Source: Actinomycetota bacterium | GTDB taxonomy: Bacteria > Actinomycetota > Actinomycetes > Actinomycetales > Microbacteriaceae | DNA length: 49,696 nucleotides | Assembly (NCBI GenBank): GCA_947450345.1 | Contig: CANFVD010000007.1 | Span: forward strand, 1 to 49,696 | Direction: 5' to 3' | Shown: one piece after another, positions 1 to 49,696 of the stretch | Layout: every line of letters begins with the position of its first letter | Position numbering within the stretch: the stretch's first letter is position 1 | The notes under the pieces: model-generated | What the model saw: only the letters and a program-made list of their open reading frames with translations | What the model was told of the DNA's origin: nothing | Databases searched by the model: none | Program-made: the position numbers and the translations under genes

Positions 1-246
<246 letters not shown>

Positions 247-249
247 GTC

Positions 250-1464
250 ATGACACTGCGCACTCTCGACTCACTGGGCGACCTTCGCGGCAAGAAGGTT
301 CTCCTTCGGTGCGACCTCAACGTTCCTCTCGACGGGCGTGACATTACCGACGACGGGCGCATCCGTGCCTCGTTGCCGACGATTGTGCGTCTGCGCGAGC
401 AGGGGGCGCGGGTGATCGTGCTCAGTCACCTGGGTCGCCCCGAGGGTGCGCCGGACGAGAGGTTCAGCCTGGCCCCAGCGGCCCACCGCCTCGCGGAGTT
501 GTTGGGAACAGATGTGCCGCTCGCGTCCGATACCGTTGGCCCGTCGGCACATGCGACCGTTGCGGCGATGTCAGACGGTGATGTTGCAGTCCTCGAGAAC
601 GTGCGCTTCTCTCCGGCAGAAACGTCGAAGGACGACGACGCACGAGCCTCGTTCGCAGCGGCTATCGCTGAACTCGGTGATGTCTTCGTTTCGGACGGCT
701 TTGGAGTGGTCCACCGCAAACAGGCCAGCGTGTACGAGCTCGCACGCGCACTCCCGAGTGCTGCCGGTCTGCTGATCGAGACCGAACTGCGCGTGCTGGA
801 GAAACTTACGGCCACGCCGGAGCGACCCTACACAGTGGTTTTGGGCGGATCAAAGGTTTCCGACAAGCTTGGCGTGATCTCACACCTGCTCCCGCGCGTT
901 GACACCATCTTGATTGGTGGCGGAATGTTGTACACCTTCCTCGCCGCGCAGGGCCATGCGGTCGGGGCAAGCCTGCTTGAGAACGACCAGATTGAGACGT
1001 GCCGGGATTACCTGCGGCAAGCGTCCGAACTCGGGGTGGACATCATTCTTCCCCCGGACATTGTCGTTGCCGCGAGTTTCTCGGCCGACGCAGAGCACGT
1101 TGTGGTGAGTGCGGACAGTATCGAGGAGACGCCCTTCGGAGCTTCAGGATTGGGACTCGACATTGGCCCGGAAGCTGCAGAGCTCTTCGCGACCAAGATT
1201 CGGGAATCCAAGACGGCCTTCTGGAATGGACCCGCGGGAGTATTCGAGATGCCCGCATTTGCCAACGGTACGCGTCGCATCGCGTCAGCACTGGCCGACA
1301 TGTCCGGTTTCTCCGTCGTTGGCGGTGGTGACAGCGCTGCCGCTGTTCGCACCCTCGGTTTTGCCGACAGCGACTTTGGTCACATTGCCACGGGCGGTGG
1401 CGCCAGTCTGGAATTCTTGGAAGGCAAGACCCTACCCGGCCTGGAGGCTCTCGGATGGCAGTAA
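250..1464 (+). CDS. pgk: phosphoglycerate kinase
   Basis: A full-length 404-residue PGK that transfers phosphate from 1,3-bisphosphoglycerate to ADP. Visible family motifs are RCDLNVPL (residues 20-27), LSHLGRP (about 58-64), the substrate-loop segment SDGFGVVHRKQASV, the hinge region WNGPAGVFE, and the nucleotide-binding GGGDSAAAV and TGGGASLEFLEG near the C-terminus. The start is 3 bases after gap, and its last 10 bases overlap tpiA, which suggests translational coupling. I see no missing catalytic segment. Confidence 0.97.
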   Translation: MTLRTLDSLGDLRGKKVLLRCDLNVPLDGRDITDDGRIRASLPTIVRLREQGARVIVLSHLGRPEGAPDERFSLAPAAHRLAELLGTDVPLASDTVGPSAHATVAAMSDGDVAVLENVRFSPAETSKDDDARASFAAAIAELGDVFVSDGFGVVHRKQASVYELARALPSAAGLLIETELRVLEKLTATPERPYTVVLGGSKVSDKLGVISHLLPRVDTILIGGGMLYTFLAAQGHAVGASLLENDQIETCRDYLRQASELGVDIILPPDIVVAASFSADAEHVVVSADSIEETPFGASGLGLDIGPEAAELFATKIRESKTAFWNGPAGVFEMPAFANGTRRIASALADMSGFSVVGGGDSAAAVRTLGFADSDFGHIATGGGASLEFLEGKTLPGLEALGWQ

Positions 1465-2237
1465 ATCGTCTCCCGCTCATTGCGGGTAACTGGAAGATGA
1501 ATCTCGATCACCTGCAAGCCATTGCGTTCACTCAGAAACTCGCGTGGACACTGCGCGATGCCAACCACGACTACTCAACGACCGAAGTGGCGCTGTTCCC
1601 TCCGTTCACTGACCTGCGCAGCATCCAGAACCTCATCGAAGGCGACAAATTCTCGTTGGCCTACGGCGGTCAGGATTTGTCCATGCACGATACCGGTGCG
1701 TTTACCGGGGAGATCAGTGGCGGATTTCTCCGCGCTCTCGGCTCCAAGTACGTGATCATTGGCCACTCAGAACGTCGGCAATTTCACGCAGAAACTGACG
1801 AGGTTGTGCGCTCAAAGGTAGAGGCAGCTCTGCGGCACAATCTCATTCCGATCGTTTGTGTCGGCGAGACCGAGGCTGACCTGGCGCAGTACGGCCCCAG
1901 CGCCGTGCCGGTGTCTCAGCTGTCGGCGGCGCTGTCGGGAATTGCTGCGTCGGAAATCGTCATCGCTTACGAGCCGGTGTGGGCTATCGGGACGGGCAAG
2001 GCAGCGACCGAGGAGCAGGCACAGCAAGTCTGCAGCGCTTTGCGCATTGCGCTCACCGAGGTCTGGGGCGTCGACAGTGGTGAATCAACCCGCATCCTGT
2101 ACGGCGGTTCGGTAAAGTCCGGCAACATCTCGTCATTCATGCGACAGCCCGATGTGGATGGTGCTTTGGTCGGTGGCGCCAGCCTCGACGTCGCGGAATT
2201 CTCAAGTATCTGCCGGTTCCTCAAGCACGTCGTTTAG
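1455..2237 (+). CDS. tpiA: triosephosphate isomerase
   Basis: A 260-residue TIM-barrel enzyme interconverting dihydroxyacetone phosphate and glyceraldehyde 3-phosphate. The substrate lysine lies in AGNWKMN near the N-terminus, the catalytic histidine in IGHSERRQF, and the catalytic glutamate in AYEPVWAIGTG, followed by the phosphate-binding GGSVK and GALVGGASL loops. The ATG lies inside the 3' end of pgk with a 10-base overlap in another frame. Length and motif order are normal. Confidence 0.97.
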   Translation: MAVNRLPLIAGNWKMNLDHLQAIAFTQKLAWTLRDANHDYSTTEVALFPPFTDLRSIQNLIEGDKFSLAYGGQDLSMHDTGAFTGEISGGFLRALGSKYVIIGHSERRQFHAETDEVVRSKVEAALRHNLIPIVCVGETEADLAQYGPSAVPVSQLSAALSGIAASEIVIAYEPVWAIGTGKAATEEQAQQVCSALRIALTEVWGVDSGESTRILYGGSVKSGNISSFMRQPDVDGALVGGASLDVAEFSSICRFLKHVV

Positions 2238-2242
2238 TCGAG

Positions 2243-2248
2243 TAGACT
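2243..2248 (+). promoter_or_regulatory. possible internal -10 box before secG
   Basis: TAGACT lies just after the tpiA stop and about 40 bases before the secG ATG. The same hexamer recurs upstream of other genes in this window. No clear -35 is seen, so an internal promoter feeding secG-rbpA is only plausible. Confidence 0.3.
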
Positions 2249-2289
2249 AAGCGGAGGTTTTCTTTCGTCCACGAAATCAAGGTTTTTGT

Positions 2290-2538
2290 ATGGAAATTTT
2301 ACAGATTGTACTTCAGGTCATTTTGGGCATCACGAGCCTGTTGCTGACGCTCCTCATCCTCTTGCACAAGGGACGCGGTGGAGGCCTGTCCGACATGTTC
2401 GGCGGTGGCGTGACGTCGAGCCTCGGTTCTTCCGGTGTGGCCGAACGAAACCTTAATCGCATCACGATCATTCTTGGTCTCATCTGGATTGTTTCCATCG
2501 TCGTCTTGGGCCTGATTACCCGCTTCACGGGAGCCTAG
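2290..2538 (+). CDS. secG: preprotein translocase subunit SecG
   Basis: An 82-residue membrane protein with two hydrophobic segments (about residues 4-22 and 54-76) separated by a glycine-rich loop containing GRGGGLSDMFGG, the hallmark of SecG. It is the small accessory subunit of the SecYEG channel and helps SecA-driven export. A short AAGG precedes the ATG by about 8 bases. It sits directly after tpiA and 2 bases before the next gene; gap-pgk-tpiA-secG is a common actinobacterial order. Confidence 0.95.
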   Translation: MEILQIVLQVILGITSLLLTLLILLHKGRGGGLSDMFGGGVTSSLGSSGVAERNLNRITIILGLIWIVSIVVLGLITRFTGA

Positions 2539-2540
2539 AG

Positions 2541-2900
2541 GTGGCCGGAGGCAGTGCCATTCGTGGCTCGCGTGTTGGTGCGGGCCCCATGGGGGAGCAG
2601 GACCACGGCGTACACGCCGAGCGAATTGCTGTTGCCTACTGGGATGCCCTGGGCAATGAGACCATTCGTTACTACGCCGCCAGCCTTCCCGCGGAGGAAA
2701 TCCCCGACACCATCGATTCGCCAACGTCAGGCTTGCCTGCCGGTCGCGACAAGAACAGCCCTCCCGAGTTAGCGAAGAACGAGCCGTACAAGACTCACTT
2801 GGCCTACGTGAAGGAACGCCGCACGCCGGAAGAGGCGCAACAGATCCTTGATGATGCACTCCACCAATTGCGCGTGCGTCGCGGAACCGCAAAGGGCTAG
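2541..2900 (+). CDS. RbpA-family RNA polymerase-binding protein, cysteine-free paralogue
   Basis: A 119-residue protein starting at GTG, 2 bases after secG, with a GGGAG ribosome site 8 bases upstream. Its N-terminus (AIRGSRVGAGPMGE) resembles the RbpA N-terminal tail. Its C-terminus (YVKERRTPEEAQQIL through LHQLRVRRG) matches the sigma-interaction helix of RbpA. The middle should be the zinc-binding core but contains no cysteine at all, unlike the second RbpA at 39378-39749. RbpA proteins bind RNA polymerase and group 1/2 sigma factors and stabilise open promoter complexes. I infer a structurally stabilised, metal-free RbpA-like factor. Its job relative to the zinc-type paralogue is unknown. 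Confidence 0.75.
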   Translation: MAGGSAIRGSRVGAGPMGEQDHGVHAERIAVAYWDALGNETIRYYAASLPAEEIPDTIDSPTSGLPAGRDKNSPPELAKNEPYKTHLAYVKERRTPEEAQQILDDALHQLRVRRGTAKG

Positions 2901-2921
2901 TTCCCCGTCAACGACTGAACG

Positions 2922-3659
2922 TTAGGTTGTTGTCTGAGCTGCGGCTCTGTCGCAATAGATGCGTGTCTCGCGCGAACCGCGCGCAGCGCTAGCGGGTGCC
3001 TTCGTGAAGTCGCTCGGTCCGCGTGCCAGTGAGATGGCTTCCGCCTTGTCGTCTCCTGCGGCAACCAACCAGACCCGCGTAGCCGAGGCGAGGGCACGAA
3101 GGGTGAGCGACAGACGCTCGGGCGGCGGCTTGGGGGAGTTGTGGACAGCAATGACCGAGGACATCGACTCGGCACCGGCTGGGTGACCCGGAAAAAGAGA
3201 TGCCACGTGAGCGTCGGGGCCCACGCCTAAGAAGATCAGATCAAAGCGAGGAAGATCGCCATCCGGCGCGTACTGGGAAAGTTGCCGGGCGTACCAGACT
3301 GCTGCCTCGTCCAGTGAGAGACCCGACGTGCTCGCGGGCATGCGGTGCACGTTACTGGCGGGAAAGGCCAACGCTTCGATAAAGCCCGTACGCGCCTGCT
3401 CGTCGTTTCTCTCGGCGTCTGCCTCGGCAAGCCACCGTTCGTCTCCCCACCACAGGTGGACGCGCGACCAGTCGACCGTGCCGTCGTCGGAGCTTCCCAG
3501 TTGCGTGAGCACGCCAATTCCTACGGTTCCACCCGTCAGCACGAGGTGTGCCTCACTCTGGTTCGCCAACACGTCAGCGAGGACCTGCCGGGTATCCTCC
3601 GCAACGCGCGCGATGACGTCGCGCTTGTCGTCGAGAACGATGAGCTCTGGTGTCGTCAC
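2922..3659 (-). CDS. pgl: 6-phosphogluconolactonase
   Basis: A 245-residue DevB-type lactonase that hydrolyses 6-phosphogluconolactone to 6-phosphogluconate, the second oxidative pentose phosphate step. It shows the glucosamine/galactosamine-6-phosphate isomerase-like fold, with a TGGTVG phosphate loop near residues 41-46, the strongly conserved VHLWWGDERW, and GVGPDAHVASLFPG near the active site. The GTG start shares a 4-base GTGA overlap with the opcA stop, so it is the last gene of the tkt-to-pgl operon. It converges on the rbpA-like gene with a 21-base gap; I see no hairpin terminator there. Confidence 0.95.
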   Translation of the reverse strand: MTTPELIVLDDKRDVIARVAEDTRQVLADVLANQSEAHLVLTGGTVGIGVLTQLGSSDDGTVDWSRVHLWWGDERWLAEADAERNDEQARTGFIEALAFPASNVHRMPASTSGLSLDEAAVWYARQLSQYAPDGDLPRFDLIFLGVGPDAHVASLFPGHPAGAESMSSVIAVHNSPKPPPERLSLTLRALASATRVWLVAAGDDKAEAISLARGPSDFTKAPASAARGSRETRIYCDRAAAQTTT

Positions 3660-4597
3660 GATGACGCGTGGGGGAGGAGCGCGAGGCCTTGGGTAATAAC
3701 GTCTCCGTACACGATGTCTGGATCGAGCCGGCGAAGCTCTTCGGCGAGACAGTCGCGGAGCGACCGACGCGTCAGGCTGACATCGTGCGTGGGCTGACCC
3801 GGTTGTTCGAGGCGCGCCACCTTGTCGTTGAGACGTTTGAGCACGATGTCCCCCGACGATCTCGTCAGAATGACGCGGTGAATGGGGCCGTCCGCGGGTT
3901 CACTGTGCGAGACGTGCATGTCGACCTGCACACCCAAGCGCAGCGACAGCCAGGCTGCAAGCAGTTGGCCACTTGGCGAATCGGACGAGCACGCAATCTC
4001 GATCGCCGTGATGGGCTCGTGTGGCGGTTGATCGAGAACCGCTGCCAACTGCGTGCGCCAACCGGTGATGCGCGTCCAGGCAAAGTCGGCATCTCCCGGC
4101 GCGTAGGTGGTCGAGAGTTCCGTGAGCCGAGAAACCGGGTCTGCGGAACCAGCGGCATCGGTAATGCGACACTGCGCCATCTCGCCGAGAGCCGACTGAG
4201 ACACGACAGTGGGCGACTCAGTGGGCCACCAGGCGACGACCGGGGTGTCCGGCAGCAGGAGACCGTTGACGAGTCCTCGCTCGTCTCCACCCACCTCACC
4301 ACAAGCACGCAGGATGATGACCTCGCTCGCACCGGCATCGCCACCCACGCGAATCTCCGCATCGAGACGATTGGTGATGTTAGTTCTCTCGTGCGGAATG
4401 CTGAGCACGATGACGCGCATGGGATGCTCGCGCGACGCCTCGTTGGCCGCGGCGATCGCTTCCTCTTCGTGTCCCGGTTCCGTCGCGATAACGAGCGTCA
4501 GCACGCGTCCCAGGGCGACGGCACCACCCTCTTCACGAATATTGACGAGTGATTTCGACACCTTGGCCGTCGTCGTGTCGGGCAGGTCAAAAATCAT
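3656..4597 (-). CDS. opcA: glucose-6-phosphate dehydrogenase assembly protein OpcA
   Basis: A 313-residue OpcA protein, the partner that activates or assembles G6PD in Actinobacteria and Cyanobacteria. The chosen ATG at 4597 begins MIFDLPDTTT, forms a 4-base ATGA overlap with the zwf stop, and has a GGAGG site about 7 bases upstream. A start further upstream is open but would run into zwf and lacks this site. Recognisable segments are TLVIATEPGHEEEAI, VIVLSIPHERTN and VVAWWPTESP. Its position between zwf and pgl is the standard actinobacterial arrangement. Confidence 0.93.
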   Translation of the reverse strand: MIFDLPDTTTAKVSKSLVNIREEGGAVALGRVLTLVIATEPGHEEEAIAAANEASREHPMRVIVLSIPHERTNITNRLDAEIRVGGDAGASEVIILRACGEVGGDERGLVNGLLLPDTPVVAWWPTESPTVVSQSALGEMAQCRITDAAGSADPVSRLTELSTTYAPGDADFAWTRITGWRTQLAAVLDQPPHEPITAIEIACSSDSPSGQLLAAWLSLRLGVQVDMHVSHSEPADGPIHRVILTRSSGDIVLKRLNDKVARLEQPGQPTHDVSLTRRSLRDCLAEELRRLDPDIVYGDVITQGLALLPHASS

Positions 4598-6135
4598 GGT
4601 CGCCTCCAGGCGCGTCCGTCGCGCGCCATCAGTGCGTCCGCGCCCGCTGGGCCCCAACTGCCGGGTGCGTACTGCTCGGGTTGCCCTTGGGTTGCCCAGA
4701 ATTCTTCGATGGGGTCAAGAATCTTCCAACTCAACTCGACTTCCTCGTGGCGGGGGAAGAGTGGGGGATCGCCGAGTAGTACGTCAAGGATGAGGCGCTC
4801 GTAGGCCTCAGGACTGGCTTCGGTGAAGGCGTGTCCGTAACCGAAGTCCATGGTGACATCGCGCACCTGCATTCCGGCCCCGGGCACCTTCGAACCGAAT
4901 CGAATTGTCACGCCCTCGTCTGGCTGGACCCGAATGACCAGAGCATTTTGTCCCACGGCGGAGGTCTGATGTTCAGCGAATAGGTACTGAGGCGCACGCT
5001 TGAACACGACGGCGATTTCGGTGACGCGTCGTCCGAGACGCTTGCCGGCGCGAAGATAGAAGGGAACGCCCGCCCATCTGCGTGTGCCGATATCAAGGCG
5101 CATGGCGGCGTAAGTTTCCGTCAGAGATTCAGGATTCATGCCGTCTTCGTCGAGGAAACCGAGGACGTGCTCGCCACCCTGCCATCCACCGGTGTATTGA
5201 CCCCGTGCCGTCGCCGTAGCCAGGTCGTCAGGCAGTCGGACGGCAGCCAAGACCTTCTCTTTCTCGGCGCGCAGGTCGGCCGCGTGAAAAGAGATGGGCT
5301 CTTCCATCGCGGTCAGCGCAAGAAGTTGGAGGAGATGGTTTTGAATCACGTCGCGCGCAGCACCGATGCCGTCGTAGTATCCCGCGCGTCCGCCCACACC
5401 GATGTCCTCGGCCATGGTGATTTGCACGTGATCGACGTGTTCCGCGTTCCACAGCGGCTCAAAGAGTTGATTAGCAAAGCGCAGAGCCAAAATGTTCTGC
5501 ACGGTCTCTTTACCGAGGTAGTGATCGATGCGAAAAACGGAGTCCGCCGGAAATACCGATTCAACAACGGAGTTGAGTTGTCGCGCGGAAGCGAGATCAC
5601 TGCCAAAAGGCTTTTCAATGACGACGCGTCGCCACTGTTCGGGGGCCGGGTCCGCTAACCCGGATCGCTTGAGCTGTTCTGTCACCTCGGGAAACGAACG
5701 CGGGGGAATCGAGAGGTAGAAGGCATGGTTACCCATGGTGCCCATCTTCTTGTCCAGCTCAGTGATTGTTGTCTTGAGCCGATCGAAGGCAGCGTCATCG
5801 TTGAATTCGCCGGGCACGAAACGGATTCCTTTTGCGAGCTGTTCCCAGACTTCCTCACGGAACTCTGTGCGCGCGTGATCCCGGATCGAATCGTGCACGA
5901 CCTGCTTGAAATCCTCGTGGGCCCAGTCGCGACGGGCAAAACCGATGAGCGCAAACCCCGGTGGCAACAGGCCTCGATTGGCCAGGTCGTATACGGCCGG
6001 CATCAATTTCTTGCGCGAGAGGTCACCCGTCACGCCAAAGATGATGAGACCACACGGGCCGGCAATGCGATTCAGTCGCCGATCTTCAGCAACCCGTAGC
6101 GGATTGTCAAAAAGGGGCTCGTCCTCACTCGGCAT
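4594..6135 (-). CDS. zwf: glucose-6-phosphate 1-dehydrogenase
   Basis: A 513-residue G6PD that oxidises glucose 6-phosphate to 6-phosphogluconolactone with NADP+. The Rossmann coenzyme motif GVTGDLSRKK is at residues 34-43. The active-site signature RIDHYLGKE is at 202-210, and the conserved EKPFG is near 174. The protein is full length. It is separated from pgi by 3 bases and overlaps opcA by 4, so the three are almost certainly one transcript. Confidence 0.97.
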   Translation of the reverse strand: MPSEDEPLFDNPLRVAEDRRLNRIAGPCGLIIFGVTGDLSRKKLMPAVYDLANRGLLPPGFALIGFARRDWAHEDFKQVVHDSIRDHARTEFREEVWEQLAKGIRFVPGEFNDDAAFDRLKTTITELDKKMGTMGNHAFYLSIPPRSFPEVTEQLKRSGLADPAPEQWRRVVIEKPFGSDLASARQLNSVVESVFPADSVFRIDHYLGKETVQNILALRFANQLFEPLWNAEHVDHVQITMAEDIGVGGRAGYYDGIGAARDVIQNHLLQLLALTAMEEPISFHAADLRAEKEKVLAAVRLPDDLATATARGQYTGGWQGGEHVLGFLDEDGMNPESLTETYAAMRLDIGTRRWAGVPFYLRAGKRLGRRVTEIAVVFKRAPQYLFAEHQTSAVGQNALVIRVQPDEGVTIRFGSKVPGAGMQVRDVTMDFGYGHAFTEASPEAYERLILDVLLGDPPLFPRHEEVELSWKILDPIEEFWATQGQPEQYAPGSWGPAGADALMARDGRAWRRP

Positions 6136-6138
6136 GGT

Positions 6139-7749
6139 TTAGTTGAACGCCTCAAAGAGTTGTGTGAGGTCGTGACTCGAACCCGTGAGCGTCAGCGTGA
6201 GCACCGGCCGACCGTGCGCCGACAGGACTGCAGCATCTCCGGCGGCCTGAGCTGCAATCAGCTGACCGAAGGTGAACGGCATGTCCGGAATAGGCAGGTC
6301 GGCTGCAGGGCGCTGAAGAATCTGAATGAAGACACCGACGGCGGGACCACCCTTGTGGAACTGACCGGTCGAGTGAAGGAATCTCGGGCCCCAACCAAAC
6401 GTGACGGGTCGTGATGCCCGCCGCGCCACGAGATCACGAACTCCGGAGGCCTGGGGGAGCGCAATGCGGTCGAGATAGGCCTGAACGGAGACGTAGCCGT
6501 CGGCACCAAGGGTTCCCAGCAGCGTGGAAATCGCTTCGCGAACCGTGCTGACTCCTGCGAGGTCCACACCCTGAGCGCGCACTTCAATGTTGCCCTCAAC
6601 GAACGCGGGTGTCGTTGGCTCGGGTCGCGCGTCTAAGAGCCCACGCGCAGCAACCTTTGCCGCCTCAACGTCCGGCTGGTCGAAGGGGTTGATTCCGATG
6701 AGCATTCCAGCGACTGCCGTGGCATATTCCCATGCGAGGAACTGCGCGCCCAAGGTTCCCGACACGAGAATTTCGCCCTCGTGGCGATCGTGTTTCAGGA
6801 GATGATGCGCGTGCGCGTCGTCAACGAGTCGGACCACATTCAGGTCGGGCAGACCTGCTGTGAGCTCCGCTGAAACCACGTCAAGAACGACCGGGAGGAG
6901 TCCCTTGCCTTCTTTGCCCGTTGACTCGGCAACCAGTTGCTCGATCCAGTCCGGGAGGCCAACAATATGTGTGCCATCGGCAACCAGACCGAGCTTATTG
7001 CGAACGGGCACACCCGCAGCCAGCGCAGCGCCGAGAATGAGTCCCGGGTTCTCAGGGTGGTCAATAGCGAGTTCGAGCGATGCCGCAGCAGCCTCATCGA
7101 GCAATTCGCCGATGTCGACGCCGGCGAGGCCGGCAGGAACGAGTCCAAAGGCGGTGAGGGCCGAGAAGCGGCCACCCACATTCGGGTCCGCGTTGAACAC
7201 CCGATAGCCGGCGGCACGGGCGGTGGCCTCGAGGGGCGAACCCGCATCGGTCACCACGATGATGCGCTGGGCCGGATCAATTCCTGCCGACGCATAAGCG
7301 TCAGCGAATACGCGTCGCTGACTGTCGGTCTCAACCGTCGAGCCCGACTTGCTGCTGACCACGAGGGCGGTCTGTGCGAGCCGATCACCCAATACGGCAG
7401 CAACCTGACCCGGTTCCGTTGAATCAAGAATGGTGAGTTCGACGTTAGCCGTCTGGGCAATGACCTCGGGGGCCAGCGACGACCCTCCCATCCCGGCGAG
7501 AACAATCCGCGTTACGCCCTGTGCGTGGAGTTCTGAGCGCAATTGATCAATCTCGGCGACAAGTGGCCGCGAGGAATTGACTGATTCGACCCACCCGAGG
7601 CGAATGGATGACTCCTCCTCGGCGGCGGCGCCCCACAGCGTGGGGTCCTGATCCGTGATTCGTGAGGCAACGAAGCTCGACACGAGGCCGGGCAGAGTGG
7701 CGTCAACAACATCCTTCGTGGAACCTGTTACGTGCACGCGAAAGTTCAT
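6139..7749 (-). CDS. pgi: glucose-6-phosphate isomerase
   Basis: A 536-residue isomerase of the actinobacterial type, interconverting glucose 6-phosphate and fructose 6-phosphate. The sugar-phosphate loop [13 protein letters not shown] is near residue 133, and GGSSLAPEV and [12 protein letters not shown] are conserved SIS-domain segments. The chosen start (MNFRVHVTG) has GGAGG upstream and a 4-base ATGA overlap with the tal stop. A longer reading frame to 7797 is open but would overlap tal. In this operon it links glycolytic and pentose phosphate pools. Confidence 0.95.
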
Positions 7750-8852
7750 CGGTTTGCCTCCAAAGCGGTTCGGACTGTCTCGAGGAGTTCGCCCCACGAC
7801 ACAATGAATTTGTCAACACCTTCGCGTTCCAGCAGGTCGGTGACATCATCAATGTCAACACCCGCGTCAGCCAACTGAGCGAAAAACTCGTGGGCCGCCG
7901 CAACATTCGGTGTGATGGTGTCTCCCACAACAACTCCGTGATCGAACGTTGCCAGGAGAGTCTTTTCGGGCATGGTGTTGACCACGCCGGGGGCGACCAG
8001 CTCGGTGACGTAGAGCGTGTCGGGAAGGTTGGGATCCTTCACTCCGGTCGACGCCCAGAGGGGACGCTGGCGATTCGCACCTGCTGCGAGAAGGCGGGCC
8101 GCTTGAGGGGTCGCAAAACGCTGCTCATACAACTCATAGGCCAACCGGGCGTTTGCCAAACCAGCGGTGCTCTTGAGTGCGCGCGCCGCATCGGTGCCGA
8201 TGGCGTCGAGACGCTTATCGATTTCGGTGTCGACACGCGACACAAAGAACGACGCCACCGAATGAATCGTGCTGAGGTCGATACCGGCGGCGTGTGCTTT
8301 CTCAAGGCCAGCAATGAACGCATCGATAACAGCCGCGTAGCGCTCCAAACTGAAGATCAACGTGACATTGACCGAGATACCCGCGCCGATGACGTCCGTG
8401 ATGGCGTCAAGGCCCGCGAGCGTTGCCGGAATCTTGATGAGCGCGTTTGCTTTGCCCATCGTGTTCCACAGTCGCTGCGCTTCGGCAATAGTTCCGGGGG
8501 CGTCGTGTGCGAGGGTGGGGGACACTTCAATCGACACCCGACCGTCAATCCCGTGCGTCTTGTCGAATACAGGACGGAAGATGTCACACGCTGAGGCAAC
8601 GTCCGTCGTGGTGATCTGAAAAACTGCTTCGTCCGCGTCAACGCCCGAGCTGGCGAGCTCGCGGACTTGTTCAGAGTAGGACTCCCCGTCAGTCAGTGCC
8701 GCGGCAAAAATCGTGGGGTTGGTTGTCACACCGACCACATCGTGGCTGGAAATCAGTGTGGTGAGTGAACCCGAGGTGATGCGGTCGCGCGACAGGTCAT
8801 CCAGCCAGATGCTGACGCCAGCCTGCGATAACTGCGCAGTGGGAGTAGTCAT
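7746..8852 (-). CDS. tal: transaldolase
   Basis: A 368-residue transaldolase of the longer actinobacterial/TalB-like class, moving a dihydroxyacetone unit between sugar phosphates. The N-terminal substrate motif GVTTNPTIF is at residues 41-49. The Schiff-base lysine is K140 in [14 protein letters not shown], and a conserved [12 protein letters not shown] follows in the barrel. An AAAGGAAAC site precedes the ATG. It lies 55 bases after tkt in the same direction, so tkt and tal are probably co-transcribed. Confidence 0.96.
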
Positions 8853-8907
8853 TGTTTCCTTTGTGGTGGGTGTCGTCCAGGCAACTGCCTCAACGTGAGA
8901 ATCGGTA

Positions 8908-10998
8908 CTAACCAGCAGCCAACGAATCGCGCGCCGCTGCCACGACGGCTTCGGTCGTCACGCCAAACTCACGAAAGAGAGTTTTGTAATCGGCCGACGC
9001 GCCAAAGTGCTCGATGGAAACAGCGCGGCCGCGCGAACCAAGGAACTTGTCCCATGACAGAGAGAGGCCAGCCTCGACGCTCACGCGTGCGGTGACCGCA
9101 GAAGGGATCACGCTCTCTCGGTACTCGGCTGATTGTTCCTCGAACCATTCCCAGCAGGGGGCAGAAATCACGCGCGCTGAGATGCCCGCGGTAGCCAACT
9201 CTTCTCGAGCTGCGACTGCCAACTGAACCTCCGAGCCGGTGGCCAAAAGAAGGACGTCAGGCGTGCCGGCGGAATCAATCAGCACGTAAGCGCCCTTGGC
9301 CGTCTCGGAGGCGTGTGCAAATTCGGTCGACGTGGCTGGACCTGTGCCACGCGCAAAGACGGGAATGTTTTGACGCGTCAAGGCGATGCCGGCGGGCCCT
9401 TTCTGTCGCTGAAGCATGGTGAGCCATGCGTAGGCGACCTCGTTGGCGTCAGCGGGTCGGACCATGTCTAGGCCCGGAATGGCACGGAGCGTTGCGAGCT
9501 GTTCGACCGGTTGGTGCGTCGGGCCGTCTTCTCCGAGAGCAACCGAGTCATGGGTCCACACGAAAATGGACGGAACCTTCATGAGGGCGGCGAGACGAAC
9601 CGCGGGACGCATGTAGTCACTAAAGATCAGGAACGTTCCGCCGAAGGCTCGCGTCTTTCCGTGCAGCACAATCCCGTTGAGGATGGCGCCCATGGCGTGT
9701 TCGCGAATTCCGAAATGGAGCACGCGGCCGTGCAGGTCACCCGTCCACTCGTGCGTTGACCATTCCGGCGGCACGAAAGAACGAGCGTCGTCGATGGTGG
9801 TGTTGTTGGATTCGGCGAGGTCAGCTGAGCCGCCCCAGAGTTCGGGAAGGGCTGCCGCCAACGCGTTGATGACTTTGCCCGATGCGGCACGAGTGGACAC
9901 CTCGGTGTCACCCGAAAACTCGGGCAGAACATCGGCGAGTCCCTCGGGCAAGATTCCCGCCTCGAGACGGTCGAACAGCGCCTTTCTGTCGGAGTTCTTC
10001 GCAGCCCAGGCGTCGAAGCTCGATTGCCACTGCGCACGAGCGGCAGCTCCGCGGGTAATCGCTTCGCGTGTGTGAGCAATGATGTCCGCATCGACATCAA
10101 AGAATTTCTCCGGGTCGAACCCAACGGCCTTCTTGAGCCCGGCGAGTTCATCTGCACCGAGTGCCGATCCGTGAATCTTTCCGGTGTTCTGCTTGCCAGG
10201 ACTCGGCCAACCGATGATTGTCTTCAGGACAATCAGCGACGGCTTGTCGGTGGCTGCCTTTGCCGCCTGTATGGCGGCAAAGAGCTCAGCAACGTCTTCG
10301 ACGTAGTTACCCGTCCTTTTCCAATCGACCGTCTGTACGTGCCAGCCGTATGACTCATAGCGCTGCTCAACGTCTTCGGTAAAGGCGATGTTCGTATCGT
10401 CCTCAATGGAGATCTGATTGCTGTCGTAAATCGCAATCAGGTTGCCCAACTTCTGATGACCCGCCAGCGAGGATGCCTCGGCGGTAACGCCTTCCTGCAG
10501 GTCGCCATCTCCCGCGATGACGTATACGAAGTGATCAAACGGGCTCTGACCCAACGGGGCATCGGGGTCGAAGAGACCGCGCTCAAAACGTGACGCGTAG
10601 GCGAATCCCACCGCCGAGGCTAAGCCTTGACCCAGAGGACCCGTCGTGATTTCAACACCCTTGGTGTGCCCGTACTCGGGGTGACCCGGGGTGAGCGATC
10701 CCCACGTGCGCAGAGCCTTCAGATCGTCGAGTTCGAGCCCGTATCCACCCAAATAGAGCTGCACGTACTGGGTGAGGGAACTGTGGCCCACAGAAAGAAT
10801 AAAGCGGTCGCGGCCGACCCAGGTGTCGTCCGACGGATCGCGACGCATGACCTTCTGAAACAGGAGATAGGCAGCGGGAGCGAGGCTAATAGCGGTTCCG
10901 GGATGACCGTTGCCCACCTTCTCAACGGCATCTGCTGCCAGTACCCGAGCAGTATCTACGGCCCGATCGTCACGGTCATTCCATTCGAGCGCGGTCAT
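8908..10998 (-). CDS. tkt: transketolase
   Basis: A 696-residue thiamine-diphosphate transketolase. The N-terminal domain carries the ThDP/Mg motif in [16 protein letters not shown], ending with the NQIS segment. The Pyr domain carries the conserved [15 protein letters not shown], with the catalytic glutamate, and [18 protein letters not shown]. It transfers two-carbon units between sugar phosphates. It is the first gene of the leftward pentose phosphate operon. Its likely promoter lies about 160 bases upstream, which would give an unusually long 5' leader containing a small 6-bp-arm hairpin at 11039-11061. Confidence 0.97.
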
Positions 10999-11161
10999 GT
11001 GAGAGGCCCAATCCTGTTAATGGTTGTCACAGTCATTCCGACGAGCTCGGGGGAGTCGTCGCCAACTTTCGAAACAGCGGAAACGAGAGAGCTTTTCAGT
11101 CACAGTAGCTCTTTCGTTGCACATCTGCGGGCGGAACACAGACGCGCTCCCGTACCGTTCC

Positions 11162-11167
11162 AGTATA
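11162..11167 (-). promoter_or_regulatory. candidate -10 box for tkt
   Basis: On the minus strand this reads TATACT, close to the TATAAT consensus, about 165 bases before the tkt ATG. No good -35 is visible. The inverted repeat at 11175-11210 overlaps the -35 position, which fits repressor or activator control. Confidence 0.4.
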
Positions 11168-11174
11168 GAAGACC

Positions 11175-11210
11175 GCACGTGAGGCCGAGCCGGTGGCGCG
11201 CCTCACGTGC
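11175..11210. repeat. 11-bp perfect inverted repeat in the tkt/ctaB divergent region
   Basis: Arms GCACGTGAGGC (11175-11185) and GCCTCACGTGC (11200-11210) are perfectly complementary, with a 14-base spacer. Each arm contains the self-complementary core CACGTG. No T-run follows on either strand, so it does not look like a terminator. Its position across the -35 of the candidate tkt promoter and upstream of ctaB suggests an operator. Confidence 0.6.
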
Positions 11211-11244
11211 CCCTCCGGCCGACAACGGGCTCCAGCGATTCACT

Positions 11245-11250
11245 TAGACT
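11245..11250 (+). promoter_or_regulatory. candidate -10 box for ctaB
   Basis: TAGACT, 31 bases before the ctaB ATG and in the same form as many other promoters in this window. Transcription from about 11257 would leave a leader of about 25 bases containing an AAAGGA ribosome site. Confidence 0.45.
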
Positions 11251-11281
11251 CGCGGGAGAGACTTTTGGCCCAAAGGACCCC

Positions 11282-12214
11282 ATGCCCGCATCGGTACTTT
11301 CTCCCGCGCACACATCGCGCGTGAGTTTTCGGCGCAAACTTTCGGCTTACTTTTCCTTGACCAAGCCGCGCGTCATGGAGCTGCTTCTCGCGGTGACCGT
11401 GCCCACGATGTTCCTTGCTCAGTCAGGTCTTCCGAATCTTCTTCTCGTGCTGGTGACGCTCGTGGGCGGTGCCCTCAGTGCGGGTTCGGCCGGAGCGTTC
11501 AACTGCATCATCGACCGTGACATCGATCGTGTGATGCGACGGACCGAGGGGAGACCCCTGGTCACGGGCGATGTCTCCACCCGGGAAGCTGTCATCTTCG
11601 CTAGCGTGCTGGCCGTTGTCTCGACCCTGTGGTTTGGTTTCCTCACCAACTGGCTGGCTGCCGCCCTATCTCTGGGCGCCATCGCTTTTTACGTCGTGAT
11701 TTACAGCATCATCCTGAAGCGTCGCACTCCCCAGAACATCGTGTGGGGCGGAGCAGCGGGTGGCTTTCCCGTTCTGATTGGTTGGGCTGCCGTAACCGGA
11801 TCGTTGGCGTGGCCGCCCGTCATCCTGTTTCTGATCATTTTCCTTTGGACGCCGCCCCACTACTGGCCCCTGTCGTGGAAGTACCGTGACGACTACCGCA
11901 GCGCGGATGTTCCCATGCTCACGGTGGTGCGCGGCCCGGTCACGGTTGGCTTGCAGATTGTTCTGTACGCCTGGGCGACTTTTGCCGCGACTCTGCTGCT
12001 GATACCGGTCGCCGGCATGGGCCTTATCTATACCGTTCTCGCGTTAGGGCTCGGTATCGCTTTCGTCGTCGAGAGTCACCGACTGTTTGCACGCGCCATC
12101 TCTCACGTCGACGTCACTCCCATGCGTCTGTTTCACTACTCCAACGCCTATCTCGCAATGCTTTTCGTCGGCGTGGCCCTAGACGCGCTCTGGCACCTAC
12201 CCGTCTTGGGCTAG
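11282..12214 (+). CDS. ctaB: protoheme IX farnesyltransferase (heme O synthase)
   Basis: A 310-residue UbiA-family prenyltransferase that attaches farnesyl to heme B, giving heme O for aa3-type cytochrome oxidase. The first Asp-rich prenyl-diphosphate motif is in NCIIDRDIDRVMRRT, the second in DDYRSADVPML, with SLTKPRVMELLL at the first membrane segment. About eight to nine membrane helices are visible. The start at 11282 (MPASVLS) is preferred over an upstream ATG at 11207 because AAAGGA precedes it and a -10 box lies between them. It converges on ctaA, its pathway successor, with a 4-base overlap. Confidence 0.94.
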   Translation: MPASVLSPAHTSRVSFRRKLSAYFSLTKPRVMELLLAVTVPTMFLAQSGLPNLLLVLVTLVGGALSAGSAGAFNCIIDRDIDRVMRRTEGRPLVTGDVSTREAVIFASVLAVVSTLWFGFLTNWLAAALSLGAIAFYVVIYSIILKRRTPQNIVWGGAAGGFPVLIGWAAVTGSLAWPPVILFLIIFLWTPPHYWPLSWKYRDDYRSADVPMLTVVRGPVTVGLQIVLYAWATFAATLLLIPVAGMGLIYTVLALGLGIAFVVESHRLFARAISHVDVTPMRLFHYSNAYLAMLFVGVALDALWHLPVLG

Positions 12215-13128
12215 TTCTGAGGAGAAACGCGTGACTCGCGCGACGAGCGCAGTGTGGACGCTACTCCCGCGATCAACGCCACCACGACGCACGCCAGAAA
12301 CATGTGTGTTCCGACCAGCAGTGGCGGCAGGCCCAAGCGCGATTGTGTGATGCCGACGATCACTTGAAGGCCATTGGAAACCAACAGCCAGATGGCCAGG
12401 AACACCAGTCGACGTCGATGCGCGAAACGAGCCAACAACAGGGTGAGCACCGTGAGGCCCAGCGCGACATAAGCGGGAATGCTGTGGGCGTGTTGCAAGA
12501 ACTCGCTGTTGAGTCCGTTTCGAGGGGCGTCAGCGTCACCCGCGTGAGGGCCCGAACCGGTGGTCAGAATTCCCAGAACGATCGTGATCGATTGGAAAAC
12601 GATCAGGAAAGCCAGCGACACCCATAGGTAACGGGGCGAGGGCCCCTCTGCTGTGCGGGGATACATCAACGACACGAAAATACTGCACAGCGCCACGATT
12701 GCCGCCGACACAACAAAGTGGAGCCCGACAACATAAGGGTTGAGCTGAACGAGGACAGAAATACCGCCGATGACGGCCTGCACGGGAATGCCAAGACCGA
12801 CGACGAGGGCGAGCCAAAAGAGCGGGGCGTGCGACCGTCGCAGACGGATCACCAGAATGAACGTCGCGAGGGCGACCACAACGAGAACAAACGTGAGAAC
12901 GCGATTGGCAAACTCGATAATGCCGTGAATGCCCATTTCGGGGGTGTTCACCAGCGACTCTGCCGTACACGTGGGCCATGTCGGGCAGCCCAGACCACTC
13001 GCGGTGAGCCTCACCGCGCCTCCCGTCACAACGATGGCGATGTTGACGGCAAGGTTGACCCAACCGGCAACCCGCACCGAGTGTGATACATCGGTCGGCA
13101 ACCAACCCCAAAAACGTGGTTTCGTCAT
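12211..13128 (-). CDS. ctaA: heme A synthase (COX15/CtaA family)
   Basis: A 305-residue membrane protein with eight predicted helices in two four-helix halves, typical of bacterial CtaA. It oxidises the C8 methyl of heme O to give heme A. Conserved segments are VTGGAVRLTASGLGCPTWPTC near the N-terminus, EFANRVLTFVLV with a heme-ligand region, and QHAHSIPAYVALG in the second half. CtaB and CtaA catalyse consecutive steps, and SURF1 at 18121 serves the same oxidase. Its 5' side faces sufB across a 240-base regulatory gap. Confidence 0.94.
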   Translation of the reverse strand: MTKPRFWGWLPTDVSHSVRVAGWVNLAVNIAIVVTGGAVRLTASGLGCPTWPTCTAESLVNTPEMGIHGIIEFANRVLTFVLVVVALATFILVIRLRRSHAPLFWLALVVGLGIPVQAVIGGISVLVQLNPYVVGLHFVVSAAIVALCSIFVSLMYPRTAEGPSPRYLWVSLAFLIVFQSITIVLGILTTGSGPHAGDADAPRNGLNSEFLQHAHSIPAYVALGLTVLTLLLARFAHRRRLVFLAIWLLVSNGLQVIVGITQSRLGLPPLLVGTHMFLACVVVALIAGVASTLRSSRESRVSPQN

Positions 13129-13162
13129 GAATTCTTCTCGGTCGTCTCTATGGCTCAGCCGG

Positions 13163-13182
13163 AGGTAAGGCTAGACTTACCT
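13163..13182. promoter_or_regulatory. candidate iron-box-like operator between ctaA and sufB
   Basis: The 20-base element AGGTAAGGCTAGACTTACCT has perfect 7-base arms (AGGTAAG/CTTACCT) around a central CTAG. The left part matches the style of DtxR/IdeR iron boxes (AGGTTAGGCTAACCT-like), but the arms are more widely spaced than in the 19-base consensus. It overlaps a TAGACT -10 hexamer for sufB and lies about 35 bases from the ctaA start. Binding by an IdeR-type regulator is inferred, not shown. Confidence 0.45.
13172..13177 (+). promoter_or_regulatory. candidate -10 box for the suf operon
   Basis: TAGACT sits inside the palindrome at 13163-13182. Transcription from it would produce a leader of about 185 bases before the sufB ATG and would be blocked by a protein bound to the palindrome. 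Confidence 0.35.
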
Positions 13183-13284
13183 TCAGCAGTGCAATCGGTA
13201 TTCCCGGTTTCTCAAGGATGAGCGTAAGGGCAGTCGTCGTGGGAAATCTGCGCGACCTTCCTGCAAAGTCTAAGAGTTCTGGTG

Positions 13285-13355
13285 TGTGCAAACACGCGGT
13301 CGCGGGTGAGTTCCCAGCGACAGGAATAGTTACCCCGCAACCATGCGTTTGCACA
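13285..13355 (+). promoter_or_regulatory. potential structured RNA leader before sufB
   Basis: Two nested pairings are visible. An outer 9-base stem pairs TGTGCAAAC (13285-13293) with GTTTGCACA (13347-13355). An inner hairpin pairs GTCGCGGG (13299-13306) with CCCAGCGAC (13313-13321) with one bulged A. The outer stem ends about 5 bases before the AGAGGAAAT ribosome site of sufB. I recognise no named riboswitch family. Confidence 0.35.
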
Positions 13356-13368
13356 GCGAGAGGAAATC

Positions 13369-14787
13369 ATGTCGGACATTTTGATCAATCGCCCCGAGCT
13401 CGATGGGCTGGGTGTTTATGAGTTCGGCTGGCACGATGCCGACGCGGCCGGTGCCAGCGCGCGTCGTGGACTTTCCGAAGCGGTTGTTCGTGACATCAGT
13501 GCCCTCAAATCTGAGCCCGAATGGATGCTCAACCTTCGACTCAAGGCTCTCGGCCTTTTTGCGCGCAAGCCCATGCCCACGTGGGGTGCCGACCTGACCG
13601 ATATCGACTTCGACAACATCAAGTACTTTGTGCGTGCCAGCGAACAGCAGGCGCAAACGTGGGACGATCTTCCCGACGACATCAAGAACACCTATGAGCG
13701 ATTGGGAATTCCCGAGGCGGAACGCCAACGTCTGGTGTCGGGAGTGGCGGCTCAGTACGAGTCCGAGGTCGTCTATCACCAGATCAACGAAGAGTTGGAG
13801 CGCCAGGGCGTCATCTTCATGGACACCGACACTGCCCTTCGTGAGCACCCAGAATTTTTTGAGGAATACTTCGGCACGGTCATTCCCTCGGGTGACAACA
13901 AGTTCTCTGCCCTGAACTCAGCCGTGTGGTCGGGCGGATCGTTCGTTTATGTCCCCAAAGGTGTCCACGTTGAGATTCCGCTTCAGGCCTATTTCCGAAT
14001 CAACACGGAGAACATGGGCCAGTTCGAACGGACCCTCATCATTGCTGACGAAGACAGCTACGTGCACTACATCGAGGGTTGTACCGCCCCGATTTACAAG
14101 AGCGATTCGCTGCACTCGGCCGTCGTTGAGATCGTCGTCAAGAAGGGCGCCCGCGTCCGCTACACCACGATTCAAAACTGGTCGAACAATGTCTACAACC
14201 TCGTGACGAAGCGCGCGATTGCGCACGAAAATGCCACGATGGAGTGGATCGATGGAAACATCGGCTCCAAGGTGACCATGAAGTACCCCAGCGTCTACCT
14301 CGTCGGCGAGGGAGCCAAGGGCGAGACCCTGTCGGTGGCTTTTGCCGGTCCGGGTCAGCATCAGGATGCCGGAGCCAAGATGGTTCACATGGCGCCCAAC
14401 ACGAGTTCGTCGATTGTCTCCAAGTCAATCGCTCGAGGTGGAGGTCGCGCGGGATACCGCGGCGAGATTCGCGTCGACGAGAAGGCCCACAATTCTGCCA
14501 ACACGGTGCGGTGCGATGCACTTTTGGTCGACACCATCAGTCGCAGCGACACGTACCCGGCTATCGACATTCGCGTTGATGACGTGACACTGGGTCACGA
14601 GGCCACGGTGTCACGAGTCAGCGAAGAGCAATTGTTCTACCTGATGTCGCGCGGCCTGGCGGAAGACGAAGCCATGGCCATGATCGTCCGGGGCTTTATC
14701 GAGCCCATCTCTCGCGAACTGCCTATGGAGTACGCGCTCGAACTCAACAAACTCATCGAGATGGGTATGGAAGGGTCCGTCGGCTAA
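13369..14787 (+). CDS. sufB: Fe-S cluster assembly scaffold SufB
   Basis: A 472-residue SufB, the core subunit of the SufBCD scaffold where new iron-sulfur clusters are built. Typical segments are [10 protein letters not shown] near residue 45, [27 protein letters not shown], and the C-terminal [22 protein letters not shown]. The ATG has AGAGGAAAT upstream. It is the first gene of sufB-sufD-Rieske-sufC-sufT. There is no sufR-like regulator gene and no cysteine desulfurase next to it. Confidence 0.97.
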
Positions 14788-15957
14788 ATGGCACCGTCTA
14801 CTTCTGCCGAGCACTCGCCGGCAGCGTTCTATAACGCTGACGCCCTGGCGCCCATTCAGACCCGTCGAGAGCGCCTCAGCAGCTTCTCCATCGATGACCT
14901 GAATCCGGTTTCACCCCGATCTGCCGAATGGCGCTACACCCCTCTCGATCGCATCGAGCAGCTCACTGCGGGCACTCGGGATGGTTCCGATATTCCCGCT
15001 GTTTACGACATCACGGGCGCCGCCAGCGTGTCGCACATGCCCATGACTGATGCGCTGGTCGGGCGCTGTGGGCGTCCAGAAGAGGTTGCCAGTGCTCGTG
15101 CGTGGCAGGACACCCACAACGCTTTGGTCATCACTGCATCGGCTCAAGACACTTCTGAGGTGTGGGTTCTTCGCGACTCCTTGGGCGCATCTGCTCGGGC
15201 GGGTCACACCGTCATCGATGTCGCCCCCTTCGCCAAGACCACCATCGTGTTCGACAATCGCGGCAGTGCGATGCTCAGCGAGAACGTTGAGATTCACGTC
15301 GGCGAATCGGCCACGGTTGTGGTCGTGAGTCTTCAGCAATGGAACGACACTGCCGTGCAGTTGGCCTCTCACTTTGCCCGTGTGGGGGCTAACGCGTCAC
15401 TGACGCACGCCGTGGTCACGCTGGGCGGTGGCGTTGTGCGCATCAACCCGACAGCACACCTTGCCGAAACGGCTGCCTCAGCCACGCTCCTGGGTCTGTA
15501 CACCGCCGATTCGGGAAGTCACATCGAATCACAGGTATACGTGAACCACGACGCGCCCAACACAGTCAGCCGCGTCAACTACAAGGGCGCTCTTCGCGGC
15601 GCAGGTGCCCGGACCGTCTGGATCGGCGACGTCCTGATCGGAAGTGACGCCACTGGAACTGACTCCTACGAGCAGAACCGAAACCTCATTCTTGCCGAGG
15701 GCGCGCGGGCAGACTCCATTCCCAATCTTGAGATCGAAACGGGCGACATCGCTGGAGCGGGACACGCGAGTGCCACAGGAAGATTTGACGATGAGCAGCT
15801 TTTCTACCTTCGCTCGCGTGGCATCAGCGAAGAGGAAGCACGGCGCCTCGTCGTTCGCGGTTTCCTCAACGAAGTTCTTGCAATGATACCGGTTCCTCGA
15901 ATCCAGGCACTGGTTCACGATGAACTGGACCTTGCTCTGGAGGAGGTGCCGGTATGA
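14788..15957 (+). CDS. sufD: Fe-S cluster assembly protein SufD
   Basis: A 389-residue SufD, paralogous to SufB and its partner in the SufBC2D complex. The ATG directly follows the sufB stop with no gap. The C-terminal half has the SufB/D beta-helix and the motif GAGHASATGRFDDEQLFYLR, the counterpart of the SufB C-terminal signature. The N-terminal WRYTPLDRIEQL is typical of SufD. It ends with a 4-base overlap with the Rieske gene. Confidence 0.95.
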   Translation: MAPSTSAEHSPAAFYNADALAPIQTRRERLSSFSIDDLNPVSPRSAEWRYTPLDRIEQLTAGTRDGSDIPAVYDITGAASVSHMPMTDALVGRCGRPEEVASARAWQDTHNALVITASAQDTSEVWVLRDSLGASARAGHTVIDVAPFAKTTIVFDNRGSAMLSENVEIHVGESATVVVVSLQQWNDTAVQLASHFARVGANASLTHAVVTLGGGVVRINPTAHLAETAASATLLGLYTADSGSHIESQVYVNHDAPNTVSRVNYKGALRGAGARTVWIGDVLIGSDATGTDSYEQNRNLILAEGARADSIPNLEIETGDIAGAGHASATGRFDDEQLFYLRSRGISEEEARRLVVRGFLNEVLAMIPVPRIQALVHDELDLALEEVPV

Positions 15958-16280
15958 GCGAAGAACGTGTGTGTGCACTGGGCGATCTCGTCGTCGATCA
16001 GGCTAAACGAGTCATCATCGGCTCGATTCCAATTGCACTCGTGCTCGATGCTTCGGGCGAGGTGCACGCCATCGGCGACACCTGTACCCACGGAGACATC
16101 TCTCTGGCCGAAGGATTCGTCGAGGACGGCACACTGGAGTGCTGGGCCCACGGCTCAAAGTTTGAACTCACAAGCGGCAAGCCGCTGACTCTTCCCGCGT
16201 TCGAACCCGTCCCCGTGTTCACGGCGATTGTGCGCGACGGAGACATTTTTATTGACCCCACCAACCCGAAAGTGATTTAG
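15954..16280 (+). CDS. Rieske [2Fe-2S] ferredoxin-like protein
   Basis: A 108-residue Rieske-fold protein. The cluster ligands are plain: CTHGDISL and CWAHGSKFEL, the two C-x-H halves about 17 residues apart. It resembles ferredoxin subunits of non-heme iron dioxygenases, but no oxygenase gene is near. The start overlaps sufD by 4 bases and sufC follows after 3 bases, so it is an integral member of the suf operon. I infer an electron carrier or a client of cluster assembly; the actual partner is unknown. Confidence 0.9.
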   Translation: MSEERVCALGDLVVDQAKRVIIGSIPIALVLDASGEVHAIGDTCTHGDISLAEGFVEDGTLECWAHGSKFELTSGKPLTLPAFEPVPVFTAIVRDGDIFIDPTNPKVI

Positions 16281-16283
16281 CCT

Positions 16284-17045
16284 ATGTCGACGCTCACCAT
16301 TTCCGATCTCCACGTATCGGTTGAGACGGACCAGGGTCCCCGCGAAATCTTGCGTGGGGTCGACTTGGTCATCAACTCGGGCGAAACACACGCGGTGATG
16401 GGCCCCAACGGTTCTGGCAAATCCACGTTGGCCTATACGATTGCTGGCCACCCCAAGTACACGGTGACGCAGGGGAGCATCGACTTCGACGGACAGAATG
16501 TCCTCGAGATGAGCGTGGACGAACGTGCCCGTGCGGGAATTTTCCTCGCGATGCAGTACCCCGTTGAAATTCCGGGCGTCGCCGTCAGTAACTTCCTCCG
16601 GACCGCGAAGACCGCCATCGACGGAGAGGCGCCGCCCATCCGCACCTGGGTTAAGGACGTCAAGCAGTCGATGTCAGACATGCGAATGGACCCCAGCTTT
16701 GGAGAGCGGAACGTCAACGAGGGTTTCTCGGGTGGCGAAAAGAAGCGTCACGAGATTGTCCAGCTTGACCTGCTCAAGCCCAAGATGGCCGTGCTCGACG
16801 AGACCGACTCCGGACTCGACGTCGACGCACTCCGCATTGTGAGCGAGGGGGTCAACCGTGTCAAAGAGGAGACGGGCCTCGGCGTCCTGCTCATCACGCA
16901 CTACACGCGAATCCTGCGCTACATCAAGCCCGATTTCGTTCACGTCTTCGTCAACGGACGCATTGCCGAAGAGGGCGGACCCGCCTTGGCTGATCGTCTC
17001 GAGGCTGAAGGGTATGACCGTTTTACTGAGACGACCGACGCATGA
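16284..17045 (+). CDS. sufC: Fe-S cluster assembly ATPase SufC
   Basis: A 253-residue ABC-type ATPase that drives conformational change of the SufBCD scaffold. Walker A GPNGSGKST is near residue 39, the Q-loop segment MQYPVEIPGV follows, the signature is NEGFSGGEKKRHEI, and Walker B is AVLDETDSGLD, all as expected for SufC. The reading frame ends with a 4-base overlap with the next gene. It is the only ATPase in the operon. Confidence 0.97.
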   Translation: MSTLTISDLHVSVETDQGPREILRGVDLVINSGETHAVMGPNGSGKSTLAYTIAGHPKYTVTQGSIDFDGQNVLEMSVDERARAGIFLAMQYPVEIPGVAVSNFLRTAKTAIDGEAPPIRTWVKDVKQSMSDMRMDPSFGERNVNEGFSGGEKKRHEIVQLDLLKPKMAVLDETDSGLDVDALRIVSEGVNRVKEETGLGVLLITHYTRILRYIKPDFVHVFVNGRIAEEGGPALADRLEAEGYDRFTETTDA

Positions 17046-17368
17046 GCGCACTTTCTGACGAGAAGTACAACGCCTGTATTGACGCCCTGAAGGACGTTGT
17101 CGACCCAGAACTGGGTGTCAACATCGTTGACCTGGGGCTCATTTACGACCTGTCGTGGGACGACGAGAACAATGCCCTGATCATCCACATGACTCTCACG
17201 AGTGCCGGCTGCCCACTCACCGACGTGATCGAGGAGCAAACCGGACAGTCGCTCGACGGCGTTGTCGACGCGTTCCGCATTAACTGGGTATGGATGCCCC
17301 CGTGGGGTCCCGAGAAGATTACCGACGATGGTCGCGACATGATGCGCGCACTCGGCTTCTCCATTTAG
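17042..17368 (+). CDS. sufT: MIP18/DUF59 metal-sulfur cluster assembly factor (SufT-like)
   Basis: A 108-residue single-domain DUF59 protein. VVDPELGVNIVDLGLIYDL near the N-terminus and TSAGCPLTDVIEEQ with the conserved cysteine define the family, which is linked to iron-sulfur cluster maturation. It is translationally coupled to sufC (4-base overlap) and is the last gene before a strong terminator. The symbol sufT is given by family and context. Confidence 0.9.
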   Translation: MSALSDEKYNACIDALKDVVDPELGVNIVDLGLIYDLSWDDENNALIIHMTLTSAGCPLTDVIEEQTGQSLDGVVDAFRINWVWMPPWGPEKITDDGRDMMRALGFSI

Positions 17369-17408
17369 CGATAGATCCGACGGAACTATCGCGATATGTG
17401 TTCCACGC

Positions 17409-17444
17409 AAAAGGCGCCCCGACTCAGAAGTCGGAGCGCCTTTT
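17409..17444. terminator. rho-independent terminator between sufT and bioY
   Basis: AAAAGGCGCCCCGACT and AGTCGGAGCGCCTTTT form a long GC-rich stem with a 4-base loop and a single mismatch, with a T-run on the plus strand and, symmetrically, on the minus strand. It can end both the suf operon and the convergent bioY transcript. Confidence 0.9.
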
Positions 17445-17457
17445 CGCTTGTCAAATA

Positions 17458-18075
17458 CTAGGCCGACGTGCGGTTGACGAGCTTCCACGTCAGGGGCAGA
17501 AGAGCACCGGCCAGAAGTGCCTTGATGAGGTCTCCCACGATGAACGGGGTGAACCCGAGCGACAAGACGGTCGCCGCGTCAGACGGCATGCCGTTTGTGG
17601 CGAGGAAGTTGGCGAGCACGGGAAGACCGCACGCGTAAACAATCGCCTCGGCAATAACGAAGGACAGGATGGCCTTGAGAACTTTGCGATCCCAGGCGAG
17701 CTTGGCGAACCAGCCCAGCGCCACGGATGCCACGATGAAACCGATCAGGTAGCCCAGCGTGGGGAGCTGGAGAACAGCAAGGCCGGTGGTGTGCGATCCG
17801 TCGGTCTGTGCTGCCAGGATGGGCAATCCCGCGACCGCGAGAAGAAGATAGGCCGAAGTGGCGATGAGAGCGCGAATGGGACCCAGCGATGCGCCCACGA
17901 GGAGAACGGCAAATGACTGCCCCGTAATGGGAACAGGCCACATCGGAATCTGAATCTGCGCAGCGCCAGAGATGAGTGCCACACTCAGCACGATGTAGAC
18001 GGCACTGATGGCCACATTGCGAGCGCCGAGGCGATCGATAAGGACAGGGCTCTTGATGGCAAGGGCGTTAGACAT
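17458..18075 (-). CDS. bioY: biotin transporter BioY
   Basis: A 205-residue integral membrane protein with about six helices, the substrate-binding S-component for biotin uptake. Family segments are MWPVPITGQSFAVLLVGASLG near residue 50, the G-rich TLGYLIGFIVA, and the C-terminal GDLIKALLAGAL. The start at 18075 has GAGGAGAG just upstream. No bioM/bioN (ATPase/T-component) gene is adjacent, so it either works alone or uses shared ECF parts encoded elsewhere. Confidence 0.93.
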   Translation of the reverse strand: MSNALAIKSPVLIDRLGARNVAISAVYIVLSVALISGAAQIQIPMWPVPITGQSFAVLLVGASLGPIRALIATSAYLLLAVAGLPILAAQTDGSHTTGLAVLQLPTLGYLIGFIVASVALGWFAKLAWDRKVLKAILSFVIAEAIVYACGLPVLANFLATNGMPSDAATVLSLGFTPFIVGDLIKALLAGALLPLTWKLVNRTSA

Positions 18076-18120
18076 GTCTCTCCTCAACGGTGGGCACCGA
18101 GGCGCCAGTTTTCTCTTATT

Positions 18121-18984
18121 CTAGCCACGCGAACGCCAGTCATCGACGAGCTGATCCTCGGTCGCGCTGTCGATATCCGGGTTTCTCCTCCGGCGGCGTT
18201 TCGTGATCTCTTCCTGCGCCGAAGACCCCTGTCGAATCTTTTGTTCTCGCCGAACTCCCCAAATCAGGGCAACGACACCAAGAATCGCGAATGCCATCCA
18301 CTGAAAGGCATAGCTGAGGTGATTTCCCTCACTCATGCTGGGCTTTGCGGGAGGTGCCCCGGCCTGGCCGGGAGGAGTTTCGCTGACGAGCTCGCCGAAC
18401 ATCCCCGTGTACAAGGGGACGTCCCATCGTTCGGACAGGACCGCCAAGTCGATCGTCGGAACAAGATTCCCTGTGGCTGACTGTCCAGGGACACTGCCCT
18501 CCGAACCCCTGAGTCGGGCTGTCACCGTAACCTCGCCCTCGGGAGGCTCGGGTATGGCGGCTGGACCATCGCCCGTCTCGTTTTTGTCAATCCATCCGCG
18601 ATCGACAACGAACACCGAGCCATCCGTCATCAGAAGCGGTGTCAAGATTTCAAAGCCAGGACCCTGCTCCGAGCTGCGATTGCGAACGAGCACCTGATCT
18701 TCGACGAGGTAGGTGCCGGTGACGATCACGGGATGCCACGTGAGGTCTGGATCCTCCGAGTCGAGACGGGGAACAAGTTCACTCAGCGCAACGGGTGCCG
18801 CGTCGAAGTTGTTCTGAATCCGGGTGATTTCTGCGACGGCCTCGGCGCGCCGGTTCAGTTGCCACATGCCCAGCCCCACACAGGCAATTCCAAAAATCAC
18901 CGTCAAAATAACGTAACCCACCCACCGGCGCCAACCGGTGAATTCCGACGACGGAGCGCGAACCGGAGATTCGGCTTTCGTCAC
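18121..18984 (-). CDS. SURF1-family cytochrome oxidase assembly protein
   Basis: A 287-residue SURF1 protein: an N-terminal helix (about residues 21-42) containing GLGMWQLNRRAEA, a long periplasmic domain with PVIVTGTYL and VDRGWI, and a second helix (about 220-240) with HLSYAFQWMAFA. SURF1 helps insert heme a into cytochrome aa3, which fits the heme A genes ctaA/ctaB 5 kb away. The C-terminal tail is long and charged. It starts at GTG with a 4-base GTGA overlap with the upstream DUF3099 gene. Confidence 0.92.
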   Translation of the reverse strand: MTKAESPVRAPSSEFTGWRRWVGYVILTVIFGIACVGLGMWQLNRRAEAVAEITRIQNNFDAAPVALSELVPRLDSEDPDLTWHPVIVTGTYLVEDQVLVRNRSSEQGPGFEILTPLLMTDGSVFVVDRGWIDKNETGDGPAAIPEPPEGEVTVTARLRGSEGSVPGQSATGNLVPTIDLAVLSERWDVPLYTGMFGELVSETPPGQAGAPPAKPSMSEGNHLSYAFQWMAFAILGVVALIWGVRREQKIRQGSSAQEEITKRRRRRNPDIDSATEDQLVDDWRSRG

Positions 18985-19316
18985 CGAGGCTGCCTGGGAG
19001 AGTCGCCGGGAATTGTCGGGTAGAAATCACTGTCAGACTCATCCGTTTGCCGAAGGGGTGGCAGTGCGAGAGGACCGGGTCGTGCGACGTCATTGGCATC
19101 GCCGATGCGCACGGCGTTCGCAATGATGACAGCGAAGTACGGTAACAGAATGGCCCCGGCCGCACACAGCAGCAGCCACCAGCCCTGAACAAAGAGCATC
19201 AGGACGATGCAGATGACGCGGATGACCATGGCCACCGTGTACTTGATGAAACGCGTACGGCGCTCCTCTTCGGGGGACTGCTGAAGAGACGTGATGGAAG
19301 GTAGTTTTTGACGCAT
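18981..19316 (-). CDS. DUF3099 membrane protein
   Basis: A 111-residue protein with two hydrophobic helices (about residues 28-50 and 53-75) matching the actinobacterial DUF3099 family. The function is unknown. The N-terminal SITSLQQSPEEERRTRFIKY is typical of the family. The ATG at 19316 is preferred over an upstream ATG because it gives the standard N-terminus. A TATCGT hexamer at 19333-19338 on the minus strand could be its -10. It is coupled to SURF1 by a 4-base overlap, which hints at a role near the respiratory membrane. Confidence 0.8.
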   Translation of the reverse strand: MRQKLPSITSLQQSPEEERRTRFIKYTVAMVIRVICIVLMLFVQGWWLLLCAAGAILLPYFAVIIANAVRIGDANDVARPGPLALPPLRQTDESDSDFYPTIPGDSPRQPR

Positions 19317-19361
19317 CGGACATGCCTCGCTGACGATAAGTGGTCGCCACAAGCCTACGGC

Positions 19362-19367
19362 TATGCT
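19362..19367 (+). promoter_or_regulatory. candidate -10 box for fabG
   Basis: TATGCT, 29 bases before the fabG ATG, leaving room for a short leader with an AAAGG ribosome site. Confidence 0.4.
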
Positions 19368-19396
19368 GAGGGCGTCAACACACCGAAAGGCTCTTC

Positions 19397-20104
19397 ATGA
19401 CGGCTCGAACTGTCCTCATTACGGGTGGAAATCGTGGAATCGGATACAGCCTCGCCGAGGAATTTGTCGCTGCGGGCCATCGGGTTGCCGTCACAGCACG
19501 CTCAGGATCCGGTCCTGCGGGCTGCCTCACCGTCATCGCGGATGTGACCGATGGTGCCAGTCTGGACAGCGCCTTCGCCGAGATCGAAGAAAAGCTCGGA
19601 CCGATTGAGGTCTTGGTGGCCAACGCCGGCATTACCCGGGACACACTGGTGATGCGCATGTCAGACGAAGATTTTGACGACGTGGTCAACACCAATCTCG
19701 GGGGATCATTTCGGGTTGTGAAGCGAGCTACGAAAGGCATGCTCAAGGCCAAGTTTGGTCGAATTATTCTCATCAGTAGCGTTGTGGGCCTGTACGGCTC
19801 CGCCGGCCAGGTGAACTACGCCTCGTCGAAGAGCGCACTCGTGGGTATGGCGCGTAGCCTCACGCGTGAACTGGGATCCCGTGGAATCACGGCGAACGTC
19901 GTGGCACCCGGATTCATTGAGACGGACATGACGGCGGCTCTGCCCGAAGACCAGCAACTCGAGTACAAGCGCAATATTCCGGCCGGTCGCTTTGCCCAGC
20001 CCGCCGAGGTCGCCAAGGTCGTAGCGTGGCTCGCCGGCGACGATGCGGCTTACATTTCAGGCGCCGTTATTCCAGTAGACGGTGGTCTCGGAATGGGCCA
20101 CTAG
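19397..20104 (+). CDS. fabG: 3-oxoacyl-[ACP] reductase / SDR of the FabG type
   Basis: A 235-residue classical SDR that reduces 3-oxoacyl-ACP with NADPH in fatty acid elongation. The cofactor loop TGGNRGIG is at residues 9-16, NAG at 76-78, catalytic serine in ISSVVG, and YASSK at 141-145. The C-terminal AYISGAVIPVDGGLGMGH is typical of FabG. It stands alone, convergent with serB across 12 bases. A substrate outside fatty acid synthesis cannot be excluded. Confidence 0.88.
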   Translation: MTARTVLITGGNRGIGYSLAEEFVAAGHRVAVTARSGSGPAGCLTVIADVTDGASLDSAFAEIEEKLGPIEVLVANAGITRDTLVMRMSDEDFDDVVNTNLGGSFRVVKRATKGMLKAKFGRIILISSVVGLYGSAGQVNYASSKSALVGMARSLTRELGSRGITANVVAPGFIETDMTAALPEDQQLEYKRNIPAGRFAQPAEVAKVVAWLAGDDAAYISGAVIPVDGGLGMGH

Positions 20105-20116
20105 TCGGCTCGGGGG

Positions 20117-20764
20117 TCAGAGACCAATCAGATCGATGGCGAGACGCATGTCACGCGTGTCAATGGAGTGACTCGCACGTTCGCGAACAATCGGCTTGGC
20201 ACAGAAGGCGATAGACATTCCGGCGACCGACATCATGTCGAGGTCGTTGGCACCATCGCCAATCGCTACGGTGTCGGCAAGCGCAAAGTTTCCTGCACGA
20301 GCCCACTGTGCAAGGGCGACGGCTTTCGCGTGGGCATCCACGATGTCGCCGACAACGGCTCCCGTCAGCGTTGAATCTGCGCCACGTTCGAGGCGATTGG
20401 CCAACCAGAAGTCAACGCCCAATGACTCGGCAATCGGATCGAGCACCTCGTGAAAACCGCCGGAGACCACGCCGACCTGACCGCCTTCGCGATGGACGGC
20501 CTCAATGAGCTCGGGAACACCGTTTGTCACCGTAACGCGAGCCCGCACGCGTTCGATTGCGGCGGGTGCAAGGCCCGTGAGCGTGGCGACCCGATCGCGA
20601 AGGCTCTGCGCAAAATCAATCTCGCCGCGCATCGCACGCTCGGTGACCTCGGCTACAGAGTCTCGCGTTCCGGCCTCAGCGGCCAAAAGCTCGATGACCT
20701 CGTCATTGATGAGCGTCGAGTCGGCGTCGAGAACAACCAGCCTTCGCACCGCTGTTTCGCCCAT
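20117..20764 (-). CDS. serB: phosphoserine phosphatase SerB
   Basis: A 215-residue HAD hydrolase of the SerB family, removing phosphate from phosphoserine in serine synthesis. HAD motif I is VVLDADSTLI, motif II is VVSGGF, and motif IV is AIGDGANDLDMM, all intact. It lacks the N-terminal ACT domain of longer SerB proteins. The start at 20764 is chosen because TAGGGT lies 7 bases upstream, matching the leaderless pattern seen here. An ATG 6 bases earlier at 20770 is the alternative. Confidence 0.9.
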   Translation of the reverse strand: MGETAVRRLVVLDADSTLINDEVIELLAAEAGTRDSVAEVTERAMRGEIDFAQSLRDRVATLTGLAPAAIERVRARVTVTNGVPELIEAVHREGGQVGVVSGGFHEVLDPIAESLGVDFWLANRLERGADSTLTGAVVGDIVDAHAKAVALAQWARAGNFALADTVAIGDGANDLDMMSVAGMSIAFCAKPIVRERASHSIDTRDMRLAIDLIGL

Positions 20765-20771
20765 GTCCATA

Positions 20772-20777
20772 ACCCTA
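20772..20777 (-). promoter_or_regulatory. leaderless-type -10 box for serB
   Basis: Minus-strand TAGGGT ends 7 bases before the serB ATG, so the mRNA would begin at or next to the start codon. Confidence 0.5.
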
Positions 20778-20815
20778 CGACAGTCCCCGGGAGCCGTTGG
20801 AGGCCGTGGGCTGAT

Positions 20816-20821
20816 TACGAT
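20816..20821 (+). promoter_or_regulatory. leaderless-type -10 box for the ABC ATPase
   Basis: TACGAT ends exactly 6 bases before the ATG at 20828. There is no ribosome site in the 6-base gap. Confidence 0.55.
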
Positions 20822-20827
20822 AGGGCT

Positions 20828-21613
20828 ATGACACGCGTCCTTGAGTTTGATCACGTCTCGCTGCAGCGCGCCGGACGCCCCATTCTTCGCGACGTCTCCT
20901 GGCAGGTCGATTCTCGTGAGCGTTGGGTCGTGTTGGGGCCCAACGGCTCAGGCAAGACAAGCATTTTGGAGATTCTTGCCGGCTGGGACCTTCCGAGTTC
21001 GGGGAGAGCCATCGTCCTCGACGAAGAACTTTCCACGGCAGACCCCGAATGGTTGCGTCCCCGTATTGGGCTTGCCTCCGCCGCCATGCTCAAGCGTTTC
21101 GATCCCGAGGAAAGCGTTTCTGACGCTGTGGTTTCTGCCGCCTATGCGGCCGCCCAAGCACGCGGTCGCGACATCGACGAGATTGATATCCGTCGCGCGC
21201 GTCGCGTCTTGGGGGAGTGGGGTCTCGGCGAGCTCACCTCACGCACTTTCGGCACGTTGAGCGAAGGCGAGCAGAAGCGCCTCCAATTGGCTCGGGCCAT
21301 CATGACCGATCCTGAGCTCCTCTTGCTCGATGAGCCCACGGCTGGGCTCGACATGGCCGCCCGCTCTGACCTCCTGAGACTTCTCGGCGCATTTGCCCAA
21401 GTGACGACGTCACCGGCAATCGTGGTTGTCACACACCACATCGAGGAGATCCCCGCGGGTTTCACTCACGCGCTGGTGCTGCGCGACGGTGCCGTCGTCG
21501 CGGCGGGTCATATCTTTGACACCGTGACATCTGATGTTCTCTCCGCCGCATACGGCGTCGAAATCGAGGTATCGTCCGTCGACGGAGGTTTCCGCGCGCA
21601 CGTGGCCTTCTAA
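20828..21613 (+). CDS. ABC transporter ATP-binding protein
   Basis: A 261-residue single ABC ATPase domain. Walker A GPNGSGKTS is near residue 38, the signature LSEGEQKRLQLARAI is in the middle, Walker B is LLLLDEPTAGLD, and the H-loop lies in VVVTHHIEEIP. It resembles iron/molybdate-type or YlmA-like stand-alone ATPases. No permease or binding protein is adjacent, so the cargo is unknown. An open frame upstream to 20450 overlaps serB antisense and is not used, because the TACGAT box fixes the start at 20828. Confidence 0.85.
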   Translation: MTRVLEFDHVSLQRAGRPILRDVSWQVDSRERWVVLGPNGSGKTSILEILAGWDLPSSGRAIVLDEELSTADPEWLRPRIGLASAAMLKRFDPEESVSDAVVSAAYAAAQARGRDIDEIDIRRARRVLGEWGLGELTSRTFGTLSEGEQKRLQLARAIMTDPELLLLDEPTAGLDMAARSDLLRLLGAFAQVTTSPAIVVVTHHIEEIPAGFTHALVLRDGAVVAAGHIFDTVTSDVLSAAYGVEIEVSSVDGGFRAHVAF

Positions 21614-21621
21614 ATCTCTGA

Positions 21622-21627
21622 TAAAGT
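21622..21627 (+). promoter_or_regulatory. candidate -10 box for rpmE2
   Basis: TAAAGT, about 64 bases before the ATG of the L31 gene. I see no AT-rich Zur-type palindrome next to it. Confidence 0.35.
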
Positions 21628-21690
21628 AAGACGTTCGCCACGGCGACCTCACAGTGATGGCAACATCCTCACAAACAACAAGGATTCTTC

Positions 21691-21948
21691 ATGAAGTCTG
21701 AAATTCACCCCGAGTACCAGGCAGTCGTGTTTCACGACCTCGCCTCAGGAACGTCGTTTCTCACGCGCTCCACGGCAACGTCGTCAAAGACGGTCACTTG
21801 GGAAGACGGAAACGACTACCCCGTCATCGACGTAGAAATCAGCAACGCCTCGCACCCGTTCTACACGGGCAAGCAGCGCATCATGGACTCCGCCGGTCGC
21901 GTTGAGAAGTTCAACCAGCGCTTCAAGGGCTTCGGCGGTAGCAACTAG
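21691..21948 (+). CDS. rpmE2: 50S ribosomal protein L31 type B
   Basis: An 85-residue L31 of the type B, cysteine-free form. [20 protein letters not shown], the [12 protein letters not shown] segment and the C-terminal [13 protein letters not shown] are diagnostic. With no CxxC motif it cannot bind the zinc of the classical L31. In many bacteria this form replaces L31 under zinc limitation, but here it may be the only copy; that cannot be judged from the window. AAGGA precedes the ATG, and it forms a single-gene unit ended by a hairpin. Confidence 0.95.
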
Positions 21949-21960
21949 TCAGTCTTTTTC

Positions 21961-21999
21961 ACAAGGGGCATCGCTTCGGCGGTGCCCCTTGTTGTTTTT
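21961..21999. terminator. rho-independent terminator after rpmE2
   Basis: ACAAGGGGCA and TGCCCCTTGT form a perfect 10-base stem with a 12-base loop, followed by GTTTTT-like sequence. It can serve rpmE2 and, less well, the convergent exonuclease gene. Confidence 0.9.
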
Positions 22000-22013
22000 A
22001 CGAATCGTTGTTT

Positions 22014-22718
22014 CTAGCGAACAGGCCACCGACCATCATCGGCGTAAGGCGTCTTGCCTTGGGATTTGAGGTATTCGGCAAAGCTGGCGGCTTGCTCCGC
22101 GGCCCACTGAACCTGGGCATCGTGAAGTTGAAGTGCGGTCATCGACAGCTTGTCTGCGTGCACTCGGGCGACCGCCTGAGCGATGCGACCCGCGGCAATG
22201 GCGTCCGCGGAGGCCTGATGCGCGTTGTCGAGACTGACGCCGTAGTGTTCGGCAGCATTTTCCAGCCGACGCTTGCCTTTGCGGTAGCGATCAACCTGCT
22301 TGTCGATGATGAGGGGGTCAACGATGGGACGAACGTTCGCCAGCGGTTCAAGTCCGTAGCGTTTTGCCTCACGATCCAAGATCGTGAAGTCATAACTCGC
22401 GTTGTAGGCGACGATAGCGATACCCGAATCGAGGTGGGCGCCGAGGACGGCGAGTATGTCAGCAATAGCCCCTGCCGGTTCTTCACCATTCTCAACCGCA
22501 TATGCTGTCGTGATTCCGTGAACGCTCGTGGCTATTTCGGGAATCTCGATGCCCGGATTGATGAGCCAATCACGCGCCTCACTGACGTTGCCCTCGGCAT
22601 CGAGAAGGCTGACGTGTGCCGTGACGATACGCGTCGTCTCCGGAGCAAGACCCGTGGTCTCCGTGTCAAATACGGCCAGCGTCTGTGCCCATTCGGGGAG
22701 TGGTGTTGGTGAATTCAC
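22014..22718 (-). CDS. DEDDh 3'-5' exonuclease (DnaQ-like)
   Basis: A 234-residue exonuclease of the DnaQ/epsilon superfamily. Exo I is AVFDTETTGL (D and E near residues 18-20), Exo II includes YNASYDFTIL, and Exo III is HQASADAIAAGR with the catalytic H and D. It is not fused to a polymerase or helicase. It could be a proofreading-like or DNA/RNA-trimming nuclease. The GTG start at 22718 lies 6 bases after TAGAGT, the leaderless arrangement, and it is divergent from the hydrolase gene. Confidence 0.9.
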   Translation of the reverse strand: MNSPTPLPEWAQTLAVFDTETTGLAPETTRIVTAHVSLLDAEGNVSEARDWLINPGIEIPEIATSVHGITTAYAVENGEEPAGAIADILAVLGAHLDSGIAIVAYNASYDFTILDREAKRYGLEPLANVRPIVDPLIIDKQVDRYRKGKRRLENAAEHYGVSLDNAHQASADAIAAGRIAQAVARVHADKLSMTALQLHDAQVQWAAEQAASFAEYLKSQGKTPYADDGRWPVR

Positions 22719-22724
22719 GACCTC

Positions 22725-22730
22725 ACTCTA
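22725..22730 (-). promoter_or_regulatory. leaderless-type -10 box for the exonuclease
   Basis: Minus-strand TAGAGT ends 6 bases before the GTG at 22718. Confidence 0.5.
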
Positions 22731-22771
22731 CGCGCGTCTCCTGACAGCGGGGTGGCGCGACAACCGCGCCG

Positions 22772-22777
22772 TAGACT
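22772..22777 (+). promoter_or_regulatory. leaderless-type -10 box for the alpha/beta hydrolase
   Basis: TAGACT ends 7 bases before the GTG at 22785, which is why that start is preferred over the GTG at 22752. Confidence 0.5.
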
Positions 22778-22784
22778 TACGCTC

Positions 22785-23684
22785 GTGCGCCCCGCAACGT
22801 CTCCCTACGCCGATCTCTTGGCGCAGGTGCCCGTTCGTGCTCATACGGGCATGATCGATGGGGTCGACACCGCATGGTGGGATTACGGCCCCACGGACCG
22901 CCCGGTCGACCTGATCATGGTTCACGGCTTCCGCGGCGATCACCATGGACTCGAGCCCTTCGTGGCGGCCCTGGGACCTCGCGTGCGCGTGCTCATTCCC
23001 GACCTGCCCGGATTTGGCTCGACGCAAACTTTTGCGGGGACCGCCGACATCTCCGCCTATGCGCAGTGGCTCGCATCCTTCGTCACCGCCCACGGGCCGT
23101 CCGCTGCGATTCTGGGCCATTCGTTCGGTTCAATCGTTGTTGCTGCGGCGCGCTCGCTCGGAGTGAGCCCACCCGCAACGATTTTGGTCAATCCCATCGC
23201 CGCCAACGCACTCACCGGGCCCCGCGCGGTGATGACAAAAATGGCCGTCGGTTACTACAAAATTTCGGCATGGTTGCCCGAGCGTTGGGGATACGCGCTA
23301 CTTCGCAACAAAGCCATCGTGCGCGTGATGAGTGTCACCATGGCGAAAACCAAGGACAAAAACCTTCGACGCTGGATTCACGGCCAACACGACCAGTATT
23401 TTTCTGTCTTCGATGGACGTCGGGCGGTGCTCGAGGCTTTCCAAACGAGTGTCCGCAACGACGTCAGTCAGTTCGCGTCGAGCCTCACGGGTCCCGTCCT
23501 CATGATTGTCGCCGATCGTGACGACATCACGTCGTTGCCCCGACAACGAGAACTCGCGGCACAGTTGGAGAATGCGACGTTTCACGTGATCGACGGTGTG
23601 GGCCACTTGGTGCACTACGAGGCCGCCGTCGAGGCCGCCACCGCCATGCGTTCGTTCCTCAGACTCCCCGCGGTGCGCTCATGA
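22785..23684 (+). CDS. alpha/beta hydrolase
   Basis: A 299-residue alpha/beta-hydrolase fold protein. The oxyanion region is VHGFRGDHHG, the nucleophile elbow is GHSFGS, the acid is probably in VADRDD, and the catalytic histidine is in DGVGHLVHYE near the C-terminus. The substrate is unknown. GTG at 22785 is chosen from the leaderless -10; an in-frame GTG at 22752 would add 11 residues. It overlaps the glycosyltransferase gene by 4 bases, so both may act on the same envelope glycoconjugate or lipid (inference). Confidence 0.85.
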   Translation: MRPATSPYADLLAQVPVRAHTGMIDGVDTAWWDYGPTDRPVDLIMVHGFRGDHHGLEPFVAALGPRVRVLIPDLPGFGSTQTFAGTADISAYAQWLASFVTAHGPSAAILGHSFGSIVVAAARSLGVSPPATILVNPIAANALTGPRAVMTKMAVGYYKISAWLPERWGYALLRNKAIVRVMSVTMAKTKDKNLRRWIHGQHDQYFSVFDGRRAVLEAFQTSVRNDVSQFASSLTGPVLMIVADRDDITSLPRQRELAAQLENATFHVIDGVGHLVHYEAAVEAATAMRSFLRLPAVRS

Positions 23685-24802
23685 GGATTGGCTTTGATGG
23701 ACGCTACGTGCGGTGGGACCATCACGATGGCATCAGCCGGTTCAGCGCCGGACTCGCTCGCGAATTGGCACAGCTGGTCGCTCGGCGACCCGACCTCGAA
23801 CTCGTGCTCATCGTTTCGGATTCGCGTCAGATTCCGCTACTCCCATCAGTAGAGACTCTCCTCGTGTCGTCGCCCACGAGCGCACGCGAACCCTGGGTCG
23901 CACACCAGGTGAACCGTGCCGACCTCGACGTGGTGTTTTCTCCCATGCAGACGATGGGTTCGTGGGGGAGAAAGTATCGCCTCATCCTCACCGTCCACGA
24001 CTTGATCTACTACCGGCATCGGACCCCACCGCCGCAGTTCGCCTGGCCACTGCGTCTCCTCTGGCGGCTTTACCACTTGTTCTGGTGGCCACAACGGCGG
24101 TTGTTGAACCGAAGTGATGGCGTCGTCGCCGTGTCGCGAACGACCGCTGACCTCATCGCCGCACACCACCTATCGAAGCGTCCTGTTTTCGTGGTGCCGA
24201 ATGCGGCCGATCTTCCGTCGGTGACGACCGCTCCGCGCGCCTTTGCCTCGCGGTCAAAACAGGCCGTCTACATGGGTTCGTTCATGCCCTATAAGAATGT
24301 CGAAACGATTGTGCGAGCGGCATCTCTTCGCCCCGAGTGGCAATTTCATTTCTTGAGCCGAATAGCACCCAAGACGCGAGAGGCGCTCATGAAACTGGTG
24401 AGCTCCGACAACGTCATCTTCCACAACGGTACGTCCGAGGATGAATATCAACAGATTCTGAACGATTCACGGGCGCTCATTTCTGCCTCCCTCGACGAAG
24501 GTTTTGGCATCCCACTTATTGAAGCCATGGCTGCCGGAACCCCGGTCGTCGTGAGTGACATCGACATCTTCCACGAGGTAGCCGGCGAGGCTGCTCTTTT
24601 TGCAACCCCCACTGATCCGCAGGCCTTTGCGTCGGCACTTGATCAATTGGATGACGGTCCGACCTGGGAGGCACTGGCACGAGTCTCTCGCACTCAAGCT
24701 CGAACGTACTCCTGGCGCGCTTCGGCCGAACGACTACTCGATGTCCTCGATGAGGTTGGCAGCACCCGTGGCTTCGGCGAGCGCACTCAAGAACTCACTT
24801 GA
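23681..24802 (+). CDS. glycosyltransferase family 4
   Basis: A 373-residue GT-B fold glycosyltransferase. The N-terminal GRYVRWDHHDGISRFSAGLA is typical of GT4 acceptor domains. The donor domain starts near VYMGSFMPYKNVETIVRA and carries the E-x7-E signature in SLDEGFGIPLIEAMAAGTPV. No signal peptide is seen, so it acts in the cytoplasm on nucleotide-sugar donors. It is coupled to the upstream hydrolase. Its last 69 bases overlap the convergent sirtuin gene antisense. Confidence 0.88.
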   Translation: MRIGFDGRYVRWDHHDGISRFSAGLARELAQLVARRPDLELVLIVSDSRQIPLLPSVETLLVSSPTSAREPWVAHQVNRADLDVVFSPMQTMGSWGRKYRLILTVHDLIYYRHRTPPPQFAWPLRLLWRLYHLFWWPQRRLLNRSDGVVAVSRTTADLIAAHHLSKRPVFVVPNAADLPSVTTAPRAFASRSKQAVYMGSFMPYKNVETIVRAASLRPEWQFHFLSRIAPKTREALMKLVSSDNVIFHNGTSEDEYQQILNDSRALISASLDEGFGIPLIEAMAAGTPVVVSDIDIFHEVAGEAALFATPTDPQAFASALDQLDDGPTWEALARVSRTQARTYSWRASAERLLDVLDEVGSTRGFGERTQELT

Positions 24803-25600
24803 ACCTCCGTCAATGCGCACGTGAGCGAAGCGGTCCGCCTTGGTCTCACCGCGATTGACGATGATGATCGTGTCGCGCCGGCGGTGCGCGAGTTCGACAA
24901 GCCGGAGTCCACTGTTGACCACGAGCGACGAACCAACGGCAATCAGTACATCGGCCCGCGTGATGAGAGCTGTGGCGGCCTGATAGACCTTGGGTGGCAC
25001 GAATTCACCGAAGAAGACCACGTCGGGTTTGAGGATGCCACCACATACCGTGCATTCGGGAACCTCAACAGTTTCCCACCCCACCACGTCTGAATCACCG
25101 TCGGGCGCTAGTTCGGGATCTGGCATCTTTTCCAACCACGGGTTGAGGAGTGCAACGCGCAGTTCGACACTGTCTCGGTCGTACATTTGACCGCACTCCA
25201 CGCAACCCACGCGACTGAGAGTGCCGTGCAGATCGACCACGTGCGCGCTTCCAGCCCGACGATGAAGGCCGTCAACGTTTTGACTGACGATTCCCGTAAT
25301 CGCGCCGTATTGCTCCATCGCCGCGAGGGCGAGGTGACCGGGATTTGGTTCGGCTTGCGCGAAGCGACGCCACCCCAGGTGCGCGCCAGCCCAATATCGA
25401 CGACGATAATCAATCGAACCGATGAAGTCGGCGAATTTCATGGGAGTACGTTTGGACGCGCCCTGTCCGCGGTAATCGGGGATACCCGAGTCGGTACTCA
25501 CGCCGGCTCCGGTCAGGACGGCGACACGTTTTCCGGCGACTAGGCGCGCAACGTCATGCACCTGCTGCGTCGCAGGTGAATCCGTTTGTGCCGTCACCAT
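24734..25600 (-). CDS. Sir2-family NAD-dependent protein deacylase
   Basis: A 288-residue sirtuin. The NAD-binding GAGVSTDSGIPDYRG is near residue 31, QNVDGLHRRAG follows, and the catalytic histidine is in DLHGT. A zinc-ribbon has the pairs CVEC and CTVC, then FFGE and GSSLVV. It removes acyl groups from lysines while consuming NAD+. The ATG at 25600 is supported by a TATGCT box 6 bases upstream; an open extension to 25663 runs through that box. Its 3' end overlaps the glycosyltransferase by 69 bases. Confidence 0.93.
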   Translation of the reverse strand: MVTAQTDSPATQQVHDVARLVAGKRVAVLTGAGVSTDSGIPDYRGQGASKRTPMKFADFIGSIDYRRRYWAGAHLGWRRFAQAEPNPGHLALAAMEQYGAITGIVSQNVDGLHRRAGSAHVVDLHGTLSRVGCVECGQMYDRDSVELRVALLNPWLEKMPDPELAPDGDSDVVGWETVEVPECTVCGGILKPDVVFFGEFVPPKVYQAATALITRADVLIAVGSSLVVNSGLRLVELAHRRRDTIIIVNRGETKADRFAHVRIDGGSSEFLSALAEATGAANLIEDIE

Positions 25601-25606
25601 AGAGTG

Positions 25607-25612
25607 AGCATA
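25607..25612 (-). promoter_or_regulatory. leaderless-type -10 box for the sirtuin
   Basis: Minus-strand TATGCT ends 6 bases before the ATG at 25600. Confidence 0.5.
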
Positions 25613-25654
25613 CGAAACGGGTGTTTCGCGAATGTTTCTACGGTGAGAATACTT

Positions 25655-26479
25655 GTGGCCCAACTAATTGCAATTAACTCTGCGGATTCACGCATGCGTG
25701 ACTACACCGACCTGACTGACGTTGCTCTGCGTAAGGTGCGAGAACCCGCTGAGGGCATCTACATTGCCGAATCACCCAAAGTCATTAGGCGGGCAATCTC
25801 AGCAGGTCACGTGCCGCGCTCAGCCCTTGTGTTACCTGAGAAGGCCGACGAGGTCATGCAGGCGCTCGATGCTCACGATTGCCCCGTCTACGTTGGTAAT
25901 CCCGAGGTACTTGAGAGCATCGCCGGTTTTCACTTGCACCGTGGCGCGCTGGCATCCTTTCAGCGCCCCGTGCTGCCGCCGCTGGCCGACATCGTGGTTG
26001 GCGCACGCACGATTGTCATTTGCGAGGACATCGTTGACCACACCAATGTAGGTGCAATCTTCCGTTCGGTCGCGGGCATGGGTGCCGATGCGGTCGTCAT
26101 TACACCCCAGTGCGCAGATCCGCTCTATCGGCGTAGCGTTCGGGTGTCTATGGGCGCGGTATTCCAGGTCCCGTGGACGCGGAGCCTCGATTGGGAGTCA
26201 ACCCGCAAAATTCTCCATGACTACGGTTTTCACATCACTGCGTTAGCGCTGAACGACCAGGCGGTGGCGTTGCCAGATTTTGCCCGCTCTCGCCCCGAGC
26301 GTGTTGCCCTCGTTCTCGGCACGGAGGGCGACGGATTGTCCGACGCAGCCATCGGCGTCGCGGACACCGTGGTAAAGATTCCGATGCGTGCCGGGGTCGA
26401 CTCGCTCAACGTGGCTTCGGCCTCTGCCGTGGCGTTATACGCACTCTGCGTCGATGTCGCGCCTAGTATGTCCCGGTGA
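25655..26479 (+). CDS. SpoU/TrmH-family RNA methyltransferase
   Basis: A 274-residue SPOUT RNA 2'-O-methyltransferase. An N-terminal substrate-binding part (GIYIAESPKVIRRAISAGH) precedes the trefoil-knot domain with DHTNVGAIFRSVAG (motif 1), VLGTEGDGLS (motif 2) and VKIPMRAGVDSLNVASASAV (motif 3). It methylates rRNA or tRNA using SAM; the exact site cannot be told. The GTG at 25655 gives the usual N-terminal length before DYTDLTDVALR. GTG 25643 is an alternative. It overlaps the carboxypeptidase start by 4 bases. Confidence 0.9.
   Translation: MAQLIAINSADSRMRDYTDLTDVALRKVREPAEGIYIAESPKVIRRAISAGHVPRSALVLPEKADEVMQALDAHDCPVYVGNPEVLESIAGFHLHRGALASFQRPVLPPLADIVVGARTIVICEDIVDHTNVGAIFRSVAGMGADAVVITPQCADPLYRRSVRVSMGAVFQVPWTRSLDWESTRKILHDYGFHITALALNDQAVALPDFARSRPERVALVLGTEGDGLSDAAIGVADTVVKIPMRAGVDSLNVASASAVALYALCVDVAPSMSR
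26464..26469 (+). promoter_or_regulatory. leaderless-type -10 box for the carboxypeptidase
   Basis: TAGTAT lies inside the 3' end of the methyltransferase gene and ends 6 bases before the GTG at 26476. Confidence 0.5.
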
Positions 26480-27747
26480 CCCTTCCTCACGAAACACCCG
26501 GCGTGCCACGCTCTCCACAGGTGAGACGACCGTCAGCTGCCGTGTATCGACGCCGTCGACTCGTAGTTTTTGGCTCGGTCATCGCCCTGCTCGCGCTTCT
26601 GGCGTGGATTGTTGTGGTTCTCTCGGTTCCCCTGCCGTCGTCGGCGAGCGCCATTACGCAGAACGCGACCATCTCTGGTGAAACAGTGAGCCCGAGCGTG
26701 CCACCCGTGGGCACATCCGCGGTTGTCGCCGATGAATTTGGACCCCTCGGTTCAGCGCCCACGCACGACGTGGTGCCCATGGCGAGCATGACAAAGACAA
26801 TTACGGCGCTGATGGTCCTGAAGGCGCACCCACTCGTCGGTGACGACACGGGTCCCACCATCACATTCGGCCAAGCGGATGTCGACGTCATCGCCGAGGT
26901 CGCCGCCCAGAACGGGAACTATTCCGCCGTATCCGTGGGGGACACGACAACCGAGCGCGACGCGCTCTACGCCATGATGCTGAACTCCTACAACAACATC
27001 GCGAGTTCGCTCGCCATGTGGGCGTACGGTTCCACAGACGAGTTTCTCGCACAGACTGCCGTGTGGCTCGCCGAACAGGGACTGACGGACACCGTCGTGG
27101 CCGATGCGTCGGGTCTCAACGCGGAATCGCGCAGCAGTTCAACAGATCTCATCGCCATCGGTCGACTGGCGCGGGCAGACCCCGTCCTGTCATCGATTGT
27201 GGCAACTCCGTCAATCGACCTACCCCTGTTCGGTAAGGCCGTCAACAGCAACACTCTGCTCGGCGTCTCTGGTATTAACGGCATCAAAACGGGAACCACA
27301 GACGAGGCGGGCTCCTGTTTGCTGTACTCGGCAACATTCTCGGTAGCCGAGCGTTCGATCACGCTGTACGGCGTCACCACCGGTGCGACAACTCAAACCG
27401 AGCTGCAACCGGCAATCGCCGACTACGTTGCCTCGCTCCAGTCGGGTTTTCACCTCACCACGCTGGCGGATCCCGGCGTTTCCGTGGCAACGGTGACAAC
27501 GCCATGGGAGACCACGTCACAGATTGTTCCCGCAGGCGTGGTGTCGGCGCTGACATGGTCCGATTCTCCGGTACCCGTGACCGTCGTCGTGTCGGACATA
27601 CGTGGGGGAGCGGCCGGTTCCCGCGTCGGCACGATGACCGTCGATACGCCCGAAGGACAACTCAGCGTCGACCTCGTGCTCGCCACGGATCTGGGTGATC
27701 CCGGACCCGGTTGGCGATTTGCTCATGTCGCACAACTGTTTGGCTAG
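26476..27747 (+). CDS. D-alanyl-D-alanine carboxypeptidase (peptidase S11 / PBP)
   Basis: A 423-residue low-molecular-weight penicillin-binding protein. It has an N-terminal cytoplasmic basic stretch and a membrane anchor at about residues 29-50. The three active-site motifs are SMTK (104-107), SYN (171-173) and KTG (271-273), all intact. It trims the terminal D-Ala of peptidoglycan stem peptides outside the membrane. After the catalytic domain comes a beta-rich C-terminal region (about 335-423). The GTG start is supported by the TAGTAT box. Confidence 0.9.
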   Translation: MTLPHETPGVPRSPQVRRPSAAVYRRRRLVVFGSVIALLALLAWIVVVLSVPLPSSASAITQNATISGETVSPSVPPVGTSAVVADEFGPLGSAPTHDVVPMASMTKTITALMVLKAHPLVGDDTGPTITFGQADVDVIAEVAAQNGNYSAVSVGDTTTERDALYAMMLNSYNNIASSLAMWAYGSTDEFLAQTAVWLAEQGLTDTVVADASGLNAESRSSSTDLIAIGRLARADPVLSSIVATPSIDLPLFGKAVNSNTLLGVSGINGIKTGTTDEAGSCLLYSATFSVAERSITLYGVTTGATTQTELQPAIADYVASLQSGFHLTTLADPGVSVATVTTPWETTSQIVPAGVVSALTWSDSPVPVTVVVSDIRGGAAGSRVGTMTVDTPEGQLSVDLVLATDLGDPGPGWRFAHVAQLFG

Positions 27748-27757
27748 GAATCGCACG

Positions 27758-27763
27758 TAAGGT
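27758..27763 (+). promoter_or_regulatory. leaderless-type -10 box for the LRV-repeat protein
   Basis: TAAGGT ends exactly 6 bases before the ATG at 27770; no ribosome site is present. Confidence 0.5.
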
Positions 27764-27769
27764 AGCGCT

Positions 27770-28234
27770 ATGTCGTGCATCCGATTCAATACTCCTGCCC
27801 AAATGCGCCAACTGGACGCTCTCAAAGAGTCTCCCGAGTTGGCGAACGAAGCCGTTGCGGCGTTTCTGTCACCTGCCGTGACCGAGTCCAAGATTGCTCG
27901 ACTCAGGACCATGGCCGCCGACCGTCGGCCCAAAATTCGGGAGAGTGCGGCGCTCAATATCCACACGCCCGCCGAGGTTTTCTCCACCCTGGCTCGCGAC
28001 TCCGAAACAAGTGTGCGTGTCTGTGTGGCACGCAACGAGGCCACACCGTGCGATGTCCTGAGGATGCTCGCAACGGACCCGAGCGAAGAAGTTCGTTCGT
28101 GGGTGGCAATCAACTACTTCGTACCCGCTGACGCGATGGAGGCTCTCGCTCACGACCCAAGTGAACGCGTTCGCCAGCTCGTCTCCTGGAAGGCGAGTTT
28201 GACGACCGAAGGCCAATTGGCGACAACGTCCTAG
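27770..28234 (+). CDS. small LRV/HEAT-like repeat protein
   Basis: A 154-residue protein made mostly of about three and a half repeats of about 26 residues, with the pattern D-x3-VR-x2-VA-x-N-x4-P-x4-LA. The clearest units begin at ARDSETSVRVCVARNEATP, ATDPSEEVRSWVAINYFVP and AHDPSERVRQLVSW. This matches the leucine-rich repeat variant (LRV) solenoid. No enzyme motif, signal peptide or membrane helix is seen. The role is unknown; the solenoid suggests protein binding. It forms its own leaderless unit. Confidence 0.7.
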   Translation: MSCIRFNTPAQMRQLDALKESPELANEAVAAFLSPAVTESKIARLRTMAADRRPKIRESAALNIHTPAEVFSTLARDSETSVRVCVARNEATPCDVLRMLATDPSEEVRSWVAINYFVPADAMEALAHDPSERVRQLVSWKASLTTEGQLATTS

Positions 28235-28235
28235 C

Positions 28236-28277
28236 AAAAAAGTTGAAGGCCTCGGTTCTCAGTGAACCGAGGCCTTC
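28236..28277 (-). terminator. rho-independent terminator of the tRNA-Leu transcript
   Basis: GAAGGCCTCGGTTC (28245-28258) and its perfect 14-base complement (28264-28277) enclose a 5-base loop. On the minus strand a run of six T follows after AAC, so it ends the leftward tRNA transcript. It may also stop the rightward LRV gene. Confidence 0.9.
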
Positions 28278-28283
28278 TTCGCG

Positions 28284-28366
28284 TGCGCGAGGGGGGACTT
28301 GAACCCCCACGCCCATAAGGGCACTAGCACCTCAAGCTAGCGCGTCTGCCATTCCGCCACTCACGC
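28284..28366 (-). tRNA. tRNA-Leu (anticodon GAG)
   Basis: The minus strand folds as a class II tRNA of 83 bases. Acceptor GCGTGAG pairs with CTCGCGC, with one G-U pair and discriminator A. The anticodon stem CTAGC/GCTAG closes the loop TTGAGGT, giving anticodon GAG with U33 and G37. A variable arm of leucine type (GCCC..GGGC) follows, then the T-loop GTTCAAG. The CCA end is not encoded. It reads CTC and CTT codons. Confidence 0.93.
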
Positions 28367-28419
28367 GTTGGGTGTCAACTTTCGCCGACAAGCGACAATA
28401 TCACGAAAGACGAAGCCGC

Positions 28420-29391
28420 TTACCCACCCGTGTTTTCATCCGAACGATTCTCATCGTCGTCAGTGCGCCGGAGAAATTTTTCAAACTCTTGGGCGATGGC
28501 TTCTCCGCTGGCCCGCGGGGAATCCACGGCATCACGAGCCTGCTCCAACGTGCCTATATAAGCTGCCATGTCATCGTCGTCAGAGGCGAGTTTGTTGATG
28601 GACTCTTCCCACGCCGACGCGTCTTCGACCAGCGTGCCGCGTGGAATTGTGACGTCAATAATCTCTTCGAGGCGATCGATAAGTGCCAGCGTGGCCTTGG
28701 GTGAGGGCGAGTGTTGCACGTAGTGGGGAACCGAGGCCCACATGTTGACCGTGGGGATGCCTGCATGTTCAGCTGCTTGAGAGAGTACCGAGATGATGCC
28801 CACAGGTCCCTCGTACTGACTGCGTTCGACGTCCAGTTGTCCCCGCACCGCCGAGTTTTCACTGGACACATGGATGGGTGTCGCGCGGGTGTGGGGGACA
28901 TCAGCCAACAGCGCACCCATAAAGACCACCGCGTCGACGTCGGCCGCGAGAACCGCGTCGATCACTTCCATGGCGAAGCTCTGCCAGTTGCGGGATGGTT
29001 CAACGCCCAAAAGCAGATACACGTTGCCCACATTTGACCCGCTGACCGACAATGCAGCGTCATCGGCAAGCGACGGCCCTCGTGGGGTGGGGACGAGCGG
29101 TGCAAACAGGGTTGTCGTTGGCCACGACAAGACGCGGTGGCCGTCGTCATCAAAACTGACCGTCGGGCGCGTGTACTGATAGTCGTAATAGCGTTCTGAA
29201 TCCATCGTCAGTAGCGCGAACACCTCAAGGTGATCGTGAAGCGTGCGCACGGCCGAACTCGCCGCTTCGCCGGCATCGTTCCACCCCTCGAACGCCACGA
29301 CAAGGATTCGACCACCAAATGCTCTGGGCTGTGCCAAATGCTTCGTTTCCGATCTTGCTGAGGTTTCCCAACGATGTGACGAGCGTGACAC
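28420..29391 (-). CDS. PAC2-family protein (proteasome assembly chaperone-like)
   Basis: A protein of about 323 residues of the actinobacterial PAC2 family; function in bacteria unproven. The diagnostic LVVAFEGWNDAGEAASSAVR is close to the N-terminus, with FMGALLADVPHTRA and PTVNMWASVPHYVQ later, and an acidic C-terminal tail. The start is uncertain. GTG 29391 is chosen because a TAAGGT box lies 11 bases upstream; TTG 29337 would give a protein beginning 18 residues later. No proteasome genes are in the window. Confidence 0.8.
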   Translation of the reverse strand: MSRSSHRWETSARSETKHLAQPRAFGGRILVVAFEGWNDAGEAASSAVRTLHDHLEVFALLTMDSERYYDYQYTRPTVSFDDDGHRVLSWPTTTLFAPLVPTPRGPSLADDAALSVSGSNVGNVYLLLGVEPSRNWQSFAMEVIDAVLAADVDAVVFMGALLADVPHTRATPIHVSSENSAVRGQLDVERSQYEGPVGIISVLSQAAEHAGIPTVNMWASVPHYVQHSPSPKATLALIDRLEEIIDVTIPRGTLVEDASAWEESINKLASDDDDMAAYIGTLEQARDAVDSPRASGEAIAQEFEKFLRRTDDDENRSDENTGG

Positions 29392-29402
29392 CGTCAGAAA
29401 CC

Positions 29403-29408
29403 ACCTTA
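29403..29408 (-). promoter_or_regulatory. candidate -10 box for the PAC2 gene
   Basis: Minus-strand TAAGGT, 11 bases before the GTG at 29391, which would leave a leader of only a few bases. Confidence 0.4.
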
Positions 29409-29465
29409 CGCGCAGGTGTCGTCGCGTCCTTAGTGAGATGTCACGGACGTGAGAATTTGCGCCGA

Positions 29466-29471
29466 TAGACT
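29466..29471 (+). promoter_or_regulatory. leaderless-type -10 box for the HAD gene
   Basis: TAGACT ends 8 bases before the ATG at 29480, in the PAC2/HAD divergent gap. Confidence 0.5.
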
Positions 29472-29479
29472 CGAGAATC

Positions 29480-30154
29480 ATGACGCGTGACGCCCTCCCC
29501 GCAGCAGTAATTTGGGACCTTGACGGCACCGTCATCGACTCCGAAGATTACTGGATGACCGCCGAGGCGGAGATCGTTACCAGCTTCGGAGGAACGTGGA
29601 CGCATCAAGACGGCCTCGACATGATTGGCTACGGTCTTCCCGACACGGCTCGAATCATGCAGGGCCGTGGCGTTGACCTTCCCATTGACGTGATTACCAA
29701 GGCAATGACTGACCGTGTCCTCGAACAGATGGACGGCAGAATGCCGTGGCGGCCCGGAGCGCCTGAACTCATTCGTGGACTCTTCGACGCCGGTATCCCT
29801 CTCGCGATAGCAACCATGGCCCAATTCGCGATGGCCGAGCGCGTTGCTCACGCCATCACGGGAGTGGCCTTCTCCGCCATTGTCGCTGGCGACCAGGTCA
29901 CCCACTCCAAACCGCATCCCGAACCATACCTCGTGGCTGCCGAGCGACTCGGCGTGGACCCCACTCAGTGCGTGGCCATTGAGGATTCGCCCGTGGGTGT
30001 CACCTCCGCCGCTTCGGCAGGCATGTTTACGATCGGCGTGCCGCTGCTTCTCAGCCTTGACGACGCGCCGACGAGTGTGTCGTGGCCGACACTCGCCGAA
30101 CGCACACCGCAAGATATTTTTACGGCCTTCGCGGCTGGAGGCTCAGAGCTGTGA
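29480..30154 (+). CDS. HAD-superfamily hydrolase
   Basis: A 224-residue HAD phosphatase or phosphomutase with a helical cap (subfamily IA-like). Motif I is WDLDGTVIDSE (nucleophile D near residue 13), motif II threonine is in IATMAQ, motif III lysine is in SKPHPEPY, and motif IV is AIEDSPVG. Members act on small sugar phosphates, but the substrate cannot be named. It is coupled to the tRNA methyltransferase by a 4-base GTGA overlap and sits at the head of the conserved trmI-paf-tat-helY block. Confidence 0.88.
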   Translation: MTRDALPAAVIWDLDGTVIDSEDYWMTAEAEIVTSFGGTWTHQDGLDMIGYGLPDTARIMQGRGVDLPIDVITKAMTDRVLEQMDGRMPWRPGAPELIRGLFDAGIPLAIATMAQFAMAERVAHAITGVAFSAIVAGDQVTHSKPHPEPYLVAAERLGVDPTQCVAIEDSPVGVTSAASAGMFTIGVPLLLSLDDAPTSVSWPTLAERTPQDIFTAFAAGGSEL

Positions 30155-31161
30155 CCTCGCCACGCTTCGCACCCGGCCCGCTGCGCGCCGGGGACCGTGT
30201 TCAAATCACCGACCCTAAGGGGCGTCTGCACACCGTGACACTCGTTCCCGGTTCCGTCTTTCACTCACACCGCGGAGGCATTGCCCACGACGATATCATC
30301 GGCCTCGATGACGGATCAGTCGTTCGAAATGTCGTCGGCCTTGAGCACCTGGTGCTTCGTCCTCTCCTGCATGACTTCGTGATGTCGATGCCGCGCGGCG
30401 CAGCAATCATTTATCCCAAGGATGCCCAGGCCATCCTCGGACTCGCCGACATTTTTCCTGGCACGAGAGTGGTCGAAGCGGGCGTAGGTTCAGGAGCACT
30501 CAGCCTGTGGCTCCTTCGCGCACTGGCGGGAGACGGTCACCTCTACTCTTTTGAACGGCGGGACGAGTTTGCCGAGGTTGCCACCGCGAACGTCGAGACG
30601 TTTTTTGGCTATCGTCCGGAGAACTGGTCCCTGACCGTGGGGGATCTCAACGAAGAACTCGAGAAGGTGGTTGGCCCGCAGGGGGCAGACCGCGTCATCC
30701 TCGACATGCTGGCCCCGTGGGAGTGCATCGATCAGATCGCCAATGCGCTCGTTCCTGGCGGAGTAGTCGTGATGTACGTGGCCACGGTCACCCAACTGTC
30801 GCGTGTGATTGAGGCACTCCGGGCGAGTGGTCGATTTACCCACCCGGCTGCCAGCGAAACGATGGTTCGTACGTGGCACGTTGAAGGGCTCGCCGTCAGG
30901 CCCGACCACCGAATGGTGGCGCACACAGGATTCTTAGCTACCGCGCGTCTGCTTTCTCCCGGCACTGTCTTGCCCGAAAAGAAGCGCCGCGCGTCCAAAT
31001 CTGAGTACAGCGACGACGACGTCGAGGCGTGGACGCCGGGAGCACTCGGCGAACGCACAGCCAGCGACAAATCAACTCGAAAGCGGGTTCGGTTGGCCAG
31101 CGAAAACGCTCGCTTGGCAACCGACGGCTTGTCAGCACATTCTCACCCTGACGCGCCGTAG
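30151..31161 (+). CDS. trmI: tRNA (adenine-58-N1)-methyltransferase TrmI
   Basis: A 336-residue TrmI that forms m1A58 in the tRNA T-loop. An N-terminal beta domain (PGPLRAGDRVQITDPKGR) precedes the Rossmann domain with SAM motif VVEAGVGSGALSLWL and the conserved VILDMLAPWE. The start is GTG at 30151, overlapping the HAD stop and preceded by GGAGG; an open extension to 30082 lies inside the HAD gene. A charged 60-residue C-terminal tail follows the catalytic domain. In many Actinobacteria the proteasome ATPase gene comes next, but here an FKBP gene does. Confidence 0.93.
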   Translation: MTSPRFAPGPLRAGDRVQITDPKGRLHTVTLVPGSVFHSHRGGIAHDDIIGLDDGSVVRNVVGLEHLVLRPLLHDFVMSMPRGAAIIYPKDAQAILGLADIFPGTRVVEAGVGSGALSLWLLRALAGDGHLYSFERRDEFAEVATANVETFFGYRPENWSLTVGDLNEELEKVVGPQGADRVILDMLAPWECIDQIANALVPGGVVVMYVATVTQLSRVIEALRASGRFTHPAASETMVRTWHVEGLAVRPDHRMVAHTGFLATARLLSPGTVLPEKKRRASKSEYSDDDVEAWTPGALGERTASDKSTRKRVRLASENARLATDGLSAHSHPDAP

Positions 31162-31164
31162 ACT
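31159..31164 (+). promoter_or_regulatory. candidate -10 box for the FKBP lipoprotein gene
   Basis: TAGACT overlaps the trmI stop codon and lies 40 bases before the GTG of the FKBP gene. An AGGAAAA ribosome site follows. Confidence 0.4.
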
Positions 31165-31204
31165 GCTCATCAGAATCATCATCAACGTCAGGAAAAAAAT
31201 CATC

Positions 31205-32155
31205 GTGCGTCGCCCACTCACCCTTCTCGCCGTAACCGCTCTCACCGGGGCTCTCCTCACCGGCTGTGCCGCTTCAGGAGAACCCACGTGCACCTATGAC
31301 ACTCATCCGGGAGATGCTCTCTCTGCCGTCACGGTGAGCGGAGCATTCGGAACGAAGCCCGAAGTGACGTTTGCCACACCACTCAAGGCGTCAACCAACG
31401 AGTATGAAATCTTGTCGTCCGGAAGCGGATCAGTCTCACAGCTCGGCGACAGCGTCACCATTGACGTCGCCCTCTACGACGGAGCGACAGGCAAGGAACT
31501 CTCGTCGAGCAAATTTGATGGAACTAACTTGGGGTTGCTTCCGCTGAACGTAGAGTCGCAGCCGGTACTCAGTGCAGCGCTCGAGTGCGTGCACGAAGGT
31601 AGCCGGGTTCTTACTGTTGTAGGTGATGATCCGAACCTGATCAAGGCCCTCAACCTCCCGGATAAATCGACAATCGTGGCGCTCTTCGATGTACACGATG
31701 TCAATCTGGGCAAGGCAAACGGCACCACCGAAGTTGTTCCCGACGGATTCCCCATGATTGTTCTGGCCGCAGACGGTACGCCGGGCATCACCTTCATGTC
31801 GGGCGCCACACCTCCCACTGATACGCAGATCGCCGTTCTCAAGTCCGGCAACGGCAAGACGGTCACCGATAAATCAAACGTGACTGTGGCCTACTCCGGC
31901 TGGCTGTGGCCGACGGATGGCCAAGCCGAACCCACTCAGTTCGATTCGACTTGGGCAAAGAACAAGACCCCGGCGACGTTCAGTATGGCCGGGGGAGTCA
32001 TTGCCGGATTCTCGAAGGCCCTGATTGGCCAGAAGGTTGGGTCGCAGGTTGAGGTCGTCATTTCACCGGCCGACGGTTATGGAGCGACCGGGCAGGGAGC
32101 GATCCCCGGTAATGCGACTCTCGTGTTTGTGATCGACATTCTTGGTGTGCACTAG
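31205..32155 (+). CDS. FKBP-type peptidyl-prolyl isomerase lipoprotein
   Basis: A 316-residue exported lipoprotein. The signal peptide is followed by the lipobox LTGC (cysteine at residue 21). Two FKBP-like regions are present. The first (about 40-190) looks divergent. The second (about 200-316), with VTVAYSGWLWPTDG, ALIGQKVGSQVEVVISPADGYG and TLVFVIDILGVH, looks complete. It catalyses prolyl isomerisation and aids protein folding outside the membrane. FKBP genes next to pafBC are typical of Actinobacteria. GTG start. Confidence 0.92.
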   Translation: MRRPLTLLAVTALTGALLTGCAASGEPTCTYDTHPGDALSAVTVSGAFGTKPEVTFATPLKASTNEYEILSSGSGSVSQLGDSVTIDVALYDGATGKELSSSKFDGTNLGLLPLNVESQPVLSAALECVHEGSRVLTVVGDDPNLIKALNLPDKSTIVALFDVHDVNLGKANGTTEVVPDGFPMIVLAADGTPGITFMSGATPPTDTQIAVLKSGNGKTVTDKSNVTVAYSGWLWPTDGQAEPTQFDSTWAKNKTPATFSMAGGVIAGFSKALIGQKVGSQVEVVISPADGYGATGQGAIPGNATLVFVIDILGVH

Positions 32156-32163
32156 GTCAGATC

Positions 32164-33159
32164 GTGGCAGAAGATCCCAGCAAGGTCATCCGGCAATTTA
32201 GCCTGATTCACGCCATGCTGGCGTCCCGCATCGGTCTCACGATCGACGAGATTTTGGGGACGGTCGACGGTTATCGCGACACCTTCGATCCCTATTCGGA
32301 TAACGCGGTCACTGCGGTCACGAAGAGCTTCGAACGGGACAAGAAGGACATTCGCGACCTGGGCATCGTCATTCAGACGAGATCGCCCGCAGACGCGTCA
32401 AACGACAATCACGGCGTGCGCTACCTCATTGACCCCTCAACGTACGTTTTGCCTGCGGACGTCACCTTCTCACGAGGAGACATCGCCCTCTTGCAGGTGG
32501 CCGCTCGTGCCTGGCAACACGGTTCGATGAACAAAGAGGCACTGCGTGCTCTTAACAAGTTGCGCTCGCTCGGCATCGAGCCGGACAACACCCTGTCCGG
32601 TGTGCGCCCGCGCATTTCCGGTTGGAATGACGCCGTCAACGAGTTTGGCGAGATTCTGTCGCAAGACGGTGTTGCCAGCTTCGACTACCTCAAACCCGGT
32701 GACGTCGCTCCCACAACGCGCCACGTGGCGCCCTTGGCTCTCAGCGAATGGAATGGTCTCTGGTATCTCTTGGGCTGGGATCTCGACCGCGACGCTGAGC
32801 GTACCTTCCTCGTGTCACGGGTCACGACCTCACCACGCGCCATCCCCGGAGCACGACACGAAGCGACCGATGAGGACTATGCCGCCCGCCTCACGTCGGA
32901 ACTCGAGGCGCGCGCTGCACAGAATGTTGCGCGTGTTCGAACAGTGCCCGATTCCGACGCAGACTTTCGCCTGAGCGCGAAGTACGGAACAGCCGACGAT
33001 CGGGGCGAGATTCATATTCCTACGGCTGATTTAGATCTGCTGGCCGACGAACTGACCGAATTTTCGACGGATGTCGAAGTGATTGCGCCCAAAGAATTGC
33101 GCCATCTCGTCCAACGGCGTTGTGTACGTCTTGCTCACACCCACGGGGGTGCGTCGTGA
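32164..33159 (+). CDS. pafB: WYL-domain transcriptional regulator PafB
   Basis: A 331-residue protein with an N-terminal winged helix-turn-helix (residues about 1-75), a WYL domain in the middle (LALSEWNGLWYLLGWDLDRD, RTFLVSRV) and a WCX-type C-terminal extension. With PafC it forms the PafBC activator of the LexA-independent DNA damage response described in mycobacteria. The GTG is 8 bases after the FKBP stop. It is translationally coupled to pafC. Confidence 0.92.
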   Translation: MAEDPSKVIRQFSLIHAMLASRIGLTIDEILGTVDGYRDTFDPYSDNAVTAVTKSFERDKKDIRDLGIVIQTRSPADASNDNHGVRYLIDPSTYVLPADVTFSRGDIALLQVAARAWQHGSMNKEALRALNKLRSLGIEPDNTLSGVRPRISGWNDAVNEFGEILSQDGVASFDYLKPGDVAPTTRHVAPLALSEWNGLWYLLGWDLDRDAERTFLVSRVTTSPRAIPGARHEATDEDYAARLTSELEARAAQNVARVRTVPDSDADFRLSAKYGTADDRGEIHIPTADLDLLADELTEFSTDVEVIAPKELRHLVQRRCVRLAHTHGGAS

Positions 33160-34193
33160 GCCCCGCGGCTAAGAGGACCCCGCGTCGTCAAAAGAATCCG
33201 CGCCCACAGGCAACCGACATCGTGGCGCGCATGCTCGCCATCGTTCCGTATCTCATAGAGAACTCGCCGGTCACGGTGGTAGAAGCAGCGACGACCTTTG
33301 GGATTTCGCCGGATGAAATGCGCAAGATTGTCAACACACTCTTTGTCACGGGAATTCCCGGCGATTCGGGTAAGGGTCTGCACGGAGACCTCTTCGACTT
33401 TGATTACGACTCGTTTGAACGCGACGACGTGATTGAAATGATCAATCACGTCGGACCCGCGGAGACGCCCCGTTTCTCAGGTCGCGAAGCAGCGGCACTC
33501 ATTGCCGGCCTGCAGTACATGTCGGATGTGGTGCGCGACGAAGAACGCTCGTCTGTCGACGCACTCATTGACAAGATTCGTCGAGGTGCCACGGGCAGTC
33601 CGGAAAACATTGCCGTGCGGCGTGCTCCTCTTCCGGAAAGTGCCGAACCGCTTGCCCGAGCCATCGACGAAGATGCCCAGGTCGAGTTCGACTACCTCAC
33701 TGCCGCGGGCTCACTTGAGAAACGACATGTCTGCCCCCACCGACTCGATGTTGTGGGAAACACGTGGTACCTCCGCGGCCACTGCCACGCACGAGATGCC
33801 CTGCGCACTTTCCGCACGGACCGCATGCGATCGGTTCGACTGTTGACCGACTCGCGCGACCATGTTGTTGATCCTGCCTCGCTGCCCGACACCCTCTTCG
33901 ACGTTCCGGTCGACGATACGGGCATACTCGTGACGATCGACCTGAGTGAGTCAGCGGTATCGCTCATCAGTGATTACGACGCCATCGTGAGCGAGCCCAC
34001 GGGGGGAGTGGTGCGCGCCGAACTCACGGTCGCCCACCTGGCGAACTTGCGGAGACTCGTTTCACTCGTCCCCGGAACCATTCGCGTCGTGGCACCAGAC
34101 TTTGCGATGAGGGAAATTGCCCAGTGGGCCCAACGGGGTGCGACGTGGCATGAGATGGACCCACTGAGCCGTTCCGCACAGCAAGCACCGTAA
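33156..34193 (+). CDS. pafC: WYL-domain transcriptional regulator PafC
   Basis: A 345-residue PafB paralogue with the same layout: a basic N-terminal tail, HTH (about residues 25-80), WYL domain (RLDVVGNTWYLRGHCHARD, LRTFRTDRM) and WCX domain. The start is GTG at 33156 with a 4-base GTGA overlap with pafB; an open frame from 33120 lies inside pafB. PafB and PafC act as a pair. No pafA gene is present despite the name. Confidence 0.92.
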   Translation: MSPAAKRTPRRQKNPRPQATDIVARMLAIVPYLIENSPVTVVEAATTFGISPDEMRKIVNTLFVTGIPGDSGKGLHGDLFDFDYDSFERDDVIEMINHVGPAETPRFSGREAAALIAGLQYMSDVVRDEERSSVDALIDKIRRGATGSPENIAVRRAPLPESAEPLARAIDEDAQVEFDYLTAAGSLEKRHVCPHRLDVVGNTWYLRGHCHARDALRTFRTDRMRSVRLLTDSRDHVVDPASLPDTLFDVPVDDTGILVTIDLSESAVSLISDYDAIVSEPTGGVVRAELTVAHLANLRRLVSLVPGTIRVVAPDFAMREIAQWAQRGATWHEMDPLSRSAQQAP

Positions 34194-34196
34194 ACT
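34191..34196 (+). promoter_or_regulatory. candidate -10 box for tatA
   Basis: TAAACT overlaps the pafC stop codon and lies 32 bases before the tatA GTG; AAAGGA follows as ribosome site. Confidence 0.4.
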
Positions 34197-34228
34197 AGAA
34201 CCGAGCCACCTACAGCAAAGGATTCATC

Positions 34229-34573
34229 GTGTTCCGAGGATTATTCGAAGGCTGGACGCCAGTCATCATCATTGTCGTTATCGTCTTGCTCTTCGGTGCA
34301 CCCAAACTTCCCGGCCTCGCCCGGAGTCTCGGCCAGTCGCTGCGAATTTTCCGTGGCGAAATGAAGCAGATGAAACAAGACAAGACCGCTGAGACGGACA
34401 AGGCTTCTGATGGAGTGTCCCGCAGCGCGACAAGCCGTGCTTCTTCAACCAAGGCGGCAGCTGCCAAGTCAGTCACCGCCAAGGCCCCGGTCAAGCGCGC
34501 ACCAGCCGGAACCTCGTCTGCACGGTCAGCAACGCGATCCAGCACTGCCTCGCGCAAACCGTCGGCAAAGTAG
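34229..34573 (+). CDS. tatA: Sec-independent translocase protein TatA
   Basis: A 114-residue TatA. The single N-terminal helix (about residues 9-22, VIIIVVIVLLFG) leads into the FG-x-PKLPGLARSLGQSLRIF amphipathic helix of TatA. The C-terminal half is rich in Lys, Ala, Ser and Thr and is probably disordered. TatA forms the pore for folded twin-arginine substrates. It begins at GTG and is followed 15 bases later by tatC. No tatB gene is present here. Confidence 0.93.
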   Translation: MFRGLFEGWTPVIIIVVIVLLFGAPKLPGLARSLGQSLRIFRGEMKQMKQDKTAETDKASDGVSRSATSRASSTKAAAAKSVTAKAPVKRAPAGTSSARSATRSSTASRKPSAK

Positions 34574-34588
34574 CGCTCCGCACAGATC

Positions 34589-35419
34589 GTGACTCAAGAA
34601 TCGCGACGCCGACCTCGTCGGTCCGGTCGCATGTCGCTCGGAGAACACCTTCGAGAGTTTCGCAAACGTTTGTATTTCGCGGCCATCGGCATCGTCGTCG
34701 GTGGCGTTGGTGGCTGGTTTGCGGCGGACTTTATCCTCGATGCCCTGAGACGACCCATCTACGCGGTCGCCGAGTCTCAAGGGCGCGTTGCCACCCTCAA
34801 CTACGACGGCGTGACCTCGGCGTTCGACCTCAAACTTCAAATCGCGCTCACCGTGGGAATTGTTCTCTCCTCGCCCGTCTGGCTTTATCAAATCTGGGCT
34901 TTTTTTGTGCCAGCGATGACGCGCCGCGAGATCAAATACGTGCTCGGCTTTTTTCTCTCAGCGATACCGCTGTTTTTCGCGGGATGTTATGCCGGCTGGT
35001 TGGTCTTTCCACGCATTGTGATGTTGCTCACAAGTTTCGCGCCGACCGACGACTCAAGCATTATCACGGCCAAGATCTATTTCGACTTCGTCCTAAAGCT
35101 TGTGATTGTTCTCGGCGTCGCTTTCGTGCTTCCAGTCTTTCTCGTTCTGCTCAACTTCGCCGGAGTCCTATCGGCCAAGAGCATCCTGAAATCGTGGCGG
35201 GTGGCGGTGCTCCTGATCGCTCTCTTCACCGCCATTGCCACGCCCACCGCTGACGTCCTGTCCATGCTGCTCTTGGCCGCACCCATGGTGGTCTTGTACT
35301 TCCTCGCCGTGGGCGTGGCGTTGATTCACGATCGTCGCAAGAACCGCGCACTCGCCCAGGCAGCCACTGAGCCTCTGACACCCGCGGCAGCCGAGACACT
35401 GACTCCTCCTCATGGTTGA
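34589..35419 (+). CDS. tatC: Sec-independent translocase protein TatC
   Basis: A 276-residue TatC with six membrane helices. The N-terminal MSLGEHLREFRKRLYFA and the segments FFVPAMTRREIKYV and TADVLSMLLLAAPM are conserved. It is the receptor that binds twin-arginine signal peptides. The GTG start is used; an internal ATG at 34631 (MSLGEHL) is the only competing choice and would give the shorter N-terminus seen in many TatC proteins. It overlaps helY by 8 bases. Confidence 0.95.
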   Translation: MTQESRRRPRRSGRMSLGEHLREFRKRLYFAAIGIVVGGVGGWFAADFILDALRRPIYAVAESQGRVATLNYDGVTSAFDLKLQIALTVGIVLSSPVWLYQIWAFFVPAMTRREIKYVLGFFLSAIPLFFAGCYAGWLVFPRIVMLLTSFAPTDDSSIITAKIYFDFVLKLVIVLGVAFVLPVFLVLLNFAGVLSAKSILKSWRVAVLLIALFTAIATPTADVLSMLLLAAPMVVLYFLAVGVALIHDRRKNRALAQAATEPLTPAAAETLTPPHG

Positions 35420-37877
35420 GTTATCTCCCGCTGAGCGTTACGCGATATCACGGGTCGCCGCGTCACACCCCGTCGTCGAAGATTTTCGCACCTCGCGCGA
35501 CTTCGATCTTGATCCGTTCCAAATCGAGGCCTGTCAGCGAGTTGAAGAGGGACAGAGCGTCCTGGTCGCCGCCCCCACGGGCGCCGGCAAGACAATTGTG
35601 GCGGAGTTCGCCATTCACTTGGCGATGTCTGACCCCGCGTCGACCGCCAAGGTCTTCTTTACGACACCGATGAAAGCCCTGAGCAATCAGAAGTACAACG
35701 AACTCGTCGAGCGCTGGGGGAGTGACGACGTCGGGCTTCTCACGGGCGACACCAACATCAACGGAAATGCACGGCTCGTCGTCATGACGACCGAGGTGTT
35801 GCGCAACATGCTCTACGCCGACTCGGCGGCTCTGAACGACCTTTCCTTCGTCATCATGGACGAGGTGCACTATCTCGCGGACCGCTTTCGAGGAGCTGTC
35901 TGGGAAGAGGTCATCATCCACCTTCCCGAAGCCGTTCGACTGATTTGCCTCAGTGCCACCGTCTCAAATGCCGAGGAGTTTGCCGACTGGCTTGAGGCCG
36001 TCCGCGGTGGTGTGAGTCTGGTTCTCTCGGAAGAGCGACCCGTGCCACTGGATCAACACGTGATTGTGGCCAGCAAGTTCGTGGATCTCTTCGATTCTTC
36101 CGGACAGGCGGCCACTCATCGCGTCAACCCCGAACTCACGCGACTCACTCAAACGGCGATGCGCCAACCACATGCTCGTGGCCAACAGTCACGCTACAAG
36201 TCCGGTAGCTATCGCGGTCGGCAAGGACGTGTAGCGGCACCCAGCGCGCCCCTCAAGTCGCGGCTCGATCGTCCCGACGTGATTGACATGCTCGGGGAAC
36301 GTCAACTCCTCCCAGCCATATTTTTTATTTTTAGTCGCGCCGGGTGCGATCAAGCGGTTCGGCAGTGCGTGCAGGCGGGAGTGCGCCTTACTGACGCCGC
36401 GGAGCGCGAAGAGATTCGCGAGATTGTTGACGAACGTTGTCGAACACTGCTCGACGAAGACCTCGGTGTTCTGGGTTACTGGAAGTGGCTCGAGGGTCTG
36501 GAACGCGGAGTGGCGGCCCACCACGCCGGTCTGCTGCCCGCGTTCAAAGAGGTTGTCGAAGAGCTGTTTCAGCGCAAACTCGTCAAGGCGGTTTTTGCCA
36601 CGGAGACTCTTGCCCTCGGAATCAACATGCCGGCCCGATCCGTTGTTCTCGAGAAACTGGAAAAGTTCAACGGAGAGGCCCGAGTTCCGCTCACCGCTGG
36701 CGAATACACCCAACTCACCGGACGAGCCGGACGGCGAGGCATTGACGTCGAGGGTCACGCTGTCGTGCAGTGGACGGGTCAACACGACCCGCAGTCCATC
36801 GCGAATCTGGCCAGCCGACGCACGTACCCGCTGAATTCGAGTTTTCGGCCGACGTACAACATGGCCGTTAACCTGGTTTACCAATTCGGTCGTAGTCGTA
36901 CGCGCGAGATTCTTGAATCCTCGTTTGCTCAGTTCCAGGCGGATCGGGCCGTGGTTGATCTGGCCCGAAAGGTTCGGCAACAAGAAGAATCCTTGACCGG
37001 CTTTGAAAAACCGATGCAGTGCCATCTGGGTGACTTCGCCGAGTACTCCGCGATTCGCCGAGCGCTCACGGAAAAAGAGCGTGCTGCGGTGCGCGCCAAC
37101 GATTCACGTGCCGCGCGAGATCGTCGTGCCAACGATCTCAATCGCCTGCGTAAAGACCTCCGTGCACACAATTGCCACGCGTGCCCCGATCGGGAAGACC
37201 ACGCGCGGTGGGGCGAACGTTGGTGGCGATTGCGCCGCGATACTGACAGTCTCGTCAAGCAAATCAATGAGCGCACGGGCGCCGTAGCCAGAACGTTCGA
37301 TAGGGTCTGCGAGGTCCTGCTCGAACTCGGCTACCTGCGCAACACAGTCAACGGAACGCTCGAGCGCACGAACGAGGGGCGCACGCTTGCCCGCATCTAC
37401 GGCGACCGAGACCTGTTGGTGGCCGAAGCGATTCGCCGCGGCTTGTGGGATGAGCTTGATGCACCCGGATTGGCGGCACTGGTTTGCGCAATTGTCTTTG
37501 AGCCTCGGCGAGACGAGGGCGACATCAATGAGCGGCGCTTGCCCCGCGGAGCCTTCCTGCCAGCGTTCGACGCGACGGGCAATCTGTGGAGCGAGCTCGA
37601 CGACATTGAACAACGGGTCAAACTGCCCAGTACGACGCCGCTGGCGGCGGGACTCTCGCGTGCGATGTACCGCTGGGCGCAGGGCGCAAGCCTTGACGAC
37701 GTCCTCTTTGATGCCGACATGCCGGCCGGCGATTTTGTTCGGTGGACCAAGCAGACGATTGATCTGCTCGATCAGGTGTCGAACGTTGCGGGTCCGACAC
37801 TTGCCGCAACCGCACGAACCGCCCTCGATCAAGTCCGACGAGGCGTCGTGGCCTATGCGAGCGTGGGATACGTATGA
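35412..37877 (+). CDS. helY: Ski2/HelY-type DEVH-box helicase
   Basis: An 821-residue superfamily 2 helicase. Walker A APTGAGKT is at residues 54-61, the DEVH box at 150-153, motif III SAT at 181-183, motif V has ATETLALGINMPAR and motif VI has QLTGRAGRRG. After the helicase core comes a Ski2/Mtr4-like C-terminal region with an RNA-unwinding ratchet and a cysteine pair (HNCHACPD near 585) that is typical of HelY. It is probably an RNA helicase. It overlaps tatC by 8 bases and lnt by 4. Confidence 0.93.
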   Translation: MVELSPAERYAISRVAASHPVVEDFRTSRDFDLDPFQIEACQRVEEGQSVLVAAPTGAGKTIVAEFAIHLAMSDPASTAKVFFTTPMKALSNQKYNELVERWGSDDVGLLTGDTNINGNARLVVMTTEVLRNMLYADSAALNDLSFVIMDEVHYLADRFRGAVWEEVIIHLPEAVRLICLSATVSNAEEFADWLEAVRGGVSLVLSEERPVPLDQHVIVASKFVDLFDSSGQAATHRVNPELTRLTQTAMRQPHARGQQSRYKSGSYRGRQGRVAAPSAPLKSRLDRPDVIDMLGERQLLPAIFFIFSRAGCDQAVRQCVQAGVRLTDAAEREEIREIVDERCRTLLDEDLGVLGYWKWLEGLERGVAAHHAGLLPAFKEVVEELFQRKLVKAVFATETLALGINMPARSVVLEKLEKFNGEARVPLTAGEYTQLTGRAGRRGIDVEGHAVVQWTGQHDPQSIANLASRRTYPLNSSFRPTYNMAVNLVYQFGRSRTREILESSFAQFQADRAVVDLARKVRQQEESLTGFEKPMQCHLGDFAEYSAIRRALTEKERAAVRANDSRAARDRRANDLNRLRKDLRAHNCHACPDREDHARWGERWWRLRRDTDSLVKQINERTGAVARTFDRVCEVLLELGYLRNTVNGTLERTNEGRTLARIYGDRDLLVAEAIRRGLWDELDAPGLAALVCAIVFEPRRDEGDINERRLPRGAFLPAFDATGNLWSELDDIEQRVKLPSTTPLAAGLSRAMYRWAQGASLDDVLFDADMPAGDFVRWTKQTIDLLDQVSNVAGPTLAATARTALDQVRRGVVAYASVGYV

Positions 37878-39442
37878 TTTCTCGCTGGCGCACCGCTTTA
37901 CCGATTTACGCCGCCATACCCGTGGCTGCGGTTGGTGGACTCACTCTCAGTGCGTCATTTCCCGAACCGGGCTGGTGGTTCCTCGCCGTCCCGGGAATCG
38001 CACTGATTATCTGGGCACTCGCGGGTCGAAAGTGGTGGAGTGCGCTCATCGTGGGCCTCGCGTCGGGCATCGCCTTCTGGCTTCCCCTCATTGACTGGCT
38101 CACACTGTATCTCGGGCCCATTCCCTGGCTCGCCCTAGCGTCGCTCATGATTCTGTGGATGGCTCTCGGAGCCGTCGCCACGTCGTTCGTGCTCACGCAC
38201 GGGCCTCGGGTGTTCACAACGGTGCGCACACAGGTGATCGTTATTCCGCTCCTCGTTGCGGGGCTGTGGGTCGCAAGAGAAGGAATCTCGGCCGTGTGGC
38301 CGCAGGGCGGATTCTCGTGGGGACGGGTGGCACAATCACAACCCGAAGGAGCATTCGGGCACCTTGTGTCATGGGTTTCGACCGCGGGACTCAGTTTCGT
38401 CTTAGTTTGGCTGGCGGCCATGATCGTGGTTCTCGTGCGCGTGGCACACGCTCGCTGGCTCTGGTCGATTCCCGTCGTCGTGACGGTCGTTCTGATTCTT
38501 GTTCCGTCATTTCCCATTCAGCAAACGGGCACGATGCGCGTTGGGGCAGTTCAGGGAAACGCTGACGCGGGACTTTTTTCCGGCTACACACCAGGAGAGA
38601 TTCTCAACGATCACCTGAGTGCTTCCGAAGAATTGGTGGGCAAGCCGCTTGACGTCGTCGTCTGGCCCGAGAACGGCAACGACATCGATCCCATACGTGA
38701 CGAGGTTTCGGCACGCCTGATGAACGATCTCGCGGTGCGACTCGACGCCCCGATTGTCTTTGGCACCATTACGCACCCCACTCCCGATACCTACTTCAAC
38801 ACATCCCTCGTGTGGACTCCCGATGAGGGAGTCACCGGGCAGTACGACAAAATTCACCCCGTACCGTTCGCGGAATACATGCCCGCGCGCGACATATTTC
38901 ACGCGCTCGTTCCTGATCTCGTTGACCTCGTGACGCGGGACTATTCATTTGGCACGCGCCCGAACGTACTGACCATCGGCGAAACTCCCGTGGGCCTGTC
39001 AATCTGTTTTGACATCACCGACGATCAACAGGCCTTTGACATGGCACGTGACGGAGCACAGATCGTCTTTGCCCAAACAAACAACGCCGACTTCGGACGC
39101 ACCGACGAGAGTTATCAACAATTGGCGATAGCCCGTCTTCGCGCCATGGAAATGGGGCGAACCGTCGTAAACATTTCAACAGTGGGAGTCTCGGCCATCA
39201 TTGCTCCCGACGGGTCAACCATCGCGTCTCTTCCGCGATTTACGGCGGGTGCAATGTATGAAACCGTGCCGCTCTCCACGACCATGACCCCCGCGATGTT
39301 GCTCGGGCGAGCCCTTGAAATAGTCCTTGCTGCCGGGGGAGTGCTCGGCTCTGCTTTTGTTGTCGTGAGGGTTGTCGCTAAGCGCCGAGCTTCTCCTGGC
39401 CGCGGCGCGCCCGCAGGTACTGCAAACGCTCCTGAAGAATAA
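37874..39442 (+). CDS. lnt: apolipoprotein N-acyltransferase
   Basis: A 522-residue membrane acyltransferase. The N-terminal half has about six helices and the C-terminal domain is a nitrilase-like hydrolase. The catalytic triad is E266 in WPENGND, K326 in YDKIHPVPF and C378 in SICFD. A last helix lies near residues 475-497. It adds the third acyl chain to lipoproteins such as the FKBP at 31205. Its last 65 bases overlap the rbpA gene on the other strand. Confidence 0.93.
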   Translation: MISRWRTALPIYAAIPVAAVGGLTLSASFPEPGWWFLAVPGIALIIWALAGRKWWSALIVGLASGIAFWLPLIDWLTLYLGPIPWLALASLMILWMALGAVATSFVLTHGPRVFTTVRTQVIVIPLLVAGLWVAREGISAVWPQGGFSWGRVAQSQPEGAFGHLVSWVSTAGLSFVLVWLAAMIVVLVRVAHARWLWSIPVVVTVVLILVPSFPIQQTGTMRVGAVQGNADAGLFSGYTPGEILNDHLSASEELVGKPLDVVVWPENGNDIDPIRDEVSARLMNDLAVRLDAPIVFGTITHPTPDTYFNTSLVWTPDEGVTGQYDKIHPVPFAEYMPARDIFHALVPDLVDLVTRDYSFGTRPNVLTIGETPVGLSICFDITDDQQAFDMARDGAQIVFAQTNNADFGRTDESYQQLAIARLRAMEMGRTVVNISTVGVSAIIAPDGSTIASLPRFTAGAMYETVPLSTTMTPAMLLGRALEIVLAAGGVLGSAFVVVRVVAKRRASPGRGAPAGTANAPEE

Positions 39443-39749
39443 CCTCGAGCTCGTCGCGCGTGCGGCGCTCGAGAAGCATGTCAAAGGGTGTGCGCGCAAC
39501 CTTCTCGTCCTCGGCTGCCGCCGCGAGGCGACCAGCAGCTCCGGGTTCGCCGAGCGTTGCGGATTCTCCGCAGGTTGAGCAGGTCCACTCATCGGGATTC
39601 TCGGCGTCCGCGGCAAACGTCATCGTGGTCGTCTTTCCGCACGACCCACAGAGGTAGTGAACCTGCTTCCGATCGGAGAAGACGATGCCCTCATCGCTCG
39701 CCAAGCTTCGACTGTTGAGACTCGAACCCCTCAGGGACTGACTGCGCAT
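39378..39749 (-). CDS. rbpA: RNA polymerase-binding protein RbpA (zinc type)
   Basis: A 123-residue RbpA. The N-terminal RGSSLNSRSL is the RNA-polymerase tail. A zinc ribbon has CGSCG (C34, C37) and CSTCG (C57, C60). A basic/linker segment leads to the sigma-interaction helices FDMLLERRTRDELEVILQERL. It stabilises RNA polymerase open complexes with the main sigma factor. The ATG has GGAGG upstream. The 3' end overlaps lnt by 65 bases. A cysteine-free paralogue is at 2541-2900. Confidence 0.93.
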   Translation of the reverse strand: MRSQSLRGSSLNSRSLASDEGIVFSDRKQVHYLCGSCGKTTTMTFAADAENPDEWTCSTCGESATLGEPGAAGRLAAAAEDEKVARTPFDMLLERRTRDELEVILQERLQYLRARRGQEKLGA

Positions 39750-39778
39750 GATGCCTCCACGACAAAACGATTGATTCC

Positions 39779-39784
39779 TGTCTA
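39779..39784 (-). promoter_or_regulatory. candidate -10 box for rbpA
   Basis: Minus-strand TAGACA, about 30 bases before the ATG. Confidence 0.35.
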
Positions 39785-39839
39785 ACGGAGGTAACGCTCA
39801 CTCACGTGAATTCGGTGCCCGAAGGCGGCTGATTCCCAG

Positions 39840-40604
39840 TCAGCTCCCAGCGTTGGCAACGTCAACAATCCGACTAGCGGCGGCGACGTTATCCGTGACA
39901 AGACCGTCAGCCCCTCTCTGCAGGAGGCGACGCATGGTCGTTTCGTCATTGATGACCCAATAATCGACACGCACACCGCACGAGTGCATCAGGGCCATGA
40001 AGCGGGGTGTTGTCGTATCGATGCCGAGGGCGCGCTCGGGAATTTGAAGGGCGGAGACTCGAGAGACGAGTCGAGCGACGAGAGCCCTCAACCCGAGCTT
40101 GGCCGAAATCAAGATGAGGAGGAACTGACCCGCAGAAGCACTCGTCGCGACCTGGGGCACCAGTCGTTGGACGGCCCGACGATTTCTCCCCGAAAATGAG
40201 GCGAGGAGGACGCGATCTTGAGCGCCACATTCCGTAATCACGCGCGCAGACGCAGCCGGAGCGTCTTTCGACTTCATGTCGAAATTCCAGTGAGCCTGAG
40301 GGAGGGCGTGAAGCACCGCACTGAGCGTGGGAACACCCTGACCTGACCCGAGGTCGAGTTCGCCCAATTCTGTGCTGTCGACGTCGGCAATGCGTCGGGG
40401 GTCACCGATGAGGCGCTCCAGCGTGTCGTCGTGAAACAGCACGGGCACACCGTCGCGTGCCACGTGGACATCGCTTTCGAGGACATCGGCACCGGCGGCC
40501 AGCGCTGCCGTAAAACCGGCGAGAGTGTTTTCGGCGTATCCAGGCATGTTTCCCCGATGAGACAGTACCCGTCGAGGGCGCGGCGCCGTCGAGGATTCAC
40601 TCAT
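39840..40604 (-). CDS. glycerophosphodiester phosphodiesterase
   Basis: A 254-residue GDPD-family TIM barrel. The catalytic histidine is in SHRGNMPGYAENT, the metal-binding ESD in VLESDVHVARDG, and the second histidine in LFHDDTLERL, which is the complete signature. It cleaves glycerophosphodiesters into glycerol 3-phosphate and an alcohol. No signal peptide is seen, so it is cytoplasmic. The start lies 6 bases after TACGGT, the leaderless pattern. Glycerol kinase at 47566 makes the same product by another route. Confidence 0.93.
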   Translation of the reverse strand: MSESSTAPRPRRVLSHRGNMPGYAENTLAGFTAALAAGADVLESDVHVARDGVPVLFHDDTLERLIGDPRRIADVDSTELGELDLGSGQGVPTLSAVLHALPQAHWNFDMKSKDAPAASARVITECGAQDRVLLASFSGRNRRAVQRLVPQVATSASAGQFLLILISAKLGLRALVARLVSRVSALQIPERALGIDTTTPRFMALMHSCGVRVDYWVINDETTMRRLLQRGADGLVTDNVAAASRIVDVANAGS

Positions 40605-40610
40605 GCGCTC

Positions 40611-40616
40611 ACCGTA
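40611..40616 (-). promoter_or_regulatory. leaderless-type -10 box for the GDPD gene
   Basis: Minus-strand TACGGT ends 6 bases before the ATG at 40604. Confidence 0.5.
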
Positions 40617-40643
40617 TCAGGTGGACCGAGACGCTCGAATTGC

Positions 40644-40649
40644 TAGTCT
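40644..40649 (+). promoter_or_regulatory. candidate -10 box for the SDR gene
   Basis: TAGTCT, 54 bases before the ATG at 40704, divergent from the GDPD promoter. Confidence 0.35.
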
Positions 40650-40703
40650 CGTAGGCACAGGAGCAGGTCAACTCTGGCCGCCCACACATCGAAAGAGAAT
40701 CTC

Positions 40704-41465
40704 ATGACAAACCCCCTCGCCTCGGGTTCGCTCAGCGGAAAGAACGCTCTCGTCACCGGTTCCTCTCGAGGCATTGGGGCTGACGCGGTGGGCTTCTTTG
40801 CCCACGCGGGCGCCCGTGTCGTCATCAACTATCGCGACAAAGAGGCCCGCGCGGCTAAGATTCGCGATGGAATTCTTGCCGACGGGGGAAAGGCACTGAT
40901 CGTCGGCGCCGACCTCACGAACTCTGCTGACGTGAAGCGCATGTTCGACGAAGCGGAGTCGGCGTTCGGCAAGCTCGACATTCTGGTGATGAACGCGTCG
41001 GGAGGCATGGAATCGAACATGGGGGAGGACTACGCCATGCGCCTCAATCGCGACGCTCAGGTCGACCTCCTCACCACGGCCCTCCCACACCTGGCCGACG
41101 GTGCGCGAGTGGTCTTCGTCACGAGCCACCAGGCCCACTTCATTCGCACCACTCCGACAATGCCCGAATATGAGCCGGTAGCCTTGTCCAAGCGTGCCGG
41201 AGAGGATGCGCTCCGAGACATGATCGGAACGCTCGCGGCGAACAACATCGAATTTGTGGTGGTATCGGGGGACATGATCGAGGGAACGATTACCGCGACT
41301 CTGCTCAACCGGGTAAATCCAGGTGCCATCGAAGCGCGAAAGCAGGCCGCCGGACGCCTCTACAACGTCGCTGAGTTCGCTGCGGAAATTGCTCTCGCCG
41401 CCGTTGAACCCATCCCCGCCGACCACACACGACTCGTGGGCGACACGAGTGACTTCACTTCCTGA
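40704..41465 (+). CDS. atypical short-chain dehydrogenase/reductase
   Basis: A 253-residue SDR. The NAD(P)-binding TGSSRGIG is at residues 18-25, the NAS(G) motif near 97-100 and the catalytic serine at about 141. In the usual YxxxK motif the lysine (K163) is kept, but the tyrosine position is V159; the nearest tyrosine is Y156. This could be a non-canonical catalytic layout or a loss of reductase activity. The substrate is unknown. It is followed at once by a Nudix gene. Confidence 0.85.
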   Translation: MTNPLASGSLSGKNALVTGSSRGIGADAVGFFAHAGARVVINYRDKEARAAKIRDGILADGGKALIVGADLTNSADVKRMFDEAESAFGKLDILVMNASGGMESNMGEDYAMRLNRDAQVDLLTTALPHLADGARVVFVTSHQAHFIRTTPTMPEYEPVALSKRAGEDALRDMIGTLAANNIEFVVVSGDMIEGTITATLLNRVNPGAIEARKQAAGRLYNVAEFAAEIALAAVEPIPADHTRLVGDTSDFTS

Positions 41466-41931
41466 GTCGGTGTCGCGACCACTCCACCGCAGGGTGTCGC
41501 GCGTCCTCCTGTTTGACGAGCACAAGCGCCTGCTTCTCATGAAGACCGAGTCTCCGCTCCTCGCTGTGCCGGTCATCCGCTGGATCACCCCGGGCGGGGG
41601 AGTGGACGACCACGAGAGTCACGCTGAGGGCGCGATTCGTGAACTCTTCGAAGAGACGGGTCTCGTTGTCACCGACGTGGGTGAACCCGTGTGGACCGTC
41701 TCCGGCGAGACAACTTTTCATGATGGCCACGTGCAGTCGACGTACGCGGAGTTCTTCGTGGTGCACACGCAGGGCTTCGAGCCGGTCAACCACAACTGGA
41801 TGCCCAACGAGTTCTCCGACATCCACGATGTCCGCTGGTGGCACCTCGACGACCTGAGGAAGACCGACGAGCCGTATGGTCCGCTCAACCTGGTCGACCT
41901 CGCCCAGGGCGTCCTGCACGGCGACAAATGA
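41449..41931 (+). CDS. Nudix hydrolase
   Basis: A Nudix domain protein of about 160 residues. The box G-x5-E-x7-REUxEExGU is perfect in GGVDDHESHAEGAIRELFEE followed by TGL. It hydrolyses a nucleoside-diphosphate-linked or similar pyrophosphate; the substrate cannot be predicted. The start is uncertain. GTG 41449 overlaps the SDR by 17 bases and GTG 41470 lies 4 bases after its stop; neither has a strong ribosome site. It probably shares the SDR transcript. Confidence 0.85.
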   Translation: MTSLPESVSRPLHRRVSRVLLFDEHKRLLLMKTESPLLAVPVIRWITPGGGVDDHESHAEGAIRELFEETGLVVTDVGEPVWTVSGETTFHDGHVQSTYAEFFVVHTQGFEPVNHNWMPNEFSDIHDVRWWHLDDLRKTDEPYGPLNLVDLAQGVLHGDK

Positions 41932-41935
41932 GAAA

Positions 41936-41965
41936 TGGGGCGGCCGCCCGAAGACGACCGCCCCA
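41936..41965. terminator. hairpin between the Nudix and HdeD genes
   Basis: TGGGGCGG and CCGCCCCA form a perfect 8-base GC stem around a 14-base loop. On the minus strand TTTCTCATTT follows, so it could end the leftward HdeD transcript; the plus side lacks a T-run. Confidence 0.6.
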
Positions 41966-41978
41966 CTGACATACTCGC

Positions 41979-42563
41979 CTAGCGGGACATGCGCCCCACT
42001 GTTGCGGCGCCAATAATCTGAACCACGGCGAGTGCCAAGGCGATCGAACCAATCAGAACCATGATGAGTTCGACACCGAGGCCACCCAGGAAGAACATGC
42101 CCACGCCGGCGAGCACGGAGATGATTCCGGTCACGATGCTGAAGGCCCGTGCGGCGGCGCGAGACGACTCAATCAACGTGGCGATTCCATCAATAATCCA
42201 TGAGATACCGATGATGATGGCCAGGACTTCGATTCCCCGGTTGATGTCAATGAGGATGAAAACGCCGGCAGCGAGAAGAATGACGCCAAGAATGATGCTG
42301 ACGGTGCGACCCAATCCGGTCAGGCCGGGTCCACCGATTCCTACAACAATGCGGACGATGCCGCGGACCAGCACGAAGACGCCAAAGATAATCGCAGCCA
42401 GAACGGCCGTCTTCCCGGGGAAGGCGAGCATCAAGATGCCCACGATTGCGGTGACGATGGCGCCGATGATCAAGCCGGTCCGCACCGTCTTCACGGTCTG
42501 CTTGGTCGCTTCGGCGGAATTTCCGTAGTAGATAAATCCACTCACGTTGTTGGGTGTCGACAT
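41979..42563 (-). CDS. HdeD/DUF308 family membrane protein
   Basis: A 194-residue membrane protein with six closely spaced hydrophobic helices and glycine-rich turns, arranged as three similar helix pairs, typical of the HdeD (DUF308) family. HdeD is linked to acid resistance in E. coli; in Actinobacteria the role is unknown. GAGGAG lies just before the ATG. It is transcribed in the same direction as the FAD oxidase 50 bases upstream, so the two could be co-transcribed. Confidence 0.88.
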   Translation of the reverse strand: MSTPNNVSGFIYYGNSAEATKQTVKTVRTGLIIGAIVTAIVGILMLAFPGKTAVLAAIIFGVFVLVRGIVRIVVGIGGPGLTGLGRTVSIILGVILLAAGVFILIDINRGIEVLAIIIGISWIIDGIATLIESSRAAARAFSIVTGIISVLAGVGMFFLGGLGVELIMVLIGSIALALAVVQIIGAATVGRMSR

Positions 42564-42612
42564 GTGTTCTCCTCGTCAAAACGGGTCGGGGCGAGTTAGC
42601 CCCGGTGCAAGC

Positions 42613-44040
42613 CTAGGGGAGGGGCTCTGCGTCAGACAGTTGCGAAACGAAGACTTTGCCCGGATTCAAGATGCCGCGCGGATCAAATACGCGCTTGATG
42701 TCTTCCTGCAGACGCAACTGGGTCGAACCGAGCTCGTCGCCTAACCAGCGGCGCTTGAGCACTCCGACGCCGTGTTCGCCGGTCAGTGTCCCACCCAGTG
42801 CGAGGGCGGCCTCAAAAAGTTCCCCGGCCGCTTTCCAGATGGTTTCTGACGGTTCTGGTGTGTCAAAGATGAAGTTGGGGTGCAGATTTCCATCACCCGC
42901 GTGGGCCACCACGGGTATCACGATGTCGTAGCGCTGCTCAATCTTCGCAATCTCTGCAAACATGTCGACGAGTCGGTTGCGAGGAACGCACACGTCTTCA
43001 ATCAACGTGGTACCGAGGGATGCCATGGCCGGGTGCAGACTGCGTCGAATTCTGACCAATTCAGCTGCTTCTTCGTCCGTGGCGGCAAGAGACACGGTGC
43101 CGCCAGAGTTCCGCATCACTTCCGAAATTGCCACGGCTTCGTCCTGAGCGGCTGCACCGTCGGTCTGAACGAGAATGTGCGAGGCCCCCGCTGGAGCCGG
43201 CTCAAGCTCGAGGTAATTGTGGACGGCGGTCAGTGCACGATCGTCGAGAAGTTCCATGATCATGGGCTGGAGTCCCGCTGCGGTTATTGCCGAACACGCG
43301 TGGGCTGCCTGGGTAATGGTGGGGAAGTAGGCGGAAAGTGTGGCTACCGAGCCGGGTACCGTGCGGTGGACACGAACAGTGGCTTCGACGATGATGCCCA
43401 ACGTTCCCTCTGAGCCCACCATGAGCGCCGTGAGGTCCAGGCCGGTGACGCCCTTCGCGGTCGACCGACCCACGCGAATCAGCTCACCGCTCGCGAGCAC
43501 GACCTGCAACGCCAAGACGGCCTCACGAGTAACGCCATACTTAGTACACATTAAACCACCGGCGTTGGTGGCGATGTTGCCTCCGACGGTTGAAATATCC
43601 CGAGAGGCCGGATCTGGAGCAAACCACAGGCCCTGATCGCGGAGTTTCCGGTCAAGATGATCGTTGATCACACCCGGTTGAACGACGGCATAGCGCTCGT
43701 CCCCGTTGATTTCGAGAATCTGGTTCATGCCGGCCAGGCTGAGCACAATCTCGCCCGTGCCGGCAAAGCTTCCGCCCACGACGCTCGTACCAGAACCGCG
43801 AGGCACCACCGGTATGCGGTTCTCGTTCGCGATGCGAAGTACGTGTGAGACGTCGTCGGCTGAGGTTGCATGGATCACGCAGAGGGGCGTGCCAACCGCG
43901 CTCAGGCCAGACCGATCCCAGCGCGCGGCTTCGAGGTCATCAGGCAGCGTCGAGACGGCATTTCCCACGGCCGCGCGCAACAACTCGAGAATTTGATCGT
44001 GTTCAGATGTTGCTGTGGCTTGGTTCGCGGTATCCGTCAC
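42613..44040 (-). CDS. FAD-binding oxidase of the glycolate oxidase GlcD type
   Basis: A 475-residue VAO/PCMH flavoprotein. The N-terminal FAD domain has VVPRGSGTSVVGG and STVGGNIATNAGGLMCTKYG. The C-terminal cap domain has VVAHAGDGNLHPNFIF and GTLTGEHGVGVLKRRWL. Family members oxidise D-2-hydroxy acids such as D-lactate, glycolate or D-2-hydroxyglutarate. No GlcE/GlcF partner is present, so it is a single-subunit enzyme. The GTG start lies 6 bases after TAAACT. It is divergent from an MFS transporter. Confidence 0.92.
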   Translation of the reverse strand: MTDTANQATATSEHDQILELLRAAVGNAVSTLPDDLEAARWDRSGLSAVGTPLCVIHATSADDVSHVLRIANENRIPVVPRGSGTSVVGGSFAGTGEIVLSLAGMNQILEINGDERYAVVQPGVINDHLDRKLRDQGLWFAPDPASRDISTVGGNIATNAGGLMCTKYGVTREAVLALQVVLASGELIRVGRSTAKGVTGLDLTALMVGSEGTLGIIVEATVRVHRTVPGSVATLSAYFPTITQAAHACSAITAAGLQPMIMELLDDRALTAVHNYLELEPAPAGASHILVQTDGAAAQDEAVAISEVMRNSGGTVSLAATDEEAAELVRIRRSLHPAMASLGTTLIEDVCVPRNRLVDMFAEIAKIEQRYDIVIPVVAHAGDGNLHPNFIFDTPEPSETIWKAAGELFEAALALGGTLTGEHGVGVLKRRWLGDELGSTQLRLQEDIKRVFDPRGILNPGKVFVSQLSDAEPLP

Positions 44041-44046
44041 GCATTT

Positions 44047-44052
44047 AGTTTA
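44047..44052 (-). promoter_or_regulatory. leaderless-type -10 box for the FAD oxidase
   Basis: Minus-strand TAAACT ends 6 bases before the GTG at 44040. Confidence 0.5.
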
Positions 44053-44077
44053 GAGAGCCTGCGGCCTCATGGTCCCA

Positions 44078-44097
44078 GGAGACGTTGAGACGTCTCC
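44078..44097. repeat. 8-bp inverted repeat, FAD-oxidase side of the divergent gap
   Basis: GGAGACGT-TGAG-ACGTCTCC is a perfect palindrome with a 4-base centre. It lies around the -35 position of the FAD-oxidase promoter. No T-run is present, so an operator is more likely than a terminator. Confidence 0.5.
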
Positions 44098-44129
44098 GCA
44101 GTCTTGCTCCACCGTTGAATACACAACCG

Positions 44130-44143
44130 ATAATGCACATTAT
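44130..44143. repeat. 14-bp AT-rich palindrome, MFS side of the divergent gap
   Basis: ATAATG-CA-CATTAT has perfect 6-base arms and stands out from the GC-rich surroundings. It lies about 57 bases upstream of the MFS -10. It could be a site for a dimeric HTH regulator such as a GntR-type protein. Confidence 0.4.
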
Positions 44144-44199
44144 GTCAGTTAGAGTTTTCAGCTCCCGTGAAGTGGCAAATAGACCCCCCTCCCCAGCCC

Positions 44200-44205
44200 T
44201 ACGAT
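44200..44205 (+). promoter_or_regulatory. leaderless-type -10 box for the first MFS gene
   Basis: TACGAT ends exactly 6 bases before the GTG at 44212, the same arrangement as at 20816. Confidence 0.5.
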
Positions 44206-44211
44206 GAAACT

Positions 44212-45423
44212 GTGCCTCCTCAGCCAACTCACCTCAACCGGACGAGATGGTTTATCGCACTCGTCGTCACGTTCGCGCTTAACGGCATCTTTTTTGCCAC
44301 GTGGGTGAGCCGAACGCCCGAAACCGAAGAAAAACTCGGGCTCACCACGGGTACGTATGGCATTTTCGCCATGGTCCTGGGTTTTGGGGCTCTCCTGAGC
44401 GTCATTTTCGGGGCACGACTTCTTGCTCGCTTTGGATCGCGTCGCGTTCTCGTGGTCGCCTTTGTGGGCATGTCCGTCTTTTTTGCCCTGACCGGTTCCG
44501 CCATCAGTGCAGGGAATCTCCCGTTTGCCGTTCTCAGCAACCTCGGAATGGGGCTCTTTTTTGGAATGAGCAACTTTGCCAACAACATCGAGGCCACGGA
44601 TGTCGATCGCGCTTCCCCGCGCAGTCTGCTGCCTCCGCTCCACGGCTCCTACAGCGCCGGTTTGCTCGTCGGCTCGGGCCTCGGGGCTCTTGCAATATCG
44701 GGAGACATGCCGCTGTGGCTCGATTTTGACGTCATTGCCGTCGTCACGGCTCTTGTGGGAGTGATCGCGACTCGGTTCATTCCGAAGGACGGCAACCTGC
44801 ACACGCCCGCGCACGACCACACCGGAACCCCTGCACCGGTCGCCACAAAGGCACAACGTCGCGCGGTGTGGCGCGAACCACGGACCCTCGGTCTCTCAGG
44901 CATTGCCCTCGCCTTCGTGCTGGCGGAATACGCGGCCGCAACCTGGCTTCCCATCTTCCTCGTCTCGGGTGGCATGACGCCCGAAGAAGGCGCCATTGGA
45001 TTTACCTGTTTTGCCGTGGCGATGGCTGCCGGTCGCCTCTTCGGAGGATTTGTTGTCGAACGCGTATCGCGACCGGTCTTACTCACGTGCCTGAGCATCG
45101 TGTGCATCGTGGGCATCGTTCTCGTCATGATGATGAGCATTTTGCCGCTCGCGTTCCTGGGCGCCACGCTCTGGGGACTCGGAGCGTCCCTGGGGTACCC
45201 CCTGGTGAGTGCGGCACTAGCCGAAGATCCGCTCCTGTCCCCCGCGCGCACGCGAGTTCTGCTCGTTTTCATGAACACCGCCATCCTGAGCGTGGGACCC
45301 GCACTGGGCGCGGTGGGACAGGCGGGCGGTCTCATCGCCGCCATCGCCATCCCCGCGGTGCTTCTCGTCGGCGCTGGTTCCGCCTCGCGAATTGCGCGAC
45401 CCCTCTCCCCCGCGCTCACCTAG
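44212..45423 (+). CDS. MFS transporter, YbjJ-like, first of a tandem pair
   Basis: A 403-residue major facilitator with about 12 helices and a cytoplasmic loop in the middle (residues about 190-220). The segment LPPLHGSYSAGLLVGSGLG is typical of the YbjJ-like MFS group. The substrate is unknown. GTG 44212 is preferred over GTG 44167 because of the TACGAT box. It is a paralogue of the next gene, 26 bases downstream. Divergence from the 2-hydroxy-acid oxidase suggests a related metabolite (inference). Confidence 0.88.
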   Translation: MPPQPTHLNRTRWFIALVVTFALNGIFFATWVSRTPETEEKLGLTTGTYGIFAMVLGFGALLSVIFGARLLARFGSRRVLVVAFVGMSVFFALTGSAISAGNLPFAVLSNLGMGLFFGMSNFANNIEATDVDRASPRSLLPPLHGSYSAGLLVGSGLGALAISGDMPLWLDFDVIAVVTALVGVIATRFIPKDGNLHTPAHDHTGTPAPVATKAQRRAVWREPRTLGLSGIALAFVLAEYAAATWLPIFLVSGGMTPEEGAIGFTCFAVAMAAGRLFGGFVVERVSRPVLLTCLSIVCIVGIVLVMMMSILPLAFLGATLWGLGASLGYPLVSAALAEDPLLSPARTRVLLVFMNTAILSVGPALGAVGQAGGLIAAIAIPAVLLVGAGSASRIARPLSPALT

Positions 45424-45449
45424 CCCCCGAGGCGTGAGAGTATGGCGCC

Positions 45450-46625
45450 GTGACGGGAACTGATGCCACCGCCGAAGCGCGACGCACCCGGGTTCTCTTC
45501 GTCTACTTTTTCATTTTCGGCCTGTGTGGCTCGTCGTGGCTGGTGCGGTTGCCCGAGGTGCGCAGCCTTCTGAATCTGTCAACGGCGTCGCTCGGACTTG
45601 TGCTGATGGCAGGCGCCGTGGGAGCCCTCATCTCGTTACTCAATTCAGGCTGGTTCATCGCACGCTTTGGGGCGCGGGCCGCGATCGTCGGCGGCTTCGC
45701 CGTGCTCACTGTTGCCATGGTGGTGACCGGAGCTGGTGCTGTGATCTCGTCCGTTCCGACAGTCGTCGTGGGCAGTGTACTCACGGGCTTCGCCTTTGGC
45801 TTGGGCGACGTCGGCATCAACGTCGAGGGTGCTGACGTCGAAAAGCGGGCCGGACGCACCCTACTCCCCCAATTCCATGGGGCGTATTCGCTCGGAACTT
45901 TTTCCGGGGCAGGTGTCGGAACACTGTGCGGGGCCGTTGCCATTGACCTGTTGTGGCAACAGACGGTGCTGGCTGTTGTTCTGCTCGTCACTACCGCCCT
46001 CACGCTGCGTCTTCTTCCTTCCGACACGGGCATTCATCGCGCAACGACGAACGAGCCGCAGACTCAGCGCACAAAAACGCGCCTCACCACACGACTCGTT
46101 TTCCTGGGTGTGGGTATCCTGGGAATCACTCTTGCTGAGGGTGCCGCCAATGACTGGATTACCATCGCCGTCGTCGACGACTTCAAACTGTCGGCCACAC
46201 TGGCCGGCATCACCTTTGCGTTCGCCATGACGGGCATGGTCATCATGCGGTTCTTTGGTGGCCGCGCGGTAGACAGGTGGGGTCGGGTCATCGCCCTGCG
46301 CGCCTCGGCCGCCGTTGGCCTGATTGGGGTTCTCACCCTAATTTTCGCGCCATCGATTTATGTGGCGTGGGTGGGCGCGGCGATGTGGGGCGCCGGCGTT
46401 GCCCTCGGCTTTCCCCTGTTCATTTCTGCTGCTGCCGATGGCGAGAATTCGTCAGGGCGCGTTGCCGTGGTATCAACGTTCGGCTACGTCGCATTCCTCG
46501 TTGGGCCTCCCGTGCTCGGCTTTCTAGGCCAAAGCTGGGGAGTGCTCAACATGTTCTTCGTAGTTGCCGGGCTGCTCGTCGTGTCGGCAATCTTTGCTGG
46601 CGCCGCCAAGCCCCTCAAGACTTAA
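45450..46625 (+). CDS. MFS transporter, YbjJ-like, second of a tandem pair
   Basis: A 391-residue MFS protein with about 12 helices. LLPQFHGAYSLGTFSGAGVG corresponds to the same segment in the upstream paralogue. Other shared features are the N-terminal RTR motif, the ARFG loop after helix 2, and RFFGGRAVDRWGRV before helix 8. The GTG is preceded by GAGTAT 6 bases upstream, a weak leaderless box. It ends convergently on the MoaF-like gene with a 4-base overlap. Confidence 0.88.
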   Translation: MTGTDATAEARRTRVLFVYFFIFGLCGSSWLVRLPEVRSLLNLSTASLGLVLMAGAVGALISLLNSGWFIARFGARAAIVGGFAVLTVAMVVTGAGAVISSVPTVVVGSVLTGFAFGLGDVGINVEGADVEKRAGRTLLPQFHGAYSLGTFSGAGVGTLCGAVAIDLLWQQTVLAVVLLVTTALTLRLLPSDTGIHRATTNEPQTQRTKTRLTTRLVFLGVGILGITLAEGAANDWITIAVVDDFKLSATLAGITFAFAMTGMVIMRFFGGRAVDRWGRVIALRASAAVGLIGVLTLIFAPSIYVAWVGAAMWGAGVALGFPLFISAAADGENSSGRVAVVSTFGYVAFLVGPPVLGFLGQSWGVLNMFFVVAGLLVVSAIFAGAAKPLKT

Positions 46626-47431
46626 ACGGGCTCTTGGTGGTCCCCGTAGTTGGAGAAGCCAAATTCAATGATCTCGGCGCCACCGGCAGAATTCTCGATG
46701 CGGTCATCGCCCGTGAGCCCAATGAACTTGCCCGTGCTTCGTCCGCGCGCGTAGTCGAAGAGGAACACAGTTCCGACAGGAATCTTCTCTTCACGCCAGG
46801 CGAAGACATAGAGGCCCTTTTCGAGTTTCCACGTGGTGGCCAACTCGGCCGCCGCGTGACCGCGCTGCTCACCGACGAGGTTGTGCCACACAAAGCGACG
46901 TGAGCTCAAGTAGATGTGTTCGTAAAGGTGGTTCACGCTGTAGCGAAATAGCGTCCGCTTACCAATGAGCTCGCGCGTCTCGTGAGGAAGCTCGGCACTC
47001 GTGATGCCGTCGACGTAACCGGGGTGGAACGTCTGCATCACGCGCGTCTCTGTGGTGAAGTTCTCGTCGTGGATGCGGGAATGCACAATCAGGGCCCATC
47101 CCGTGACCGGCTGGAAAATCAGGGTGATGGACTCAAGCTTGCGCGCCGAGATGCTGAAATCGACCCAGAATGCTCCCTCGCCGACGGCAACGCCGTCGTA
47201 GGACTCTTCTCCTTCGCCGCCCCACTCTTCGCCCGTGACCTTCCAGGTCACGCGCTGTCCGGCTGTGAAGCTGAACTCTGCGACTCCCCCGTCCGCCAGC
47301 TGCACGCTGTGCGTGTGCCCGGCAAGAGCATCCGTCTGTGGCAAACGATTGGTATCAATGCCCTCCGAGAAATCCTCCATGTTGCGCCACTCGGCGGATT
47401 CAACGAGGTTCGGTTTTGCTTCTGGTGACAC
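46622..47431 (-). CDS. MoaF-like protein (calycin-type two-domain)
   Basis: A 269-residue soluble protein that I match, with moderate confidence, to the MoaF family. The N-terminal half resembles the MoaF lipocalin-like domain ([56 protein letters not shown]). The C-terminal half has a second domain ending in [20 protein letters not shown]. No molybdenum-cofactor genes are in the window. A GTG start is used with AAGGGAG upstream. The function is unknown; ligand binding is plausible from the fold. Confidence 0.55.
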
Positions 47432-47493
47432 GATGCACTCCCTTGTGGCGATGTCGACGGTGTAAACCTACCTTGCCAGACCTTGGGCTTGCC

Positions 47494-47499
47494 ATACTT
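47494..47499 (+). promoter_or_regulatory. weak candidate -10 box for glpK
   Basis: ATACTT, about 66 bases before the glpK ATG, in the MoaF/glpK divergent gap (47432-47565). No clear operator is seen there. Confidence 0.25.
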
Positions 47500-47565
47500 A
47501 GCCGTGAGCGCACGACGGATGAATCGACGCGCGCACACGCCAGGCCACCGGAAGGTATCTCCCAG

Positions 47566-49080
47566 ATGACCAAGTTCGTTCTCGCGATTGACAATGGCAC
47601 GACCAGCACGCGCGCGATTGTTTTCGATCACTCGGGTACCCGACGGGGAATCGCGCAAAAGGAGACAACGCAATACTTTCCCCACAGCGGGTGGGTTGAG
47701 CACGACCCGGTAGAAATCTGGGAAAACACGCGTGAGGTCATTGCGGGGGCCTTGGCCGACGCGCAGATTGCTGCCACGGACATCAGTGCCGTGGGCATCA
47801 CCAATCAACGCGAAACCACCATCGTCTGGGACCGCGCGACGGGAATTCCTGTCTACAACGCCATCGTGTGGCAGGACACGCGTACACAGAGCGTCGCAGA
47901 AGAACTCGCCGACGCCGGAGGCATTCAGCGCTTTGCACAATTGACCGGACTGCCCATGACCGCCTACTTTTCGGCGACCAAAATTGCGTGGATACTCGAC
48001 AACGTCCCAGGGGCTCGCGCCCGCGCAGAGGCGGGCGAACTAGCCTTCGGCACGCCCGATTCTTGGTTGCTGTGGAACCTCACGGGTGGGGTCTCGGGAG
48101 GCGTTCACGCGACGGACGTGACCAACGCGTCACGCACGCTGCTGATGAGCCTGCAGACCCTCTCGTGGGAGCCGAGCCTGCTTGAGACCTTCCATGTCCC
48201 GGCGGCCATTCTGCCCGCCATCCGGTCGTCATCCGAGGTCTATGGCACAGCCGTAGCGCCACTCGCCGGAGTGCCCGTGGCCGGAATCCTCGGCGACCAG
48301 CAGGCAGCAACCTTTGGTCAAGCGGCTTTCGGCCCGGGTGAAACTAAGAGTACCTACGGCACCGGCTGCTTCCTCATTATGAACACCGGCGCGAACATCG
48401 TGCGCTCGTCGAGCGGACTCATCACGACGGTGGCCTACAAACTCGGCATCGAGCCGGCACAGTATGCCCTCGAGGGTTCCATCGCCGTGGCCGGCTCACT
48501 CATCCAATGGCTCCGTGACAATCTCGGCATCATTCACGACGCGGCCGAAGTGGAGGGCCTCGCCACGAGCGTCGACGATTCGGGTGGAGCTGTCATCGTT
48601 CCCGCTTTTAGCGGGTTGTTTGCGCCGTACTGGCGGACGGATGCCCGCGGAGTCATCGTGGGGCTCACCCGCTACGTCAACCGCGCCCATCTCGCGCGTG
48701 CGGCTCTTGAATCGACCGCTCTCCAGACCCGAGATGTCGTCGACGCCATGAGCGCCGACACGGATGTCACGATTCCCGAACTTCGCGTCGACGGTGGCAT
48801 GGTCGTCAACGAATTCCTGATGCAGTTTCAGTCCGATATTTTGGGCATCCCGGTCGTGCGTCCCGCCGTGAGCGAAACCACCGCACTGGGGGCCGCATTC
48901 GCTGCCGGACTGGCAGTGGGATTCTGGAAGGATCTGGCCGAACTTCGCGAACTCTGGACCGAAGACGCTCGCTGGGTGCCGGTCATGCCCACCGACGAGC
49001 GCGATCGTCAGATGCGGGTGTGGCGAAAAGCCGTAACGAAGAGCCTCAACTGGATCGACGAGGATTCCCCCTCTCGTTAG
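47566..49080 (+). CDS. glpK: glycerol kinase
   Basis: A 504-residue FGGY kinase. The phosphate-binding [15 protein letters not shown] is at the N-terminus. [19 protein letters not shown] and WQDTRT line the glycerol site, and [14 protein letters not shown] and [16 protein letters not shown] are the ATP-domain signatures. It makes glycerol 3-phosphate from glycerol. The ATG (MTKFVLAID) has GGAAGG about 11 bases upstream; an open frame from 47338 is not supported. No glpF or glpD is adjacent. It overlaps trpD tail-to-tail by 4 bases. Confidence 0.96.
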
Positions 49081-49696
49081 GCCAGGCGCGAGGTCGCCTC
49101 TGCCCACTTGGCGAGTTTGCGGGTCGCAGCTCCCGAATCAATTGCTTCAGCGGCGCGAGCCATAGCTGTGGTCAGTCGTTCAGCGATGTGCGTGTCGGAG
49201 GCATCGGGACGGTCGATGAGATCAAAGGCGACCATGCCGGCGGCGGCATTCAGCACAACGATGTCTCGCACGGCACCCGCTTTACCCGCAAACGTTTCCC
49301 GCGCAATCGCAGCGTTTTCCGCTGGCGTGCCGCCGCGAATGTCGTCCAGGGTTGCCGGAGCAATACCCAGCTCGCGGGGATCAATATCGTGCTCAACGAC
49401 CCGTCCACGATTCACTTCCCACATGTGTGAGTGTCCTGCGGTGCTGAGCTCATCCAGGCCTTCGTCACCACGGAAAACCAGTGCCGACGCGTCCCGGCTT
49501 TGCAGCACCCCGACAATGAGGGGAACGCGCTCAAGGCTCGCCACCCCAATGGCATTCGCATCGGGCCGAGCGGGATTGCACAACGGACCGAGGATATTGA
49601 AAACCGTGGGGATGCCCATCTCGGTGCGAGCGGTTGCCGCATGGCGGAATCCCGGATGAAATGCTGCCGCGAACGCAAAAACGATTCCGACCTCGG
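49077..49696 (-). CDS. trpD: anthranilate phosphoribosyltransferase, C-terminal part
   Basis: The gene runs off the right edge; about 205 C-terminal residues are present, including [15 protein letters not shown] at the edge, then [27 protein letters not shown] and the C-terminal helices ([11 protein letters not shown]). These are TrpD signatures. It joins phosphoribosyl pyrophosphate and anthranilate in tryptophan synthesis. The N-terminal GTGGD motif lies outside. No other trp gene is visible. Confidence 0.95.

Follow-up and report, generated by a model that had tools for sequence, protein, structure and literature searches.

Known RbpA proteins and the locus analyzed here

The closest described relatives of the protein analyzed here are the canonical RbpA proteins (SCO1421 of Streptomyces coelicolor, the Mycobacterium tuberculosis protein in PDB entries 6c04 and 6bzo and the Mycobacterium smegmatis protein in 5tw1), with which it shares the Pfam family, the domain order (N-terminal tail, core, linker and sigma-interaction segment), the core fold and counterparts of residues R10, R88 and R89. 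In vitro, the critical contacts of RbpA come from the linker and the sigma segment; M. tuberculosis K76 and R79 are described as absolutely conserved among orthologues, and R79, whose contact on the non-template strand is the phosphate that lies between positions -13 and -14, is required for activation in vitro (PMC5302886). With the R88A substitution, M. tuberculosis RbpA no longer affects the stability of the open complex (PMC8956947). Deletion of canonical rbpA is lethal in mycobacteria and tolerated in Streptomyces (PMC6344877), where SigR activates this gene under thiol-oxidative stress (PMC5742136). The current knowledge of RbpA is mostly mycobacterial, and mycobacteria have the canonical type only. 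Given that the zinc ligands are absent from mycobacterial canonical RbpA as well, a zinc-free RbpA is not new per se. Another point of comparison is the Zur-controlled ribosomal protein paralogues, among which a zinc-free copy exists alongside a zinc-binding one. An RbpA paralogue of Streptomyces (RbpB) may have been mentioned before; a second Streptomyces RbpA under this name was not found in the open-access literature.

The window (the whole stretch of 49,696 nucleotides of Microbacteriaceae DNA that was analyzed) encodes two RbpA-family proteins, which are the only copies of PF13397 in the assembly (82.6% complete). The open reading frame at 2541-2900 on the forward strand starts with GTG and encodes 119 amino acids without a single cysteine (PF13397, 100.5 bits, E = 9.4e-29, with a family cut-off of 25 bits), and the one at 39378-39749 on the reverse strand encodes 123 amino acids with the CxxC...CxxC motif in the form CGSC...CSTC (PF13397, E = 1.7e-26). 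An earlier note on this DNA had placed both proteins in the RbpA family at these coordinates, one with the CxxC...CxxC motif and one without cysteine, and had tied the cysteine-free one, as a paralogue, to secG and glycolysis; the translations, the Pfam matches and the gene order across Actinomycetes bear this out. The GTG codon follows the secG stop codon after 2 bases, and secG (2290-2538) is preceded on the same strand by tpiA (1455-2237) and pgk (250-1464); the identity of these neighbors and of 6-phosphogluconolactonase was confirmed with Pfam. Presumably, secG and the paralogue are co-transcribed. The gene on the reverse strand adjoins lnt, which encodes an apolipoprotein N-acyltransferase, and a GDPD gene. 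No NCBIfam model matches 2541-2900, and no phage-encoded relatives were found.

Between tpiA and secG, a terminator-like hairpin with a T-rich tail is located at 2230-2254 (forward strand), and secG together with the paralogue may form a transcript of their own, apart from tpiA; hairpins of this kind are no more frequent in the region than expected by chance. The canonical copy is divergent in the genus from which the window comes (long branch), whereas the secG-linked copy is well conserved; in the canonical copy, the tail motif is degraded (RGSSLNS for RGxRLG) and the sigma segment has RTPFDM for RTHWDM.

Two ancient RbpA paralogues in Actinomycetes

In the combined tree, all secG-linked sequences lie on one side and all canonical sequences on the other side of a split that has 100% support. 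On this topology, the genes at 2541-2900 and 39378-39749 are ancient paralogues, and the product of 2541-2900, which belongs to a separate clade and is encoded in a different locus, is not an orthologue of canonical RbpA (SCO1421/Rv2050). The genomic context follows the same division. The RbpA paralogue adjoins secG in all secG-linked loci read, across all families of the class Actinomycetes that were read and in the pgk-tpiA-secG setting, whereas lnt and/or a GDPD gene are found at 42 of the 70 canonical loci (some of these loci are partial) and at none of the secG-linked loci; one Mycobacterium-like canonical locus has lnt as a neighbor, too. The secG-linked orthologues from other families (e.g., L165 and L358) are approximately 50-61% identical to the product of 2541-2900 and have the same tail and EPYKTHLAYVKERR segment, but retain a CxxxH...CxxC pattern where the Microbacteriaceae form mostly has D/N/(S or C)/(S or T).

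Both paralogues are retained in most of the sampled Actinomycetes genomes, and about 95% of the Microbacteriaceae genomes in the sample carry the secG-linked copy. Family f28 possesses the secG-linked paralogue, in its zinc form, as the sole RbpA in 30 of the 30 sampled genomes (1.2-2.2 Mb), and in seven genera of Microbacteriaceae (G301, G311, G326, G345, G347, G355, and G368) the single PF13397 match is the zinc-free secG-linked copy; three of the genomes from these genera are single contigs with 98-99% completeness. Given these two groups, the secG-linked clade can manage without canonical RbpA. The opposite distribution is found in genomes that we labelled, by inference from genome size and sequence, Mycobacterium-like (f10), which have canonical copies only, and the secG-linked paralogue is present in those that we likewise labelled Streptomyces-like (f23). 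Either paralogue alone can thus suffice for a lineage. One of the Mycobacterium-like genomes (G003, L359) carries a second canonical-type RbpA, which lacks the zinc site.

Among 60 genomes sampled across the phylum, the RbpA family is nearly limited to the class Actinomycetes, and outside of this class only core-domain fragments were detected, in a single family (f53). The open reading frames of the latter (L355, L356, and L357) are short (94-115 amino acids) and match the RbpA core only, with the cysteines kept.

In the open-access literature searched, we found no description of the secG-linked RbpA paralogue, and, as far as this literature shows, the secG-linked clade, its broad distribution within the class, the replacement of the ligands and the existence of genomes with only the zinc-free secG-linked form are new. 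A population study of Cryobacterium reported opcA, secG and rbpA as the most frequent targets of selective sweeps (PMC12943682). Given that the gene list in that study includes secG, tpiA, pgk, whiA and opcA, the gene annotated as RbpA there is probably the secG-linked paralogue.

Loss of the zinc site

The lack of cysteine in a protein of 119 residues is unremarkable by itself: at a cysteine frequency of about 0.7%, we estimate the chance of this outcome at about 0.4. What does exceed chance, as judged from the alignments, is that precisely the four zinc-ligand positions are swapped, in nearly identical fashion across one family. The zinc ribbon ligands are C/H/C/C in all 52 secG-linked sequences read outside Microbacteriaceae and are replaced in 80 of the 87 Microbacteriaceae sequences, in agreement with the conservation of the cysteine-free form that the earlier note had proposed to look for in this family. 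The replacements are stereotyped: the first cysteine is replaced by D, the histidine by N, the second cysteine position is occupied by S, C or H, and the third cysteine is replaced by S or T; forms with DNCS, in which a cysteine is left at the third ligand position only, are common. The product of 2541-2900 has D35, N39, S60 and S63 at these positions and thus lacks a four-ligand zinc ribbon; by implication, it would carry no bound metal.

In the unconstrained tree, the seven zinc-bearing secG-linked sequences of Microbacteriaceae are nested among the zinc-free ones, and the tree in which the zinc-free sequences form one clade obtains the better score and withstands the AU test (AU 0.845), the genes being too short for the trees to place these seven sequences. 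This pattern is compatible with a single loss of the zinc site early in the evolution of Microbacteriaceae. The canonical copy has lost the zinc site in 39 of the 71 Microbacteriaceae sequences, with at least two changes in this family on the canonical tree, and losses occurred also in one other family of the order and among the Mycobacterium-like genomes. That the site was lost repeatedly, even to the point where a genome has no zinc RbpA at all, suggests that zinc is a structural element for which a substitute can be found.

Both copies were read in 69 Microbacteriaceae genomes. In 28 of these, including the genome of the window, a zinc-free secG-linked copy coexists with a zinc-bearing canonical copy; in 34, neither copy has the zinc site; four show the reverse arrangement (a zinc-bearing secG-linked copy and a zinc-free canonical one), and in three the zinc site is present in both. 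The idea that exactly one copy keeps zinc fails on these counts.

Two individual genomes deserve mention. In a very small Microbacteriaceae genome of 0.93 Mb (G311; L262, L227), the sole RbpA is of the secG-linked type, fast-evolving, with an eroded N-terminal tail and D, N, N and N at the ligand positions. In another, of 1.4 Mb (G323, L270), the secG-linked copy is lost, and the zinc ligands are lost from the single canonical RbpA as well.

Predicted structure and contact residues

An AlphaFold model of the 2541-2900 protein, built from 42 relatives, contains an RbpA-like core domain (residues 27-68, 2619-2744), i.e., four strands in a zinc-ribbon fold without the ligands, predicted with pLDDT of about 90. 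The 22 top-ranking Foldseek matches are without exception RbpA chains, mostly from RNA polymerase complexes. The modelled residues 27-70 superpose on 40 residues of zinc-free M. smegmatis RbpA (5tw1_J) with 1.2 A and on 39 residues of the RbpA core 2m6o with 1.7 A, so the structure comparison, which the earlier note had named as a possible refutation, recovered the expected core, in a predicted model. The full-length superposition is poor (rmsd of about 10 A, VIA Z 4.6, pTM 0.44) because of flexibility or uncertainty in the linker and the sigma segment; in the model, the stretch near residues 87-90 and the relative placement of the domains are uncertain. For the canonical copy, a model from its sequence alone was of low quality (pLDDT 59) and was set aside.

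The N-terminal tail (residues 1-26, 2541-2618) is modelled with low confidence, similar to the flexible tail of known RbpA, and contains the RGSRVGA version of the RGxRxG motif, with R8, G9, R11 and G13 invariant among the 42 relatives. R11 corresponds to M. tuberculosis R10, and R93 and R94, which correspond to the sigma-contacting R88 and R89, are likewise invariant among these relatives. The earlier note had stated that the tail and the sigma-interaction helices are kept, which holds for the tail motif and the sigma-contacting ERR but not for the sigma-interaction segment in full (residues 85-114, 2793-2882), where KTHLAY replaces RTHWDM. In the linker (residues 69-84, 2745-2792), the basic residues of canonical RbpA are altered in this paralogue, with E81 in place of K76 (a non-conservative change) and K84 in place of R79 (a conservative one), both invariant among the 42 relatives. 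Judging from these residues, sigma binding is likely kept, and, given E81, K84 and LAY for WDM, the contact with DNA may be modified, that is, weaker or different.

Functional alternatives

The selection data bear on whether the gene is functional at all. The dN/dS of 2541-2900 versus its relatives is 0.03-0.14 (approximate values, with synonymous sites near saturation), 47 of the 119 positions are invariant among the 42 relatives, and the median identity over 68 genomes is 0.80 for the secG-linked copy and 0.60 for the canonical copy. By these measures, the secG-linked copy is under strong purifying selection and is less variable than the canonical one. That the gene is a duplicated RbpA in decay, whose zinc site vanished under relaxed selection, is hardly credible against these values and the near-ubiquity of the gene in Microbacteriaceae, even though decay can show itself in the disappearance of a structural metal site and canonical RbpA repeatedly lost its own. 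Evidently, 2541-2900 encodes a real, family-wide and functional zinc-free form of the ancient paralogue. The earlier note had envisaged a standby for the zinc-ribbon RbpA under zinc limitation or oxidative stress, and the genome of the window, along with 27 others, does pair a zinc-free with a zinc-bearing copy, as the Zur-controlled ribosomal paralogues do; moreover, Streptomyces canonical rbpA responds to SigR under thiol-oxidative stress (PMC5742136), and the assembly encodes a SigR-like ECF sigma factor. A spare for the zinc form would be expected to co-occur with it, but systematic pairing with a zinc-binding partner was not found: the zinc partner is missing in half of the genomes with both copies, the arrangement is reversed or both copies bear zinc in others, and the zinc-free copy stands alone in seven genera. 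Unlike a recently derived C-minus copy of a zinc protein, the paralogue is old and has zinc-bearing relatives, and it is linked to housekeeping genes. A scan with one consensus detected no Zur box in the window within three mismatches, and the 82.6% complete assembly contains no Fur/Zur-family protein, in contrast to 13 of 14 control genomes. The 18 matches to the SigR-type promoter pattern in the window are at the chance level, with none immediately upstream of canonical rbpA. Given the pairing counts, the sole copies and the lack of Zur and Fur signatures in the window and the incomplete assembly, respectively, we regard the standby role as improbable.

The earlier note had also raised a preference for another sigma factor. 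Such a division of labor, in which the secG-linked clade, with or without zinc, serves another sigma factor or promoter class than canonical RbpA and the loss of zinc is incidental, would account for the substitutions that run through the clade where sigma and DNA are contacted (LAY for WDM, E for K76, K for R79) and for the coexistence of both paralogues in most Actinomycetes. It is nevertheless doubtful, considering that the f28 genomes and the seven Microbacteriaceae genera with this clade only must still serve the principal sigma factor, that the counterparts of R88 and R89 are retained and that only a principal sigma factor and one SigR-like ECF sigma factor were found in the 82.6% complete assembly. 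The explanation that we favor, and consider probable, is that 2541-2900 encodes a constitutive, metal-independent housekeeping RbpA paralogue that interacts with the principal sigma factor and RNA polymerase, in the form that the secG-linked clade takes in Microbacteriaceae. Under this scenario, the gene would descend from the ancient secG-linked paralogue, the zinc ribbon would have turned into a metal-free variant of the same small beta fold, and the protein would act at promoters constitutively and independently of zinc, as a housekeeping factor encoded with secG and not as a spare for stress.

A broader version of this scenario can be put forward tentatively, as a possibility that we rate below the favored explanation itself: the secG-linked clade would serve Actinomycetes as a second general initiation factor, with a distinct DNA contact and promoter preference, capable of fully replacing RbpA, and the Microbacteriaceae version would be constitutively metal-free. 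The different essentiality of rbpA in mycobacteria, which lack this clade, and in Streptomyces would then be explained. Given that the Mycobacterium-like genomes lack the secG-linked paralogue and the Streptomyces-like genomes possess it, matching the essentiality of rbpA (PMC6344877), this difference fits partial redundancy with the secG-linked paralogue, a link that we propose here. Should the secG-linked paralogue bind RNA polymerase, a second factor will have to enter the models of initiation for Streptomyces and its relatives, and the unequal essentiality becomes open to a direct test.

In a 100% complete Microbacteriaceae genome (G366), the only PF13397 match (L269:4773-5180, forward strand) consists of a Lys/Ser-rich linker and the sigma-interaction segment, with no core. 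This protein is possibly a natural minimal RbpA, an arrangement that echoes the contacts made in vitro by the linker and the sigma segment (PMC5302886).
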